Part shown: piece after piece, positions 1 to 64,000 of the stretch
Layout: each line of letters starts with the position of its first letter
Position numbering within the stretch: the first letter of the stretch is position 1
DNA from: Sphingomonas arenae
GTDB lineage: Bacteria > Pseudomonadota > Alphaproteobacteria > Sphingomonadales > Sphingomonadaceae
Assembly (NCBI RefSeq): GCF_016924655.1
Contig: NZ_JAFFJU010000002.1
Coordinates: 868,001 to 932,000 of the forward strand
DNA length: 64,000 nt
Reading direction: 5' to 3'
The notes under the pieces: model-generated
The model's database searches: none
What the model was told of the DNA's origin: nothing
Seen by the model: only the letters and a program-made list of their open reading frames with translations
Program-made: the position numbers and the translations under genes

Positions 1-2
1 GC

Positions 3-1661
3 GATTACCAGGTCAGCCAGGACAATCGCCTGCTCGCCTACGCCGAGGACACGGTGGGGCGGCGCCAGTACAACCTGAAGGTCAAGGACATCGCCTCCGG
101 CCGCGTGCTGGCCGACGAGGTGAAGAACGTCGAGCCGAACCTCGTCTGGGCGGACGACAACAAGACCATCTTCTACATCGAGAAGGACCCGGTCACCCTG
201 CTGAGCAAGCGCGTCAAGGCGCATGTCCTCGGCACTCCGGCGTCGGCCGATCGCCTCATCTACGAGGAGAAGGACAACAGCTTCTACATGGGGCTGATGC
301 GCACGCGCGACGACAAGTTCGTCTGCATCATCCTCCAGAGCACCGTCAGCAACGAGCAGCGCTGCACCTCCGCCGCGACTCCGGGCGAGTTCGTCGTCCT
401 GTCCCCCCGCGAGCGCGACCATCTGTATGGCGCGGACCACGTTGGCGACCGCTGGGTCGTCCGAACGAATTGGCAGGCACCCAACTACCGGTTGATGACG
501 GTGGAGGACTCCGCCGTTGCTCGAGGCCGCTCCGCCTGGCGAGACCTCGTTCCACACGATCCCAAGGCTTTCATCGAGGACTTCGCGGCGTTCGACGGCT
601 TCCTGGCCATTGAGGAACGGAGCGATGCCAACAAGCGGCTGAGGCTGGTGCCGACCGGCGGCAAGGGCAGCTTCGTCACCTCTGACGAGCCGGCCTACAG
701 CATGACCCTCGCCACCAACCCGGAGGTCGATGCGACCAAGCTGCGCTACACTTACGACAGCCTGACGACGCCCCAACGAACTTACGAGGTGGACGTCGCC
801 AGCGGGAAGCGCACCCTGCTAAAGCAGACCCCCGCGCCCGGCTACGATCCCTCGCAATATGTCACCGAGCGCGTGTGGGCGAGCGCGCGTGACGGGACGA
901 AGGTGCCCGTCAGCCTGGCGTACAGGAAGGGCTTCACGCGCGACGGCACTGCCGCCATGCTGCAGTACGCCTATGGCAGCTACGGCAGCTCGACTGATCC
1001 ACGCTGGTCCACCACGACCACCAGCCTGCTCGACCGCGGCATGGTCTATGCCATTGCCCACATCCGAGGCGGTCAGGAGCTGGGCCGCGCCTGGTACGAC
1101 CAGGGCAAGCTCCTGAACAAGAAGAACACCTTCACTGACTTCATCGACGTGACCCGCTTTCTCACGGGCCAGGGCTACGCCGCCAAGGACCGCGTCGCGG
1201 CGATGGGCGGCAGCGCCGGCGGCCTATTGATGGGTGCGGTCACCAACATGGCACCGCAGGATTATCGCGTGATCGTCAGCCAGGTCCCGTTCGTCGACGT
1301 GGTTACCACCATGCTCGACCCCACCATCCCGCTGACCACCAACGAGTGGGACGAGTGGGGCAATCCCGTGAACCGCGAATATTACGACTACATGCTGAGC
1401 TACTCACCCTACGATCAGCTGAGCCGGCAGGCTTATCCGGCCATGTTCGTGGGCACCGGCCTGTGGGACAGCCAGGTGCAATATTTCGAGCCTTCGAAGT
1501 ATGTCGCGCGCCTCCGGACGGTGAACACCGGGACCCACCCGGTTATTTTCCGCACCAACATGGATGCGGGGCACGGCGGCAAGTCGGGACGCTTCCGCCG
1601 CTACGAGGAGACCGCGGAATACTACGCCTTCATGCTCGACCAGCTCGGCGTGAGGCAGTGA
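3..1661 (+). CDS. ptrB: Oligopeptidase B-like S9A serine peptidase (5' end outside window)
   Basis: The reading frame is already open at the first bases, so the gene enters from the left; about 552 codons are present of roughly 700 expected. Family knowledge: prolyl oligopeptidase-fold enzymes cut short peptides, and oligopeptidase B after basic residues. Seen here: the end of the beta-propeller, then an alpha/beta-hydrolase domain with nucleophile Ser in GGSAGG (codon at 1212), Asp in GLWDSQVQ (1467) and His in DAGHGG (1572). The stretch NEWDEWGNP followed by YYDYMLSYSPYD is characteristic of oligopeptidase B rather than prolyl oligopeptidase. It converges on a small minus-strand membrane gene 7 bases away. 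Location (cytoplasm or periplasm) cannot be judged without the N-terminus. Confidence 0.88.
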   Translation, partial: DYQVSQDNRLLAYAEDTVGRRQYNLKVKDIASGRVLADEVKNVEPNLVWADDNKTIFYIEKDPVTLLSKRVKAHVLGTPASADRLIYEEKDNSFYMGLMRTRDDKFVCIILQSTVSNEQRCTSAATPGEFVVLSPRERDHLYGADHVGDRWVVRTNWQAPNYRLMTVEDSAVARGRSAWRDLVPHDPKAFIEDFAAFDGFLAIEERSDANKRLRLVPTGGKGSFVTSDEPAYSMTLATNPEVDATKLRYTYDSLTTPQRTYEVDVASGKRTLLKQTPAPGYDPSQYVTERVWASARDGTKVPVSLAYRKGFTRDGTAAMLQYAYGSYGSSTDPRWSTTTTSLLDRGMVYAIAHIRGGQELGRAWYDQGKLLNKKNTFTDFIDVTRFLTGQGYAAKDRVAAMGGSAGGLLMGAVTNMAPQDYRVIVSQVPFVDVVTTMLDPTIPLTTNEWDEWGNPVNREYYDYMLSYSPYDQLSRQAYPAMFVGTGLWDSQVQYFEPSKYVARLRTVNTGTHPVIFRTNMDAGHGGKSGRFRRYEETAEYYAFMLDQLGVRQ

Positions 1662-1668
1662 GGCGGGA

Positions 1669-1911
1669 CTAAAGACGGAAGCCCAGGCCGAGCAGCAGGT
1701 CGGCGGCGATCACGAACAGCAGGACGAACAGGCCCGCGTTGATCGCCACCAAAGTCCAGAACCGCGCGTCCCCCGCCTCAGCGCGGTTCAGGCGGGTGCG
1801 ATAAAGGGGGATCTCGCCGCTGCGAAGTGCAAGCGCAATGCGACGTAGCAGCAATAGTGCGAGCACGACGCACACCGCACCGACGAATAATTCTTCCGCA
1901 CGCCCGGTCAT
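1669..1911 (-). CDS. Small two-helix membrane protein, unknown function
   Basis: This 80-residue protein has two clear hydrophobic segments (about residues 10-28 and 52-78) separated by a basic, polar stretch with several Arg. I recognise no family. The ATG at 1911 overlaps the epimerase stop as TGATG, so translation is probably coupled; a TTG three bases earlier is possible. It is the last gene of the minus-strand operon crp - HWE kinase - pccB - mce, so it may be made together with propionate catabolism enzymes, but nothing in the sequence shows what it does. Confidence 0.6.
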   Translation of the reverse strand: MTGRAEELFVGAVCVVLALLLLRRIALALRSGEIPLYRTRLNRAEAGDARFWTLVAINAGLFVLLFVIAADLLLGLGFRL

Positions 1912-2330
1912 CAATGCGCCTGCTTCGGCGACTCCATGATCTCGGTCAGCACCCCGCCCATGTCCTTGGGGTGGAGGAAGAAGATCGGCGTTCCGTGTGC
2001 GCCGATGCGCGTCGGACCGAGGATGCGGGCGCCCTGCCCTTCGAACCAGGCGCGTGCTTCCTCAATGTCCGGCACCTCGAAGCAGAGGTGATGCTGCCCC
2101 CCTTCGGGGTTTTTTTCGAGGAACTTCGCGATCGGCGACTCCGGCCCGAGGGGCTGGATCAGTTCGATCTGCGTGTTCGGTGCATCCACGAAACACACGC
2201 GAACGCCCTGGGTGGAAAGATCGAAGGGCGCCCCGTGCGGCTCTGCCCCGAACTGGGTTCGGTAGACCTCAAGGCTCCTCTCGATCGAAGGCGTCGCAAC
2301 GCCAACATGATTCAGTCGGCCGAGTGTCAT
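1911..2330 (-). CDS. mce: Methylmalonyl-CoA epimerase
   Basis: A 139-residue single VOC-fold (glyoxalase/bleomycin resistance) protein of the usual length for this epimerase, which interconverts (S)- and (R)-methylmalonyl-CoA between propionyl-CoA carboxylase and methylmalonyl-CoA mutase. It begins LNHVGVATPS, with the first metal-ligand His at residue 7, and has IELIQP, EGGQHHLCFEV and a final LTEIME, placing the expected metal ligands. It starts 9 bases after the pccB stop, which supports the assignment. The mutase itself is not in the window. Confidence 0.92.
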   Translation of the reverse strand: MTLGRLNHVGVATPSIERSLEVYRTQFGAEPHGAPFDLSTQGVRVCFVDAPNTQIELIQPLGPESPIAKFLEKNPEGGQHHLCFEVPDIEEARAWFEGQGARILGPTRIGAHGTPIFFLHPKDMGGVLTEIMESPKQAH

Positions 2331-2339
2331 CGCGCACCG

Positions 2340-3868
<1,529 letters not shown>

Positions 3869-3872
<4 letters not shown>

Positions 3873-4903
3873 GGGCGCGGCTCTTCGGACTTCCGCTCGC
3901 CCTCGTCAACGTAGGGGAGCGGCACGAATAAGGTGTAGCTGAAGCCGTTCTTCCCGAAGTGCATCGCCGACTTGGCCTTGAGCTCATAGGCCAGCGTGCG
4001 CGTCAGCAGCTCGGTCCCGAAGCCGGTCCGTCGTGGCTTCCGCAAAGTGCGGCCGAGCTTGGTCTCCTTCCAGCTGAACCCGAGCACCCGCGACTCCGCT
4101 TCACCCGACAGTGACCAGCGGACCTCCAGTTCACCGGCGCGAGCACCCAGCACGCCATGCTTGACCGCGTTGGCGGACAGTTCGTGCACCGCCAGGCTGA
4201 TCCGCTCCGCCGTTCTGGGGTCGAGCAGCACGTCGGGCCCTTCCAGCACCAGCGAGCGCCCTTCCTGCGCGCCATGGGCGAGGAGCTCGTCCTGCGCGAT
4301 CTCCCGCAGCGACACCCCCGCGTCTGGAGCGCGCGTAACCAGGGCCTGCACCCGCGCAAAGGCGGCGAGGCGCCCGTCGAGATGGGTCGAAAACTCCCGA
4401 ACGTCACGCGACCGCTCCGCAGTCCGCCGCGCGATCGAGCGCACCACGCCAAGCGTGTTGCGGACCCGGTGCTGGAGTTCGGCCAGCAGAAGCCTGGCCC
4501 TTTCCTCGCTTTGCGCCAATGCCTCCAGGGCGCTCTTTTCCTCGGTGATGTCCCGGGCGATGCCGGCGATGGCCTGGACCTTCCCGTCCGACCCGAACAG
4601 GGGAAAGCCCTTGTCCCGGATCCAGCGGACCGCTCCATCGCTCGGGCGGATGATGCGGTAATCGATCTGGACGACCTCACCCTGTTCGGACCGCGGGAGC
4701 GCAGACAGGGCGATCCCAAGATCATCGGGATGGACCAGCGCGGCCCACTGATCCCGATCAAAGCCCTTCCCCGCCGGCATGCCGAACATCGCCTCGAAAG
4801 TTGGGCTGAGGTAAGCCATCGTGCCGGGAGGTTCCTGCAGCCACAACGTGTTGTCGGAATGCGCCGCAAATTCGGTGAACCACCTCTCCTCAGCTGTTGG
4901 CAT
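3869..4903 (-). CDS. PAS-domain HWE-family sensor histidine kinase (cytoplasmic)
   Basis: The 344-residue protein has no membrane segment. Residues about 10-120 form a PAS/PAC sensor (TDITE-like linker read as [14 protein letters not shown]). A phosphoacceptor box follows with ELQHRVRNT, His145, and a C-terminal ATPase region containing the WKE motif and [10 protein letters not shown] typical of the HWE class. HWE kinases are common in alphaproteobacteria and often act on PhyR/EcfG general stress signalling or light sensing. The ATG at 4903 was chosen because GGAGGGG lies about 10 bases upstream and the PAS region begins just after it; it overlaps the crp end by 14 bases. No response regulator is adjacent, so its partner is unknown. 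Confidence 0.87.
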
Positions 4904-5600
4904 CGAACTGGGACCCCTCCTGGCCCAAATGCAGGTACTCGGGCGTGAACAGCGCAACGTCCTTGAGGCGCGGGAGGTCCGGAATCGTCAGCCGACGACT
5001 TCCAAGCGAAATGAGCCCCGCCCGCCGAAGGTCCTGCAGGGTGCGGTTGACGTGCACGGACGTCAGCCCGGTGATGTCCGCCAGATCGTTCTGCACGATC
5101 GGGAAATCGCAACTGTCACCCTGGGTCATCCCAAGCGCTTCCAGTCGAACAAAGGTCTCGCACAGGAAATGGGCGATCCGCTCGAACGCGCTGCGCTGGC
5201 CTAGGTTGAGCGTCCATTCGCGCTGGATCGCAGCGCCGACCAGTTCCATCCACCAGAACGCCCGGCAGAGCCGGGTCGAATGGTCGAGCGCGGGCTCCAG
5301 TCTCTCTCGCGTGACTTCCGCCACGCGCATCCGGGTCAGTGCGTGAATACCGTGGTCCGTGCGCCGAAGCACGTAATTGTGCGCGTCGCAGACATCGCCC
5401 GGTAGGATCAGCCCGACGATCTGACGGCGACCGTCCTCAAGCATCTTCGTCCGGACGGCCCATCCTTCCTGGATGACGAGCACGTGCCGTGGCGGATCCC
5501 CTTCAAGAACCAGGTCTCGACGTGGCGCGACCCGGCGCGACGACCCGGCTGCAAGCTCATGGAGAAGCTGCCGCTCCTCCTCGGAGAGACGCGTGTACAA
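4890..5600 (-). CDS. Crp/Fnr-family transcriptional regulator
   Basis: The protein has an N-terminal cyclic-nucleotide-binding-type beta roll (LEGDPPRHVLVIQEGWAV, then GLILPGDV) and a C-terminal winged helix with recognition helix DLADITGLTSVHVNRTLQDL. It lacks the N-terminal cysteine cluster of true Fnr, so it is not expected to carry an oxygen-sensing iron-sulfur centre. The TTG at 5600 is the first conventional start; however an AGGAGGGG stands six bases before an in-frame CTG at 5630, and the extra residues (ALIRKVEL) resemble the usual N-terminus of this family, so 4890-5630 may be the real gene. It overlaps the kinase gene and probably heads its operon. Confidence 0.85.
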   Translation of the reverse strand: MYTRLSEEERQLLHELAAGSSRRVAPRRDLVLEGDPPRHVLVIQEGWAVRTKMLEDGRRQIVGLILPGDVCDAHNYVLRRTDHGIHALTRMRVAEVTRERLEPALDHSTRLCRAFWWMELVGAAIQREWTLNLGQRSAFERIAHFLCETFVRLEALGMTQGDSCDFPIVQNDLADITGLTSVHVNRTLQDLRRAGLISLGSRRLTIPDLPRLKDVALFTPEYLHLGQEGSQFDANS

Positions 5601-5636
5601 CTCGACCTTGCGGATCAGCGCCTGCGCCAGTGCGTT

Positions 5637-5644
5637 CCCCTCCT
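5637..5644 (-). promoter_or_regulatory. Strong ribosome binding site that argues for a CTG start of the Crp/Fnr gene
   Basis: Read on the minus strand this is AGGAGGGG, six bases before the in-frame CTG at 5630. The conventional TTG at 5600 has only a weak AAGG upstream. No ATG, GTG or TTG occurs in frame between the upstream stop (5675) and 5600. Confidence 0.5.
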
Positions 5645-5812
5645 GTCGATATCCGGCCGCGTGACCGGGAGCTTAGCCGCAGGCTGCCGATCGGCAATGC
5701 AGCGCCGCAGCATTTCTGCTTAACACAGATTAGTTCCATGAACGAAGCTGCCAGTCCTCGCGTTCACGCACTGCTCGGTTCGGCCGAGCGCAGCAGACGG
5801 GAGGCTCTTTTC

Positions 5813-6001
5813 ATGACTGACACGCACCGGACCCCTGCCAAACGCGGGTTCGCAGCGATGGACCCGCAACGACAGCGCGAGATCGCCAGCAAGGGCGGAA
5901 AGTGCAGCGGAGGCAATTTCGCGAACAATCGTGAACGCGCGGCTGAGGCCGGCCGTGAGGGTGGCCGCGCAAGTCGTCACCGCGAAACTGCGCACGCCTG
6001 A
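5813..6001 (+). CDS. KGG-repeat stress protein (Con-10/GsiB-like)
   Basis: A 62-residue, very hydrophilic protein containing the stress-induced KGG signature: RGFAAMDPQRQREIASKGG, then GGNFANN and AAEAGREGGRAS. Proteins of this class are induced by general stress or desiccation in many bacteria and are thought to be disordered. The ATG at 5813 was preferred because GGGAGG lies upstream; an earlier in-frame ATG at 5738 would add 25 residues of no recognised character. It stands between the crp/kinase operon (divergent) and the sugar-enzyme fusions. An 11-bp perfect hairpin follows the stop. Confidence 0.82.
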   Translation: MTDTHRTPAKRGFAAMDPQRQREIASKGGKCSGGNFANNRERAAEAGREGGRASRHRETAHA

Positions 6002-6026
6002 GCGGAGGTTCCCGGCCGCGCGAGAT

Positions 6027-6050
6027 GCCCAAGCGCCTCGGCGCTTGGGC
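6027..6050 (+). terminator. Hairpin after the KGG gene, candidate terminator
   Basis: GCCCAAGCGCC (6027-6037) pairs perfectly with GGCGCTTGGGC (6040-6050) around a two-base centre, 25 bases after the stop. There is no clear U-tract behind it, so it could be a terminator or an mRNA-stabilising stem. Confidence 0.5.
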
Positions 6051-6100
6051 GGTGCGCTTTGTCGCACTGCAGCATGCAGCGAAGCTGAACCTCAGCTGAC

Positions 6101-6129
6101 AATGGAACCCGAATCGGGGTTTCATTGTT
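6101..6129 (+). promoter_or_regulatory. Leader hairpin and possible sigma-EcfG promoter upstream of the UGM fusion
   Basis: AATGGAACCC (6101-6110) and GGGTTTCATT (6117-6126) form a ten-pair stem with one G-T pair. The same bases contain GGAAC (6104-6108), then 17 bases, then TGTT (6126-6129), close to the alphaproteobacterial EcfG consensus GGAAC-N16/17-CGTT but with one mismatch in the -10. A start near 6136 would leave a leader of about 34 bases before the ATG at 6170. Both readings are tentative. Confidence 0.3.
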
Positions 6130-6169
6130 CACCTGTAATCAACCTTACAATCACACGAGGTGCTTGAAG

Positions 6170-8545
6170 ATGTTCGAGAATGTCGGCGTGCGTGGTGAAG
6201 GCAGTTCTTCTGTTCCGACATCCTCGACCAAGCCTATGACCCTGATTTGTTTTTCGCACCTGCGGTGGGACTTCGTGTTTCAGCGGCCGCAGCATCTGAT
6301 GAGCCGGTTTGGCCAGTCCATGCCCGTGGTCATCTGGGAAGAGCCTGTGGCGGCTGCGGCTGGCGAGGGCCCGTCCCTGGACGTCCGCCCGGCGAAGAAC
6401 ATTGCCAACGTAACGGTCGTGACTCCACGCCTGCCCGCGGGCCTCGACGCCAAGGCGCAGCAGACGATCCTCAAGGGCCTGCTGGACGGGCACGTCGCAA
6501 CTCTGCCCGGGCGGTTTGTGCGCTGGTATTATACGCCGATGATGCTGCCCTTCTCGCGGCATCTCGACGCAATTGCGACCGTGTACGACTGCATGGACGA
6601 GCTGTCCGCTTTTCGTTTCGCGCCGACGGAACTGCTGCAGCTGGAGCAGGAACTGCTCGACGCGGCCGACCTGGTCTTCACGGGCGGCTATTCGCTGTAC
6701 GAAGCGAAGAAGAAGCGCCACGGCAACGTGCATCCTTTCCCATCATCCGTCGATCGGCGGCACTTCGCCAAGGCGCGGGAGGGAGATCGATCGCCCGCCG
6801 ACCAGGCCAGCATTCCGCGTCCGCGGTTCGGCTTTTACGGCGTCATAGACGAGCGCATCGATCTCGACCTGCTTGCAGCGGTCGCCGACGCGCGCCCCGA
6901 CTGGCAGCTCGTAATGGTCGGTCCGGTCGTGAAGATCAGCGAGGACGACCTCCCCCGCCGCGACAACATCCATTACCTCGGCGGCAAGAGCTACGACGAG
7001 CTGCCGACCTACCTGTCGGGCTGGGACGTGGCGCTGATGCCGTTCGCCATCAACGAGGCGACGCGCTTCATCTCGCCCACGAAGACCCCGGAGTATCTGG
7101 CGGGCGGCCGCCCGGTGGTCTCGACGCCGATCAAGGACGTGAAGCGCCACTACGAGAAGGTAGCCGGCGTGCGCATCGCCGGCACGGCCGAGCAGTTCAT
7201 TGCCGGTTGCGATGCGCAGCTCGCACTCGTTCGCTCAGGCGACGACTGGCTCGCCGAGGTCGATCTGCTGCTCGCCGACATGAGCTGGGACACGACCCAG
7301 GCGCGCATGGCCGCGCTGCTGGCAGAAGTCACCGAACAGGGCCAGAAGATCGAGCGCCCCGCCTTCGGCAAGGGCCAATACACTCACGTGCCGCGCGCCA
7401 GGAAGTACGATTACCTGATCGTCGGCTGCGGCTTCGCGGGCTCCGTCCTGGCCGAGCGTCTTGCATCCCAGCATGGCGCCCGCGTGCTGATGCTGGACAA
7501 GCGCCCGCACGTCGCGGGCAACGCCTATGACGAACTCGATGCGAACGGCATCCTCTACCACAAGTACGGGCCGCACATCTTCCATGCGAACTCGGACGAG
7601 ATCGTCAGCTACCTGTCGCAATTCACCCAGTGGCGGCCTTACGAGCATCGGGTCCTTGCAAACGTGCGCGATCAGCTGGTGCCGATCCCCATCAATCGGA
7701 CCACGCTGAACAAGCTGTTCAACGCGGGCCTCAAGAACGACGAGGAGGCGGCCGCCTTCCTCGCTTCGCGCGCCGAACCGGTGGCGAACATCCGCACGTC
7801 GGAGGACGTGGTCATCAACGCCGTCGGGCGGGAGCTCTACGAGCTGTTCTTCCGTGGCTATACCCGCAAGCAGTGGGGCCTCGATCCGTCGGAGCTCGAC
7901 AAGCAGGTCACCAGCCGCATCCCGACGCGGACCAACACGGACGACCGCTACTTCACCGACAAGCACCAGATCATGCCGCTCCACGGCTACACGCGCATGT
8001 TCGAGAAGATGCTCGACCACCCGTTGATCGAGAAGTCGCTCGGGACCGACTACCGCGACGTCAAGGACGAGATCGACGCCGCTCACACCATCTACACGGG
8101 GCCGATCGACGAATATTTCGACTGGCGCTTCGGCAAGCTGCCGTACCGCTCGCTGCGGTTCGTCCACTCGACCATCGACAAGGAGCAGTTCCAGCCGGTG
8201 GCGGTGGTCAACTACCCGCACCCCGACGTGCCCTACACCCGCATCAGCGAGTACAAGCACATGACGGGCCAGGAGCACCCCAAGACCACGATCACGCTCG
8301 AATATCCGAGCGCGGAGGGCGACCCCTATTATCCGATCCCGCGGCCGGAAAACCAGGAGCTGTTCAAGAAGTACGAGGCGCTGGCCGACTCCACGGCGGG
8401 CGTGACCTTCGTCGGACGGCTCGCGACCTACCGCTACTACAACATGGATCAGATCGTCGGACAGGCGCTCGCCACCTTCCGGCGGATGGACGAGGATCGC
8501 CGCAAGATCGGGGCGGCCAGCAGGGAGCTGCGCCTGGCCATCTAG
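6170..8545 (+). CDS. Fusion of a glycosyltransferase (N-terminal) with UDP-galactopyranose mutase (C-terminal)
   Basis: The 791-residue protein joins two enzymes. Residues about 24-400 look like a GT-B glycosyltransferase: FSHLRWDFVFQRPQHL near the start, YDCMDELSAF, GFYGVIDERID, and a nucleotide-sugar region with SPTKTPEYLAGGRPVVSTP. From about residue 411 comes a complete flavin-dependent UDP-galactopyranose mutase: IVGCGFAG dinucleotide-binding loop, LDKRPHVAGNAYDE, YGPHIFHAN, FFRGYTRKQWG, and GRLATYRYYNMDQ near the end. The mutase makes UDP-Galf from UDP-Galp, so the fused transferase could use galactofuranose, which is inference. ATG 6170 has CGAGG upstream; a TTG at 6125 is an alternative. 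The next fusion gene follows after 20 bases. Confidence 0.9.
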   Translation: MFENVGVRGEGSSSVPTSSTKPMTLICFSHLRWDFVFQRPQHLMSRFGQSMPVVIWEEPVAAAAGEGPSLDVRPAKNIANVTVVTPRLPAGLDAKAQQTILKGLLDGHVATLPGRFVRWYYTPMMLPFSRHLDAIATVYDCMDELSAFRFAPTELLQLEQELLDAADLVFTGGYSLYEAKKKRHGNVHPFPSSVDRRHFAKAREGDRSPADQASIPRPRFGFYGVIDERIDLDLLAAVADARPDWQLVMVGPVVKISEDDLPRRDNIHYLGGKSYDELPTYLSGWDVALMPFAINEATRFISPTKTPEYLAGGRPVVSTPIKDVKRHYEKVAGVRIAGTAEQFIAGCDAQLALVRSGDDWLAEVDLLLADMSWDTTQARMAALLAEVTEQGQKIERPAFGKGQYTHVPRARKYDYLIVGCGFAGSVLAERLASQHGARVLMLDKRPHVAGNAYDELDANGILYHKYGPHIFHANSDEIVSYLSQFTQWRPYEHRVLANVRDQLVPIPINRTTLNKLFNAGLKNDEEAAAFLASRAEPVANIRTSEDVVINAVGRELYELFFRGYTRKQWGLDPSELDKQVTSRIPTRTNTDDRYFTDKHQIMPLHGYTRMFEKMLDHPLIEKSLGTDYRDVKDEIDAAHTIYTGPIDEYFDWRFGKLPYRSLRFVHSTIDKEQFQPVAVVNYPHPDVPYTRISEYKHMTGQEHPKTTITLEYPSAEGDPYYPIPRPENQELFKKYEALADSTAGVTFVGRLATYRYYNMDQIVGQALATFRRMDEDRRKIGAASRELRLAI

Positions 8546-8565
8546 GCCAGGACAGTGGAACAGGA

Positions 8566-10722
8566 ATGACCGAACCGACAAACCAGCACCCCCCGCTCCA
8601 GCTATGGGGCGGGGTGGAGTGCACCGTCGTGCGCCTCGGCGACGACTATCGCGACCAGGTTGTCGAAACCGGCCACGCCCATCGATTGGCGGATCTCGAT
8701 GCCATCGCCGAATTGGGCATCAAGACTGTCCGCTATCCGATTGTGTGGGAGCGGGTCGCTCCCGACAGTCCCGAGCAGCTGGACTTCAGCTGGCACGACG
8801 AGCGGCTCCGGCGGCTTCGGGATCTGGGAATCAAGGTCATCGGCGGACTGGTTCACCATGGCTCAGGGCCGCGCTACACCAGCCTGCTCGATCCTGGCTT
8901 CGGCCGGAAGCTCGCCGACTATGCCGCCATTGTCGCCGAGCGTTACCCGTGGATCGACATGTGGACGCCGGTCAACGAGCCCTTGACCACGGCCCGCTTC
9001 GCGTGCCTCTATGGCCATTGGTATCCGCACACGCGCGACCTCGCCAAGACCATGCAGGCGCTGGTCAACGAGTGCGAAGCTTCGCTGCTCGCTATGCGCG
9101 CCATCCGCGCCGTGAACCCGGGCGCGCTGCACGTCACGACGGAGGACCTCGGCAAGACGTTCGCCACTCCAAAGCTTGCGTATCAGGCGCGGCACGAGAA
9201 TGAGCGGCGCTGGCTCAGCCTGGATCTCCTCACCGGCCGGGTCGATGAACGGCACAGCTTCTGGAAGCTGCTGAGCAAGGCTAAGGTTCCCGCGGTAAAG
9301 CTGCAGGCCTTGATGAGCGGCGAAGCAGCGCCCGACATCGTCGGCATCAACCATTACCTCACCAGCGAGCGCTACCTGGACGAGCGCCTGGCCCGCTACC
9401 CTCAGGTGGCGCCCGGCTCCAACGGGCGCCACCGCTACGTCGACCTCGAGGCAGTGCGCATGCCGCATCTTGCCGGCAAAACGGGTCCAACCGCCCGCCT
9501 GCGCGAAGCGTGGAAGCGCTATGGCATTCCCCTCGCCATCACCGAAGTCCATCACGGCTGCACCCGCGAGGAGCAGGTCCGCTGGTTCCACGAAGTCTGG
9601 CAGGCTGCGGAGAAGGTGCGCGGCGAGGGCGTCGACTTGCGGGCCGTGACCCTCTGGTCGCTGTTCGGCAACGTCGACTGGCGCTCGCTGCTGACCCGGC
9701 GCGAGGGCATCTATGATGTCGGTGCCTTCGATACGCGCGGCGGCAAGCTCCGCCCGACCATGGTCGCCAAAGCGGCCGCCAGCCTCGCCAAGGGGCAGCT
9801 GCTCCAGCATCCCGCCATGCAGGGCCGTCCCTGGTGGCGCCGGCCCGAGCGCTTCACGGTCGGCGCAAGCTCCTGCAAACCGCACCACCTCGGGAGGCAT
9901 CCCTTGCTGATCACCGGCGCGACCGGCACGCTCGGTCAGGCATTCGGCCGCATCTGCCATCATCGCGGCCTCGCCCATGTGGTCACGGACCGGCAGGCCA
10001 TGGACATCACGGATGCGGCGAGCATCGAGGCGGCACTCGATCGGCTCCAACCCTGGGCCGTTATCAACACTGCCGGCTTCGTCCGCGTGCCGGAGGCGGA
10101 GCACCAGCCCGACGATTGCTTCCGCATCAACACCACCGGCGCCGAGTTGCTTGCCGCCGCCTGTCACAAGCGCGGCATCCCTTTCGTTACCTTCTCCTCT
10201 GACCTGGTGTTCGACGGCAAGCTCGGGCGCCCCTATGTCGAGCCTGACCCGACCAGCCCCGCGTGCGTCTATGGGGAGAGCAAGGCCCAGGCCGAGGACA
10301 GGGTGATGGCCATGGATCCGCAGGCGCTCATTGTCCGAACCAGCGCCTTCTTCGGACCTTGGGACCGCTTCAATTTCCTCTGGGGCACGCTCGATCGGCT
10401 GACCAGGGGTGAGGAGGTCCACGCCAGCGACAATGCGGTGGTCTCACCGACCTACGTTCCGGACCTGGTCCATGCCACGCTGGACCTGCTGCTGGACGGC
10501 GAGACTGGGCTCTGGCACCTCGCCAACGAGGGCAGCATCAGCTGGCACGGCCTCGCCCGCGAGATGGCCGACCGCGCTGGCCTGTCGCCCAAGAAGATCC
10601 GCAATAGCGGCGGCGACAAGGCGGATAACACGCTTGGCACCAGCCGAGGCCAGATCCTCCGCCCGCTCGGCCGGGCACTCGAGGACTTCATGCTCCACGC
10701 GGAGGCACTGCCGGGGCGGTGA
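8566..10722 (+). CDS. Fusion of a family-1 glycosidase-like domain with an RmlD-like sugar-nucleotide reductase
   Basis: The 718-residue protein has two domains. Residues about 10-410 resemble GH1: the acid/base Glu138 lies in TPVNEP and the candidate nucleophile Glu327 in AITEVHHG, where classical GH1 has ITENG. From about residue 446 an extended short-chain dehydrogenase begins (LLITGATGTLGQAF), with VINTAGFVRV, FSSDLVFDG and the catalytic YGESK (Tyr569, Lys573), as in dTDP-4-dehydrorhamnose reductase. It follows the glycosyltransferase/UGM fusion by 20 bases in the same direction, so both probably build or trim one glycan. The true substrate of either domain is unknown. Confidence 0.88.
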   Translation: MTEPTNQHPPLQLWGGVECTVVRLGDDYRDQVVETGHAHRLADLDAIAELGIKTVRYPIVWERVAPDSPEQLDFSWHDERLRRLRDLGIKVIGGLVHHGSGPRYTSLLDPGFGRKLADYAAIVAERYPWIDMWTPVNEPLTTARFACLYGHWYPHTRDLAKTMQALVNECEASLLAMRAIRAVNPGALHVTTEDLGKTFATPKLAYQARHENERRWLSLDLLTGRVDERHSFWKLLSKAKVPAVKLQALMSGEAAPDIVGINHYLTSERYLDERLARYPQVAPGSNGRHRYVDLEAVRMPHLAGKTGPTARLREAWKRYGIPLAITEVHHGCTREEQVRWFHEVWQAAEKVRGEGVDLRAVTLWSLFGNVDWRSLLTRREGIYDVGAFDTRGGKLRPTMVAKAAASLAKGQLLQHPAMQGRPWWRRPERFTVGASSCKPHHLGRHPLLITGATGTLGQAFGRICHHRGLAHVVTDRQAMDITDAASIEAALDRLQPWAVINTAGFVRVPEAEHQPDDCFRINTTGAELLAAACHKRGIPFVTFSSDLVFDGKLGRPYVEPDPTSPACVYGESKAQAEDRVMAMDPQALIVRTSAFFGPWDRFNFLWGTLDRLTRGEEVHASDNAVVSPTYVPDLVHATLDLLLDGETGLWHLANEGSISWHGLAREMADRAGLSPKKIRNSGGDKADNTLGTSRGQILRPLGRALEDFMLHAEALPGR

Positions 10723-10769
10723 GATTGCCCGTGCGTCGGTAGAAGTCCGACAGAGCACCTGCGTTCATC

Positions 10770-11144
10770 TCAGGCTGTTCTTTCCCGTCCTCGCAGCACG
10801 CGGCCGTAGCCAATCGTTACCACGATACCCGCGATGATCGCGCCGCAACCGACCACCAGCGCGATGTCGAAGGGAGCGAATGCCCACACGCCCGCATAGA
10901 CGAGCCCGCTGATCGCCATGGACCAGCCACCAACCCGCGCGACCTTGCGAGCGCAGGCGCTGGGAAGAAACGCCTTGGGCATGCGATTCCCGTACCAAGC
11001 CACCATGAGCCCAGTGGCACCCAGGACGATGCGCGTGGTGGTATCCTCATCGATGTAGTGCAACTGGCGTGCGACGGTCGCGGCCAGCGCCAGAACGATA
11101 ATGCCCCCACCCCAGGCTAGGTCTCCGTATGGTATGTTCTTCAT
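10770..11144 (-). CDS. SdpI-like small multipass membrane protein
   Basis: A 124-residue protein with about four hydrophobic helices. Its middle carries GNRMPKAF followed later by RVGGWSMAISGL, which recalls the SdpI signature (GNxMPK ... HRxGGxxxVxxGL) although the family's RT-W-TL segment is missing and the protein is shorter than SdpI (about 200). SdpI gives immunity to the SdpC toxin in Bacillus subtilis. The ATG overlaps the stop of an ArsR gene as ATGA, the same gene order as sdpRI, which strengthens the weak sequence match. It could instead be an unrelated small membrane protein. Confidence 0.6.
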   Translation of the reverse strand: MKNIPYGDLAWGGGIIVLALAATVARQLHYIDEDTTTRIVLGATGLMVAWYGNRMPKAFLPSACARKVARVGGWSMAISGLVYAGVWAFAPFDIALVVGCGAIIAGIVVTIGYGRVLRGRERTA

Positions 11145-11434
11145 CGTGCTGGCTCCTTGGGAAGCTCGAGCACGTCCTTGGTCCCGAAGGACTGGACAAA
11201 GCCGAGCAACGCGTCTTCGAGCACGGATAGTTTCAGGTGATAGATCACCGACTTACCCGACTTCTCCGCGTGGATCAGGTCAGCCTCCCTCAGCACGGCG
11301 AAGTGTGCAGACATGGTCGGCTTGGAGACGTCGAACTGCTCACTGAGCTCGCCGGCGCTTAGCGGTCCTCTGCGGAGAAGCTGAAGCACCCGGCGCCTCG
11401 TAGGATCAGACAAAGCCTTGAACACCTTGCTCAT
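11141..11434 (-). CDS. ArsR-family repressor of the SdpR type
   Basis: The 97-residue winged-helix protein starts VFKALSDPTRRRVLQLL and has the recognition region SEQFDVSKPTMSAHFAVL and a beta wing GKSVIYHL. There is no CxC or other cysteine metal site, so it is not a metal sensor of the ArsR/SmtB type; the sequence is closest to the SdpR autorepressor group. A perfect 20-bp palindrome lies three bases before the start codon, the expected place for self-repression. No Shine-Dalgarno is visible there, so the mRNA may be leaderless. It is translationally coupled to the SdpI-like gene. Confidence 0.85.
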   Translation of the reverse strand: MSKVFKALSDPTRRRVLQLLRRGPLSAGELSEQFDVSKPTMSAHFAVLREADLIHAEKSGKSVIYHLKLSVLEDALLGFVQSFGTKDVLELPKEPAR

Positions 11435-11437
11435 GTA

Positions 11438-11457
11438 AGACGATTAGCTAATCGTCT
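11438..11457 (-). promoter_or_regulatory. Perfect 20-bp palindrome, probable operator of the ArsR/SdpR-like gene
   Basis: The palindrome AGACGATTAGCTAATCGTCT has no mismatch and is followed (on the + strand) by a further half-like AATCGT at 11458-11463. It ends three bases from the ArsR start codon, so a bound dimer would block transcription start or the ribosome. Confidence 0.75.
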
Positions 11458-11608
11458 AATCGTTGTCAAGCGAGATAGGCTGGTGAAGGAACTGTCCGAA
11501 CAATTGCTTGAGCCGTCTCATGCTCCCAAGGCCTGCGAGCCCAACCAAGCCCCGAACTGGACCCATCCCGCCGCTCATGCTTTCTCCTGAACCGAGCAGG
11601 AGGCGCAA

Positions 11609-12382
11609 TTGGCGGATCGCACCACTCTTCACTGGCCCGACCGGCTTTACCTCGTCCGGCACGGGCAGAGCCAGGGCAACGTCGCGCGTGACAAGGCGGA
11701 TGCGGAGGGGCTCGCCCACATCGGCATCAGCATCCGCGATGTCGACGTTCCCCTGTCCGACCTCGGCCACAGCCAGGCGATCGCGGCCGGACGCTGGTTC
11801 GCTGCGCTGCCCGACGACCAGAAGCCGGAGGTCATCCTCTCCTCGCCCTACCTGCGCGCGCGGCAGACCGCCAAGCACATCTGCGAACAGGGCGGGCTCG
11901 CCGGCGGCAAGGCTCGAACCGTCATCGACGAGCGCCTGCGGGAGCGGGAGTTCGGCATCTTCGACGGCCTGACGACCATCGGTATCCGCGAAAAGTATCC
12001 GGAAGAAGCCGCCCACCGCCGGCGGCTGGGCAAATTTTACCATCGTCCCCCCGGCGGCGAGAGCTGGGCCGACGTCATCCTTCGCCTCCGCTCGGCGATG
12101 AACTCGATCAACCTCCATTATCCCAGCCGCCGCGTCCTGATCGTCTGCCACCAGGTCGTCGTGCTGTGCATGCGCTACATCCTGGAGGAGCTGGAGGAGC
12201 AGCAGATCCTCGCCATCGACCGCGAGGCGGAGATTCTAAACTGCGGCATTTGCGCGTTCGACTTCGAGCCGCATGAACTGGACTGCGCGCCCAGGCTGAC
12301 CCACTGGAACCATCCGGCGCCGCTGGAGCAGGACGAAGCGCCGATCACGGCTGAACCCGACCAGATCACCGGCACCCGATGA
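11609..12382 (+). CDS. Histidine phosphatase family protein
   Basis: The 257-residue protein carries the phosphoglycerate mutase/acid phosphatase signature LVRHGQSQGN near residue 16, with the phosphoenzyme His, an LRARQTAKHI segment, the Glu-containing REFGIFDG, and the second catalytic His in IVCHQVVVL. Members remove phosphate from varied small substrates; no specific substrate can be read. The start is TTG with AGGAGG at 11597-11603. The stop overlaps the NAD(P)HX dehydratase start as ATGA, so the two may work on damaged or excess metabolites together, which is inference. Confidence 0.87.
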   Translation: MADRTTLHWPDRLYLVRHGQSQGNVARDKADAEGLAHIGISIRDVDVPLSDLGHSQAIAAGRWFAALPDDQKPEVILSSPYLRARQTAKHICEQGGLAGGKARTVIDERLREREFGIFDGLTTIGIREKYPEEAAHRRRLGKFYHRPPGGESWADVILRLRSAMNSINLHYPSRRVLIVCHQVVVLCMRYILEELEEQQILAIDREAEILNCGICAFDFEPHELDCAPRLTHWNHPAPLEQDEAPITAEPDQITGTR

Positions 12383-13248
12383 AGGTCAACGAGCTCAATC
12401 CTGCCACTCTGAAGAAGCACCCGCTTCCACCGATCGGCGCGGGCGACAAGAACGAGCGCGGCTCCATCCTGGTCATCGCCGGCAGCCGCGACCTGGGCGG
12501 CGCCGCGCTGCTGTGCGCGCTCTCAGCCATGCGCGCAGGCGCCGGCCGGCTGCAGATCGCAACCGTAGACCTGGTCGCCCCCCACCTCGCGATGGCAATG
12601 CCCGAAGCCATGGTGGTCGGCATGGCGACAGGACGGGATGGAGGCTTCGCACCTTCAACGGTGAAGCCGCTGGCCGAACGGGCCGCCAAGGCCGATGCCG
12701 TGGTCGCAGGCCCAGGCCTCCAACGCGGGAAGGTCGCCGAGCAGCTGGCAGCGGCGCTGCTGAAGAATGGCAACCACCTCGCCCTCGACGCCGCCTTGCT
12801 GCACGCCCTGCCTGCCCGCGAGAAGGATGCGAAGCGCGCCGAAACGCCGCCCATCCTCCTGCCCCATACCGGTGAGATGGCAAGCCTGCTCCAGTGCGAT
12901 GCTGAGGACGTCGAGGCCGACCCCCTCGCCGCCGGCCACGCCTGCGCCGATCGCTACGACGCGGTCACCCTCGTCAAGGGCGTTCAGAGCCACATCGTCG
13001 CGCCGGACGGGAGCAGCTTTCGTTACCGTGGCGGCGGACCCGGCCTTGGGATCAGCGGCAGCGGCGACACGCTTGCCGGAATCGTCGGCGGCCTCCTCGC
13101 CCGGGGCTGCGACCCGCTCACCGCGCTGTTGTGGGGCGTCTGGTGCCATGGCGAGGCCGGGCGGCGGCTGGGCGAGACCGTGGGAACCCTGGGCTACCTT
13201 GCGCGCCAGATCCCGGACGAGGTGCCGGCCTTGCTGGAAAGCCGGTAA
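12379..13248 (+). CDS. nnrD: ADP-dependent NAD(P)H-hydrate dehydratase (YjeF C-terminal type)
   Basis: This 289-residue ribokinase-fold protein repairs hydrated NAD(P)H. Seen are GDKNERGSILVIAGS at the N-terminus, GAGRLQIAT, the LPHTGEMASLL motif, and the anion-hole loop GSGDTLAGIVGG with the catalytic Asp. It stands alone, without the N-terminal epimerase domain that many bacteria fuse to it; the epimerase is not in the window. A dispersed inverted repeat follows immediately after the stop. Confidence 0.9.
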   Translation: MKVNELNPATLKKHPLPPIGAGDKNERGSILVIAGSRDLGGAALLCALSAMRAGAGRLQIATVDLVAPHLAMAMPEAMVVGMATGRDGGFAPSTVKPLAERAAKADAVVAGPGLQRGKVAEQLAAALLKNGNHLALDAALLHALPAREKDAKRAETPPILLPHTGEMASLLQCDAEDVEADPLAAGHACADRYDAVTLVKGVQSHIVAPDGSSFRYRGGGPGLGISGSGDTLAGIVGGLLARGCDPLTALLWGVWCHGEAGRRLGETVGTLGYLARQIPDEVPALLESR

Positions 13249-13334
13249 CGTCATCCCGGCGCAGGGGGAATCCATCTCCCGACCTTAGGTGCTTGAGCGC
13301 AGCTACCGAGATGGACTCCCGCCTTCGCGGGAGA
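13249..13334. repeat. Intergenic inverted repeat (GTCATCCCGGCG type)
   Basis: Left arm 13249-13278 and right arm 13308-13334 share the core ATCCATCTC / GAGATGGAC, and the right arm contains its own CCCGCCTTCGCGGG hairpin. It fills the gap between convergent nnrD and pyk and may end both transcripts. Elements with this look are scattered in sphingomonad genomes. Confidence 0.7.
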
Positions 13335-13341
13335 CGGCACA

Positions 13342-14802
13342 TCAACTCACCCCGTAATCATCCAGTTCGTCCCCGACGATCTTCGCGACGTGGATGACGT
13401 TCGTCGATCCGCTGGTGGCAAAGGGGATACCCGCCATGATCACGATCCGCTGGCCCGCCCCGGCGATCTTGTGGCGCAGGACCATGCGCTTGGCCTTGCC
13501 GACCATCTCCTCGAAGTTCGACACGTCGCGCGTGTGCACGGCATGCACGCCCCAGACGAGGCCCATGCGCCGCGCCATCCTGAGGCTGGCGCTCATCGCC
13601 ATGACCGGCACGGGCGGACGTTCGCGTGCGATGCGGCGGGCAGTCGAACCCGTGGACGTGTAGCAGACGGTCGCCGCCACCTCGACCGTGTTGGAAATCA
13701 ACCCCGCGCTTTCGGCCAGCGCATCGGCCGTCGTCGCCTCGGCCGGAGTGGCGGTGAAATGCACCCGGCTCTGGTAGGCCGGGTCGCTCTCCACCGAGCG
13801 CCCGATCCGGTCCATCATCAGCACCGCCTCGCACGGATAATCGCCCGCCGCGCTTTCCGCCGACAGCATGACCGCGTCCGCCCCGTCGTAGATCGCGTTG
13901 GCGACGTCGTTCACCTCCGCCCGGGTAGGGGTCGGCGAATTGATCATCGACTCCAGCATCTGCGTGGCGACGACAACCGGCTTGCCCAGCTCACGGCAGC
14001 GGGCGACGATGCGCTTCTGCAGCGGCGGCACACCCTCGGGCGGAAGCTCGACGCCAAGGTCGCCGCGCGCCACCATCGCCGCATCCGCAAGCGAGAGGAT
14101 CTCCTCCAGCTTGTCGATCGCCGCCGGCTTCTCGATCTTGACCATCAGAGCCGCCTTGTCGCCGATCAGCCGGCGCGCTTCCTCGACGTCTTCCGGCCGC
14201 TGGACGAACGACAGCGCAATATAGTCCGCGTCCTGCTCCAGCGCGAACTGCAGGTCGCTGCGGTCCTTTTCGGTCAGGGCCGGGATCGGCACCAGCACGT
14301 CGGGCACGTTGACGCCCTTGTTGTTGCTGATCCTGCCGCCAACCTCGACAATCGTCTCGATCCTTTCGGCCGTGACCGCCGCGACGCGCAGGCGGATCTT
14401 GCCGTCGTCGATCAGCAGCCGGTCACCCTCGCTCACCGCCTGGAACAGTTCGGGATGCGGCAGGTGGACGCGGGTCGCATCACCCGGGTCCGTCGACTGG
14501 TCGAGGGTGAATCGCCCACCGGTCTCGACCGTTGCGGACCCACCCGTGAACGAGTCCACCCGCAGCTTCGGCCCTTGCAGATCGAAGACGATGGTGGTCG
14601 GACGCTTGCTCTCCTTCTCAAAGCTGCGGATGATCTCGACCAGCCGCGCCTTGGCCTGCTGGTCGCCGTGGCTCATGTTGATGCGAAAGGCGTCCGCGCC
14701 GGAGCGCATCAGCTTGCCGATCATCTCGGGCGTGTCGCTCGCCGGGCCGAGGGTCGCTAGAATCCGTACCTTGCGCCCACGCGGGCCGACCGGCATCGCC
14801 AC
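13342..14802 (-). CDS. pyk: Pyruvate kinase
   Basis: A 486-residue enzyme of normal length that makes pyruvate and ATP from phosphoenolpyruvate. Seen are RILATLGPAS and FRINMSHG at the N-terminus, FDLQGPKLRV, the metal-binding MVKIEKPAA and MVARGDLGVELP, the PTRAEVNDVANAIYDGADAV motif, and the C-terminal regulatory domain. The GTG at 14802 has AAGGAG seven bases upstream and was kept over an ATG two codons later. It is convergent with nnrD and divergent from gapR. Confidence 0.96.
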   Translation of the reverse strand: MAMPVGPRGRKVRILATLGPASDTPEMIGKLMRSGADAFRINMSHGDQQAKARLVEIIRSFEKESKRPTTIVFDLQGPKLRVDSFTGGSATVETGGRFTLDQSTDPGDATRVHLPHPELFQAVSEGDRLLIDDGKIRLRVAAVTAERIETIVEVGGRISNNKGVNVPDVLVPIPALTEKDRSDLQFALEQDADYIALSFVQRPEDVEEARRLIGDKAALMVKIEKPAAIDKLEEILSLADAAMVARGDLGVELPPEGVPPLQKRIVARCRELGKPVVVATQMLESMINSPTPTRAEVNDVANAIYDGADAVMLSAESAAGDYPCEAVLMMDRIGRSVESDPAYQSRVHFTATPAEATTADALAESAGLISNTVEVAATVCYTSTGSTARRIARERPPVPVMAMSASLRMARRMGLVWGVHAVHTRDVSNFEEMVGKAKRMVLRHKIAGAGQRIVIMAGIPFATSGSTNVIHVAKIVGDELDDYGVS

Positions 14803-14927
14803 TCGTCATCTCCTTGTTGCGCGCTTGCCATAGCCGCTCCCGCTCCATGTTCAACCGGCTTGAGCGCGGAGGTTCGCTCGCCTAACGAGTCGGCCGAATC
14901 CTTAGAACTCAAGGGGCGGGGAAAACC

Positions 14928-15170
14928 ATGTCAGACGGAAACGTCGCGGCAGATCAGCTGCGACTGTTCATCGAACGCATCGAGCGGCTCGAGGAAGAAA
15001 AAAAGGGCGTCGCGGACGACATCAAGGATGTCTACGCAGAGGCGAAGGCGAACGGCTACGACAGCAAGATCATGCGTCAGATCGTCCGACTGCGGAAAAT
15101 GGAAAAGCATGCGCGGGACGAACAGGACGCGCTGCTCGAGACCTACCGCAACGCGCTCGGGCTGGTGTAA
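14928..15170 (+). CDS. gapR: GapR-like nucleoid-associated protein (DUF2312)
   Basis: An 80-residue, almost entirely helical protein matching the DUF2312 family: [20 protein letters not shown], then [15 protein letters not shown] and [11 protein letters not shown]. In Caulobacter this family (GapR) binds AT-rich and overtwisted DNA ahead of forks and is needed for chromosome replication and cell division. A GGGGAAAA site precedes the ATG. It lies 9 bases upstream of yebC in the same direction. Confidence 0.93.
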
Positions 15171-15179
15171 GGGCGCACC

Positions 15180-15923
15180 ATGGCAGGCCATTCCAAATTC
15201 AAGAACATCATGCATCGCAAGGGCGCGCAGGATAAGAAGCGCTCGGCGATGTTCTCCAAGCTCAGCCGCGAGATCACCGTGGCGGCGAAGATGGGCCTGC
15301 CCGATCCGGACATGAACCCGCGCCTGCGCGCCGCGGTGCTGGCGGCCAAGGCGCAGTCCATGCCCAAGGACAATATCCAACGGGCGATCGACAAGGCGTC
15401 CGGCGGCGACGTCGAGAACTACGAGGAGATCCGCTACGAGGGCTTCGGCCCGGGTGGCGTCGCGCTGATCGTCGAGGCGCTCTCCGACAATCGCAATCGT
15501 ACCGCCACCAACGTTCGCACCGCGTTCAGCAAGAACGGAGGCAATCTCGGCGCCAGCGGCTCGGTCAGCCACGGCTTCGAGCGGCTCGGCCTGATCGAAT
15601 ATCCGGCAAGCGCGGGTGACGCCGACAAGGTCCTGGAAGCAGCGATCGAAGTGGGTGCCGACGACGTCGAAAGCGACGAAGACGGCCACCGCATCTGGAC
15701 AGGCATCGACGGCATGCACGACGTTGCCAAGGCGCTCGAAGCGGCGCTTGGCGAGCCCGAGAGCGTGAAGCTTGCCTGGAAGCCGCAGACCCCGGTCGAG
15801 GTCGGCGAGGATGACGCGACCTCGCTCATCAAGCTGATCGACACGCTAGAGGACGACGACGACGTCCAGACCGTCTGGGGCAATTACGAGATCAGCGACG
15901 AGGTGATGGAGCGACTGGGCTGA
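15180..15923 (+). CDS. yebC: YebC/PmpR-family protein (translation or transcription factor)
   Basis: A 247-residue protein of the usual length starting [18 protein letters not shown], with [19 protein letters not shown] and [16 protein letters not shown], all hallmarks of YebC. Family members were first described as DNA-binding regulators and more recently as factors that help ribosomes at proline-rich stretches. It is followed by ruvC, ruvA and ruvB, a common alphaproteobacterial order, and its stop overlaps the proposed ruvC start as CTGA. Confidence 0.95.
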
Positions 15924-16408
15924 TCATCCTCGGCCTCGACCCCTCCCTCACCTCGACCGGCTGGGGCGTGGTCCGGGCGGACGGCAACCGGCTTGCCCAT
16001 CTCGCGAACGGACAGATCAAGACCCGCACTGCCGATCCGTTGCCCCAGCGCCTGGCCGAGCTTGCGGACGCGCTGGAAGCGCTGATTGCCGAGCACCGCC
16101 CGGACGCGGCGGCCGCCGAGGAGGTCTTCGTCAACCAGAACCCAGCCTCCACCCTCAAGCTCTCCCATGCGCGCGGCGTCGCGCTGATGTGTGCCGCCCG
16201 CGCCGGCCTTCAGGTCGGGGAATATGCGCCGACGCTGGTCAAGAAGGCGGTCGTCGGCACCGGCGGAGCGGCCAAGGACCAGGTCCACGCCATGGTCTCC
16301 CGCCTCCTGCCCGGCACGAAGGTCGCGGGTCCGGACGCCGCCGATGCCCTCGCCGTCGCCATCACCCACGCGCACCATCTGGCGAGCACGCGACGGGGCG
16401 TGCAATGA
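15920..16408 (+). CDS. ruvC: Holliday junction resolvase RuvC with a non-standard start
   Basis: The 162-residue frame begins [15 protein letters not shown] and so keeps the first catalytic Asp; the other acidic residues are in [11 protein letters not shown] and [10 protein letters not shown]. RuvC cuts Holliday junctions made accessible by RuvAB. No ATG, GTG or TTG exists in frame upstream of this motif: the first conventional start is GTG 15968, which would delete the active-site Asp. The best start is CTG 15920, overlapping the yebC stop as CTGA, with GGAG at 15908-15911; an ATC at 15923 is the alternative. A dispersed repeat separates it from ruvA. Confidence 0.88.
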
Positions 16409-16418
16409 TAAAGCCCTT

Positions 16419-16497
16419 GCGCTCACCCTGAGCTTGTCGAAGGGTGGCCGGGAGACCAGCCCAAGCGCTCGCGCTTCGACAGGCTCGGCGTGAGCGC
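16419..16497. repeat. Dispersed inverted repeat, CTTCGACAGGCTC family
   Basis: Left arm 16419-16444 (GCGCTCACCCTGAGCTTGTC...) and right arm 16471-16497 are near-perfect reverse complements around a 26-base spacer. The element lies between ruvC and ruvA. Confidence 0.85.
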
Positions 16498-16514
16498 AGG
16501 GGAGGGCGCCATAT

Positions 16515-17111
16515 TTGATCGCTAGACTTGCAGGCGTTCTCGTCGAAACCACTGCCGACAGCGCCGTCATCGACGTGAACGGCGTCGGCTATCTCGTCCT
16601 CGCCTCGACCAAGACGCTGGACGCCATCGGTCCCATCGGCGGCAGTGTCATCCTGCTGACGGAGCTTCAGGTCCGCGAAGACAGCATGACCCTGTTCGCC
16701 TTCGGGTCGGCCGGCGAGCGGGAATCCTTCCGGCACCTCACCAGCGTCCAGGGCGTGGGCGGCCGGCTGGCGCTTGCCATCCTGTCGATCCTTGGCCCGG
16801 ACGACCTCGCCCGCGCCGTGTCGACCGGCGACAAGGCGATGATCTCGCGAGCCAGCGGCGTCGGTCCCAAGCTCGCCCAGCGCATTGCCATGGAGCTGCA
16901 GGGCAAGCTCGGCATGCCCGGGCTCGCCAGCGCTGCCGGAACACCGGTGCCGCGAGGCGGCACTGCCCACGACGCCTTGTCGGCCCTCGCCAATCTCGGC
17001 TTCAAGCCTGCCGAAGCCAGCGCCGCCGTTGCCGCAGCGCAGGAGGAGCTCGGCCCGGACGCAACCCTGGACGCGCTGGTTCGCCTGGCGCTCCGTAAGG
17101 CAGCGAAGTGA
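16515..17111 (+). CDS. ruvA: Holliday junction branch migration protein RuvA
   Basis: A 198-residue protein with the N-terminal OB fold ([19 protein letters not shown]), two helix-hairpin-helix motifs ([16 protein letters not shown] and [18 protein letters not shown]) and the small C-terminal domain III that contacts RuvB. The start is TTG at 16515 with GGGGAGGG upstream. Its stop overlaps the GTG of the GFA gene as GTGA. Confidence 0.95.
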
Positions 17112-17506
17112 CCAGCCACGCCGCCTCCTGTCGCTGCGGACAATTGCGCGTCATGGCGACGGGCGAGCCGGTTCGCATCTCGGTCTGCCACTGCCTCGAC
17201 TGCAAGAAGCGCAGCGGGTCTTCCTTCGCGGCGCAAGTGCGCTTCCCTGCTGAACAGGTCATCACGGAGGGAAGCTCGAGCGAGTTCGCGCACCAGGGCG
17301 ACAGCGGCAAAACCACCCGCTTCCACTTCTGCCCGAGTTGTGGCGCCGGCCTCTTCTATCGGCACGACGATGCTCGGGAGACGATCGCCATCGCCATGGG
17401 CGCGTTCGACGACCCCTACGCCTTTTCTCCAACGGTGTCCGTCTGGGAAGAACGCAAGCACGAGTGGGTTGAGATTTCCGGCAAAGGCGTCGAACACAGC
17501 TTCTGA
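17108..17506 (+). CDS. GFA-family zinc protein inserted between ruvA and ruvB
   Basis: The 132-residue protein has the glutathione-dependent formaldehyde-activating enzyme fold signature: CRCGQL near residue 8, [11 protein letters not shown], and [10 protein letters not shown], giving the seven cysteines that bind two zinc ions in the family. Some members speed formaldehyde addition to glutathione, but most are uncharacterised. It overlaps ruvA by GTGA and touches the ruvB ATG without a gap, so it is translated within the ruv operon. Whether it has any link to junction processing is unknown. Confidence 0.88.
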
Positions 17507-18547
17507 ATGGCAACCGACCCCGCCCGCCTGACCACGCCCGAGCGAACGGCCGAAGACGCCGATGCCGCCCTGCGCCCCAAGTCGCTCGACGAGTTCGTCG
17601 GGCAGAAGGGCGCGCGTGAAAACCTGCGGGTGTTCATCTCCGCCGCGAGGGCACGTGGCGAAGCGCTCGACCATGTCCTCTTCTTCGGCCCGCCGGGCCT
17701 TGGGAAGACCACCCTCGCGCAGATCGTCGCGCGCGAAATGGGCGTCGGCTTCCGCGCCACTTCTGGCCCGGTCATCGCCAAGTCGGGCGACCTCGCGGCG
17801 CTGCTGACCAACCTCGAGGACGGCGACGTCCTGTTCATCGACGAGATCCACCGCCTCAACCCCGCGGTCGAGGAGGTGCTCTACCCCGCCATGGAGGACC
17901 GCGCGCTCGACCTGATGATCGGGGAAGGGCCGTCGGCCCGTTCGGTCCGCATCGACCTGCCGCGCTTCACGCTCGTCGGCGCGACCACCCGCCAGGGGCT
18001 GCTGACAACGCCGCTGCGCGACCGGTTCGGCATCCCCGTGCGTCTCAACTTCTACACGGTGGAGGAGCTGGAGCAGGTCGTCCGCCGGGCCGCCCGCCTG
18101 CTCGGCGCGGGTCTGGGCGAGGACGGCGCGCACGAGATCGCCCGGCGCAGCCGCGGTACACCGCGCATCGCCGGCCGCCTGCTCCGCCGCGTGCGCGACT
18201 TCGCCCATGCCGCCGGATCCGATCACATCGACGCCGCCACCGCCGATCGCGCCCTCACCCGGCTTGAGATCGACAGCCTCGGCCTCGATGCCATGGACCG
18301 CCGCTACCTCCACATGATCGCCGACCTCTACGGCGGTGGGCCTGTCGGGGTCGAGACGCTCGCCGCCGGTCTCAGCGAGCCGCGCGACACGATCGAGGAC
18401 GTGATTGAGCCTTATCTCATTCAGCTCGGCCTCATCGCCCGCACGGCACGTGGGCGCTGCCTCAACGGGCGCGGCTGGAGCCATCTCGGCCTCAACCCAC
18501 CCGCGGGCGCGCAAAGCGGATTGTTCGACGGTAACGGAGTGAAATGA
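17507..18547 (+). CDS. ruvB: Holliday junction helicase motor RuvB
   Basis: A 346-residue AAA+ ATPase of normal length that drives branch migration with RuvA. Seen are [12 protein letters not shown], Walker [10 protein letters not shown], Walker [10 protein letters not shown], sensor and arginine-finger regions in [19 protein letters not shown], and the C-terminal winged helix ending [14 protein letters not shown]. The ATG begins directly after the GFA stop, and the stop overlaps the DUF3089 start. Confidence 0.96.
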
Positions 18548-19653
18548 TGGCGTTTGCGTTGGCTCTTGTTCTTGCCGCCCAGGCCGCACCCACGGCGCCG
18601 GACTACAGCAAGGACGCCAGCTGGCTTTGCCTGCCCGGTCGGACCGACGCCTGCTCCACGCACCTCGCCACCACCGCCCTCAACCCGAACGGCTACGGCT
18701 CCACCGGGCGCAGCAACGTTGCCAAGAACCCGCCGCTCGACTGCTTCTACGTCTACCCGACCGTCTCGCGGGACCGGGGCATGAACAGCGACTTGAACGC
18801 TGTCGAGGAGCGCGCCGCAGCCGAGACCCAATTCGCGCGCTTTGCAAGCGCCTGCCGCACGTTCGCGCCCATCTACCGCCAGATGACCACCCAGGCGATC
18901 GCCGCAGCCGCGATCGGCGCCGATCTCAGGCCGTCGCAGAACCTTGCCTACAGCGACGTCCGCGACGCCTTCCGCCAGTATCTCGCGACCCGCAATAAGG
19001 GTCGCCCCTTCGTCCTGGTCGGTCACAGCCAGGGCAGCTGGCACCTCCAGCGCCTCATCGCCGAGGAGATCGAGGGCAAGCCCGTGGCCCGGCAAATGCG
19101 CCTCGCCATCATTCCCGGCTTCAACGTCCTCGTGCCGCAGGGCAAGCTCGTTGGCGGCACGTTCAAGTCCACCCCCCTCTGCTCCCGCCCAGGGGAGGCC
19201 GGCTGCGTCATCAGCTACGTCAGCTACCGCACGAAGAACCCGCCGCCGGAAGGCGCCCTGTTCGGCTATGCGCCCGCGCCCGGCATGACCGTCGGCTGCG
19301 TCAACCCGGCCAAGCCGGGCAGCACGCAATGGGAGCCGCTCGACAGCTACTGGTTCGCGCGTTCGGCCATTCCCGTTCCTGGCGGCCCGATCCAGTGGAG
19401 CACCGAAGGCGCGCCGCCCACGCCCTACCTCCGCACGGAAGGCCTGGTCTCCGCCCGTTGCGTCAACGACGGTCCGCGCGGCTACCTGGAGGTGCGCATC
19501 AACGCCGACCCGAACGACAAGCGCACCGACCGCATCGGCGGCGAAGTCGGCGCGGCCGGCTTCTTCCTGCCCGGCTGGGGCATGCACCTCGCCGACATCA
19601 GCGCACCCCAGGGCGACCTCGTGCGGCTGGTGGAAGCAACAGGCGCAGACTAG
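18544..19653 (+). CDS. Exported DUF3089 alpha/beta-hydrolase
   Basis: The 369-residue protein starts with a short signal-like hydrophobic stretch ([16 protein letters not shown]) and has the DUF3089 features [11 protein letters not shown] and the nucleophile elbow VGHSQGSW, with several paired cysteines suited to the periplasm. The family belongs to the alpha/beta-hydrolase clan (lipase or esterase-like) but no substrate is known. It overlaps the ruvB stop by four bases; a dispersed repeat follows. Confidence 0.85.
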
Positions 19654-19660
19654 CCGGACG

Positions 19661-19735
19661 GCGCTCACTCTGAGCTTGTCGAAGCGCAAGCACTCTCCGG
19701 CGGCAGCCACCCTTCGGCAGGCTCGGGGGGAGCGC
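19661..19735. repeat. Dispersed inverted repeat, CTTCGACAGGCTC family
   Basis: Left arm 19661-19686 and a more degenerate right arm (CCCTTCGGCAGGCTCGG, from 19710) face each other in the gap before ybgC. Confidence 0.75.
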
Positions 19736-19782
19736 GGTTCAAAGGGTTCCCCCCTGACTCCCCGCCCGCTAAAGCCGCCGCA

Positions 19783-20241
19783 ATGACGTCAGACCTCCTC
19801 ACGCCCTATCGTGGCGGCTTCGTCGGTGCGGAGCATCGCTTCGCCCTCACCGTCTACTTCGAGGACACGGACACGGCCGGCATCGTCTATTATGCCAATT
19901 ACCTGAAGTTCATGGAGCGCGCCCGCTCCGACATGCTGCGCGCGGTCGGTGTCGACCAGAAGGCTGCACTGGACCGGGGCGAGGGCGTCTACGCCGTGGC
20001 CGAGATCAACCTTCGCTACCAGCGCCCGGCGAAGCTTGGCGACGACCTCGTCATTCTCTCCACCGTCCAGCAGGTCCGCGCCGCCTCCGTCCTTATTCAT
20101 CAGCGAGTCATGCGGGGAACCGAACAGTTGACCGACGGAAGGGTGACGGCCGCCTTCCTCACCCTCGACGGCCGGCCCACTCGCCAGCCCGCCGAGTGGG
20201 TGCAGAAGTTCAAGGCGCTGGTCGCGAGGGAGGAAGAATGA
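19783..20241 (+). CDS. ybgC: Tol-Pal-associated acyl-CoA thioesterase YbgC
   Basis: A 152-residue hotdog-fold protein with the 4-hydroxybenzoyl-CoA thioesterase signature YFEDTDTAGIVYYANYLKF, including the catalytic Asp. It hydrolyses short acyl-CoA or acyl carrier thioesters in the cytoplasm. It is the first gene of the tol-pal operon, and its stop overlaps the tolQ start as ATGA. Confidence 0.93.
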   Translation: MTSDLLTPYRGGFVGAEHRFALTVYFEDTDTAGIVYYANYLKFMERARSDMLRAVGVDQKAALDRGEGVYAVAEINLRYQRPAKLGDDLVILSTVQQVRAASVLIHQRVMRGTEQLTDGRVTAAFLTLDGRPTRQPAEWVQKFKALVAREEE

Positions 20242-20927
20242 CGCCGGCCGTGAATGCCGCTGACATGATGTCGCCACTGGCGCTCTTCCAACACGCGGAC
20301 GCGGTGGTGAAAACGGTGATGGTGGGCCTGCTGCTTGCAAGCATCTGGACGTGGGCGATCATCTTCACGCACGCGACCCGCCTCAAGCGCATCAACAAGG
20401 CGACGGACACCTTTGAACGCGACTTCTGGGCAGCGGAGGACATCGACGCCTTTCACGCGAAGCGGGGCAAGGACAACCTTCCCACCGCGCGCATCCTCAC
20501 GGCGGGCCTTGACGAATGGCGCCGCTCGACGCGCGTGAAGACCATCGACCGCCCCGGCACCCGCGAGCGTCTGGAGCGCCGCATGAACGCGGAGGTCGCG
20601 GCCGAACTCGACAAGCTTTCCGATCGCCTCAACATTCTCGCAACGGTTGCGTCTGCCGCGCCCTTCGTGGGCCTGTTCGGCACGGTTTGGGGCATCATGC
20701 GCAGTTTCACCGCGATTGCGGGCGCCAACAACACCTCACTAGCGGTCGTCGCGCCCGGCATCGCCGAGGCCCTGTTCGCGACGGCCATCGGCCTGTTCGC
20801 CGCCATCCCGGCCCTCATCGCGTACAACCGCCTGACCCATGGTCTCGACAAGCTGGAAGCCCGCATGGGCCGCTTCGCCGACCGCTTCCACGCGACCTTG
20901 AGCCGCGAGCTGGAGCTGGAGGCCTAG
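20238..20927 (+). CDS. tolQ: Tol-Pal motor protein TolQ
   Basis: This 229-residue ExbB/TolQ-type inner-membrane protein has a first helix near residues 25-45 (VGLLLASIWTWAIIF), a long cytoplasmic loop, and two C-terminal helices (LATVASAAPFVGLFGTVWGIM and LFATAIGLFAAIPALIAYN). With TolR it forms the proton channel that energises TolA for outer-membrane constriction at division. ATG 20238 has AGGGAGGAAG upstream and overlaps the ybgC stop. Confidence 0.94.
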   Translation: MTPAVNAADMMSPLALFQHADAVVKTVMVGLLLASIWTWAIIFTHATRLKRINKATDTFERDFWAAEDIDAFHAKRGKDNLPTARILTAGLDEWRRSTRVKTIDRPGTRERLERRMNAEVAAELDKLSDRLNILATVASAAPFVGLFGTVWGIMRSFTAIAGANNTSLAVVAPGIAEALFATAIGLFAAIPALIAYNRLTHGLDKLEARMGRFADRFHATLSRELELEA

Positions 20928-20929
20928 GG

Positions 20930-21369
<440 letters not shown>

Positions 21370-21373
<4 letters not shown>

Positions 21374-22149
21374 CGGTCGACCGTGGAGAGCTCGCCGGCA
21401 CCGGTGCCGCCATCCTCTTCCACTTCGCCCTTGTTGCCGCACTTACGACCACGCTCGCCGGCGTCGCGCCCAAGCCCGAGCCGCCTGCCATGGAGGTGGA
21501 GATGGTCGACGCCGAGGAGATCGGCCTCATTGCGGCGGCCCCGCAGCCGGTCACGACACCTCCCCCGAGCCAGGCTCCCGAAATAGCGCAGGCCCCGCCC
21601 GCCGAAGTCGCGCCGCCGCCGCCGCTGCCGACCCCAGCGCCTCCGCGCATTGATCCCGTTCCGGCGCCGCGGCCCGCTCCGACAACTCGCCCCACGGCCC
21701 AGCCGCGCCCGACGCCCGCCAGACCCACGCCCGCACCGCGCGTCTCCCGCCTTGGCGACGACTTCCTCAAGGGGCTGCCCGACGCCCCGTCCCGCTCCAC
21801 CGCCAAGCCGGCCGCCGCCACCTTCAACGCCGAAGCCCGCGCCAGCATCGACGGTGCGATCAAGCGCCAGATACAGCCCTGCGCCGACGACGAGCCCTTC
21901 ATCGGGGCCGGCGCCGACCGCATCCGACTGACGCTGAACCTCCGCCTCGCGCCCTCAGGCCGGCTGCAGAGCCTGAACGTCGTTCTCGTGGCCGGCGACG
22001 ACGAGGAGAACGCCCGCTACGTGCCGCTGGTCGAGGACCAGGCAAAGCGCGTCTTCGCCAAATGCAGCCCGCTCCGCCTGCCCGCCGAGCTCTACCGCAC
22101 GCCGCAGGGCGGCTGGAGCAACATCAACATGACCTACCGAGTCCAGTGA
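21370..22149 (+). CDS. tolA: TolA-type energy transducer of the Tol-Pal system
   Basis: The 259-residue protein has one N-terminal membrane helix (GTGAAILFHFALVAAL), a Pro/Ala-rich periplasmic spanning region from about residue 55 to 135, and a C-terminal TonB/TolA-like domain (RIRLTLNLRLAPSGRLQSL). It links the TolQR motor to TolB and Pal. Instead of the long helical Lys/Ala domain of E. coli TolA it uses a proline-rich arm, as many alphaproteobacteria do. It overlaps tolR and is followed by tolB after seven bases. Confidence 0.9.
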
Positions 22150-22156
22150 GGTGACC

Positions 22157-23569
22157 ATGAACCGATCGAACCCACCTGCGCTCCCCATGAGCAAGTCGAA
22201 GGGTCTTTCGACCAGTGCTCGCCTGAAGACACGCTTCGACAAGCTCAGCGTGAGCGCACTGCTGGCGGCGGCTCTCGTTTCCTCACCCGCCCTGGCCCAG
22301 GAAGAACCACCGCCCGTCGAAGTCGAGATCGTCGGCGGCAGCGTGAAAGCCGGCACAATCGTCGCCGTTCCGGCCATGCCGACCCCGGTCGACATCCCGA
22401 CGCCGGCCGGCAGCACCGCCACCATCGGCCGCGCCGTCGCCGACGTGATCGCCTCCGGCCTGCGCGCCAGCGGACAGCTTAACCCGCTCGGTCCCGAAGG
22501 CCTCCCGGCCTACACCTATCCGCAAGCCACCCGCCCCAGCTTCCCCGATTGGCGCCAGACTGGTGCCCAGCAGCTCGTCGCGGGCTTTGTCGAGGCGCGT
22601 CCGGACGGCCAGATCACCGTGGGCTGCTACCTGTATGACGTGACCACCGGCCGGGAGCTTACCCGCCAGGGCTTCGTCGTCGCGCCCGCCAGCTGGAAGC
22701 GCGCCGCCACCAAGTGCGCGGACACCGTCTATTCCCGACTGACCGGCGAAGGCGCCTTCCTCGACACCCGCGTCGTGTTCGTGGCGGAGACGGGACCGAA
22801 GAGCCAGCGCATCAAGCGCATCGCCATCATGGACTCGGACGGCTCCAACCTTCGCTACCTCACCCAGGGCGAGGCGACCGTTGTCACTCCCCGCTTCTCG
22901 CCGGACGGCAGCCGGCTGGCCTACGTCAGCTACCAGGGCCGGCGCGCACGCGTGTGGGTGCTGGACCTTGCCACCGGCCAGAAGCGCCTGCTGGTCCCCG
23001 GCCTCGCCCAGACCTCCGCTCCACGCTTTTCCCCGGATGGCCGCCGTATTGCCTATGCCCTCTCGGCGAATGGCAACACCGACATCTGGATCGCGAATGC
23101 GGACGGCAGTGGCACGCCGCAGCAGCTGACCACTGCGCCGGGGATCGACACGAGCCCCAGCTTCTCGCCCGATGGCGGTCGCATCGTCTTCGAAAGCGAC
23201 CGCAGCGGTTCGCAGCAGCTCTATGTCATGAATGCGGATGGTTTGAGCCAGCGCCGGATCAGCTTCGGCGGCGGCGCCTACGGCTCGCCTGCATGGAGCC
23301 CTGACGGCAGCCGCATCGCCTTCGTCCGAGTTGGCGCCTTCCGCATTGGCGTCATGAACGCGACCGGCGGGGGCGAGCGCATCCTGACCGACGGCTGGCA
23401 GGACGAGTCTCCCTCCTGGGCTCCCAACGGCCAGTTCGTCATGTTCAATCGCTTCAACCGCGGCGGCAATTCCAGCCTGTTCGCCGTGCCCGTGAACGGT
23501 GGCACCGCCCGACGGCTGCCCACTCCGCAGGACGGCTCCGACCCGTCCTGGTCGCCCCTTCAGCGCTAA
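22157..23569 (+). CDS. tolB: Tol-Pal beta-propeller protein TolB with a repeat-derived N-terminus
   Basis: A 470-residue periplasmic protein with an N-terminal alpha/beta domain and a six-bladed propeller whose FSPDG motifs recur (TPRFSPDGSRLAYVS, APRFSPDGRRIAY and more). It binds Pal and TolA. ATG 22157 follows a GAGG site. The first 34 residues are unusual: residues 8-34 are encoded by an inverted dispersed repeat (KSKG ... RFDKLSVS), directly before the hydrophobic signal core LLAAALVSSPALAQ, cleaved probably after ALA. An internal ATG at 22187 lies inside the repeat as well. Confidence 0.94.
   Translation: MNRSNPPALPMSKSKGLSTSARLKTRFDKLSVSALLAAALVSSPALAQEEPPPVEVEIVGGSVKAGTIVAVPAMPTPVDIPTPAGSTATIGRAVADVIASGLRASGQLNPLGPEGLPAYTYPQATRPSFPDWRQTGAQQLVAGFVEARPDGQITVGCYLYDVTTGRELTRQGFVVAPASWKRAATKCADTVYSRLTGEGAFLDTRVVFVAETGPKSQRIKRIAIMDSDGSNLRYLTQGEATVVTPRFSPDGSRLAYVSYQGRRARVWVLDLATGQKRLLVPGLAQTSAPRFSPDGRRIAYALSANGNTDIWIANADGSGTPQQLTTAPGIDTSPSFSPDGGRIVFESDRSGSQQLYVMNADGLSQRRISFGGGAYGSPAWSPDGSRIAFVRVGAFRIGVMNATGGGERILTDGWQDESPSWAPNGQFVMFNRFNRGGNSSLFAVPVNGGTARRLPTPQDGSDPSWSPLQR
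22178..22257. repeat. Dispersed inverted repeat lying inside the tolB coding region
   Basis: Left arm 22178-22203 (GCGCTCCCCATGAGCAAGTC...) and right arm 22232-22257 (CGCTTCGACAAGCTCAGCGT...) match the elements found between genes at 16419, 26309 and 33468. Here the element is in frame and encodes the charged part of the signal peptide. Confidence 0.85.
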
Positions 23570-23582
23570 GGAGAATATAAAC

Positions 23583-24101
23583 GTGCGCAAAACCCTGACC
23601 CTGGCGACCATCGCGGTGGCCCTCAGCCTGTCGGCCTGCGGTCGCAAGCCGCTGGAGACCGCCCCGCCGCCGACCGACCAGACCGGCATCGACCCGAACC
23701 TGCCGCCGCCCAATGACGAGATCGGCCTGACCGAGCTTCCCAACCAGCAGGCCGCCATGGTCGCGGCGGCGGGCTCCGACACCATCTACTTCGGGACCGA
23801 CAAGTTCGACCTCGACGACGCCAGCCGCGCCACCCTGACGGCCCAGGCCAAGTGGCTCATCGCCAATCCCGCCGTCCGCGCGAGCGTCGAAGGTCACGCG
23901 GACGAACGCGGCACACGCGAGTACAACCAGGCGCTCGGCGAACGCCGCGCCAACTCCGCCAAGAACTTCCTGATCGCCCAGGGTGTGCCAGCCAACCGCC
24001 TGCTGACCATCAGCTGGGGCAAGGAACGTCCGGTCGCAACCGGCTCGGACGAGAGCGCGTGGGCGCAGAACCGCCGCGCCGTGACCGTGGTCGTGCGATA
24101 G
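23583..24101 (+). CDS. pal: Peptidoglycan-associated lipoprotein Pal
   Basis: The 172-residue protein has a lipoprotein signal (LSLSACG, lipidated Cys about residue 19), a Pro-rich linker, and an OmpA-like peptidoglycan-binding domain with IYFGTDKFDLDD, EGHADERGTREYNQALGERRA and SWGKERPV. It anchors the outer membrane to the wall and binds TolB. GTG 23583 has AAGGAG upstream and lies 13 bases after tolB. No cpoB/ybgF gene follows, so the operon ends here. Confidence 0.95.
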   Translation: MRKTLTLATIAVALSLSACGRKPLETAPPPTDQTGIDPNLPPPNDEIGLTELPNQQAAMVAAAGSDTIYFGTDKFDLDDASRATLTAQAKWLIANPAVRASVEGHADERGTREYNQALGERRANSAKNFLIAQGVPANRLLTISWGKERPVATGSDESAWAQNRRAVTVVVR

Positions 24102-24123
24102 ACGCCAATCGCAAGAACCCGCT

Positions 24124-24214
24124 GTCCGGAGCGCAGCGCAGCGAAGTCGAAGGGCGTCGACGTGACAGAACGCCCTTCGACTTCGGCCCTCCGGGCCTAC
24201 GCTCAGGGCGAGCG
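24124..24214. repeat. Dispersed inverted repeat, GAAGTCGAAGGGC family
   Basis: CGAAGTCGAAGGGCG (ending 24156) and CGCCCTTCGACTTCG (24171-24185) are perfect complements, with imperfect outer arms GTCCGGAGCG and CTCAGGGCGAGCG. It lies between convergent pal and the Sel1 gene. Confidence 0.8.
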
Positions 24215-24232
24215 GGTTACCCTGCTTCCGTT

Positions 24233-24541
24233 CTACGCCACCAACCGCTGCGGGCCCTGCGTGGCACCGAGCCACGCCCTCGCCTGGCGTTGCGCCTCGG
24301 CGATCTCTCGCGCGGTCATCTCCACGCTGATTTCTGCTCGGCAGGCCTGACCCCGCGTGCAGCCCGACAGCGCCGCCAGGTTGAACCACTTGTGCGCCTC
24401 GATCAGGTCCACAGCCACGCCACCTCGACCGGTAGAGTAGGCCACGCCTAGGTCGAACAGCGCATCCACATCCCCGCCCTCTGCATCGGCGATCCGGCTG
24501 CGGATCAGGAACTCGGCGCTCTTCTGGCTGATGGCTGACAT
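24233..24541 (-). CDS. Small Sel1/TPR-like repeat protein
   Basis: This 102-residue soluble protein contains a Sel1-type helix pair: DVDALFDLGVAYSTGRGG followed by DLIEAHKWFNLAALSG, then a helical tail. Such repeats mediate protein contacts; no partner can be named. GGGGGAAG precedes the ATG. It lies downstream of panC in the same direction but separated by 80 bases, and converges on pal. Confidence 0.8.
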   Translation of the reverse strand: MSAISQKSAEFLIRSRIADAEGGDVDALFDLGVAYSTGRGGVAVDLIEAHKWFNLAALSGCTRGQACRAEISVEMTAREIAEAQRQARAWLGATQGPQRLVA

Positions 24542-24621
24542 CGTGAACTTCCCCCTGTTTGTTGGAGCGAAGTTCGGTCCGATTCGCCTACGAAATGGTT
24601 AACGCGAAAAATACCAGCTTT

Positions 24622-25449
24622 TCAGACGGCTAGATTGTCGATCAACCGCGTAGAGCCCAGCTTCGCCGCCGCGATCAGCCGCATCTCGCCCCGCGGCGCG
24701 TCGAGCGGATCCAACGTCGCCGCATCGACAAGTGCGAGGTAATCGACCGGACCGAACCCCGCCTCGTCCAGCGTGGCCCGGGCCGCCGCCAACGCCGCGC
24801 GAACCTCCCACCCGCTCAGGATATCGCGCCGCGCCTGCCCCAGTGCCGCTGGCAGCGCGACCGCCCGCCCGCGCTCTTCCGCGCTGAGGTATGCGTTGCG
24901 CGACGACAGCGCCAAGCCATCCGCATCCCGCACCGTCGGCACCCCGGCGATCTCCACCGGCAGCGCCAGGTCGGCCGCCAGCCGCCGGATCACCGCCAGC
25001 TGCTGGAAATCCTTTTCCCCGAACACCGCCACGTCCGGCGCCGCCGCGATCAGCAACTTGGCCACGACGGTCGCCACCCCCTCGAAGTGCCCGGGCCGAG
25101 CCTCGCCTTCCCACCGATCGCTCACCCCCGCCACGCTGATCCGCGTCGCAAAGCCATCCGGATAGAGATCGCCGACCGCCGGCAGCCACACCAGTTCCAC
25201 GCCAGCAGCGTCGAGGGCTGCCAGGTCCGCTTCCTCCTGCCGAGGGTAGCGGGCCAGATCCTCCCCCGCCCCGAACTGCAGCGGATTGACGAAGATCGAC
25301 ACCGCGACCCGATCCGCTCGGCGCCTCGCCTCCTCGACCAGCTTCAGGTGCCCGGCGTGCAGCGCACCCATTGTCGGCACCAGCGCCAGCGTGCCCGGCA
25401 AGCCACGCCGCGCCTGACGCAGCGCTGCCATGTCACGGATGATTTGCAC
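24622..25449 (-). CDS. panC: Pantothenate synthetase
   Basis: A 275-residue enzyme that joins pantoate and beta-alanine with ATP in coenzyme A synthesis. Seen are LVPTMGALHAGHLKLVEEA (HIGH-like motif), SIFVNPLQFG, FGEKDFQQLAVI and LSSRNAYLSAEER. The GTG at 25449 was chosen because GGGGGAG lies six bases upstream and because QIIRDMAALR matches the normal N-terminus. It is divergent from mipZ across 67 bases. Confidence 0.95.
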   Translation of the reverse strand: MQIIRDMAALRQARRGLPGTLALVPTMGALHAGHLKLVEEARRRADRVAVSIFVNPLQFGAGEDLARYPRQEEADLAALDAAGVELVWLPAVGDLYPDGFATRISVAGVSDRWEGEARPGHFEGVATVVAKLLIAAAPDVAVFGEKDFQQLAVIRRLAADLALPVEIAGVPTVRDADGLALSSRNAYLSAEERGRAVALPAALGQARRDILSGWEVRAALAAARATLDEAGFGPVDYLALVDAATLDPLDAPRGEMRLIAAAKLGSTRLIDNLAV

Positions 25450-25516
25450 CGCTGACTCCCCCGCATTAAACCGCCGGTCTCGAGGGCGCTTTGGAGTGCG
25501 CCGGGGGAAAATTCCA

Positions 25517-26299
25517 GTGACCAATCCACACTTCATTGTCTTCGCGAACGAGAAGGGCGGCACCGGCAAGTCGACGACCGCCGTGCACACCGCCGTCGCC
25601 CTAGCCGCCTCCGGCCACCGGGTCGCCGCGCTCGATCTCGACAATCGCCAGCGCACGACCACCCGCTATCTCGAGAACCGCGCGGCCACGATCCGCCGCA
25701 CCGGCACCGACCTTCCGCAGCCCGCCTTCGAGGTGCTGGACGAGCTGAGCGAAACCGCGCTCGATGCCGCCCTCGCCCGCCTCGCGAGCCAAGCCGACGT
25801 CATCGTCGTGGATACCCCCGGACGCGACGACCCGATCGCTCGCGCCGCCATTCTCAAAGCCGACACCCTTGTGACGCCGATGAACGACAGCTTTGTCGAC
25901 CTCGACCTCATCGGCCAGGTCCACCCGGATAATTTCAAGATCACCAAGCCGAGCTTCTATGCCGAGCTGATCTGGAACAGCCGGACCCAGCGCGCAAAGT
26001 CCGCCGGGAAGTCCGTCGACTGGGTGGTGCTCCGCAACCGGATGCAGCACATCGGCTCCCATAACCAGCAGCGCGTCGGCGCCGCCATGGACGAGCTCGC
26101 CCGCCGTGTCGGTTTCCGCGTCATCCCCGGCCTCGGCGAGCGCGTCATCTACCGCGAGCTCTTCCCCAAGGGGCTGACCCTGCTCGACCTCAAGCAGCTC
26201 GGCGAAGTCGGCCTCGGCCACATCGCCGCGCGCCAGGAGTTGCGCGAGATGGTGGCGGGGCTCGGGGTGCCGGGGACCGAAGCCGCACGCGCGGCATAG
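25517..26299 (+). CDS. mipZ: MipZ-type division-plane positioning ATPase
   Basis: The 260-residue ParA/MinD-superfamily ATPase has the deviant Walker A ANEKGGTGKSTTAVH, a switch region with VDTPGRDDPIARAA, and MNDSFVDLDLIGQV, which is typical of alphaproteobacterial MipZ rather than plasmid ParA. MipZ forms a gradient from the poles and blocks FtsZ near them. GTG 25517 has GGGGGAAAA upstream. There is no parB next to it, as expected for MipZ. Confidence 0.88.
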   Translation: MTNPHFIVFANEKGGTGKSTTAVHTAVALAASGHRVAALDLDNRQRTTTRYLENRAATIRRTGTDLPQPAFEVLDELSETALDAALARLASQADVIVVDTPGRDDPIARAAILKADTLVTPMNDSFVDLDLIGQVHPDNFKITKPSFYAELIWNSRTQRAKSAGKSVDWVVLRNRMQHIGSHNQQRVGAAMDELARRVGFRVIPGLGERVIYRELFPKGLTLLDLKQLGEVGLGHIAARQELREMVAGLGVPGTEAARAA

Positions 26300-26308
26300 C
26301 GTTCTGTC

Positions 26309-26372
26309 GCACTCACGCTCAGCCTGTCGAAGCGTATTCTCCAGCATCCTTCGACAAGCTCAGGGTGAGCGC
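26309..26372. repeat. Dispersed inverted repeat, CTTCGACAGGCTC family
   Basis: Left arm 26309-26334 and right arm 26348-26372 pair closely around a 13-base spacer, between mipZ and the phosphohexomutase gene. Confidence 0.85.
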
Positions 26373-26423
26373 AATGTTGGAAGCTGGATGAACAAAGCCA
26401 GCCTTGCTACGTTCGGCCCCGTA

Positions 26424-27803
26424 ATGACTCACAGCTTCGACCCCACCATCCTCCGCGAATATGACATTCGCGGAATCGTCGGCTCCACGCTCCACGAAGC
26501 CGACGCCTACGCCCTCGGCCGCACCTTCGGCTCGCTTGCCCGCGACGAGAACGTCACCCGGCTCGCGGTCGGGCGGGACGGGCGGACGCACTCGCAGCTC
26601 CTGCAGGACGCCCTCATCCGCGGCCTTACCGAAAGCGGCATAGACGCTGTCCGCATAGGCATGGGCCCGTCTCCCATGCTCTATTTCTCGACCTACGAGC
26701 TCGACGTCGGCGGCGGAATCCAGATCACCGGCAGCCACAATCCGGCCGACTATAACGGCTTCAAGATGCTGCTGAACGGCCGCTCCGTGTTCGGGGCGGA
26801 GATCAAGGAACTCGGCCGCCGGGCCGCCGCGGGCGAGTGGCACTCGGGCGAAGGCCAGGTCAGCGACGAAGACGTCATGGACCGCTACGTCGACCGGCTC
26901 GTTTCCGACTTCTCCGGCAACGGCTTCCGCATCGGATGGGACGCGGGCAACGGAGCCGCCGGCCCGGCTCTGGAGAAGCTGATCCAGCGCCTGCCGGGCG
27001 AGCACCACACGCTCTACACGAACGTCGACGGCGCGTTCCCGAACCACCACCCGGATCCCACGGTCGAGAAGAACCTGGAAGACCTCAAGCGCCTGGTGGC
27101 CGAGAAGAACCTCGATTTAGGCATCGCCTTCGACGGCGACGGCGACCGCATCGGCGCGGTGGACGGCCGCGGCCGCGTGATCTGGGGCGACCAGCTGGTC
27201 TCCATCCTTGCCGTGCCCGTGCTCAAGGACAATCCCGGCGCGCCGATCATTGCCGACGTCAAGGCCAGCCAGATGCTGTTCGACCGCATCGCCGAACTCG
27301 GCGGCCAGCCAATCATGTGGAAGACCGGTCACAGCCTCATCAAGTCCAAGATGAAGGAGACCGGAGCCCCGCTCGCCGGCGAAATGAGCGGCCACATCTT
27401 CTTCAAGCACCGCTGGTATGGCTTCGACGACGCCCTCTACGCCGCCGTGCGACTGATCGAGGCGGTAAGCCAGTCCGGTCGCAGCCTGACCGAGCTCAAG
27501 GACGCCATGCCCGAGACGTTGGTCACGCCGGAGCTGCGCTTCCCCGTCGACGAAAGCCGCAAGTTCGCGGTGATCGACGAAGTGCTTGAGCGCCTCTCCA
27601 GCAACGGCGCCCGCGTGGACCGCACCGATGGCGCCCGCGTCATGAATCAGCACGGCTGGTGGCTGCTTCGCGCATCCAACACCCAGGACGTCCTCGTCGC
27701 CCGCGCCGAAGCCCAGGACGGCGCCGGTCTCGAAGCCCTCATGGCCGAGATCGACGACCAACTCGCCGCATCCGGCATCGAGCGCGTCGAGGCGGACCAC
27801 TAA
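26424..27803 (+). CDS. Phosphomannomutase/phosphoglucomutase
   Basis: A 459-residue alpha-D-phosphohexomutase of the AlgC/ManB type, which interconverts hexose 1- and 6-phosphates for nucleotide-sugar synthesis. Seen are REYDIRGIVG at the start, the phosphoserine loop ITGSHNPADYNGFK, the metal loop FDGDGDRIGA, the sugar-specificity loop GEMSGHIFF, and the C-terminal phosphate-binding domain. ATG 26424 gives the family's usual N-terminus; an ATG 12 codons upstream at 26388 is possible. It may supply precursors for the fusion enzymes at 6170-10722, which is inference. Confidence 0.93.
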   Translation: MTHSFDPTILREYDIRGIVGSTLHEADAYALGRTFGSLARDENVTRLAVGRDGRTHSQLLQDALIRGLTESGIDAVRIGMGPSPMLYFSTYELDVGGGIQITGSHNPADYNGFKMLLNGRSVFGAEIKELGRRAAAGEWHSGEGQVSDEDVMDRYVDRLVSDFSGNGFRIGWDAGNGAAGPALEKLIQRLPGEHHTLYTNVDGAFPNHHPDPTVEKNLEDLKRLVAEKNLDLGIAFDGDGDRIGAVDGRGRVIWGDQLVSILAVPVLKDNPGAPIIADVKASQMLFDRIAELGGQPIMWKTGHSLIKSKMKETGAPLAGEMSGHIFFKHRWYGFDDALYAAVRLIEAVSQSGRSLTELKDAMPETLVTPELRFPVDESRKFAVIDEVLERLSSNGARVDRTDGARVMNQHGWWLLRASNTQDVLVARAEAQDGAGLEALMAEIDDQLAASGIERVEADH

Positions 27804-27898
27804 GGTCGTCACCCCAGACCTGATCCAGGGCTTGCCTTCCTTTAACCTCCCGGTCAGCGCAGCTGATGGGGAGGGGCGACGCCGCCACCGACGGTGGT

Positions 27899-27925
27899 GG
27901 TGGAGGGGCCAACCGCCCTCTCCAC
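27899..27925. terminator. Hairpin between convergent genes, candidate two-way terminator
   Basis: GGTGGAGGGGCC and GCCCTCTCCACC pair around a short AACC loop, between the phosphohexomutase (plus) and the CsbD-like gene (minus). The 134-base gap also holds CCTCCC...GGGGAGG and GCCACC...GGTGGT. No U-tract is seen on either side. Confidence 0.4.
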
Positions 27926-27937
27926 CATGCCGCTAGG

Positions 27938-28189
27938 CTAAATCCGCGCGCCGCGACCTCGCAGCGTCTTCAGCAGCCCGAACCCGAACAACGCCGCCGC
28001 CGCGGCCGTTGCCACCGGCTGCCGCTTGGCAAAGTCGCGCACCGCGCCGACGCCCTTGCGCACGCCGCCCGACAGTTGGTCGGCCGCGCCGTCCTGCCGA
28101 AGCTTCGGGTCACCCGTCGCATCACCCAGGGCCGACTTGAAGTTGCCCTTCATCTGCGTGCCTTCACCCGCAAGCGTATCGATGTTCAT
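27938..28189 (-). CDS. CsbD-like stress protein with C-terminal membrane segment
   Basis: The 83-residue protein begins with a CsbD-type segment (GTQMKGNFKSALGDATGDPKLRQDG) and ends with an Ala/Gly-rich hydrophobic helix (ATAAAAALFGFGLLKTL) after DFAKRQPV, the arrangement seen in many alphaproteobacterial CsbD/DUF883-like proteins. CsbD is a sigma-B stress protein in Bacillus with unknown action. GGAACGGAG precedes the ATG. Confidence 0.83.
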   Translation of the reverse strand: MNIDTLAGEGTQMKGNFKSALGDATGDPKLRQDGAADQLSGGVRKGVGAVRDFAKRQPVATAAAAALFGFGLLKTLRGRGARI

Positions 28190-28322
28190 GTGTCACTCCG
28201 TTCCTTGATGGTCGGCGTCCAAACGCGCGGGGGCGCAACGAAGTGCCACGCTGCCAGGCAATGAGCGGAGTGTCTGCTTTCGACGGATTGCAGACTTTTG
28301 TGCTCCCACTAGAATTTCACAT

Positions 28323-28694
28323 ATGCGCAGACCGCTAATCGCTTCCGACGGCAATTTGTGGCGGAATGCTTTCGGCATAGTCGCGACGGCCATCATCGTC
28401 CCAGTGGCCTTCGTCGTGAAGATTGTGACCATGCCTTTTGAGCGCCCGGTGCAGAGGACGGCGAGTGAAGTTGCGCGCTACATTCGAGAGTTCATTGAGG
28501 GCACTGGCGGCGACTGGGACTGGGACGATTTTCAGAGCATCCCCATTGCCAATGCCGCACTCAATTCTATCCGCGAAAGGGCTTCCCGTGTCATGGAGCC
28601 GGTGGACGAGGAAGGAATGACGACCCTGCGCCGCCTACTTGCTGAAGCCGAGGCGTTGGCCGAAAATGAGCCACATACCGGAGTTGGTGGTTAG
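28323..28694 (+). CDS. Unknown protein with one membrane helix, lower-GC gene
   Basis: I do not recognise this 123-residue protein. It has one hydrophobic segment at about residues 15-37 (FGIVATAIIVPVAFVVKIV), an acidic aromatic patch TGGDWDWDDFQSIPI, and a helical, acidic C-terminus. Base use is visibly richer in A and T (many att, ttt, aat codons) than flanking genes, suggesting recent acquisition. No good ribosome site is visible before the ATG. It occupies the place downstream of the repair exonuclease where a DNA ligase would often lie. Confidence 0.6.
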   Translation: MRRPLIASDGNLWRNAFGIVATAIIVPVAFVVKIVTMPFERPVQRTASEVARYIREFIEGTGGDWDWDDFQSIPIANAALNSIRERASRVMEPVDEEGMTTLRRLLAEAEALAENEPHTGVGG

Positions 28695-28718
28695 GTCCGC
28701 TTTCCGCCCATAGCGGAC
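28695..28718. terminator. Perfect-arm hairpin right after the unknown gene
   Basis: GTCCGCT (28695-28701) and AGCGGAC (28712-28718) pair with a ten-base loop, starting at the base after the stop codon. It may end transcription of the gene at 28323. The rest of the gap to 28905 holds only a short tandem GAACATTGG pair near 28831 and no gene that I can see. Confidence 0.45.
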
Positions 28719-28905
28719 ATTCACACCATCCTTGAACAGTAGGATCGCGCCTGCTCCAAGCCGGGGCGCGGCTCCCCGCAGGCTCCTTCTCAACTCAGCA
28801 GCACAGTTTGGTCGAACTCCGCACGACCGTGAACATTGGGAACATTGGGGAGCCAGGAGGCAGGGGCGAGGTCCCCATCAGGCAAATTTTGATATCCCGT
28901 CCTCC

Positions 28906-29910
28906 TCACCCATCCTCCTCGTCATCTTCGTACCCCACAAGGTTCAGCTCCCGCGCCTTGATCTGGTGGAGCATGCACCAGTGCATCAGCGCATCCTCGC
29001 GGCCGTGGGTGATCCAGACTTCCTTCGGCGCGACCTCGCGAATGGTGGCGATCAGCTCGTCCCAGTCGGCGTGGTCGGAAACGATCAGCGGCAGCTCGAC
29101 ATTCTTCTGCCGCGCGCGCTGGCGGATACGCATCCAGCCGCTGGCCATGGCCGTGATCGGATCGGGCAGCCGCCGCGACCAGCGGTCGTTGAGCGCGCCA
29201 GGCGGACACAGGATCAGCTTGCCCTGAAGCTCCGCCTTCGGAACGCCCGTCGCCGGCCGCAGCTCGCCGAGATCGATCCCGAGGTCCTGGTACAACCGGC
29301 ACAGCCGCTCGAGCGCACCATGGTAGTAGATCGGCTCCTCATGTCCGCGCCGCCGCGCCTCAGCGATCACCCGCTGCGCCTTGCCGAGCGCATAGGCGCC
29401 GACCAGCACGCACCGGTCCGGATTGTCGTGCAGCCGTGCTAGCAGCCGGTCGACTTCGGCACCAGTATCGGGGTGACGGAACACGGGCAGGCCGAACGTC
29501 GCCTCCGTGATGAAGATGTCGCACGGCACCGGCACGAACGGCTCGCATGTCGGGTCCTCGCGGCGCTTGTAGTCGCCTGACACCACCACCCGCTCGCCCC
29601 CGTAGTCGAGCACGATCTGCGCCGAGCCGAGCACATGGCCGGCAGGCACGAAGCTCACCTCCACCTCGCCGACCTGGACGCTTTTGCCATACGCCACCGG
29701 GCACTCGGTCTGCGGGCCATAGCGAACGCCCATGATCGCCAGTGTTTCGGGCGTCGCCCACACCCGCCCGTGCCCGCCGCGCGCGTGGTCGGCGTGGCCG
29801 TGGGTGACCAGCGCCCGCTCCTTCGGCTGCGACGGATCGACCCACGCATCGGCGGGCCGCACGTAGATGCCTTCGGGAAAAGGCTCGATCCAGGAACCCA
29901 AGCGGGGCAT
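28906..29910 (-). CDS. Ligase-associated DNA exonuclease (metallo-beta-lactamase/beta-CASP fold)
   Basis: The 334-residue protein has the metal motif VTHGHADHARGG near residue 36, PAGHVLGSAQ, VSGDYKR and the C-terminal IVSDHADWDEL, as in the SNM1/YSH1-like exonucleases that accompany bacterial ATP-dependent DNA ligases. The start at 29910 (MPRLGSWIEPFPEG) matches homologues as I know them; an ATG ten codons upstream at 29940 is possible. The usual neighbouring ligase gene is absent; helicase and PdeM partners lie on the other strand nearby. Confidence 0.9.
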   Translation of the reverse strand: MPRLGSWIEPFPEGIYVRPADAWVDPSQPKERALVTHGHADHARGGHGRVWATPETLAIMGVRYGPQTECPVAYGKSVQVGEVEVSFVPAGHVLGSAQIVLDYGGERVVVSGDYKRREDPTCEPFVPVPCDIFITEATFGLPVFRHPDTGAEVDRLLARLHDNPDRCVLVGAYALGKAQRVIAEARRRGHEEPIYYHGALERLCRLYQDLGIDLGELRPATGVPKAELQGKLILCPPGALNDRWSRRLPDPITAMASGWMRIRQRARQKNVELPLIVSDHADWDELIATIREVAPKEVWITHGREDALMHWCMLHQIKARELNLVGYEDDEEDG

Positions 29911-29968
29911 CGCGTTGTTATACCCGAAACGAAGCGGCATGGTTCCGCTTGGCTAAGGAGTGCTTCAG

Positions 29969-30169
29969 ATGGCCGACGGCAACGACGTCAACTATTGGAA
30001 CCTGATCTTCATCGGCGCCATGCTGCTGCTGGCGGTGATCGTCGTCCTGATGCTCCGGTCCAAGCCGCGTTCGCAGGAAATGCACGACCCGACCACCGAC
30101 GAAGGCACGCGCCGGGTCTATGAAGAGGAGCAGCGGATCCACAAGCGGGATCCCGGCAGCGGCCTCTGA
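29969..30169 (+). CDS. Small single-helix membrane protein
   Basis: A 66-residue protein with one hydrophobic helix (LIFIGAMLLLAVIVVLML, about residues 10-29) and a charged cytoplasmic tail. ATG 29969 has AAGGAG at 29955-29960. It has no recognised family. Its stop TGA overlaps a CTG proposed as the start of the repair helicase, so the two are probably co-translated. Confidence 0.7.
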   Translation: MADGNDVNYWNLIFIGAMLLLAVIVVLMLRSKPRSQEMHDPTTDEGTRRVYEEEQRIHKRDPGSGL

Positions 30170-32580
30170 CGGAAGGGGCACTGCCGGCGCCCGTCGCGCG
30201 CTGGTTCGAGACACGCGGGTGGCAGCCTCGCCGGCACCAGATGGAAATGCTGGAGCGCGCCCACGCGGGCCGTAGCGCGCTGCTGGTCGCCGCCACCGGC
30301 GCGGGCAAGACGCTCGCGGGTTTCCTCCCCACCATCTGCGACCTGGCTGAGCAGCCCGCGGAAGGGTTGCACACCCTCTACGTCTCGCCGCTGAAGGCGC
30401 TCGCGGTCGACGTTCAGCGCAATCTCCTCACTCCCATTGAGGAGATGGGCCTGCCGATCCGGGTCGAGACCCGCACCGGCGACACGCCGTCCGACCGCAA
30501 GGCCCGCCAGCGCGTCCGCCCGCCACAGGTGCTGCTGACCACACCCGAATCACTAAGCCTGCTGCTGAGCTATCCGGACAGCTTCACCCTGTTCGAGAAC
30601 CTGCGCACCATCGTGATTGACGAGATCCACGCTTTCGCCCGGGAAAAGCGCGGCGATTTGCTGAGCCTCTCGCTCTCCCGTCTGCAGGCGATCGTTCCCG
30701 ACCTCCGCCGCGTCGGCCTCAGCGCCACGGTCGCGGACCCGGACGCCTACCGCCAGTGGCTAGCACCCGACGCCGACGAGGAGCTGGTGGACCTGGTCAT
30801 CGGCGATCCCGGCGCGGAGCCGCACCTCGACATCCTCATCCCCGAAGGCCGCGTTCCTTGGTCCGGTCACTCCGGCCGCTACGCTGCACGCCAAGTGATG
30901 GATCTGATACAGCGACACAAAACGACTTTGGTCTTCTGCAACACCCGGGGCCTGGCCGAGCTCATCTTCCAAGACCTCTGGCGGGTGAACGACAATGCCC
31001 TTCCAATCGGCGTTCACCATGGCAGCCTCGCGCTGGAGGCCCGCCGCAAGGTCGAGGCTGCCATGGCCGACGGCCGGCTCCGAGCCCTGGTCTGCACATC
31101 GTCACTCGATCTCGGCATCGACTGGGGCGATGTGGAGCTGGTCATCCAGATGGGCGCGCCCAAGGGCAGCTCGCGCCTGCTTCAGCGCATCGGCCGAGCC
31201 AACCACCGGCTCGACGAGCCGAGCGAGGGCACGATCGTGCCCGGCAACCGCTTCGAATATCTCGAGGCCCGGGCTGCCCTCGATGCGGTGGACGCACGGG
31301 AGATGGACCCGGAGGTCTTCCGCCCCGGCACGCTCGACACGCTCGCCCAGCACATCCTCGCCTGCGCTTGCGCCGCCCCGTTTGAGCAAGCTGCGCTGCT
31401 GCGCGAAATTCGCTCAGCCGCACCCTACGCCGGACTTACGGACGAGGTGTTCGACCGCGTCCTCCAGTATATCGCCACCGGCGGCTATGCCCTGCGCGCC
31501 TACGACAAGTTCCGCCGCCTGGTGGAAGATTCGCCGGGCCACTGGCGCATCACCAAGCCCGCGGTCGCTCTCCAGCACCGTCTGAATGCGGGCATCATCG
31601 TCGACAATCCCATGCTCGACGTCCGCTTCAAGAATGGTCGCATGCTCGGGCGCGTCGAGGAGGGGTTCGCGTCGACCCTGACCGTCGGCGACCACATCTT
31701 CTTCGCCGGCCTCAGCCTCGAGGTCCTCTCGTTCAAGGACAGCGACATCCTGGTCCGCGCCTCGGCCAAGGAAGCGCGGCTGGTCACTTACGGGGGCCAG
31801 CGGATGAGCATGACGACCCATCTCGCCGACCGCGTCCGGGCGTTCCTCGCCTCGCCGCAAGAATGGCACCGCTTTCCCGACGATGTCCGGGAGTGGCTGG
31901 AAGTCCAGCAGCGCCGCTCCCGTCTGCCGCAGCCCGACGAGCTGCTGGTCGAGACCTTCCCGCACGAGAAGCGCCATTACATGGTGATGTACAGCTTCGA
32001 GGGCTGGAACGCGCACCAGTCGCTCGGAATGCTGATCACCAAGCGGATGGAGAAGGCCGGCCTGAAGCCTCTCGGCTTCGTCGCCAACGACTATGCCATC
32101 GCCGTCTATGGCCTGGAGCCGATCGACGATCCTGCGCCCCTGCTCTCCGCCGATATCCTCGAGGGCGAATTCGTCGAATGGGTGGAGCAGTCCATGCTGC
32201 TGAAGCGCGCCTTCCGCGAGGTCGCGGTCATCGGCGGCCTCGTGGAACGCCAGCACCCGGGCAAGCGCAAGACCGGCAAGCAGGTCAGCTTTTCCACCGA
32301 CCTCATCTACGACGTGCTTCGCAAGTACGAACCCGAGCACCTGCTGATGAAGGCCGCGTGGGAGGATGCCCGGGCCCGCATGACGGAGTTGGGCCGCCTT
32401 GCCCGATTGGTGGAACGCGCCGCCGACCAGATGGTCCATGTCGCCACCAGCCGCGTCACGCCCATGGCGGTGCCCCTGATGGTGATCATCGGCCGGGAGG
32501 CGCTGCCCAGCGGCACCGCGGACGACCAGTTGCTGATCGAGGCCGAAGCGCTGGCTCAGGAAGCGATGCGACTGGACTGA
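30166..32580 (+). CDS. Ligase-associated DEAD/DEAH-box DNA repair helicase (Lhr-like)
   Basis: The protein of about 804 residues has two RecA-like domains (Walker A AATGAGKTLAG, DEIHAFAREKRGD, GLSATV, and a C-terminal helicase core with CTSSLDLGIDWG and LLQRIGRANHR), then a winged helix and Lhr-type core. The first ATG (30241) would lose the segment ARWFETRGWQPRRHQ, which belongs to the N-terminal nucleotide-recognition region. No ATG, GTG or TTG precedes it in frame; CTG 30166, overlapping the upstream stop as CTGA, is the best start. It belongs to the exonuclease/PdeM repair group. Confidence 0.9.
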   Translation: MTEGALPAPVARWFETRGWQPRRHQMEMLERAHAGRSALLVAATGAGKTLAGFLPTICDLAEQPAEGLHTLYVSPLKALAVDVQRNLLTPIEEMGLPIRVETRTGDTPSDRKARQRVRPPQVLLTTPESLSLLLSYPDSFTLFENLRTIVIDEIHAFAREKRGDLLSLSLSRLQAIVPDLRRVGLSATVADPDAYRQWLAPDADEELVDLVIGDPGAEPHLDILIPEGRVPWSGHSGRYAARQVMDLIQRHKTTLVFCNTRGLAELIFQDLWRVNDNALPIGVHHGSLALEARRKVEAAMADGRLRALVCTSSLDLGIDWGDVELVIQMGAPKGSSRLLQRIGRANHRLDEPSEGTIVPGNRFEYLEARAALDAVDAREMDPEVFRPGTLDTLAQHILACACAAPFEQAALLREIRSAAPYAGLTDEVFDRVLQYIATGGYALRAYDKFRRLVEDSPGHWRITKPAVALQHRLNAGIIVDNPMLDVRFKNGRMLGRVEEGFASTLTVGDHIFFAGLSLEVLSFKDSDILVRASAKEARLVTYGGQRMSMTTHLADRVRAFLASPQEWHRFPDDVREWLEVQQRRSRLPQPDELLVETFPHEKRHYMVMYSFEGWNAHQSLGMLITKRMEKAGLKPLGFVANDYAIAVYGLEPIDDPAPLLSADILEGEFVEWVEQSMLLKRAFREVAVIGGLVERQHPGKRKTGKQVSFSTDLIYDVLRKYEPEHLLMKAAWEDARARMTELGRLARLVERAADQMVHVATSRVTPMAVPLMVIIGREALPSGTADDQLLIEAEALAQEAMRLD

Positions 32581-32589
32581 TCCGGTCTT

Positions 32590-32680
32590 CCCTTCGCTCG
32601 TGCTGAGCGGAAGGCCGCAGGCCTGCAGTCGAAGGGCGCCCTTCGACTTCGCTGCCGCTCCGCTCAGGACGAACGAAGGG
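32590..32680. repeat. Dispersed inverted repeat, GAAGTCGAAGGGC family
   Basis: A perfect 22-bp core (AGTCGAAGGGC then GCCCTTCGACT, 32627-32648) is framed by outer arms CCCTTCGCTCGTGCTGAGCGG (from 32590) and CCGCTCAGGACGAACGAAGGG (to 32680). It sits just after the helicase stop and could end its transcript. Confidence 0.85.
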
Positions 32681-32719
32681 TTCATCCCGCAGCAAGGTCC
32701 GCCCACTCATCACCGCCGG

Positions 32720-33001
32720 ATGCGGTTCCTCCTGCCTGTCCTCCTTGTCCCGGCCCTGTCCGGCTGCGTTGTCGGCACCATCGCCAGCACCGCCGTCGAC
32801 GTTGCCACGCTGCCGGTTAAGGTCGTGTCCGCCGGGGTCGATGCCGCCACCACTAGCCAGTCCGAAGCCGACGAGAAACGCGGTCGAGAGCTGCGCAGGG
32901 AAGAAGAGCGCCGGGGCCGCGAGGCTCGCGAACTTGCTGAGCGCTGTCGCAAGGGCAAGGAACGCTCCACGGACATTTGCCCAGAACCGCAACCGCGCTA
33001 A
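32720..33001 (+). CDS. Small lipoprotein with charged coiled tail
   Basis: The 93-residue product has a lipoprotein signal (LLPVLLVPALSGC, lipidated Cys about residue 15), a Val/Ala-rich middle, and a Lys/Glu/Arg-rich helical C-terminus. The ATG at 32720 was chosen because it begins the signal peptide; upstream in-frame codons come from the dispersed repeat. No function is recognised. The exoribonuclease gene starts nine bases after its stop. Confidence 0.65.
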   Translation: MRFLLPVLLVPALSGCVVGTIASTAVDVATLPVKVVSAGVDAATTSQSEADEKRGRELRREEERRGREARELAERCRKGKERSTDICPEPQPR

Positions 33002-33009
33002 GCGCGGGC

Positions 33010-33465
33010 ATGCGCTATTTCCTCGACTGCGAATACAACGGCTTCGGCGGCGGCCTGATCAGCCTCGCCCTCGTACCGGAAGACGGTGGCGAGGAATTCT
33101 ACGCGGTCGTCACCTGCACCGAGCCGCTGCACGAATGGGTGCAGCGCAACGTCCAGCCCTATCTCGACCACGTTCCGGTCGGGCTGCAGCACCCCGCCCA
33201 GGACCCGCTGGAGGTTGCAGCCCACCTGTCGTCCTGGCTGTCGGGCTTCCCGGATGTGGAGATCGTTGCCGATTGGCCGGAGGACATCGCGCTCTTCTGC
33301 CGCTTGCTGATGACCGGACCCGGGCAGATGGTCGCCGTGCCCGCGCTCACCTTCCGATTGTGGAAGCTGCCAGGTTTCTCGACCGCACGGAACAGCACCG
33401 TGCCGCACAATGCGCTTCACGACGCACGGTCCTTGCGGGACCATCTGCTTGGGCTGGAGCACTGA
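33010..33465 (+). CDS. 3'-5' exoribonuclease of the Rv2179c-like DEDDh family
   Basis: This 151-residue protein begins MRYFLDCEYNG, placing the first Asp and Glu of a DEDD exonuclease; an internal VADWPEDIALF gives the second Asp and HNALHDARSL the C-terminal His/Asp pair. Relatives such as mycobacterial Rv2179c degrade RNA 3' overhangs. ATG 33010 was chosen because the fold starts at once. It lies inside the repair group between helicase and PdeM. Confidence 0.85.
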   Translation: MRYFLDCEYNGFGGGLISLALVPEDGGEEFYAVVTCTEPLHEWVQRNVQPYLDHVPVGLQHPAQDPLEVAAHLSSWLSGFPDVEIVADWPEDIALFCRLLMTGPGQMVAVPALTFRLWKLPGFSTARNSTVPHNALHDARSLRDHLLGLEH

Positions 33466-33467
33466 CT

Positions 33468-33532
33468 GCGCTTCGACAGGCTCAGGGTGAGCGCGAGAGC
33501 AGCCTTGCGCTCACCCTGAGCTTGTCGAAGGG
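33468..33532. repeat. Dispersed inverted repeat, CTTCGACAGGCTC family, reversed arm order
   Basis: Here the arm GCGCTTCGACAGGCTCAGGG (33468-33494) comes first and GCGCTCACCCTGAGCTTGTC (33507-33532) second, opposite to the other copies, in the gap before pdeM. Confidence 0.85.
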
Positions 33533-33557
33533 TGAAGCCGGAAGCTAAAGCGTCATC

Positions 33558-34220
33558 ATGGTTCCCTTTTCGTTCGCTGGCCACGACTTCCTCGCCGACC
33601 CGCAAGGCGCGCTTCACTGGCCGGCCGAGCGGGCGCTGCTGGTGGCCGACCTGCACCTTGAAAAGGCGAGCTGGTTCGCCCGCCTCGGCCAGTTCCTCCC
33701 GCCTTACGACAGCCAGGCGACACTCGCCGCGCTGACGGCCATCGTCGAGCGGGCGGGAGTCGAGCGGCTCTACTGCCTTGGCGACAGCTTCCACGACCGC
33801 TTCGGCTGCGACCGCTTGCCGGAAGAGGCCCGCGCCATGCTGCTGGCGCTGACCGCAAGGCTCGACTGGACCTGGATTCTCGGCAACCACGACCCCGGCT
33901 TCGCCGACCATTGCGGCGGACGGCTGCTGGAGGAAGCGGAGGTTGCGGGTGTGCTGCTGCGTCACGAAGCGGATCCCGCGGACCCCCGGCCGGAGATCAG
34001 CGGCCACTATCACCCCAAGCTGCGGCTGCAGCTCAAGGGTCGGAACGTGTCGCGGCGCTGCTACGTGGGCTCGTCCGCCAAGCTGATCCTGCCGGCATTC
34101 GGTGCGCTCACGGGCGGCCTCGATGCCGGCCACCCGGAGATCCGTCGAAAGGTCGGTCCGGAAGCGGCGGCGTTCGTTCCCGTCGCCGACCGGATGCTGC
34201 GCTTCCCGCTCGCCGCTTAG
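33558..34220 (+). CDS. pdeM: Ligase-associated DNA damage response endonuclease PdeM
   Basis: A 220-residue calcineurin-like metallophosphoesterase with DLHLEKA, LGDSFHDRFG, LGNHDPGF and GHYHPKL, the four metal-binding blocks of the family. PdeM is named from its association with ATP-dependent ligase, exonuclease and helicase genes in a proposed repair module. It overlaps convergently with the next gene: the bases TTAG at 34217-34220 supply both stop codons. Confidence 0.9.
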   Translation: MVPFSFAGHDFLADPQGALHWPAERALLVADLHLEKASWFARLGQFLPPYDSQATLAALTAIVERAGVERLYCLGDSFHDRFGCDRLPEEARAMLLALTARLDWTWILGNHDPGFADHCGGRLLEEAEVAGVLLRHEADPADPRPEISGHYHPKLRLQLKGRNVSRRCYVGSSAKLILPAFGALTGGLDAGHPEIRRKVGPEAAAFVPVADRMLRFPLAA

Positions 34221-34741
34221 GTGGTGGGAGCCTTGCGCGGCACGCCGGCGATCACGCCCCGGCGCAAGGTCACCCTGGCACCGGTGACCCGGTCCGTCAC
34301 CACCGCCTGGATCAGATACGGTCCGGGCTTATCGCTCGCCTCGATCTTCATCGTCAGGGCGCCCGGCGATGCGAGCAGGTTGGTGCCCTTCGCCGGAGGT
34401 CCGCTGTAGGCGGTCCCGGTGGTTCCCTTGCCGTAGGTCTTCTTGTCGGGACCCATGATCGAGAAGGTGACCCCCACATTGCACTTGCCGTTCGAGGCCG
34501 CCCTGCAGCCGGTGAGGATCAGCAGCGCATGAACCGGCTTGAACGGCGTGACGGTGTTGGTCTCCCGGATCTTGGGCGGCGGGGGCCCGCGCCACGTGCG
34601 CCAAAATCCGCCGAGATCGTCGACCAGGATCAGGCGCGCGGCGAGATTGCCGCTCTTGCCCTCGAAGGGCCGGGGCTGAGCCGCCGCGGGGGAGGCGACC
34701 AGCCCCAGCACAAACAGCCAACGCAAGATAAACCCGATCAT
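34217..34741 (-). CDS. Secreted protein of unknown function
   Basis: The 174-residue product starts with a clear signal peptide (FILRWLFVLGLVASPAAAQ, cut about residue 22). The mature part includes a Pro-rich loop (RGPPPPKIRETN), two Cys likely to form a disulfide (TGCRAASNGKCNV), and a beta-rich C-terminus (GPYLIQAVVTDRVTGARVTL) that reads like an immunoglobulin-type domain. No family is recognised. The start overlaps the pabB stop as ATGA, so it is translated with it. Confidence 0.72.
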   Translation of the reverse strand: MIGFILRWLFVLGLVASPAAAQPRPFEGKSGNLAARLILVDDLGGFWRTWRGPPPPKIRETNTVTPFKPVHALLILTGCRAASNGKCNVGVTFSIMGPDKKTYGKGTTGTAYSGPPAKGTNLLASPGALTMKIEASDKPGPYLIQAVVTDRVTGARVTLRRGVIAGVPRKAPTT

Positions 34742-36456
34742 TTGAGCCTCGCTGGAATGAGTCCGCGAACGATGTTGCCGATGAGGAAACCGCCCGACAG
34801 GTCTTCAACGCGCACGTCGCCCTCCTCGGCCCGCCCCTCGTCGATCAGCTTGGCGCGGAGGATCCCGGGGAGCAGGCCGCGATTCAGTGGTGGTGTCACC
34901 AGCTTGCCGTCCCGCTCCACGAAGACGGAGCTGAACGTCCCTTCCGTCACGAAACCATCCTGGTCCACGAAGATCGACTCATAGGCTCCGCCGGCCCGTC
35001 GGGCCTCGTCGTAGAAACTCCGGTCACTCGTCTTGTGGCGGATGCGGAAATCATCCGCCGACACGGGCAGCGGAAGCACGGCGACCGTGACTGGAAGCTC
35101 GTCGGGCGCCTCGATCCGCCTGACCTCCACCGACATGATTCCAGTGGGCGAGAGCATCAGCCGGGCCATCGCCTTCTGCTTGCGCCCGAATGTCGCCGCC
35201 TGAAGCTCGTTGCGGGCCGCATGGCGATTGTAGCGGAACCCCAGCGTCGTCGCCGCCTTGCCGAGCCGGTCGAGGTGTCGGTCGAGTTCGACAATCCCCT
35301 CTTCGGGATCGAACCGCATCGTTTCCAGCAGGTCGACGGCAGGCATGGACCGGGTCACGAAGGCTCCCTTGCTGAGGCACTCGTCCCACTCATCGCGGAG
35401 ACACGAGTCTACGACAAGCCCCGATCCGAGCCCGAGGTGCGCCGGTCGCTCCTCCGGACCGATCTCGAGCGTCCGGATCAGCACGTTGAACGAAGCATCA
35501 CCTTCAGGCTCGATCCAGCCCATCGCCCCCGTGTACGCACCACGCGGCTCCGGCTCGAGCTCCCGCAGCGCCAGCATGGCCGCGATCTTGGGCGCACCCG
35601 TAACGGAGCCGCACGGAAAGATGGTGCGGAGTACGTCGACCGCGTCCAGCCCCGGCGCCAGCCTCGCCGTCACCCGGCTCACCATCTGCTGGAGCGTCGG
35701 AAACCGCTCCACCGCGAACAGCTCCGGCACGGCCACGCTGCCGGCAACGGCAACGCGGGCGAGGTCGTTGCGGAGCAGGTCGACGATCATCAGGTTCTCG
35801 GCCCGGCTCTTGGCGTCTGCGGTCAGCGTCTCGGGCGCAGCATCGCGCGGCGCGGTGCCCTTCATGGGCTTGGCTTCGATCACGCCGTTGCGAAGCGTGA
35901 AGAATTGCTCCGGGCTCAGCGAGAGCAGCCAGCGGTCCGGCAACCGTACCACCCCGCCCCAGGCGGCCGCACTTGCCTCCCGCAGCCGCCGGTAGAGCGC
36001 CAGCGGATCGCCTGCGAATGGCACGTCACAGCCGAACGTCAGGTTCGCCTGGTAGAAATCGCCCTCATAGAGGTGATCGCGAACCCTCTCCGCTGCGCGC
36101 AGATATTCCGCGGGGCTGATCCGCGGTCGGGGCGATGCGGCAAAGGCACCCTCCCCGGGTGGCAGCCAGGCTGCGGCATCCACCTGCTCGAACCCGTCGA
36201 AGAGACCGAACCACAGGAGCGGCCCGGAACCCTGGCGAGCAGCAGCCAGCAGCGCCGGGTCGAGCGCGTACCCCGCCTCGTACGCCATGAAGCCGGCCGC
36301 GTGCGAGCCACTGCGAACCGCCTGCTGCAGCCGGTCCAGTGCCGGCAGCACCTCCTCCATCCGCCACGCCACCACCTCCTCGACAGGACGGTGATACAAC
36401 CGGGCATGCACCCCAGGCGTGCGCGCATCGTCGAACAGGAGAAATGGCGGGTCCAC
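34738..36456 (-). CDS. pabB: Aminodeoxychorismate synthase component I fused to 4-amino-4-deoxychorismate lyase (PabBC)
   Basis: The 572-residue protein carries a chorismate-binding domain (residues about 95-370: DFYQANLTF, IEAKPMKGTAPRD, ENLMIVDLLRNDL, FPCGSVTGAPK, YTGAMGW) and then a class IV aminotransferase-fold domain (ETMRFDPEEGIVELDRHLDRL ... VTEGTFSSVFVERDG, NRGLLPGILR). Together they turn chorismate into p-aminobenzoate for folate, with a glutaminase from elsewhere. The start is GTG 36456. It is divergent from the dipeptidase across 61 bases. Confidence 0.93.
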   Translation of the reverse strand: MDPPFLLFDDARTPGVHARLYHRPVEEVVAWRMEEVLPALDRLQQAVRSGSHAAGFMAYEAGYALDPALLAAARQGSGPLLWFGLFDGFEQVDAAAWLPPGEGAFAASPRPRISPAEYLRAAERVRDHLYEGDFYQANLTFGCDVPFAGDPLALYRRLREASAAAWGGVVRLPDRWLLSLSPEQFFTLRNGVIEAKPMKGTAPRDAAPETLTADAKSRAENLMIVDLLRNDLARVAVAGSVAVPELFAVERFPTLQQMVSRVTARLAPGLDAVDVLRTIFPCGSVTGAPKIAAMLALRELEPEPRGAYTGAMGWIEPEGDASFNVLIRTLEIGPEERPAHLGLGSGLVVDSCLRDEWDECLSKGAFVTRSMPAVDLLETMRFDPEEGIVELDRHLDRLGKAATTLGFRYNRHAARNELQAATFGRKQKAMARLMLSPTGIMSVEVRRIEAPDELPVTVAVLPLPVSADDFRIRHKTSDRSFYDEARRAGGAYESIFVDQDGFVTEGTFSSVFVERDGKLVTPPLNRGLLPGILRAKLIDEGRAEEGDVRVEDLSGGFLIGNIVRGLIPARLK

Positions 36457-36517
36457 CGGCCCCGTTTGCCCGCTGGCCCGCGGCTTCGTAAAGCTCGCCC
36501 TTCAATCAGGAGAGCCC

Positions 36518-37783
36518 ATGCGCCCTTTGCTCGTCGCCGCAGTCCTTGCCCTGCTCGCAACTCCCGCCGCCGCTCAGACCCAGCCACTCGATCCCGCCAT
36601 CGCCAAGCGGATCGACCGGATCCTCAAGCGCACACCCCTGATCGACGGACACAATGATCTGCCAGGCGAACTTCGGGAAAAGTACGGCAGCCGCGTCGAC
36701 AATCTCGCCAGCGGGACCGACAAGCTCGAAAAGCCGCTGATGACCGACATAGCGCGGCTGCATGCCGGGCGAGTGGGCGGACAATTCTGGTCGGTCTACA
36801 TCCCAGCGTCGGTCACTGGAGCGGAGGCGATCCAGATGACGATCGAGCAGATCGATCTCACGCGCCGGATGATCGATGCCTACCCCAAGGACCTGCAGCT
36901 TGCGCTCACTGCCGACGATATCGTGCGGGCGCATCGCAAGGGCCGCGTCGCCTCGCTGATCGGCATGGAAGGCGCTCACCAGATCGGCGATTCCATGGCG
37001 GCCCTGCGCCGCTTCCATGACCTTGGCGTGCGCTACATGACGCTCACCCACACCAAGACCAACACGGTTGCCGACAGCGGCACGGACGAGCCGCAGCACC
37101 AGGGCCTTTCTCCGTTCGGTCAGGAGGTGGTCAAGGAGATGAACCGGCTCGGGATGCTGGTGGATCTCAGCCACGTGTCACCCGAGACCGCGATCGCCGC
37201 CATCCAGCTGAGCCGCGCCCCGGTGATCTTCTCGCACTCCAACGCGAAGTCGATCGCCGACCACCCGCGCAACGTTCCCGCGGACGTCCTTCGACAGCTC
37301 GCCTTCAATCGCGGCGTGGTGATGGTGAACTTCTATCCCGTCTTCCTGTCCGAGCAGGTGCGCCAGTGGAACGCCAATCGCGCCGGCGAGGAAGCCCGGC
37401 TGAAGAGCCTTTACCCCGACGGTGCCTCTAAGGTGGCCGAAGGGCTTGAGACATGGGACGCCGCCAATCCGCGACCTGCAATGGACGTGAGCCTCGTCGC
37501 CGATCACATCGAGCGGCTCGCGGCGTCCACCAGCTATGACAATGTCGGGATCGGCGGCGATCTCGACGGCGTGCCGTTCACAGCCGCCGGTCTCGAGGGC
37601 GTGGACGACTATCCCCGCCTGTTCGCCGAGCTGATCCGCCGCGGGTGGAGCGACCGGAACCTGGCCAAGCTGGCGGGCGGCAACCTCCTGCGGGTCATGC
37701 GCCAGGCCGAGGCGGTCTCCCGTTCGATGAAGGACGTGCCCCCGTCGATGGCCGTGCTTGAGGTGGAGAAAACTGCCCCTTAA
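36518..37783 (+). CDS. Exported membrane dipeptidase (renal dipeptidase family, M19)
   Basis: A 421-residue protein with a signal peptide (LLVAAVLALLATPAAAQ). The zinc enzyme features seen are DGHNDLPG (metal His and Asp), IGMEGAHQIG (bridging Glu), VDLSHVSPET and FSHSNAKSI (His ligands) and IGGDLDGVP (Asp). It should split dipeptides, including D-amino acid forms, in the periplasm. ATG 36518 has AGGAGA upstream. The S9 peptidase follows after 9 bases, suggesting a peptide-degrading operon. Confidence 0.93.
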   Translation: MRPLLVAAVLALLATPAAAQTQPLDPAIAKRIDRILKRTPLIDGHNDLPGELREKYGSRVDNLASGTDKLEKPLMTDIARLHAGRVGGQFWSVYIPASVTGAEAIQMTIEQIDLTRRMIDAYPKDLQLALTADDIVRAHRKGRVASLIGMEGAHQIGDSMAALRRFHDLGVRYMTLTHTKTNTVADSGTDEPQHQGLSPFGQEVVKEMNRLGMLVDLSHVSPETAIAAIQLSRAPVIFSHSNAKSIADHPRNVPADVLRQLAFNRGVVMVNFYPVFLSEQVRQWNANRAGEEARLKSLYPDGASKVAEGLETWDAANPRPAMDVSLVADHIERLAASTSYDNVGIGGDLDGVPFTAAGLEGVDDYPRLFAELIRRGWSDRNLAKLAGGNLLRVMRQAEAVSRSMKDVPPSMAVLEVEKTAP

Positions 37784-37792
37784 GCAGGCCGC

Positions 37793-39715
37793 ATGATCAA
37801 GCCGCTCCGCATCGCGCTGGCCGCGACCGCCGCCCTTCTCCCCACCCCGTTGCTGGCGGCCGATGCGCCCAGGCCGGCGGCGCTTGTCGCGGACGGCATG
37901 CCTGCCATCCCGCAGGAGCTTGCCGTCGCCGCCCGACCCTACATGGAATTCCGCACCGCCGGCTTCTCCGGCTGGAACGCCCGCGACCGCTCCATGCTGA
38001 TCAGCACCCGGTTCGGAAACGTCTCGCAGCTCCATAGTGTCGCCGGGCCGCTGATGATGCGCCGCCAGATCAGCTTCGAGGCCGAGCCGCTCGGTGGGCG
38101 CTGGTCGCCGCAGGGTGATGTCCTCGCCGTCTCCAAGGACAATGGTGGCGACGAGTTCTACCAGATCTACACGCTCGCCAACGGCCGGCTGAACCTCCTG
38201 ACCGATGGCAAGAGCCGCAACGAAATGGGTCCGTGGAGCAAGGACGGCCGCATGCTCGCCTACAGCTCGACCCGCCGCAACGGCACGGATTCCGACCTCT
38301 ATGTGGTCGATCCGCGCAATCCTTCCACCAACCGGATGGTTGCGCAGGTCAAGGGCGGCGGCTGGGGCATCGCCGACTTCGCGCCGGACGGGCGGCGCGC
38401 CGCGGTGATCAACTACCAGTCGATCACCAACAGCGATCCCTACCTGCTCGACCTCACGACCGGCGCGCTGAGCCCCATCGGCGACCACTCCAAGGACATT
38501 GCCTACGGTGGGGGCAAGTTCGCGCCGGACGGCACCTTGTGGGTCACCTCCGACGAGGGATCGGACACGCAGCGGCTCGGCATTCTCTACCCGACCACCG
38601 GCAAGTTCACGCCCGTCTCGGCACCAAGTCGCTGGGACGTCGAGGAGATCGAGATCTCTCACGATGGCCGCACCATCGCGTACGTCGTGAACGAGGCCGG
38701 CATCAGCCGCCTCTACCTCATGGACGTGGCCAGCCGGCGCGTGCGCCCGGTCACCAGCCTGCCGGTCGGTGTCGCCGGCGGGCTCGAGTTCGCACCCTGG
38801 GGAACGCTTGGCCTGACCCTGACCTCTGCCCGCAGCCCCTCGGATGCCTATGCCGTAGACCCGAAGACACTGAAGGTCACGCGCTGGACCGAAAGCGAGA
38901 CCGGCGGCCTCGATCCCGCCCGCAACGTCGAGCCCGAACTGGTGGAGGTGAAGAGCTTCGACGGGGAGACAGTGAGCGGCTTCCTCTATCGCCCGGACGC
39001 CAAACGCTTCCCGAGCAAACGACCCCTGATCGTCAACATTCACGGCGGCCCGGAAAGCCAGACCCGCCCCGGCTTCCTCGGCCGCACCAACTACCTCATC
39101 AACGAGCTCGGGATCGCCGTCTTCTACCCCAACGTCCGCGGCTCCACAGGCTACGGCAAGCGGTTCGTCAGCCTCGACAACGGCCCCTTCAAGCGGGAGG
39201 ACAGCGTCAAGGACGTCGGCGCCTTCCTCGAGCGGCTGGCTGCCGACCCCCGCTTAGATGCGGAGCGCATGGGTGTGACCGGCGGCTCCTATGGCGGCTA
39301 CATGTGCTACGCCTCGGCGATCCGCTACAATACCCGCTTCGACGGTGCCCTGTGTGTCGTTGCCATCTCCAACTTCAACACATTCCTGGAAAACACACAG
39401 AGCTACCGCCGCGACCTGCGCCGCGTGGAATATGGCGATGAGCGTGATCCCGCGCAGCGCGCCAAGCTGGAGGAAATTTCGCCCCTTCGCCGCGTCAGCG
39501 AGATCAAGGCGCCGCTATTCGTGGTGCAGGGCGCAAACGACCCGCGTGTCCCCGCGTCGGAGGCCGACCAGATCGTCAAGGCGGTCCGCAGCGGCGGCAA
39601 TGAGGTCTGGTACCTGACCGGCCAGAACGAGGGCCATGGATTCGCGAAGAAGGAGAACCAGGACTATCTGTTCTGGGCGACCCTCCTGTTCTGGCAGAAG
39701 AACCTCCTGAAGTGA
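37793..39715 (+). CDS. Exported S9 family prolyl oligopeptidase-like peptidase
   Basis: The 640-residue protein has a signal peptide (LAATAALLPTPLLAAD), a TolB-like propeller (SPQGDVLAVSKDNGGDEFYQIY and similar), and a C-terminal hydrolase with VNIHGGPESQ, nucleophile TGGSYGGYM, the Asp in VQGANDPRVP and His in NEGHGFAKKEN. It is of the acylaminoacyl-peptidase/DPP-like type and distinct from the oligopeptidase B at the window start. The stop overlaps the next gene as GTGA. Confidence 0.92.
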   Translation: MIKPLRIALAATAALLPTPLLAADAPRPAALVADGMPAIPQELAVAARPYMEFRTAGFSGWNARDRSMLISTRFGNVSQLHSVAGPLMMRRQISFEAEPLGGRWSPQGDVLAVSKDNGGDEFYQIYTLANGRLNLLTDGKSRNEMGPWSKDGRMLAYSSTRRNGTDSDLYVVDPRNPSTNRMVAQVKGGGWGIADFAPDGRRAAVINYQSITNSDPYLLDLTTGALSPIGDHSKDIAYGGGKFAPDGTLWVTSDEGSDTQRLGILYPTTGKFTPVSAPSRWDVEEIEISHDGRTIAYVVNEAGISRLYLMDVASRRVRPVTSLPVGVAGGLEFAPWGTLGLTLTSARSPSDAYAVDPKTLKVTRWTESETGGLDPARNVEPELVEVKSFDGETVSGFLYRPDAKRFPSKRPLIVNIHGGPESQTRPGFLGRTNYLINELGIAVFYPNVRGSTGYGKRFVSLDNGPFKREDSVKDVGAFLERLAADPRLDAERMGVTGGSYGGYMCYASAIRYNTRFDGALCVVAISNFNTFLENTQSYRRDLRRVEYGDERDPAQRAKLEEISPLRRVSEIKAPLFVVQGANDPRVPASEADQIVKAVRSGGNEVWYLTGQNEGHGFAKKENQDYLFWATLLFWQKNLLK

Positions 39716-40377
39716 CCGAGCCTAACCCGCCGCTCCGCGCGGCCATGATCCCGGTGACGCCGCTGCAGCAGAATTGCAGCCTCGTCTGGTGCACCGCCAC
39801 CATGAAGGCGGCGGTCGTCGACCCCGGCGGGGGCCTGCCACGGATCAAGGACGCGATCGCGAAAACGGGCGTCACGGTCGAGAAGATCATCCTCACCCAC
39901 GGCCACATCGATCATGCGGGCGCTGCGGGAATCCTGGCGGAGGACCTCGGCGTTCCCATTGAGGGACCGCACGAGGAGGACCGCTGGCTGATCGCCACGC
40001 TGGCGGAGGATGGGGCACGCTACGGCATCGAGGGCCGACCATTCGAACCCTCGCGCTGGCTGGTCCAGGGAGATACGGTCACGATCGGCGATCTGACGCT
40101 GGATGTGCACCATTGTCCCGGTCACACTCCGGGACACGTCGTCTTCCATCACCCCGCCTCCAGGCTGGCGATCGTCGGGGACGTGCTGTTCGCCGGCTCC
40201 ATCGGCCGCACGGACTTTCCGCGGTCCGATCACCAGGCCCTGATCGATTCGATCCGCACCCGCCTTTGGCCCATGGGCAGCGATACGATGTTCATTCCAG
40301 GCCACGGGCCGATGTCGACCTTCGGGCGTGAGCGGGCATCCAATCCTTTCGTTTCGGATCGCGCGTTGGCGGCCTGA
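39712..40377 (+). CDS. Metallo-beta-lactamase-fold hydrolase (glyoxalase II-like, YcbL type)
   Basis: The 221-residue protein shows THGHIDHAG, the later His in PGHTPGHVVF, the bridging Asp in IVGDVLF and the last His in PGHGPMSTF, all metal ligands of the glyoxalase II/YcbL group. It may hydrolyse S-lactoylglutathione or another thioester. The GTG start overlaps the peptidase stop. A short GAAGCG/CGCTTC stem follows the stop at 40381. Confidence 0.9.
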   Translation: MTEPNPPLRAAMIPVTPLQQNCSLVWCTATMKAAVVDPGGGLPRIKDAIAKTGVTVEKIILTHGHIDHAGAAGILAEDLGVPIEGPHEEDRWLIATLAEDGARYGIEGRPFEPSRWLVQGDTVTIGDLTLDVHHCPGHTPGHVVFHHPASRLAIVGDVLFAGSIGRTDFPRSDHQALIDSIRTRLWPMGSDTMFIPGHGPMSTFGRERASNPFVSDRALAA

Positions 40378-40426
40378 GCCGAAGCGCTTGCGCTTCCTTA
40401 GCTTTACGCTATAGGGCACCCCGTTC

Positions 40427-40493
40427 GCGACGACCCATCGCCGCCGCGGGGCATGTCCCGTTGAGCATGGCATGGATCGTCGCATCTTTTTTT
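40427..40493 (+). terminator. Hairpin followed by seven T, terminator or leader attenuator before rpmF
   Basis: GCGACGA (40427-40433) pairs with TCGTCGC (40477-40483), CCAT with ATGG, and an inner CGGG/CCCG stem adds to it; then comes TTTTTTT at 40487-40493. It lies 50 bases after the hydrolase stop and about 27 before the rpmF start, so it could end the first operon or act in the rpmF leader. Confidence 0.5.
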
Positions 40494-40519
40494 GACCGCT
40501 TGAAGAAACAGGTGCCGCA

Positions 40520-40699
40520 ATGGCCGTCCCTAAGAGAAAAACCTCGCCGTCGAAGCGCAACATGCGTCGCAGCCATCACGCGCTGACGCCCGCCAGCTTT
40601 CAGGAGTGCTCGAACTGCGGTGAGCTGAAGCTTCCGCACAACCTGTGCACGGCCTGCGGCCACTACAACGGCCGCGAAATCGTTTCGACCGAGGCCTGA
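40520..40699 (+). CDS. rpmF: Ribosomal protein bL32
   Basis: A 59-residue protein, [20 protein letters not shown] at the start, with the zinc-type cysteine pairs CSNCGE and [11 protein letters not shown]; all features of bL32. The large subunit protein sits directly before plsX (14-base gap), the conserved rpmF-plsX-fabH order that couples ribosome and lipid synthesis genes. Confidence 0.97.
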
Positions 40700-40713
40700 C
40701 GGTTCCAACGTCC

Positions 40714-41793
40714 GTGACCCGCAACCCGGAAAGCGCCGGATCTCTCGGGGCGCCGCGGATTGCGATCGACGCCATGGGAGGCGATGCCGGCCCGGCCGCG
40801 ATGCTGGGTGGAATGGCGCGCGCCCTGAAGTCCGACCGTTCGCTCCGCTTCCTTCTGGTCGGTGACGAAGCCCGCGTGCGCGCGGAGCTGGAGCGCCATG
40901 CCTTCCCGGCCGGTTCGGCCGAGATCCTCCACGCCCCTGACTCGATCGAATCGAGCGAGAAGCCCAGCCAGGCGCTGCGCCGAGCGCGCACGACGTCCAT
41001 GGGCATGGCCATCAATGCCGTGAAAGACGGTGCTGCCCATGCCGCGCTGTCCGCCGGCAACACCGGTGCGCTGATGGCCATCGCCAAGCTGGCGTTGCGG
41101 ACGATGCCCGGGATCGACCGGCCCGCACTCGCGGCCCTCCTCCCCACCTTGGGGGAGCATGATTGCGTCATGCTGGACCTCGGCGCGAACACCGAATGCG
41201 ACGCCCAGAACCTCGTTCAGTTCGCCGTCATGGGGGCGGCCTATAGCCGCACCGTGCAGGGCATCCGCCGGCCGCGGGTAAAGCTGCTCAACATCGGCAC
41301 CGAAGAACTGAAGGGCACGGACGAATTGAAGGATGCCGCTGCCCTGCTCCGCGAAGCGAGCTATCTGCCGTTCGCATTCGACGGCTTCACCGAAGGCGAC
41401 CAGCTGTCGCGCGGCAAGGTGGATGTGGTCGTCACCGACGGCTTCTCCGGCAACATCGCGCTCAAGACCGCCGAGGGAACTGCCCGCTTCGTTACCGACC
41501 TGCTGAAGCGGGCGTTCACCTCGTCGCTGCGGTCGAAGGCGGGTTTCGCTTTGTCCAAGCCCGCGCTGCACATGCTCAAGGTGCATCTCGATCCGAACAA
41601 CCACAACGGCGCGGTCTTCCTCGGCCTCAATGGCCTGGTCGTGAAGAGTCACGGCAGTGCCAACGCCAAGGGTGTCGCGAACGCGATCGGCGTGGCCGCG
41701 CGGATGGTCCGCAACGACATCACGCGAAAGATCGGCGACGACCTCGACAACTTCCGCGCCCATGCCTTCGCCAATGGGCAAGCGGCAGAATGA
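40714..41793 (+). CDS. plsX: Phosphate acyltransferase PlsX
   Basis: The 359-residue enzyme makes acyl-phosphate from acyl-ACP for phospholipid synthesis. Seen are [58 protein letters not shown] and [15 protein letters not shown] 40714 is the in-frame start that gives the normal N-terminus. It overlaps fabH as ATGA. Confidence 0.95.
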
Positions 41794-42752
41794 CCCTTCG
41801 TTCCGTGATCGCGGGCGTCGGCTCCGCGCTTCCGAAGCGGCGGCTCGACAACGCCGAACTCGCCGCACAGGTCGATACATCGGACGAGTGGATCGTCGAG
41901 CGCACCGGCATCCGGACCCGCTACATCGCCGGCGAAGGGGAGACCACGGCGACGCTCGCCACCGAGGCCTGCCGCAAGGCGCTGGCCGAGGCGGGGATGG
42001 ACGCAACCGAGGTGGACCTCATCGTCCTCGCGACGGCGACTCCCGACCAGACGTTCCCGTCCTCCGCGACCAAGGTGCAGGCGCTGCTCGGCATCCGCGA
42101 CTGCATCGCGTTCGACGTGCACGCGGTCTGCACGGGCTTTCTCTACGCGCTGTCTGTCGCCGACGCGATGCTGCGCGGCGGCAATGCCCGCACCGCGCTG
42201 GTGATCGGCGCGGAGACGTTCAGCCGCATCCTCGACTGGGAAGACCGCACCACCTGCGTGCTGTTCGGTGATGGCGCCGGCGCGGTGGTGCTTCGCGCCG
42301 AAGACACGGAGGATCGCGGCATCCTCGCTACCCGGCTGCACGCGGACGGGCGGCATGGCGATATGCTCTACGTGGACGGCGGTCCTTCGACCACCGGCAC
42401 CGTCGGCAAGCTGCGGATGAAGGGCCGTGAGGTCTTCCGCCATGCGGTCGTGAACCTCGCCGACGTCCTCGGCGAAGTGCTCGAGGCATCCGGCCTGACG
42501 CCGGACGATGTCGACTGGGTCGTGCCCCACCAGGCGAACGCCCGCATCATCGACGCCACGGCGCGCAAGCTCGGCCTCTCGCCGGAGCGAGTCGTGCTGA
42601 CGGTCGATCGTCATGCCAACACCTCGGCTGCCTCCGTGCCGCTCGCGCTGGACGTGGCGGTGAAGGATGGACGCATCAAGCACGGAGACGTGGTGGTGCT
42701 GGAAGCCATGGGCGGCGGCTTCACCTGGGGCGCGGCGGCGATGCGTTTCTAA
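41790..42752 (+). CDS. fabH: 3-oxoacyl-ACP synthase III (KASIII)
   Basis: A 320-residue thiolase-fold enzyme that starts fatty acid synthesis from acetyl-CoA and malonyl-ACP. Seen are [16 protein letters not shown], catalytic Cys114 in [10 protein letters not shown], the His in VPHQANARI and Asn in [13 protein letters not shown], and the C-terminal GGGFTWGAA. It overlaps plsX by four bases; a strong hairpin follows. Confidence 0.96.
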
Positions 42753-42759
42753 CGGGTTT

Positions 42760-42797
42760 AACTCGCGGCAATCGCAGCCGATTTGCCGACGCGAGTT
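42760..42797 (+). terminator. Long hairpin between fabH and ihfA, candidate terminator
   Basis: AACTCGCGGCAATCG and CGATTTGCCGACGCGAGTT pair with two small bulges around a CAGC loop, eight bases after the fabH stop, followed by TGTTTCGG. ihfA then probably has its own promoter in the remaining 65 bases. Confidence 0.55.
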
Positions 42798-42862
42798 GTT
42801 TCGGTTAGCGTGCTGAGCAAGGCGCGCCAGCGGGGCGCCAAAAAGGGGGGCGGAGAACGAGA

Positions 42863-43201
42863 ATGGCCGATGCGGGTGTGGCCCGGTCCGGGCACAATGT
42901 GGAGATGCACGGGGGCACGTTGACCCGTGCCGACTTGAGCGATGTCGTCCACCGGCAGCTTGGACTGTCGCGGGCGGAGTCTGCCAGCATGGTCGAGCGG
43001 CTCCTCCATCACATGTGCGCTGCTCTCGCGGACGGGCAGAATGTGAAGATCTCCGGCTTCGGCAGCTTCATCCTGCGCGACAAGGGTGAGCGCGTCGGCC
43101 GCAATCCCAAGACCGGTGTCGAGGTACCCATCGCGCCCCGCCGGGTCATGACCTTCCGCGCCAGCCAGATGATGCGCGACAAGGTCGCGCGCGGCGCTTA
43201 A
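42863..43201 (+). CDS. ihfA: Integration host factor alpha subunit
   Basis: The 112-residue HU/IHF-fold protein contains [44 protein letters not shown] (the DNA-binding arm with the Pro-tip region nearby) and [14 protein letters not shown] bends DNA at recombination, replication and promoter sites. ATG 42863 has GGGGGGCGGAG upstream; the first 14 residues precede the usual fold, and ATG 42905 would remove them. merR follows by 14 bases. Confidence 0.94.
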
Positions 43202-43215
43202 GGAGCGCGCGCCCC

Positions 43216-43611
43216 GTGGTGACCACCAAGGCTCCGGATGCCTTTCGCACCATCGGCGAACTGGCGGAGGAGCTGGGAGTCGCCCAGCACATCCTGCGTT
43301 ACTGGGAAAGCAAGTTCCCCCAGCTGAGGCCGCTGCAGCGGGCCGGCAACCGGCGCTACTATCGGCCGGCCGACGTGGAACTCGCGCGTCGAATCCACCG
43401 CCTGCTCAACCAGGAAGGCTATACCGTTCGCGGCGTGCAGAAGCTGCTGGCCAACGGCTCCGCAGCAGAAGCGTCCCCCGTTTCTGAGCCCACCCCCGAC
43501 AGGACGCGGATTCCGGTTCCACCGCCGCCCGCATTGGCCCCGACCGCCGCAGTCTCAGCGGACGATCTCCGCGCCGTCCGAGAGAATCTCGCCCTCGCGC
43601 TGGATGCCTGA
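43216..43611 (+). CDS. MerR-family transcriptional regulator
   Basis: The 131-residue protein has an N-terminal MerR helix-turn-helix ([28 protein letters not shown]) with the wing [15 protein letters not shown] and a Pro-rich C-terminus without metal-binding cysteines. This short MerR next to ihfA is frequent in alphaproteobacteria; its target is unknown. The start is GTG 43216. Its last 57 bases overlap the end of the opposing DinG-like gene. Confidence 0.88.
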
Positions 43612-46299
43612 GCGCCCCGCCGCTCGCACCCGTTCCAGCGCTGCGTCGAGCGTCAGCCTGTGCACCGGCACTCCTTCCGGGAAGGCACTGAGGAAGCGCG
43701 ACGGGCAGGCGGCCGAGAGGATCACGAACTGCCCGCGGTCGCCCTGCCGCCGGATCAGCCGCCCGAACGCCTGCGCCAGCCGCGCCTTGATCACACGGTC
43801 GTCGTAGGCGGAACCGCCCGAGGCCATCCGCCGCGCGGCGTGCAGCACGGTCGGGCGAGGCCAGGGGATCCGCTCCATCACCACCAGCCGCAGCGATTCG
43901 CCGGGCACGTCCACCCCGTCCCGCAGCGCGTCGGTGCCGAGCAGGCTGGCCCGCGGGTCATCGCGGAAGATGTCCACCAGCGTGCCGGTGTCGATCGGGT
44001 CGACATGCTGGGCCAGCAGCGGCAAGCCTTCCCGCGCGAGCCGGTCCGCGATCCGCGCATGTACCGCTTTCAGCCGCTGGATGGCGGTGAACAGGCCCAG
44101 AGTGCCGCCGCCCGACGCTTCAATCAGCCGGGCATAAGCACCGGCCAGCGCCGCCAAGTCGCCCTGCTTGACGTCCGTGACGATCAGTACCTCGGCATTG
44201 GCGGCATAGTCGAACGGGCTCGCCGCCTCGAACCGTTGCACGGGCGCCGGCAGGTGCGCCGCACCGGTCCGGGCCTCGGCCGCAGCCCAGTCGCCACCGC
44301 CGCCCTTGAGCGTCGCCGAGGTGACCAGCACCCCATGCGCCGGCTCCAGCACGGTCTTCGCCAGCGGCCGGGTCGGGTCGAGCCAGCGCCGCTGCAAGCC
44401 GATGTCCAGCTCACGCCCCTCGATCCGGTCGACGTTCAGCCAGTCGACGAAATCCGGGTCCGCCGCTCCCCCCACCCGAGCCAGCAACTGCGCCCAGGCC
44501 TGCACCGCGGCCGCCCGCCAGGTCAGCCCGGCTATGGCACCCTCGACCCGCGCCCGTGCGGCCGAGTCGAGCCAGTCCGGCGCATCCTCCAGCACCGCTT
44601 CCAACCGTCGCCCCAGCGCAGCCAGCGGCTTCAGCAAGCCCTCAAGCGCCTCCAGCGCATCCGCAGCGGCCGCCACCAGGTCGCCGTCCGGCTCGGCCAG
44701 CTCCGTCTCGAGCCCGTAGCCGGCATCTTCGGCCCGGGCCCGGGCGTAGACGGTGCCGCGAACCTGGCCGAACAGGCGCTCCAGCGGCCCGAACGGCGCG
44801 CCTTCCACGATCCGCCCGATCCAGCCGTCCGACGGGAGCGCCCGGGCGGCGTCCACCGCCGCCTCCAGCGCCTGCGCCCCCTGCTCGTCGTAGCTCGCCA
44901 CGTCCATCAGCCGCGCTGAAAGCCCCCGCCGCCGCCCCCGCGACTTGCCTTCCGGCCCCACGATCCACCGCCTCAGCTCGATCGTTTCCTGCCCTGTGAG
45001 CGCAACGGCGAAGGTCGAATCGGCCGCGTCGAACAGGTGGTGACCCTCGTCGAACACGATCCGCTCGGGCGGGCGAGTCATTCGGGCACGCGCCGCGCTG
45101 ACCATCACCAGCGCGTGATTCGCGATCACCAGGTCCGCGTCCCGGCTGGCCCGCTCCGCCCGCTCGATGAAGCAGCGGCGGTAGTGAGGGCAGCCCGCGT
45201 AGACGCACTCGCCCCGCCGGTCGGTCAGCGCGGTGGAGCCCGCACGGCGGAACAGGCTCGGCAGCCAGCCCGGCAGGTCCCCGCCAACCATGTCACCGTC
45301 CTTGGTGTAAGCCGCCCAGCGCCCGACCAGCTGCGCCAGCACCGCCGCCCGGCCGGAGAAGGCGCCCTGCGACGCATCCTCCAGGTTGAGCAGGCACAGG
45401 TAATTCTCGCGCCCCTTGCGCACGACGATCCGGCGGCGGCGCTCGGCCTCGTCCGGCACCAGCCGCGCGCCTTCCGCATCGAGCTGCCGCTGCAGCGCCT
45501 TGGTGTAGGTTGACACCCACACCGCCCCTCCCGCCTTTTCCGCCCACAGTGACGCGGGCGCGAGATAGCCCAGCGTCTTGCCGATCCCGGTGCCGGCCTC
45601 TGCCAGCAGCATGTTGGGCGCGTCCTTGCGCTCGCGGGGCGCGAAGGCTGAGGCCGCCGCCCCGGCGAACGCACGCTGTCCCTCGCGCACCTCCGCGCCG
45701 CGCCCGGTCAGGGCAGCGAGCCGCTCCTGCGCTTCAGTCTCCGCGATTCGGATGGTGCGCGGCGGCGGGCGATCGCCGGTTTCCTCCCACTGCGGCAGCC
45801 GGGAAAAGAGCATCCGCTCGGCGCGCTCCGGCCGGGCAAGCCGCGAACCGATGATCCCGGCCCAGCCCCAGCCGAGCCGATGCAACGTCGCATTGCTGGT
45901 CCACGCGCCCTCTCGCGCCGCCCATGCCGGATCGGCGAGGACTGCCAGCAAGGCTTCTGCGATCTGCGGTAGCAGTGCAGCCGCCTCCGCATCGCTCATC
46001 GGCGCTTGACCAGAGCCTGTCGCAGGGACCAGTCCCACCGCCCGCGCCATCCCCGTGACCGTTGGCACCGCGAACCGCGCCGGGTGGACGAAGGCGAACA
46101 GCTCCAGCAGGTCGAGGCCGCTGATATCGGGATAACCGAGCCGCTGCCCGACCAGCGGGGCGTTCAGCAGGATGTGCGGAGTTTCGGCCGCTTGGCCGAT
46201 CGCCTCGCCCCGGCTCGCCTCGCGCACGCCATTCTCACCCGCGATCCAGATGCCGGCATGGGTCGCATGAAGCGCGGGAAGGCGGAGCGGAGCGGCCAC
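43555..46299 (-). CDS. DinG/XPD-like ATP-dependent DNA helicase
   Basis: The 914-residue superfamily 2 helicase has Walker [15 protein letters not shown], the iron-sulfur cysteines (YLCLLN, then [14 protein letters not shown]), [21 protein letters not shown], and a C-terminal motor ending with [13 protein letters not shown]. Such 5'-3' helicases unwind D-loops and R-loops. The first 200 residues form a separate N-terminal region. Within it, residues about 91-99 ([10 protein letters not shown]) are coded by bases resembling half of a dispersed repeat. The GTG start has GAGG upstream. The 3' end overlaps merR. Confidence 0.9.
46002..46027. repeat. Degenerate half of the CTTCGACAGGCTC repeat inside the DinG-like gene
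   Basis: The 26 bases match a repeat arm (as at 33507-33532) at 21 of 26 positions and lie in frame in the helicase N-terminal region. No partner arm is visible. Confidence 0.45.
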
Positions 46300-46413
46300 T
46301 CGCCTCGATGTAGCCTTCGAGAACGAAAGGGCAACAGCGGATCAGCCAAGGCGGCGGTAAACCATCGTTAAAGTGCAGCGGCTATGCTCGGCCGTCCTCG
46401 AGGAGAGTTGAAG

Positions 46414-46959
46414 ATGACGGGCTTTGGGCGAAAGGGTTCAGTTGGCGGCACGGACTCCTCGGCGCGGCAGCAATTCGGTGCCGCGCAGCCAGTTCGGCAA
46501 GCCACCGCCGCAGCCGATCACGGCCTCTCGCCCCAAGCTCGCGCCTTCCTCGCCGCCGAACGCAGCCGGAAGAGTTCGGAGCCGGCACCTGCCCCCTTGT
46601 CCGCATACGAGTCGGCCGCGCTGCTTCAGCCCACCGTCGCCAAGCCGATGAAAAGCCTCGCTGTCGCCTACCTGCTCTGGTGGTTCGGAGCCACCTTCGC
46701 GGCGCACCGCTTCTACCTGGGAGCTTACCGCTCGGGCGCCGCCATGCTCGGTCTCTTCTGGGGTGGTCTTCTGCTTGGTGCGGTCATGTCCAAGACCAGC
46801 TCGATGTGGGTTGGCGATGTCGCCGTCCCACCGCTCTGGGCCGCGATGATCCTGGTTTGGATGATCTGGTGCGTCGTGGATGCTTTCCTGATCCCGGGCC
46901 TGCGACGCCGTCATGCGCAGGTCGGTGCCAACCGATCTCTCTCGACAGTGTTCGCCTAA
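46414..46959 (+). CDS. TM2-domain membrane protein
   Basis: The 181-residue protein has a disordered N-terminal half (Gly/Ser/Gln/Ala-rich) and a C-terminal TM2 domain: KSLAVAYLLWWFGATFAAHRFYLGAY with the conserved HRFYLG turn, then a Gly-rich helix and a third helix (LWAAMILVWMIWCVVDAFLIP). TM2 proteins are widespread and mostly uncharacterised. ATG 46414 has GAGGAGAG upstream. Confidence 0.88.
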   Translation: MTGFGRKGSVGGTDSSARQQFGAAQPVRQATAAADHGLSPQARAFLAAERSRKSSEPAPAPLSAYESAALLQPTVAKPMKSLAVAYLLWWFGATFAAHRFYLGAYRSGAAMLGLFWGGLLLGAVMSKTSSMWVGDVAVPPLWAAMILVWMIWCVVDAFLIPGLRRRHAQVGANRSLSTVFA

Positions 46960-47049
46960 GCGGCGGACGTCATCCGCAAGGGCGTCGCAACCGCTACGCC
47001 CGACGCCGGTCGCCAAACGATTGTTTCGCCCCCCGGGAGTGTCAGCTCC

Positions 47050-47367
47050 CTACCTCCGGGCCTTGCGGGCAGCGTAGCGGGCGTCGCGGGCAGCCTTGCG
47101 CTCCGCTTCGGTGAGCTCGGGCTTGGCAGCCTTGGCTGCAGCGGTCGCCTTGGCTTGCGCGGCGGCTTCCTTCTCGGCCTCCCGCGCGGCCTTGCGAGCA
47201 GCGGCCTTCTCCGCCTGCGCCGCCCTGCGCCGCCCTTCAGCCGCCAGTTGCTCGGCAATCACCTCCGGGCTGGGCGCAGGCTTGGCGCGCAGCTTCTCCA
47301 AAGCCTTCTGCTTGGCGGCGGCTGCCTGACCGGCGCGATCCTGGAACGTGGGAATCTTGTAAGCCAT
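47050..47367 (-). CDS. DUF6481-type basic Ala/Lys-rich protein
   Basis: A 105-residue protein starting MAYKIPTFQDRAGQAAAAKQ, followed by a long Ala/Lys/Glu/Arg helix with no hydrophobic core, likely a single charged helix or coiled coil. It matches what I recall as DUF6481 in sphingomonads; function unknown, although a nucleic-acid-binding role would suit its basic nature. AGGAG lies about ten bases before the ATG. It is divergent from lysK across 115 bases. Confidence 0.78.
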   Translation of the reverse strand: MAYKIPTFQDRAGQAAAAKQKALEKLRAKPAPSPEVIAEQLAAEGRRRAAQAEKAAARKAAREAEKEAAAQAKATAAAKAAKPELTEAERKAARDARYAARKARR

Positions 47368-47482
47368 CGAGTTCGTGTCTCCTGCCTCCTTCCAATTCGG
47401 AAAGACGATCGCCGGGGGCCCTAGCACAGCTCGGCCGGGAGCGGGACTTGCCTTCGCAGGTGCGAAGGGACATGCGGCGGGC

Positions 47483-49087
47483 ATGACCGACGACGCTCTC
47501 CGCACTGCTGCTCTCACCTCCAAGGCCTGGCCGTTCGAGGAAGCGCGCAAGCTGCTGAAGCGCTGGCCGGATGGGAAGCCGGACCCTTCGGCAGGCTCAG
47601 GGCGAGCGGCTCCCATGCTGTTCGAGACGGGTTACGGACCCTCGGGCCTGCCGCACATCGGAACCTTCACGGAGGTCCTGCGCACCACCTGGGTGATGCA
47701 CGCTTATCAGACACTCGCGGGTGGTGCGCCGGCCAAGCTGATCGCGTTCAGCGACGACATGGACGGCCTGCGCAAGGTGCCAGACAACGTGCCCAACGGC
47801 GCGATGCTGGCCGAGCATCTCGGCCGCCCGCTGACCAGGGTGCCGGACCCGTTCGGCGAGTACGAGAGCTTCGCGCACCACAATAATGCGATGCTGCGGC
47901 GTTTTCTCGACCGGTTCGGCTTCGAGTACGAGTTCCTCAGCGCCACCGACTGCTACGCCAGCGGTCGCTTCGACGAGACGCTGCGCCAGGTGCTGCGTAA
48001 GTTCGACGACATCATGGGGGTCATGCTCCCGACCCTGCGCGAGGAGCGGCGGCAGACCTACTCGCCCGTGCTCCCCGTCTCCCCCACGACGGGCCGCGTG
48101 CTGCAGGTGCCGGTTCGCGTCGTCGATGCGGAGGCCGGCACCATCGCCTTCACCGACGAAGACGGGACCGAGGTCACGCAATCGGCGCTCGGTGGCCTCT
48201 CCAAGCTGCAGTGGAAGGTCGACTGGGCGATGCGCTGGGTGGCGCTCGGCGTCGACTATGAGATGGCGGGCAAGGACCTCATCGACTCCACCATCCAGTC
48301 CGGCAAGATCGCGCGGGTGCTCGGCGGCCGGCCGCCCGAGGGTTTCAACTACGAGATGTTCCTCGACGAAAAGGGCGAGAAGATCTCCAAGTCGAAGGGC
48401 AACGGGCTCAGTCTCGACGAGTGGCTGACCTACGGCAGCGAGAAGAGCCTGGAATTCTACCTCTACCGCGAACCGAAGAAGGCCAAAAGCCTCCACCTCG
48501 GCCTCATTCCGCGCGCGGTCGACGAATATTGGCAGTTCCGCGAGAAGTGGCCCGAGCAGCCGGTCGAGCAGCGCCTCGGCAATCCGGTGCACCATATCCA
48601 CGACGGCCAGGTGCCGGCGCCGTACAGCCTGCCGGTCAGCTTCGGCCTGCTGCTGAACCTCGTCAGCCTGCCCGGCTGCCACGACAAGGAGACGGCCTGG
48701 AAGTTCGTCCAACGCTACAATCCGGCCTGCTCGCCCGAGGCCAGTCCCGACCTCGACGAGCTGATCGGCGTAGCGGTCAACTATGCGCGGGACTTCGTGG
48801 TGCCGACGCTGAAGCGGCGCGCTCCGATCGGGCATGAGGTGGATGCACTACGCGATCTCGACGCGCATCTCGCGACCCTGCCCGCAGCCGCGAACGCCGA
48901 AGCCCTCCAGAACGAGGTGTTCGAGATCGGCAAGAAGTATCCCTTCGAGAGCCTCCGCCACTGGTTCCAGGCGCTCTACGAGACGCTCCTCGGCAGCAGC
49001 CAGGGCCCCCGCATGGGCAGCTTCATCGCACTCTACGGGATCGACAACAGCCGCAAGCTGATCGCGGAGGCGCTCGCCTCCGCCTAG
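47483..49087 (+). CDS. lysK: Class I lysyl-tRNA synthetase with a repeat-derived insert
   Basis: The 534-residue enzyme is of the class I (archaeal-type) LysRS used by many alphaproteobacteria. The HIGH motif is in GPSGLPHIGTFTEV and the KMSKS motif is KISKSKGNG; NYEMFLDEKGE and the C-terminal helical anticodon-binding domain follow. At residues about 34-43, before the conserved LFETGYGPSG, the sequence DPSAGSGRAAP comes from half of a dispersed repeat. ATG 47483 gives the usual N-terminus. The stop shares CTAG with the opposing S41 gene. Confidence 0.94.
   Translation: MTDDALRTAALTSKAWPFEEARKLLKRWPDGKPDPSAGSGRAAPMLFETGYGPSGLPHIGTFTEVLRTTWVMHAYQTLAGGAPAKLIAFSDDMDGLRKVPDNVPNGAMLAEHLGRPLTRVPDPFGEYESFAHHNNAMLRRFLDRFGFEYEFLSATDCYASGRFDETLRQVLRKFDDIMGVMLPTLREERRQTYSPVLPVSPTTGRVLQVPVRVVDAEAGTIAFTDEDGTEVTQSALGGLSKLQWKVDWAMRWVALGVDYEMAGKDLIDSTIQSGKIARVLGGRPPEGFNYEMFLDEKGEKISKSKGNGLSLDEWLTYGSEKSLEFYLYREPKKAKSLHLGLIPRAVDEYWQFREKWPEQPVEQRLGNPVHHIHDGQVPAPYSLPVSFGLLLNLVSLPGCHDKETAWKFVQRYNPACSPEASPDLDELIGVAVNYARDFVVPTLKRRAPIGHEVDALRDLDAHLATLPAAANAEALQNEVFEIGKKYPFESLRHWFQALYETLLGSSQGPRMGSFIALYGIDNSRKLIAEALASA
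47584..47608. repeat. Half of the CTTCGACAGGCTC repeat inside lysK
   Basis: CCCTTCGGCAGGCTCAGGGC and five more bases match the right arm of the intergenic elements. The sequence is in frame and adds about ten residues between the N-terminal helix and the catalytic fold. Confidence 0.75.
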
Positions 49088-50157
49088 CGGAGGTTGGCGA
49101 GCGCCAGCTTGGCGTCCCCGCTCACACCGGCTCGCTTCAGGGCTTCGTCCAGCGCCTCGTCCGCGGCCACGGCGACATCGGGCTTGATGCCCACGCCGTC
49201 CCAGCCTTCGCCGGTGTCCGGGTCGAACGTCCGCCCGACCGGGATGAACGCAGAATAGCCGTGGCCCAGGTCGGCCAGGCCACCATAGTTGCCCGCGCCA
49301 TAGGTGGTCTCTCCGATCAGCGTCGCGCGACCGGTCCGCTTCAGCGAGAGCGCAAAATGCTCGGCGGCGGAGGCGGTCTTCTTCGAGGTCAGCACGAAGA
49401 CCTTCGCCTCCCGCAACGGAGTGACGGCGCCCGGCGTGGCCCAGTGGGCGCGCCGCACGACCCCTTCAGGGCCGTCCATCTTGCGGACCGTCGGAATGTC
49501 GGCGACCGGGCTGCCCATGCGCTGCTCGACGGAGACGCGCGTGTCCATGCGCACCAGCTCCGTCGGGGTGGCGAACAGGTAGGGGAAGATGACGTCCATT
49601 TCGCCCAGCCCGCCGCCATGGTGGGCCCGGGCGTCCAGGATCAGCGTCTTTGCATCCTTGTGCTGCTCGAGGAACGTCCGCAGCCTGGCTGCAGTCGCCT
49701 CATCGCTCGGGAAGAGCTCGAACCCGATATAGGCCACGCCAGGAGCGATCCAGCCCGACCTGGTGATCGCCTTCGACGGATCCAGCGAGCGGCTCGGCCG
49801 GCGTTCGCCACCCTTGTCCAGGCGCGGCGGCTTGAGATCGAGGTGCCCGTCGGGGTGAACGGCGGCAAGGTCTTCGCTGACCTGCTTCGCAAAGGCGCCG
49901 GCATCGGCGAACGAGGAATACTTCCCGGCCGCCAGGTTGGAGCGCAGCATGGTCGCGTAGCGCTTGGCGATGTCCGGGAAGACGTAATCCTCCTCCAACT
50001 GCTTCGCGAGCGCGGAGACGACGCTCTCCGCCTCTGCCTTCACGAACGGCGCGACCACGGGCGCCTGCAACGGAGTGGCCGGCACGGCGGTCTGGGCGAC
50101 GGACGGGAACGGGGCAGCCGCGGTCAGCAGCAAGGTCAGCGAAAGACGCATTGGCAA
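49084..50157 (-). CDS. Exported S41-family (C-terminal processing-like) peptidase
   Basis: The 357-residue protein has a signal peptide (RLSLTLLLTAAAPFPSVAQ), a helical N-domain, and an S41 catalytic core with VAYIGFELF, LILDARAHHGGG, and the catalytic Ser in TSKKTASAAEHFAL, followed by GETTYGAGNYGG. No PDZ domain is apparent, so it is like the tricorn/retinol-binding type S41 members. The TTG start at 50157 has AGGAG seven bases upstream, better spaced than for the ATG at 50151. It follows a tiny secreted protein gene by 18 bases. Confidence 0.88.
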   Translation of the reverse strand: MPMRLSLTLLLTAAAPFPSVAQTAVPATPLQAPVVAPFVKAEAESVVSALAKQLEEDYVFPDIAKRYATMLRSNLAAGKYSSFADAGAFAKQVSEDLAAVHPDGHLDLKPPRLDKGGERRPSRSLDPSKAITRSGWIAPGVAYIGFELFPSDEATAARLRTFLEQHKDAKTLILDARAHHGGGLGEMDVIFPYLFATPTELVRMDTRVSVEQRMGSPVADIPTVRKMDGPEGVVRRAHWATPGAVTPLREAKVFVLTSKKTASAAEHFALSLKRTGRATLIGETTYGAGNYGGLADLGHGYSAFIPVGRTFDPDTGEGWDGVGIKPDVAVAADEALDEALKRAGVSGDAKLALANLR

Positions 50158-50164
50158 TGCAGAA

Positions 50165-50169
50165 CTCCT
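50165..50169 (-). promoter_or_regulatory. Ribosome binding site that favours the TTG start of the S41 gene
   Basis: Minus-strand AGGAG stands seven bases from TTG 50157 but thirteen from ATG 50151. Confidence 0.5.
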
Positions 50170-50175
50170 GAACGA

Positions 50176-50352
50176 TCAGAGGGAGACGGCGGGGACCGCG
50201 AAGAAGGCGTAGGTGCCCTCCTTCGCGCCGATCTGCGGCGGGCTGCGCTCCTGGGAGCAGGCCGGTCCGCCGGCGAGGGAATGGACGCGCGTGTCGGCGG
50301 CGGGAAGCTGGGCCGACATGGCCGCGAACATCATCATGGCAATGAGACGCAT
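50176..50352 (-). CDS. Tiny secreted protein upstream of the S41 peptidase
   Basis: This 58-residue frame begins with a signal-like segment (MRLIAMMMFAAMSAQLPAAD) and leaves a mature part of about 38 residues containing one Cys and a hydrophobic end (GTYAFFAVPAVSL). A GAGG site stands six bases before the ATG. No family is recognised. It lies 18 bases upstream of the S41 gene on the same strand, so the peptidase could process it, or it could be an inhibitor or chaperone; both are guesses. Confidence 0.55.
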   Translation of the reverse strand: MRLIAMMMFAAMSAQLPAADTRVHSLAGGPACSQERSPPQIGAKEGTYAFFAVPAVSL

Positions 50353-50425
50353 GGGAACCTCATGACCTCCGAGCCTGATCTTACGCCCGCCTTCAGGTTC
50401 TTTGCGCGCTTTGCGGGTGCACATC

Positions 50426-50442
50426 GTGCCAGAATTTGGCAC
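50426..50442 (+). promoter_or_regulatory. Inverted repeat upstream of the Lrp-family gene, candidate operator
   Basis: GTGCCA-GAATT-TGGCAC is a perfect palindrome with an A/T-rich centre, ten bases before the Lrp-type start at 50453 and in the gap shared with the divergent secreted-protein/S41 pair. Lrp-family regulators commonly bind such sites next to their own gene. Confidence 0.55.
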
Positions 50443-50452
50443 CACTGCCCCG

Positions 50453-50920
50453 ATGCTCGACGATTTCGATCTCGCCCTCCTCGACCAGGTCCAGCGCGAC
50501 GACTCCCGCACGGCCGAACAGCTGGCGGAGTCGGTGCCCCTGTCCCCTTCCGCCATCGCCAGGCGGATGCGGCGGCTTCGGCACGAGGGCTGGATCGCCC
50601 GCACCGTCGCCCTGCTCTCACCCAAGCTGACCGACAAGCGACTGCGCGCGCTGGTGCTGGTCCAGCTTGGAGAACATGCCGACCGGGCGGGCAAGGACGC
50701 GCTGTTGCGACGTCTGCACACCTCCCCGGAAGTCCAGTTCGTGTACGAGATCAGTGGGACCTACGACCTGCTCGCCCTGCTCAGCTGCGAACACATGGAC
50801 GCGTTCGTCGAGGAGGCCGAACGCCTGTTCGCGACCGACGCAACCGTGCGCCGCTACGAGACCAGCTTCGTCAAGCGCGAGCTCAAGTTCGCGCCGTTCG
50901 TTCGCCTGAGCGGCTCCTGA
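50453..50920 (+). CDS. Lrp/AsnC-family transcriptional regulator
   Basis: The 155-residue protein begins LDDFDLALLDQVQRDDSRT, has the helix-turn-helix ESVPLSPSAIARRMRRLRHEGWI, and a C-terminal RAM/AsnC ligand-binding domain (EVQFVYEISGTYDLLALL). ATG 50453 is the family-consistent start; GTG 50402 upstream would add 17 residues over the operator-like palindrome. It is divergent from the S41 operon and may control it. Confidence 0.92.
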   Translation: MLDDFDLALLDQVQRDDSRTAEQLAESVPLSPSAIARRMRRLRHEGWIARTVALLSPKLTDKRLRALVLVQLGEHADRAGKDALLRRLHTSPEVQFVYEISGTYDLLALLSCEHMDAFVEEAERLFATDATVRRYETSFVKRELKFAPFVRLSGS

Positions 50921-51067
50921 GCCAGCCTATGCGGGCCTCTCGGCCTGCCCTCGAATGCTCTGCCCGCGTCACCGCGATCTCCGCCCGAGCTGCATCACTG
51001 CACTTCGCGGCCTCGGCACCGACCTCTTCGGCCATCTCGGCCGAAGGCCCCACGCGGGGTAAGCGGC

Positions 51068-52927
51068 CTAGGAGGCTTTGCGCTCCGCGATCCAGCGGTC
51101 GATCTTCTGCTCGAGGATCGTCAGCGGCAACGCGCCCGTCATCAGCACCTGCGCGTGGAAGTCGCGGATGTCGAATTTGGGCCCCAACTCCGCCTCGGCC
51201 TTCTGGCGCAGCCGCTGGATCGTCAGCGCGCCGACCTTGTACGCGGTCGCCTGACTCGGGATCGCGATGTAGCGCTCGACCTCGGCGGTGGCGTCGGTCT
51301 TCCCCATGCTGCTGTGGTCCAGCATGTACTGGATCGCCTGGTCGCGGCCCCACCCCTTCGAGTGGATGCCGGTGTCGACCACCAGCCGCATCGCGCGCAG
51401 CATCTCGTCGTCGAGCGTGCCCATCCGCTGGTAGGGGTCCTGGTAGAAGCCCATGTCGTAGCCCAGCGTCTCGGCATAGAGCGCCCAGCCTTCGACAAAG
51501 GCCGTGTTCCCGCCGAACCGCATGAACGACGGCAGCGCCTCGTTCTCCTGGGCCAGGCTGATCTGGAAGTGATGCCCCGGCGCACCCTCGTGAAGGTAGA
51601 GCGTCGTGATGCCCGGAGTCGTGCGCGACGGCAGGTCGTACGCATTGAAGTAGAAGATGCCCGGCCGCGAGCCGTCCGGCGTGCCCTGGCTGTAGCTCCC
51701 GCCGGCTTCGAACTTCTCACGGAAAGGCTCGTAGGGGCGGATCTCCAGCTTGGTCTTGGGCACGGTGGAGAAATATTGCGGAAGCTTCGCGTCGACCGCC
51801 TTGCCCACGTCATAGTAGCGCTGGGTCAGCGCCTCGCGGCTCTTGGCCTTGAACTTCGGGTCGGTCCGCAGGTGATTGAAGAACTGCTGCAACGTCCCCT
51901 TGAACCCAACCTCCTGCCGGACCTTCTCCATTTCCGTCGTGATCCGCGCGACCTCCTTCAGGCCCAGTTCGTGGATCTCTTCGGGGGTCATGGGAAGCGT
52001 CGTCGTCGACTGCACCTGATAGCGGTAGAGCTTGTCCCCACCCTTCATGTACATCTGGCCAACGCCCTCACGCGCCGCCGGCAGATATTCGGTGCGCAGG
52101 AAATCCCGCACCCGCTTCAGGGCCGGGTACAGCTCGCCCGTGATTGCCGTGCGATACTCCGCCGCCAGCCGCGTCCGGTCCGACGCGGAGATGCCGTCCG
52201 GAAACTTCTTGATGGGGCCGTAGTAGGGAGAATCCTCCGGCTTCTGCTTCAGCTGCGTGTCGAGCTGCTCGATCATGTTGCGGACCGTCAGCTTGGTGTC
52301 GACCACCCCGCTCGCCATGCCCTCGCGCCAGCGGCCGATCGCCCGGTCCAGGAAGGTCACGAAGTCCTTGTGACGCTTCAGGTTGTTCTCATAGTCCGCG
52401 AGGGTGGTGAACGGCGCCCCACCCTGCCCGCTCGCCAGCGTCGGGTAGAAGGTATGGATGCCGAAGAAGTGATTCATCGGCCGGACTCGCGTCAAGGCGA
52501 GCAGGTCCGGCTGATAACCGCGCAGAGTATCCTCGGTGGTGAACTTGAACGTGTCGTAGGCCAGCTGGTCGGTGGGGTTCAGGACCGACCGGTCGATCGC
52601 GGCCAGCGCAGCCAGGTCCTGCTCGGCCGCCGCCTTCTCGGCCGCATAATATTCGTCGCTGATGAAGTCGCCGAGCCGGTCGGCATAGCGCTGGTCGCCA
52701 CGGAACAACGCATTGATCGGGTTTCGCCGGAGATTGTCCTCGTCGCTCTGCTTGAACAATGCCCAAAGCTTCGCCTTTTCGCTCTCGGCCGTTGCTCTCA
52801 GAGCGGCCGGCGCGGCGGCTGGCGTTTCGGTTACGGGCGGCGTCAGCAGCGGATCGGCCTGGGGGGCGGTGGCGCAGGCCACCAGGGTTGCAGTCGAGGA
52901 GGCAAGCAGCAGCAGGCGAAGCTTCAT
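51068..52927 (-). CDS. DUF885-family lipoprotein (metallopeptidase-like)
   Basis: A 619-residue protein with a lipoprotein signal (LLLLASSTATLVACATAP, Cys about residue 18). The helical body carries the DUF885 motif LHEGAPGHHFQISLA, an HExxH-like zinc site, and GNTAFVEGWALYAETLG with the third ligand Glu. The family is gluzincin-like and probably cleaves peptides at the cell envelope. ATG 52927 was chosen over TTG 52930. The 147-base gap downstream (50921-51067) holds nothing I can identify. Confidence 0.9.
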   Translation of the reverse strand: MKLRLLLLASSTATLVACATAPQADPLLTPPVTETPAAAPAALRATAESEKAKLWALFKQSDEDNLRRNPINALFRGDQRYADRLGDFISDEYYAAEKAAAEQDLAALAAIDRSVLNPTDQLAYDTFKFTTEDTLRGYQPDLLALTRVRPMNHFFGIHTFYPTLASGQGGAPFTTLADYENNLKRHKDFVTFLDRAIGRWREGMASGVVDTKLTVRNMIEQLDTQLKQKPEDSPYYGPIKKFPDGISASDRTRLAAEYRTAITGELYPALKRVRDFLRTEYLPAAREGVGQMYMKGGDKLYRYQVQSTTTLPMTPEEIHELGLKEVARITTEMEKVRQEVGFKGTLQQFFNHLRTDPKFKAKSREALTQRYYDVGKAVDAKLPQYFSTVPKTKLEIRPYEPFREKFEAGGSYSQGTPDGSRPGIFYFNAYDLPSRTTPGITTLYLHEGAPGHHFQISLAQENEALPSFMRFGGNTAFVEGWALYAETLGYDMGFYQDPYQRMGTLDDEMLRAMRLVVDTGIHSKGWGRDQAIQYMLDHSSMGKTDATAEVERYIAIPSQATAYKVGALTIQRLRQKAEAELGPKFDIRDFHAQVLMTGALPLTILEQKIDRWIAERKAS

Positions 52928-53021
52928 CAAGGATCCCCAGGCGATATGGTGCAGGTGTCGGTGGCAAGCGGGCGCGCCGCATCAGGCGCAATGCTTCCTT
53001 CGACCAACCGGCGGCCGGCGT

Positions 53022-53921
53022 CTACCAGAAGACGTCGTAAATGACGTCCACCACGCGCCCGGTCCGCAAATCCACCAGCAGGGCGTCGTCATAATAACGG
53101 ATCCAGCGGTATGAGCCGTAAACCGTCGGAAGGCGCCACTGCCAGGGATCGCGCAGCCAGTAGCGGTCGCTCCAGTAGCTCGGCCAGATGTTCCAGCCGA
53201 TGTTCCAGCGGCGATAGCCCCAGCCGAACGGGTCGTAGTACCAGCCGAAATGGAACAGGTGCCGGTTGCGGTCACGGTGCCGGCGCCAGTCGTAGCGATG
53301 ATCCCGCCGCCAGCTGTGTCGGAAGCTGTCGACTGAACCCCGGTCGCGCAGGTCGCGGAACGCCGGCGGCCGAGCCACTGGCGAGCGGTCGCGTTCGGCC
53401 CGGCGTTCGGCTTCGCGCTCCGCCCGGCGCTCGCGCAGGTTGTCGCCGAGGATCTGGCCGGCCCGCTGGCGCCGCTGCTCGGGCGTGAGATCGGCCGGGG
53501 GCAACTCGCGGGGCACGGTGGTACCGGCCTGCTCACGGCGCAGGATCCGCTCCCGCGCGCGCCAGTCCGTGACACTGTCTCTCGAGCGCTGCTCGACATC
53601 CCGGCGAGACGCCCGACCCTCCGAAGCTTCGCGTCGCTGCTGCAGGATTTCCTGCGCCCGTTCGAACCGCTGCGCCCGGGTCGGCTCACCCCCGTCGGGA
53701 GCCGATCGGAGCACCGGCTGTGGCCGTTCCACCTCGATCCGCCGCTGCACGTCCCGCCGCTCGGAGCGGGGCTGCTCAGTCCGCTGTTCACGAGCCTCGC
53801 GCGCCCGTTCGACAACGGCGGCGCGCCGTTCCGCACGGCTCTCGCCGTCGCTCGGATCGGCGCTGGCGGCAGCCGGCAACAGGACGGACGAAAGCAGCAA
53901 TGTGGCAAGGAACGTACGCAT
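53022..53921 (-). CDS. RcnB-family periplasmic protein with long charged region
   Basis: The 299-residue product has a signal peptide (LATLLLSSVLLPAAASA), then about 180 residues very rich in Arg and Glu (ERRAERE-type helices), then Arg/Trp/Tyr-rich repeats and the RcnB C-terminal signature RWIRYYDDALLVDLRTGRVVDVIYDVFW split around the GSYRW motif. RcnB helps nickel/cobalt homeostasis in E. coli; the long charged part here is unlike E. coli RcnB. GAGG precedes the ATG. Confidence 0.85.
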   Translation of the reverse strand: MRTFLATLLLSSVLLPAAASADPSDGESRAERRAAVVERAREAREQRTEQPRSERRDVQRRIEVERPQPVLRSAPDGGEPTRAQRFERAQEILQQRREASEGRASRRDVEQRSRDSVTDWRARERILRREQAGTTVPRELPPADLTPEQRRQRAGQILGDNLRERRAEREAERRAERDRSPVARPPAFRDLRDRGSVDSFRHSWRRDHRYDWRRHRDRNRHLFHFGWYYDPFGWGYRRWNIGWNIWPSYWSDRYWLRDPWQWRLPTVYGSYRWIRYYDDALLVDLRTGRVVDVIYDVFW

Positions 53922-53950
53922 GGTGAGCCTCGAGCGAACCGCGACTGGTC

Positions 53951-54508
53951 TTAACCCGGAATGTCGCTCCCAGCAGATGAGCCGTTGCTTAACGGCTGTT
54001 CCGGTGCCGGTACGTTCGATCCACCCGGAGGAGAGACCGGCGGAGCAGGCGCTGCAGCCCCCGCAACCGCCTGGCTCGCGCGCTGGATCGCCTTCAGGAT
54101 ACGCGGCTGCGCGCCGCACGCGCACATGTTCGGCAGCGCTTCGATCTGCTCCGGGCTTGGCTGCGGGCTTTTTGCCAGCAATGCGGCAATTGCCATGATG
54201 AAGCCCGGCTCGCAGAAGCCGCACTGGCTGACCTGCTCCGCCGCCCAGGCCTGCTGCACCGGGTGGGCGCGTCCCTGGGACAAGCCTTCGATGGTCGTAA
54301 TATCCGCGCCTTCGAGCGCAGCGATCGTCACCGTGCAGCTCGCCACGGCATTGCCGTCGATGATTACCGTGCAGGCGCCGCACTGGCCGGTGCCGCAACC
54401 ATATTTGGCGCCCGTCAGGTTGGACGCATCGCGCAGCGCCCACAGCAAGGGCGTCTGCGGGTCCAGGCGGTAGTGGATGGCTTGGCCGTTCACCGTCATG
54501 CGCGTCAT
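53951..54508 (-). CDS. Orphan 2Fe-2S subunit of a xanthine-oxidase-type molybdoenzyme
   Basis: The 185-residue protein has the plant-type ferredoxin cluster Cys38, Cys43, Cys46 and Cys58 (GCGTGQCGAC) and the second cluster Cys96, Cys99, Cys129 and Cys131 (CGFCEPG ... CACG). It resembles the small subunit of isoquinoline 1-oxidoreductase and related aldehyde oxidases, which needs a molybdopterin subunit usually encoded next to it; none is here. The C-terminus from about residue 145 is an extra Pro/Ala/Gly/Ser tail. ATG 54499 is an alternative start. rcnB-like follows by 29 bases. Confidence 0.9.
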   Translation of the reverse strand: MTRMTVNGQAIHYRLDPQTPLLWALRDASNLTGAKYGCGTGQCGACTVIIDGNAVASCTVTIAALEGADITTIEGLSQGRAHPVQQAWAAEQVSQCGFCEPGFIMAIAALLAKSPQPSPEQIEALPNMCACGAQPRILKAIQRASQAVAGAAAPAPPVSPPGGSNVPAPEQPLSNGSSAGSDIPG

Positions 54509-54547
54509 GGGCGCAAGGCCTAGCGCGCGCCCGCCCCCGCTGCCAGT

Positions 54548-55333
54548 ATGCAAGGCATGGGGTGGGTCGAGACCGCGCGCGGGCGCATCGGCATGGTCGA
54601 GCAGGGCAGCGGCGGCGTTCCGCTGGTGCTCCTGCATGGCGTCGGGTCGGACAAGAGCGTGTGGCATCCCCAGCTCGACCACTTCGGCGCGAGCAGGCGG
54701 ACGCTCGCCTTCGACTATCCCGGTTACGGCGAGAGCGACTTTGCGGCCGGTGCCGGCCGCGATGACTTCGCGAGCGCCATCCTCGCCGCCATGGACGCGC
54801 TTGACGTCCGGCAAGTCCACGTCTGCGGGCTGTCGCTCGGCGGAGTGATCGCGCTCGCCATGCACGCCGCCGCACCCGAGCGCTGCGCTTCGCTGATCCT
54901 CGCCGACAGTTTCGCCGTCCACCCCGATGGACAGGCGATCCACGACCGATCGCTGGCGGCCAGCGGCAACCTGGGAATGCGCGGCCTCGCCGAGTCCCGC
55001 GTCGACGCGCTTGTAGGCTCCTCGGCATCTCAGGAGGTACGGTCCGAAGTGATCGAAACCATGAGCCGCATCGACCCCTCCGCCTACGCCCTGGGCGCCC
55101 GCGCCGTCTGGCTGGCCGACCAGCGCGACCGCGCCGCCGCCGTCCGCTGCCCGACCCTGATCCTGTGCGGCACCGAGGACCGCATCACCCCGCCGTCGCT
55201 CAGCGAGGAACTGAAGGACCTCATCCCCCATGCCGTGCTGGTCGAGATCGCTGGCGCCGGCCACCTCAGCAACCTGGAACAGCCCGCCATCTTCAACCGG
55301 GTGGTCGAGCGCTTCCTGGCAGGGATCGAATGA
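54548..55333 (+). CDS. Alpha/beta-hydrolase (3-oxoadipate enol-lactonase-like)
   Basis: A 261-residue cytoplasmic hydrolase with VLLHGVGSDKSVW (oxyanion region), FDYPGYGESD, nucleophile CGLSLGGVIA, the Asp in GTEDRITP and His in GAGHLSNLEQP. The layout is like PcaD, but no other beta-ketoadipate gene is near, so the substrate is open. ATG 54557 is an alternative start. Its stop overlaps the TPR-sulfotransferase start as ATGA. Confidence 0.88.
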   Translation: MQGMGWVETARGRIGMVEQGSGGVPLVLLHGVGSDKSVWHPQLDHFGASRRTLAFDYPGYGESDFAAGAGRDDFASAILAAMDALDVRQVHVCGLSLGGVIALAMHAAAPERCASLILADSFAVHPDGQAIHDRSLAASGNLGMRGLAESRVDALVGSSASQEVRSEVIETMSRIDPSAYALGARAVWLADQRDRAAAVRCPTLILCGTEDRITPPSLSEELKDLIPHAVLVEIAGAGHLSNLEQPAIFNRVVERFLAGIE

Positions 55334-56919
55334 GCGCCGCTGCCCGCCCTTACGGCCCGCGCCTGATCGACGCGGCGCTGGCGTTGCACGACAACCGCCT
55401 GGACGTGGCCGAGCGGCTGCTCAAGGCTCAGCTCCGCGACGACCCGTTCGACGTGAAGGCGATCCGCATGCTGGCGGAACTCGCCTCCCGCATCGGACGC
55501 ATGCAGGACGCGGAGCATCTCCTCCGCCGCGCACTCGAGCTGGCGCCCGGCTTCACCGCAGCCCGCGCCAACCTCGCCTTGGTGCTCGGTCGCACAGGCC
55601 GGCCAGCCGAAGCGCTGGACCTGATCGGGCCGCTGGTCGAAGCCGAGCCGGACGATATCGGCCACTTCAACCTCAAGGCCGCGACCCTCGGCCGTCTCGG
55701 CGACTTCGACGAGGCCATCGCGCTCTACCAGCAGGTGGTCGAGCGCACCCCCAACCAGCCGCGCGTGTGGCTCAGCCTTGGTCACATGCTGAAGACCGTC
55801 GGCCGACTGGACGAAGGCATCGGCGCCTACCGTCGCGCCCTCGCCATCCGGCCGGACCTGGGCGAGGCGTGGTGGAGCCTCGCCAACCTCAAGACGGTCC
55901 AGTTCACGCCTGAGGACCGGGACGCCATGCGCACTGCGCTGACCCGAACCGACCTTCGCGACGAAGATCGTTTCCACCTCGATTTCGCCCTCGGCAAGGC
56001 GCTGCACGACCTGGGCGAAAGCGACGCGGCATTCGCCCACTATGCCGCCGGCAACGCGCTCCGGCGCAAGAGCCTGCCCTACCGTCGGGCCGATATTCGC
56101 GGGCTCGTGGACCGCAGCATCGCCGCCTTCGCCCCGCAGGCCTTCGCGGACCGGGCGGGCGGCTGCGAAGCGCGCGACCCGATCTTCATCGTCGGGATGC
56201 CGCGTTCGGGATCGACCCTGCTGGAGCAGATTCTCTCCTCCCACCCGCTGGTGGAAGGCACGTCCGAGCTGCCCGACCTCCCTGCCCTGGCCCGCTCGCG
56301 GCCCGGCTATCCGGAAAGCGTTCTCGGCCTGTCCGCAGACGAGCGAAAGGCGCTGGGCGAGGACTACCTCCGCCGCGCCTCCGTTCAGCGCCGGACCGAC
56401 CGGCCCTTCTTCATCGACAAGCTGCCGAACAACTGGCTGTTCGTGCCCTTCATCCAGCTGATCCTGCCCAACGCCACCATCATTGACGCCCGGCGCCATC
56501 CGCTCGGCTGTTGCCTGTCGAACTTCCGCCAGCATTTCGCGCGGGGGCAAGCCTTCAGCTATGACCTGTCCGACATGGGCAGCTACTACGCCGACTATGT
56601 CCGCCTGATGGCGCATGTCGATGATGTCCTGCCCGGCCGCGTGCACCGAGTGATCTACGAGCGGATGGTGGTTGATACCGAGGCCGAGGTTCGCGCCCTG
56701 CTCGCCGCCTGCCGTCTTGACTTCGATCCCGCCTGCCTCGAGTTCCACAAGACCGAGCGCGCCGTCCGCACACCCAGTTCGGAGCAGGTCCGCCGTCCCA
56801 TCTACCGCGACGCCACCGACGAATGGCGCCGCTACGAGCCGCACCTCGAACCGCTCAAGCAGGCACTCGGCCCAGTGCTGGACGCCTACCCCGACGCACC
56901 GGCGCAACATCCATTGTAA
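55330..56919 (+). CDS. TPR repeat-sulfotransferase protein
   Basis: The 529-residue protein starts with tetratricopeptide repeats (about residues 10-200: AEHLLRRALELAPGFTAARANLALVL, AIALYQQVVERTPNQPRVW and more) and ends with a sulfotransferase domain with the PAPS-binding PIFIVGMPRSGSTLLEQIL and the 3'-phosphate region DARRHPLGCCLSNFRQHF. Such fusions are common in sphingomonads and other bacteria; acceptors are mostly unknown. It is translationally coupled to the alpha/beta-hydrolase. Confidence 0.9.
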   Translation: MSAAARPYGPRLIDAALALHDNRLDVAERLLKAQLRDDPFDVKAIRMLAELASRIGRMQDAEHLLRRALELAPGFTAARANLALVLGRTGRPAEALDLIGPLVEAEPDDIGHFNLKAATLGRLGDFDEAIALYQQVVERTPNQPRVWLSLGHMLKTVGRLDEGIGAYRRALAIRPDLGEAWWSLANLKTVQFTPEDRDAMRTALTRTDLRDEDRFHLDFALGKALHDLGESDAAFAHYAAGNALRRKSLPYRRADIRGLVDRSIAAFAPQAFADRAGGCEARDPIFIVGMPRSGSTLLEQILSSHPLVEGTSELPDLPALARSRPGYPESVLGLSADERKALGEDYLRRASVQRRTDRPFFIDKLPNNWLFVPFIQLILPNATIIDARRHPLGCCLSNFRQHFARGQAFSYDLSDMGSYYADYVRLMAHVDDVLPGRVHRVIYERMVVDTEAEVRALLAACRLDFDPACLEFHKTERAVRTPSSEQVRRPIYRDATDEWRRYEPHLEPLKQALGPVLDAYPDAPAQHPL

Positions 56920-56944
56920 AAGAGCACCGAATGCCGCGCCCGCG

Positions 56945-56980
56945 TTGACAATCCTCTGCCCCTCTGCCGCAATGTTGCAT
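56945..56980 (+). promoter_or_regulatory. Possible promoter of the TonB-dependent receptor gene
   Basis: A consensus TTGACA (-35) is at 56945-56950, followed at loose spacing by A/T-richer AATGTTGCATT from 56971. No good -10 is apparent. GGGGG just before ATG 57006 serves as ribosome site. Confidence 0.3.
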
Positions 56981-57005
56981 TCGAGGAACGATCCAGGGGG
57001 ATTCG

Positions 57006-59588
57006 ATGATCGACAAGACCTCGCGCGTGGCTTGGGCTCTCCTTGCCACAAGTGCGCTCGCGTCACCGGCTTTTGCCCAGACTGGCGTAAACGACACTCC
57101 GCCTTCTCCGCAGGAACAGGTCGCCACCGATGGCCGGGAAGAAGACCCGACCGAAATCGTGGTCACCGCCACCAAGCGGGAAGAGAACCTCCAGGACGTT
57201 CCCGTCTCCATCCAGGCGATCGGCACCCGGCGGCTGGACCAGCTGAACATCTCGAACTTCGAGGATTACACCAAGCAGCTGCCCTCGGTCAGCTTCCAGA
57301 CGCTGCAGCCCGGCTCGACCACCGTCTACATGCGCGGCGTCGCTACCGGCGGTGACGGCAACCACTCGGGCTCCTTCCCGTCGGTCGGCACCTACCTCGA
57401 TGAGCAGCCCGTCACGACCATCGGCGGCACGCTCGACATCCACATCTATGACATCGCCCGGATCGAGAGCCTCGCCGGGCCGCAGGGCACGCTCTACGGC
57501 GCGTCCAGCCAGGCGGGTACGATCCGCATCATCACCAACAAGCCCGAGATCGGGCAGTTCAACGGCCGCGTGGACGGTGAGATCAACAAGATCGCTGGCG
57601 GCGACTGGGGCGGCAGCCTCGAAGGCATGGTCAACGTGCCGATCAACGACCGGATGGCCGCCCGCTTCGTCGCCTTCTACCAGCGCGACGGCGGTTTCGT
57701 GGACAACGTCTTCGGCTCGCGCACCTACTGCGGCGATCCGGTCCTCGATGGCGAGGGCGAGGTCGTGGGCTGCGTCCGCAACGGCATCAGCGTCGATAAC
57801 GAGGAGTTCGTCGAGAAGAACTTCAACGACTACCGCGTTTATGGCGGTCGCGCCGCGCTGAAGATCGACCTCGACGACAACTGGACCGTCACGCCCACGA
57901 TCATGCATCAGAACGGCAAGGTCGATGGCTATTACGGCGTCGATCCGGATCTGGGCGGGCTGCGCATCGACCGCTTCCGTGACGAAATCAGCAAGGACAA
58001 GTGGACGCAGGCCGCGCTGCTGATCGAAGGCAAGGTCTTCGACTTCGACGTGACCTACTCGGGCGCCTACCTGAAGCGCCCGACGTACAGCCTGACCGAC
58101 TACACCGACTATGCCGATGCCTATGACGCGGCCTACGAAGGCGTGGGCGGCCTCGCCAACTACTTCTACTACCAGGATGCCGCGGGGAACACGATCGACC
58201 CTCGCCAGTACATCATCGGCACGAACGACTTCCGGAAGCTCAGCCAGGAAATCCGGGTCGCCTCGCCCCAGGACAAGCCGTTCCGGGTGATCGCCGGCGC
58301 CTTCTACCAGGTCCAGAAGAACGATATCTTCCAAGACTACAAGATCGACAATCTCGCGCCCGACCTGTCGGTCAACGGCTATCCGGGATCGCTGTGGGTC
58401 ACCAAGCAGAAGCGCAAGGACAAGGACTACGCGCTGTTCGGCGAGGCCAGCTTCGACATCACGCCGCAGGTCACGCTGACCGGTGGCGGGCGCCTGTTCA
58501 AGTTCGACAACACCCTGTTCGGTTTCGCCGGATTCGGCGTGAACCCCAACTACGACCCGGACGATCCAGACTCGCCGCCACGCAACGCTGCGGGGGGCTC
58601 GTCCGGCGTCTACCGCTGCTTGACGGTGAACGGAGAAGCCTATCTCGACGACTTCGGCGCACCCTTCGCGCCGGGTGGTCTGGCGGGCACGCCGTGCACC
58701 AACGTGGGCACCTTCCGCGACGGCAAGGTCGTCCCCCGGCGGAGCAAGGGCAACGGCTTCATCCACCGGCTCAACGCACAGTACAAGCCGATCGAGGACG
58801 TGATGTTCTACGCGACCTGGTCGCGCGGCTTTCGTCCGGGCGGCATCAATCGCCAGCCGCTCGCCCCGGCCTACGATCCCGACTACCTCACCAACTACGA
58901 ACTCGGGTGGAAGACCAGCTTCGGGCGGCTGCGCTGGAACGGCGCCATCTATCGACAGCGCTGGGAGAAGTTCCAGTTCAGCTTCCTCGGCCTCAACAGC
59001 CTCACCGTTATCCAGAACGGCCGCGATGCGATCATCAATGGCATCGAGACCGACGTGAACTACGTGGCTGGCGGGCTGACGCTGAACGCGGCGGCCGCCT
59101 ACACCGATGCGAAGACGGACGGGAACATCTGCAACTTCGCGGAAGGCAATTCCGACTGCTCCGGTCTCGACGATCAGGGCGATCCCGATTTCGTGGTCAC
59201 GCCGTCGGGCTCACGCCTGCCGGTCACGCCCAAGTGGAAGGGCTCGGTCACGGCGCGCTACGCCTGGCCGATGTGGACCGGCCGGGCCCACGTGCAGGGA
59301 GCGATGAGCTTCCAGTCGGGCGCCCGCGCCGACATCCGCCGCAACGTTGGCGACGGCGAAAACCCGCTGGATCCCGCCACCTATCTCGGTCGGATCAAGG
59401 GTCGCACCGTGTTCGACATCTACGCGGGCTACGACTGGAGCACGTACAATGCCGAGCTCTTCGTCTCGAACCTGTTCAACGAGGATATCGAGCTGACCCG
59501 CGGCGTGGTGTGCAGCATCTGCACCAACACGCTGATCACCCCCGGCCGGCCGCGCACGATCGGGGTGAGGCTCGGCACGAAGTTCTGA
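57006..59588 (+). CDS. TonB-dependent outer membrane receptor
   Basis: An 860-residue protein with a signal peptide (WALLATSALASPAFAQ), a TonB-box-like EEDPTEIVVTATKREENLQDVPVS followed by the plug domain, the GPQGTLYGASSQAGTIRIIT motif, and a beta barrel ending LGTKF with a terminal Phe. The barrel shows loop cysteines (YCGD ... GCVRN; CSICTN). The ligand cannot be read; the neighbouring aromatic-CoA-type monooxygenase and TonB genes suggest uptake of an organic compound rather than iron, which is inference. Confidence 0.93.
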   Translation: MIDKTSRVAWALLATSALASPAFAQTGVNDTPPSPQEQVATDGREEDPTEIVVTATKREENLQDVPVSIQAIGTRRLDQLNISNFEDYTKQLPSVSFQTLQPGSTTVYMRGVATGGDGNHSGSFPSVGTYLDEQPVTTIGGTLDIHIYDIARIESLAGPQGTLYGASSQAGTIRIITNKPEIGQFNGRVDGEINKIAGGDWGGSLEGMVNVPINDRMAARFVAFYQRDGGFVDNVFGSRTYCGDPVLDGEGEVVGCVRNGISVDNEEFVEKNFNDYRVYGGRAALKIDLDDNWTVTPTIMHQNGKVDGYYGVDPDLGGLRIDRFRDEISKDKWTQAALLIEGKVFDFDVTYSGAYLKRPTYSLTDYTDYADAYDAAYEGVGGLANYFYYQDAAGNTIDPRQYIIGTNDFRKLSQEIRVASPQDKPFRVIAGAFYQVQKNDIFQDYKIDNLAPDLSVNGYPGSLWVTKQKRKDKDYALFGEASFDITPQVTLTGGGRLFKFDNTLFGFAGFGVNPNYDPDDPDSPPRNAAGGSSGVYRCLTVNGEAYLDDFGAPFAPGGLAGTPCTNVGTFRDGKVVPRRSKGNGFIHRLNAQYKPIEDVMFYATWSRGFRPGGINRQPLAPAYDPDYLTNYELGWKTSFGRLRWNGAIYRQRWEKFQFSFLGLNSLTVIQNGRDAIINGIETDVNYVAGGLTLNAAAAYTDAKTDGNICNFAEGNSDCSGLDDQGDPDFVVTPSGSRLPVTPKWKGSVTARYAWPMWTGRAHVQGAMSFQSGARADIRRNVGDGENPLDPATYLGRIKGRTVFDIYAGYDWSTYNAELFVSNLFNEDIELTRGVVCSICTNTLITPGRPRTIGVRLGTKF

Positions 59589-59627
59589 GCTGGTCATCGC
59601 GGCGCATGGCGTTCTAGGTTGAGCGCC

Positions 59628-61904
<2,277 letters not shown>

Positions 61905-61907
61905 TGC

Positions 61908-61931
61908 ATTAGCGAGCTGTTTGGCGCTAAT
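61908..61931 (+). promoter_or_regulatory. Inverted repeat just upstream of tonB
   Basis: ATTAGCG (61908-61914) and CGCTAAT (61925-61931) are perfect complements with a ten-base loop, in the 41-base gap before the TonB start. It could be a small operator or a weak terminator. Confidence 0.3.
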
Positions 61932-61945
61932 ATGCTGCTTGTCCA

Positions 61946-62665
61946 ATGGCCTACGCACGCAACAGAGCGGATCGACAGAAGGCGGCGGCGCTGGTCGTCG
62001 CACTCCACGTCGCGCTTGGCGCGGCGCTGATCAGCGGCCTTGGCGTCGACACCGTCCGGCAGGCGACCGAGACCCTGAAGAGCTACACCGTCGAGGAGGT
62101 GCCGCCTCCGCCTCCCCCGCCGCCCACCCTTGAGCAGGCCGGCGCCCGCCAGGAGCCCGCCCCCGCCAACATGCATTCCCGGCCCCTCCCCCAGGTCGCT
62201 CCGCCCCCACGCATCCCCCTGCCCGCACCGCCGGCCGCGGATGTCCGAGCGCCCGAGACCGGCCTTGACCGGACCGCCGGTGCAGCGGACGAGGCCGGCC
62301 CGGGGACGGGCGCGGGCGGTTCCGGCAACGGCTTCGGCGGCGGAGGCACGGGCGGTTCTGGCGCCGGCCCCGGCGGCGAGGTCGGCTCTCCCGCGCGCCT
62401 CATCCGGGGCATGCGCTCCAGGCTCGACGAGACTTACCTGCGCGGTTTCGCCGTGAGTAGCGGCCGCGCGGTCCTTGCCCTGACCATCGACGCCCGCGGC
62501 CGCGTTCAGGATTGCGAGGTCACGGAAGGGACCGGCAGTCCCATGCTCGACCAGGAGCTGTGCGCCCGCATGGCCAGCCGCAGTCGCTGGCAGCCCGCGC
62601 TCGACCGTAACGGCGAACCCATCCCCGTCCGCGTCCGCTACACCGCGACCTGGTCGCGTGGCTGA
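61946..62665 (+). CDS. TonB-type energy transducer with glycine-rich linker
   Basis: A 239-residue protein with one N-terminal membrane helix (AALVVALHVALGAALISGL), a Pro-rich stretch (EEVPPPPPPPPTLEQ), a striking Gly/Ser-rich segment at about residues 116-150, and a TonB C-terminal domain (RAVLALTIDARGRVQDCEV, SRWQPALDRNG). It transfers inner-membrane proton energy to receptors such as the one at 57006. No exbB/exbD genes are adjacent. No clear ribosome site precedes the ATG. Confidence 0.9.
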   Translation: MAYARNRADRQKAAALVVALHVALGAALISGLGVDTVRQATETLKSYTVEEVPPPPPPPPTLEQAGARQEPAPANMHSRPLPQVAPPPRIPLPAPPAADVRAPETGLDRTAGAADEAGPGTGAGGSGNGFGGGGTGGSGAGPGGEVGSPARLIRGMRSRLDETYLRGFAVSSGRAVLALTIDARGRVQDCEVTEGTGSPMLDQELCARMASRSRWQPALDRNGEPIPVRVRYTATWSRG

Positions 62666-62668
62666 GCG

Positions 62669-64000
62669 CTAGCGGGCGGCCACCTCACGCCCACCGCGCC
62701 GTTGCGCCAGGCGCTGCGCATCGCGGCCATAGATATCCTGGTAGAAGGCGACCTCGGAGCCGGACGGCACGGCTGTCAGGTAGGTCAGGTACACGGGCAC
62801 GGGCTGCGGCAGCGGCACCGCCTGTTCGGGCTTCGCGCCCTTCGCCCGAAGCGGCTTGCCGTACAGCCAGGTCGCCAGCCGCGGCGCAGCCTCCAGCCGC
62901 ACGCACCCGCCGCTGAACATGCGTGATGCCTCGTTGAACAGCTCGGTCGATGGCGTGTCGTGCAGGTAGATGCCCTGCGCATTGGGGAACATGAATTTCA
63001 TGGCGCCCATGGAGTTCGACGGCCCCGGAAGCTGCCTCACGCGGATCTCCGTACGTCCCTCCGCGACGGCGCGCCAGTCCACGGTTGACGGGTTCACGAC
63101 CTTCGGATTGTCGCTCCAGTCCGACAGGACCTGGTAACCGCGGCTCCGCAGAAAACCCAACCCCTCCTTCAGCACAAATGGGGCAACCCGCTCGGCGGCG
63201 AGGTCCGGCGGCACGTTCCAATAGGGGTTGAGGCTCGTGAAGCGGATCAGCGCCGCCATCATCGGCGTCGGCTGGACGGGCTTGCCGACCACCACCCGCA
63301 TGGAGTCCACGACCTGCCCGTTCTCCATCATGAACAGGCGCTGCTGCGCGATGTTCACCACGACATAACGGCCAAGGCCGCCTGGCAGGCTGCGCGCCCG
63401 CTCCAGGTTGAGCTGCAGCAGCTGTGGCTGCGATCGCTCGCCGAAATTGCCCTGGATCAGCGCGTTGCGAAGCTCCGCATAATAGGGATGCATCCAGCCC
63501 ATGCCCGCCACAAACCGCGGCAGGGATGGCGACGCCGCCGCCAGCTCGAGCAGTGCGCGCGGGCTTGGCGCCTTGGGCCTCAGCTCCGGATCGACATAGA
63601 TGGTGCCCACGTCCGGCGCATCCCGGAGGTCACGGGCATAGGCCACGTAGGCGCTCGAAAGTTCCAGCTCCGCACGCCGCACCGCGTGCGGGTTCCCGCC
63701 CCAGGCGGCACGCAGGGCCCGTTCGATCTCGCGCGTACGGTAGCGCTTGGGGTTCAGCCCGTCCGACCTGGCGGTTCGAAGCAGCATCAGCAGCTCGGTC
63801 GCCGCATCCCCATTGCTCTGGCGCAGCCACAACGGCTGCCACCCCCGCGCTGCATAAAAGTCCTCGACCGACTGGCCATAGGCCGGCCGCGCCAGCACCG
63901 CCCCCTCGAGCGGTGCAGCCGCAGCCACCGGCAGCGGCGCCAGCGCAAGCGCCAGTCCCGCCGCGACTCCAGGCCCCAAAACAAGACGTGCCGGCCGGGA
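62669..64000 (-). CDS. L,D-transpeptidase of the YcbB/LdtD type (5' end outside window)
   Basis: The frame stays open to the right edge (about 443 codons present), so the start is probably beyond it; a hydrophobic signal-like segment (LALALAPLPVAAAA) is near the end of what is visible. Seen are the N-terminal DFYAARGWQPLW scaffold, a peptidoglycan-binding-like helical part, and a YkuD catalytic domain with IYLHDTPS and the active Cys in FSGGCVRLE. The enzyme forms 3-3 peptidoglycan crosslinks in the periplasm. Its stop lies three bases from the tonB stop. Confidence 0.92.
   Translation of the reverse strand, partial: SRPARLVLGPGVAAGLALALAPLPVAAAAPLEGAVLARPAYGQSVEDFYAARGWQPLWLRQSNGDAATELLMLLRTARSDGLNPKRYRTREIERALRAAWGGNPHAVRRAELELSSAYVAYARDLRDAPDVGTIYVDPELRPKAPSPRALLELAAASPSLPRFVAGMGWMHPYYAELRNALIQGNFGERSQPQLLQLNLERARSLPGGLGRYVVVNIAQQRLFMMENGQVVDSMRVVVGKPVQPTPMMAALIRFTSLNPYWNVPPDLAAERVAPFVLKEGLGFLRSRGYQVLSDWSDNPKVVNPSTVDWRAVAEGRTEIRVRQLPGPSNSMGAMKFMFPNAQGIYLHDTPSTELFNEASRMFSGGCVRLEAAPRLATWLYGKPLRAKGAKPEQAVPLPQPVPVYLTYLTAVPSGSEVAFYQDIYGRDAQRLAQRRGGREVAAR

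Follow-up and report, generated by a model that had tools for sequence, protein, structure and literature searches.

Two consecutive genes in a 64,000-nt stretch of Sphingomonas arenae DNA (the window, analysed at its full length) each join two sugar-active domains in one polypeptide, which raises the question of what such a compact pair makes and under which conditions. Gene 1 encodes a glycosyltransferase-UDP-galactopyranose mutase (GT-UGM) fusion and gene 2, 20 bases downstream, a GH1-like glycosidase-RmlD-like reductase fusion (Table 1). The initial annotation had located both genes correctly, as checking of the start and stop codons and of the 20-base gap confirmed; the double-fusion architecture it described is borne out by Pfam and TIGRFAM domain scores, and the neighbours it named (KGG-repeat protein, HWE kinase and Crp-type regulator) by Pfam matches. 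On balance, we favour the view that the two genes form the centre of a conserved, cytosolic module for a galactofuranose (Galf) compound, stress-induced in many Alphaproteobacteria.

Table 1 Features of the two-gene locus and its surroundings, in window positions
Feature	Position	Strand	Details
PAS-HWE histidine kinase, neighbour	3869..4957	-	PF07536, 73.7 bits (scanned as 3869-4912)
Crp-type regulator, neighbour	4890..5600	-	PF13545 and PF00027
KGG-repeat stress protein, neighbour	5813..6001	+	PF10685, 64 bits; candidate member of the module
EcfG-type (general stress sigma factor) promoter-like site, GGAAC-N18-GTT	6104..6129	+	40 nt before the gene 1 start codon
Gene 1, GT-UGM fusion	6170..8545	+	ATG to stop, 791 aa
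GT domain, retaining GT-B fold, TuaH/MshA-like	6230..7369	+	about aa 21-400
UGM domain, FAD motif GCGFAG	7403..8491	+	aa 412-774
Gene 2, GH1-like glycosidase-RmlD-like reductase fusion	8566..10722	+	ATG to stop, 718 aa
GH1 domain	8605..9765	+	about aa 14-400; Glu138 (NEP) and Glu327 (TEV) invariant
RmlD-like domain	9904..10602	+	aa 447-679; Tyr569 and Lys573 of the YxxxK motif

By family membership the C-terminal half of gene 1 is a UDP-galactopyranose mutase, with the activity predicted. It scores 384.3 bits against the TIGR00031 UGM equivalog model (cut-off 303.75) over aa 412-771, with Pfam matches to NAD_binding_8 (aa 417-484) and GLF (aa 560-756). The FAD-binding GxGxxG motif is present at aa 419-424, and R566, W569, R691, R750, Y756 and D760, some of which we take to be catalytic, are invariant across 24 aligned fusions, the window's included. 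Identity to the top solved matches is 62-63%, and the closest solved chain, 3hdq, aligns almost continuously over aa 409-774 with 541 bits. PDB entries 3hdq, 3hdy, 3he3 and 3mj4 are presumably all the UGM of Deinococcus radiodurans, a stand-alone protein, whereas the window's domain is fused to a GT. The GT half contains PF13692 at aa 234-345 (33 bits, gathering threshold 27) and reaches 72 bits with the TuaH model, under the cut-off of 550. As AlphaFold2 modelled gene 1 poorly over its UGM half (mean pLDDT 62.5), the GT half alone was taken for fold matches, among which Foldseek returned MshA, sucrose-phosphate synthase and trehalose-6-phosphate synthase.

In gene 2, the AlphaFold2 model (pLDDT 91.6) shows a GH1 and an RmlD fold. 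PF00232 matches aa 37-390 with 56.2 bits (gathering threshold 22.6), placing the first half in GH1, and both catalytic glutamates are kept in 89/89 aligned relatives. The GH1 beta-glucosidases share the TIM barrel and this glutamate pair, but their identity to the gene 2 domain is about 17-23%, their His-Trp pair is His-His in all 89 relatives, and in the stretch corresponding to their DNxEW the Asp has become Gly in 89/89 and the Glu has become Asp in 85/89. The domain further differs from them in its fusion to a reductase and its probably cytosolic location, and scores 68.3 bits on the beta-glucosidase model TIGR03356 (BGL), for which the cut-off is 478.5. The second half falls within the RmlD reductase superfamily (PF04321, aa 447-679, 193 bits; Foldseek match 1vl0, TMt 0.88). 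It has the fold of the dTDP-4-dehydrorhamnose reductases together with their Rossmann GxxGxLG motif (first two glycines in 89/89 sequences, last in 87/89) and YxxxK motif (Tyr in 88/89, Lys in 87/89), yet it stays under the cut-off for RmlD proper (TIGR01214, 191.8 against 224.05), is fused to GH1, and has no rmlA, rmlB or rmlC among the 12 window genes scanned. As judged from these scores and alignments, both halves are divergent from their named subtypes. Among the 24 same-family genomes that carry gene 2, four (G029, G110, G171 and G182) have a shortened RmlD half, and the GH1 match on Ensifer and Mesorhizobium plasmids lacks it. As a strongly hydrophobic segment is found in neither the gene 1 nor the gene 2 protein, the chemistry is probably cytosolic, and the 'surface' glycan that had been suggested for the pair is not supported.

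Gene 2 has relatives in Alpha- and Betaproteobacteria, Cyanobacteria, Acidobacteriota, Chloroflexota, Deinococcus and Runella; viral contigs scanned with gene 2 gave no match. Among 249 genomes of the same family, all 24 gene 2 carriers also possess the GT and the UGM (hypergeometric 4e-20, with genomes treated as independent), fused in 19 and as separate genes in 5, and the GT, UGM and gene 2 genes are adjacent in 14 of the 24. A class-wide sample of 337 genomes contained three gene 2 carriers, the window's genome included, each with GT and UGM. The GT was likewise present in 25/25 genomes or records reached through individual loci, 22 of them picked because the locus did not hold both the GT and a bacterial-type UGM, and 3 as controls. 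Many lineages encode the GT and the UGM side by side as unfused genes. Checked for whether the two fusions rarely occur together, the family genomes show co-occurrence in one direction: gene 2 comes with GT and UGM in 24/24, but 25 of the 49 with a gene 1 match lack gene 2. Apparently, the pair is part of a widespread, hitherto undescribed bacterial module; among the papers listed in searches of mostly open literature there was neither a description of the GT-UGM/GH1-RmlD pair nor a report of Galf in these bacteria.

The GT has been joined to more than one kind of mutase. In Betaproteobacteria its fusion partner is a UGM of another, eukaryotic type in 8/8 genomes searched for a fusion (from 15 loci; L041, L042, L046, L062, L064 and L090 were left out), and Caballeronia (L015) encodes the GT and a bacterial-type UGM in separate genes. 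All 14 solved-structure matches of the eukaryotic-type domain are UGMs, which we take to be the fungal and trypanosomal enzymes; as a distant homologue (about 170 bits), the domain has presumed mutase activity. Its BLASTP similarity to the window's UGM is not significant (best E 0.03). In a quick, midpoint-rooted GT tree the eight betaproteobacterial fused GTs form one branch with support 96, and the bacterial-type fusion needs 3 changes, so that it may have arisen or been lost repeatedly. We infer UDP-Galf to be the GT donor, the best evidence being the two separate GT-UGM joinings; the galactofuranose theme of the initial annotation is supported.

For the stress link, the neighbourhood of KGG, HWE and Crp genes had been offered as a hint; one Crp-like cluster is common to the window and 3 other loci in the neighbour-cluster comparison. 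We dropped these neighbours as proof of stress control in favour of a promoter test, and the link now stands on the EcfG-type promoter that is conserved ahead of the GT. The motif, GGAAC-N17-20-GTT, is that of EcfG in Sphingomonas melonis (PMC6599016). It precedes the GT in 42/71 alphaproteobacterial cases against 1.5 expected, and in 0/43 non-alphaproteobacterial ones, after duplicate places had been removed (72 to 71 and 44 to 43; L153 and L154, which duplicate L056 and L061, had been dropped beforehand). Dereplication at 90% leaves it in 36/64 alphaproteobacterial cases (1.2 expected, 3 with the reversed motif) and 0/38 others. Upstream of GH1 it occurs in 9/62 alphaproteobacterial (1.3 expected) and 2/56 other cases (0.8 expected). 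For class assignment, one 'Proteobacteria bacterium' locus (L023) was counted as alphaproteobacterial by similarity, and L057, which bears no class label, as non-alphaproteobacterial. The window's genome encodes NepR, the general stress anti-sigma factor. Less in favour of EcfG control, the -10 element of the window site is TGTT, and in Sphingopyxis a one-base change of a CGTT -10 box to CATT or TGTT lowered transcription (PMC7083833). We regard EcfG control of the module in many Alphaproteobacteria as the likely meaning of this conservation, with sigma dependence predicted; in the available parts of PMC6599016, PMC7083833, PMC6180224 and PMC3892343, EcfG/PhyR dependence of the pair was not found, nor was the pair found reported as a member of the PhyR-NepR-EcfG regulon. 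Separately, two S. melonis Fr1 genes, 1750 and 1751, came into consideration. The name 'Glycosidases' usually denotes the alpha-amylase group, and since 1751 bears it, the two were not counted as this pair. They appear as EcfG-dependent 'Glycosyltransferase' and 'Glycosidases' genes in PMC6599016.

A route consistent with these observations can be proposed. The UGM domain would convert UDP-galactopyranose to UDP-Galf and pass it to the retaining GT of the same polypeptide, which would attach Galf to an acceptor. The GH1 half, catalytically complete but with an altered substrate pocket, may act next on this product or on its precursor, trimming or transferring a sugar, and the RmlD half may reduce a keto-sugar nucleotide or an oxidised sugar in the same route; the substrates we ascribe to these two halves are guesses. 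In many Alphaproteobacteria the module would be transcribed from an EcfG-type promoter, placing synthesis within the general stress response. We infer a joint product of the module, which we would guess to be a protective glycolipid or small glycoside.

Several other explanations have to be weighed against this route. The motif could be a chance or neutrally inherited sequence and the module free of stress control: the window as a whole contains the motif at chance level (3 found, 3.07 expected), a strict GGAAC-N16-17-CGTT is not enriched genome-wide (27 against 55 for the reversed motif as control), the strict motif is missing in 29/71 alphaproteobacterial GT cases, and related loci are not independent. 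Set against this, the enrichment persists after dereplication, the motif is spread over Sphingomonadaceae, Microvirga, Methylocystis, Beijerinckiaceae and Azospirillum loci, and EcfG is described as exclusive to Alphaproteobacteria (PMC3892343); we hold chance to be improbable. Somewhat less remote, though still quite unlikely in our judgement, is a GT donor other than UDP-Galf, the fusion then serving only to tie the expression of UGM, or its stability, to a transferase that is unrelated to it. Within this branch, no GT-B enzyme with a known donor was found here, and GT copies with no adjoining UGM exist at three loci (L013, L016 and L092). Yet in two of these three cases a UGM lies at another place in the same record or genome (the search for the third, Runella L016, covered a 38 kb plasmid), unfused GTs often adjoin a UGM, and this GT family has been joined to two UGM types that lack significant BLASTP similarity.

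The remaining two alternatives concern the product, and much of the evidence on them comes from loci of the best 80 of 575 confirmed relatives, whose fractions are biased to near relatives and whose gene names derive from protein clusters, with Pfam run on one or two members per named cluster. UGM genes usually serve surface glycans, and the pair might be loose parts of an ordinary capsule or O-antigen-type pathway encoded elsewhere, the fusions being nothing special. Consistent with this, GT-UGM on a Sinorhizobium meliloti plasmid is followed by two further glycosyltransferase genes, and an ABC-transporter ATPase cluster recurs in 8/88 loci, so that the product may be exported. We nevertheless think it unlikely: no flippase or polymerase appears in the Pfam-annotated minority of the 46 listed clusters common to at least 4 loci, the sugar genes that recur in several phyla are GT, UGM, GH1-RmlD, GH2 and gal genes, and by a crude test the N-terminus is not strongly hydrophobic in 88/89 proteins of the GH1-RmlD type. 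The mycobacterial GlfT1/GlfT2 and Kingella kingae pam pathways build cell-surface galactans. They, too, have a UGM feeding a Galf transferase, the two being separate proteins (PMC10951656, PMC12269835), but the window differs in its single GT, its fused GH1-RmlD partner and its stress promoter, and none of its scanned genes is for export. Alternatively, the genes could serve galactose or Galf salvage, with GH1 and GH2 freeing the sugar, GalK, GalT and GalE returning it to UDP-Gal, and UGM-GT merely storing it. The retained GH1 glutamate pair fits this, as do the neighbours, which speak equally for the Galf module favoured above: GH2 in 35/80 loci, galT, galK or galE in 22/80, and both in 12/80. 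Three GH2 neighbours from other species, queried against the PDB, had 7xyr, 7sf2 and 9j6m/n as top matches, and from this likeness they look like GH2_18/GH2_19 furanosidases, with activity predicted; GH2 is absent among the 12 window genes scanned. 9J6M belongs to GH2_18 and 7XYR to GH2_19, both furanose-active subfamilies, 7XYR itself being uncharacterised and without the NE motif (PMC12243196; 7SF2 is not named in the part available). Among the 30 alphaproteobacterial loci of the same best 80, gal genes are found in none, though GH2 occurs in 12, those being Microvirga; moreover, every family genome with gene 2 has the GT and UGM, and the stress motif is enriched more at the GT than at GH1. 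Salvage therefore seems to us about as improbable as a chance motif. In cyanobacteria, GH43, M24 and PhyH neighbours were set aside, having no clear link to the module.

A bolder version of the stress-induced Galf module, put forward only tentatively, is that an intracellular or lipid-bound, stress-protective galactofuranoside forms a shared, as yet unnamed component of the general stress response in Alphaproteobacteria, made by a GT fused separately to two distant UGM lineages and edited by GH1-RmlD, with counterparts in desert-crust cyanobacteria and Deinococcus. Bacterial Galf is familiar chiefly from surface polysaccharides and the cell wall of mycobacteria; a compact Galf module in several phyla, tied to stress in Alphaproteobacteria, would, if true, point to a new role for it in surviving stress. 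Such a module would also add a new branch of candidate galactofuranosyltransferases, define a GH1-RmlD enzyme whose reaction is open to direct test, and suggest in which pathway the solved Deinococcus UGM may work. In Deinococcus aetherius, separate GT and glf genes lie ~3 kb from the GH1-RmlD gene.

The initial annotation had placed two consecutive double-fusion genes in the window, and both its coordinates and the architecture it assigned were borne out, by profile scores for both genes and by the two folds of the AlphaFold2 model (pLDDT 91.6) of gene 2, which are the expected GH1 and RmlD ones. The first half of gene 1 is a GT-B glycosyltransferase (GT) with a weak likeness to TuaH, whose predicted structure matches retaining GT-B enzymes, e.g., MshA, and sucrose-phosphate synthase. 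Its second half scores above the curated cut-off for UDP-galactopyranose mutase (UGM), and the nearest solved structure is 3hdq, the Deinococcus radiodurans UGM; the predicted structure of this half was poor.

Coordinates of the two fusion genes and neighbouring elements in the window
Feature	Position	Strand	Description
Crp-like regulator	4890-5600		
EcfG-type site	6104-6129	+	GGAAC-N18-GTT, 40 nt ahead of gene 1 start codon
Gene 1, GT-UGM fusion	6170-8545	+	PF13692 GT and UGM model
Gene 2, GH1-RmlD fusion	8566-10722	+	divergent GH1 barrel and RmlD-type reductase

A scan of genome contigs confirmed at least 575 relatives of gene 2. At the best 80 of these loci, GT and a bacterial-type UGM were both present in 49, fused in 24 of them and on the strand of gene 2 in 47. 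A less biased test came from 249 Sphingomonadaceae genomes, where all 24 genomes with gene 2 lie within the 49 that match gene 1 (hypergeometric 4e-20, treating genomes as independent) and hold both GT and UGM, fused in 19 and as separate genes in 5. The two genes are adjacent in 14 of the 24 (4 tandem, 8 divergent and 2 convergent by coordinates), about 7 kb apart in one and elsewhere in the genome in 9, several of those assemblies being fragmented. Gene 2 is present in three of 337 genomes sampled across the class, the window's own included, and all three have GT and UGM matches. The idea that the two fusions always co-occur thus holds in one direction, from gene 2 to GT and UGM, but the converse fails: of the 49 family genomes matching gene 1, 25 are without gene 2 and 6 have just one gene 1 half among the matches listed.

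The genomes or records behind 25 loci were then searched with gene 1, 22 of these loci being picked as not having both GT and bacterial-type UGM and 3 serving as controls. GT was present in 25/25, and in all eight betaproteobacterial genomes among them it is fused to another flavoprotein domain, which BLASTP does not match significantly to the window's UGM (best E 0.03). All 14 solved structures matched by this domain are UGMs (e.g., 3ute, 3uka and 4dsg) of the eukaryotic kind, and the domain is predicted to be a mutase. Loci L056 and L061, outside the 49, carry the same type of fusion. A quick tree groups the eight fused GTs on a single branch (support 96) nested within the wider GT family. 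One kind of GT was therefore joined to two very different UGMs, which we regard as strong evidence that UDP-galactofuranose (UDP-Galf) would be its donor.

In gene 2, both catalytic glutamates of GH1 are kept in 89/89 aligned GH1-RmlD proteins, as in beta-glucosidases, whereas the pocket residues are unlike: the His-Trp pair is His-His in 89/89, while along the DNxEW stretch Gly replaces the first Asp in 89/89 and Asp replaces Glu in 85/89. In beta-glucosidases these residues form the sugar pocket. The GH1 domain also falls short of the TIGR03356 (beta-glucosidase) cut-off. Because its pocket departs in this way, it is probably a GH1 member with a substrate differing from that of a plain beta-glucosidase. 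The reductase retains its Tyr in 88/89 and Lys in 87/89 of the same proteins and belongs to the RmlD superfamily, yet scores under the cut-off for the rhamnose enzyme. As Ensifer and Mesorhizobium plasmids keep GT, UGM and GH1 in a row without an RmlD match, RmlD is the least essential piece of the module.

Within the window alone, sites of the type recognised by EcfG, the general stress sigma factor, are no commoner than chance. Across loci, we scored GGAAC-N15-19-[CT]GTT within ~330 bp upstream of each gene, with expected counts drawn from randomly placed segments of those loci, and found a clear enrichment upstream of alphaproteobacterial GT: 42/71 against 1.5 expected and 3 with the reversed motif, duplicates removed; 36/64 against 1.2 after 90% dereplication. 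The family sample by itself gave 16/36 against 0.6, with 2 reversed, and loci outside Alphaproteobacteria gave 0/43 (0.5 expected, duplicates removed). Upstream of GH1 the motif occurs at 9/62 alphaproteobacterial (1.3 expected) and 2/56 other loci (0.8 expected), the nine being mostly loci where gene 2 does not lie behind GT. NepR, the anti-sigma factor of the regulon, was found in the window's genome, and the motif form matches that of Sphingomonas melonis (PMC6599016). Two observations speak against stress control: the strict CGTT form showed no genome-wide enrichment, and the window's -10 TGTT deviates from the optimum determined in Sphingopyxis (PMC7083833). PMC6599016 also describes genes 1750 and 1751 of S. 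melonis Fr1 as adjacent EcfG-dependent sugar genes, which may or may not be the gene 1-gene 2 pair. The module is predicted to be stress-dependent in many Alphaproteobacteria.

We propose that UDP-Galf would be made by the UGM domain and its sugar transferred by the fused GT, and that GH1 and RmlD would act on the GT product or a precursor, in many Alphaproteobacteria under general stress control. We infer one shared product for the two genes. Neither protein has a strongly hydrophobic segment, and the whole chemistry would probably be cytosolic. The enzyme families are already known; no description of the module was seen among the papers listed by searches of the open-access literature, which we rate as a new form within the known biology of Galf biosynthesis.

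Among the best 80 of the at least 575 loci, a GH2 gene occurs at 35, galT, galK or galE at 22 and both at 12; gal genes are missing from all 30 alphaproteobacterial loci, of which 12, every one from Microvirga, have GH2. The GH2 proteins of one cyanobacterium, one betaproteobacterium and one Microvirga had 7xyr, 7sf2 and 9j6m/n as top matches, far above other structures for the first two and at 160-168 bits versus 112 for the next in Microvirga. A recent subdivision of GH2 (PMC12243196) assigns 9J6M to GH2_18 and 7XYR to GH2_19, its two furanose-active subfamilies, and does not name 7SF2 in the passages on these; since 7XYR itself is described there as being without the usual NE motif, any given GH2 copy may or may not be active. 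This neighbourhood points the same way as the putative use of UDP-Galf by GT. In Noviherbaspirillum suwonense (L061, 4057-14549), GT-eukaryotic-type UGM, GH1-RmlD, galT, an M24 peptidase, galK and GH2 form one run, and L055 and L073 have similar gal-GH2 sets.

Neighbouring proteins shared between loci formed 46 clusters, a minority annotated by Pfam; among those annotated, an ABC-transporter ATPase is common to 8/88 loci and a YflT-type (heat-)stress protein to 5/88 (L059, L060, L070, L091 and L092). The window's Crp-like regulator shares one protein cluster with ORFs near GH1-RmlD in L026, L050 and L069, and a Crp regulator and histidine kinases also lie nearby in S. yanoikuyae (L100). Mechanosensitive channel genes were seen near betaproteobacterial and Microvirga modules (L048, L031), and a GH43 gene with a PhyH-type dioxygenase near cyanobacterial ones (L083, L076, L086, L088 and L094). 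Two GH1-RmlD copies per genome occur in Azospirillum thermophilum, a filamentous cyanobacterium and Microvirga sp. BSC39 (L013, L085, L033 and L050). On an S. daechungensis plasmid (L010, 5581-10135) each gene is in two pieces, reflecting either disrupted genes or assembly errors. On a Sinorhizobium meliloti plasmid (L017, 8097-15846), with no GH1-RmlD within the stretch shown, two long glycosyltransferase genes come immediately after the GT-UGM fusion, which here forms the base of another module.
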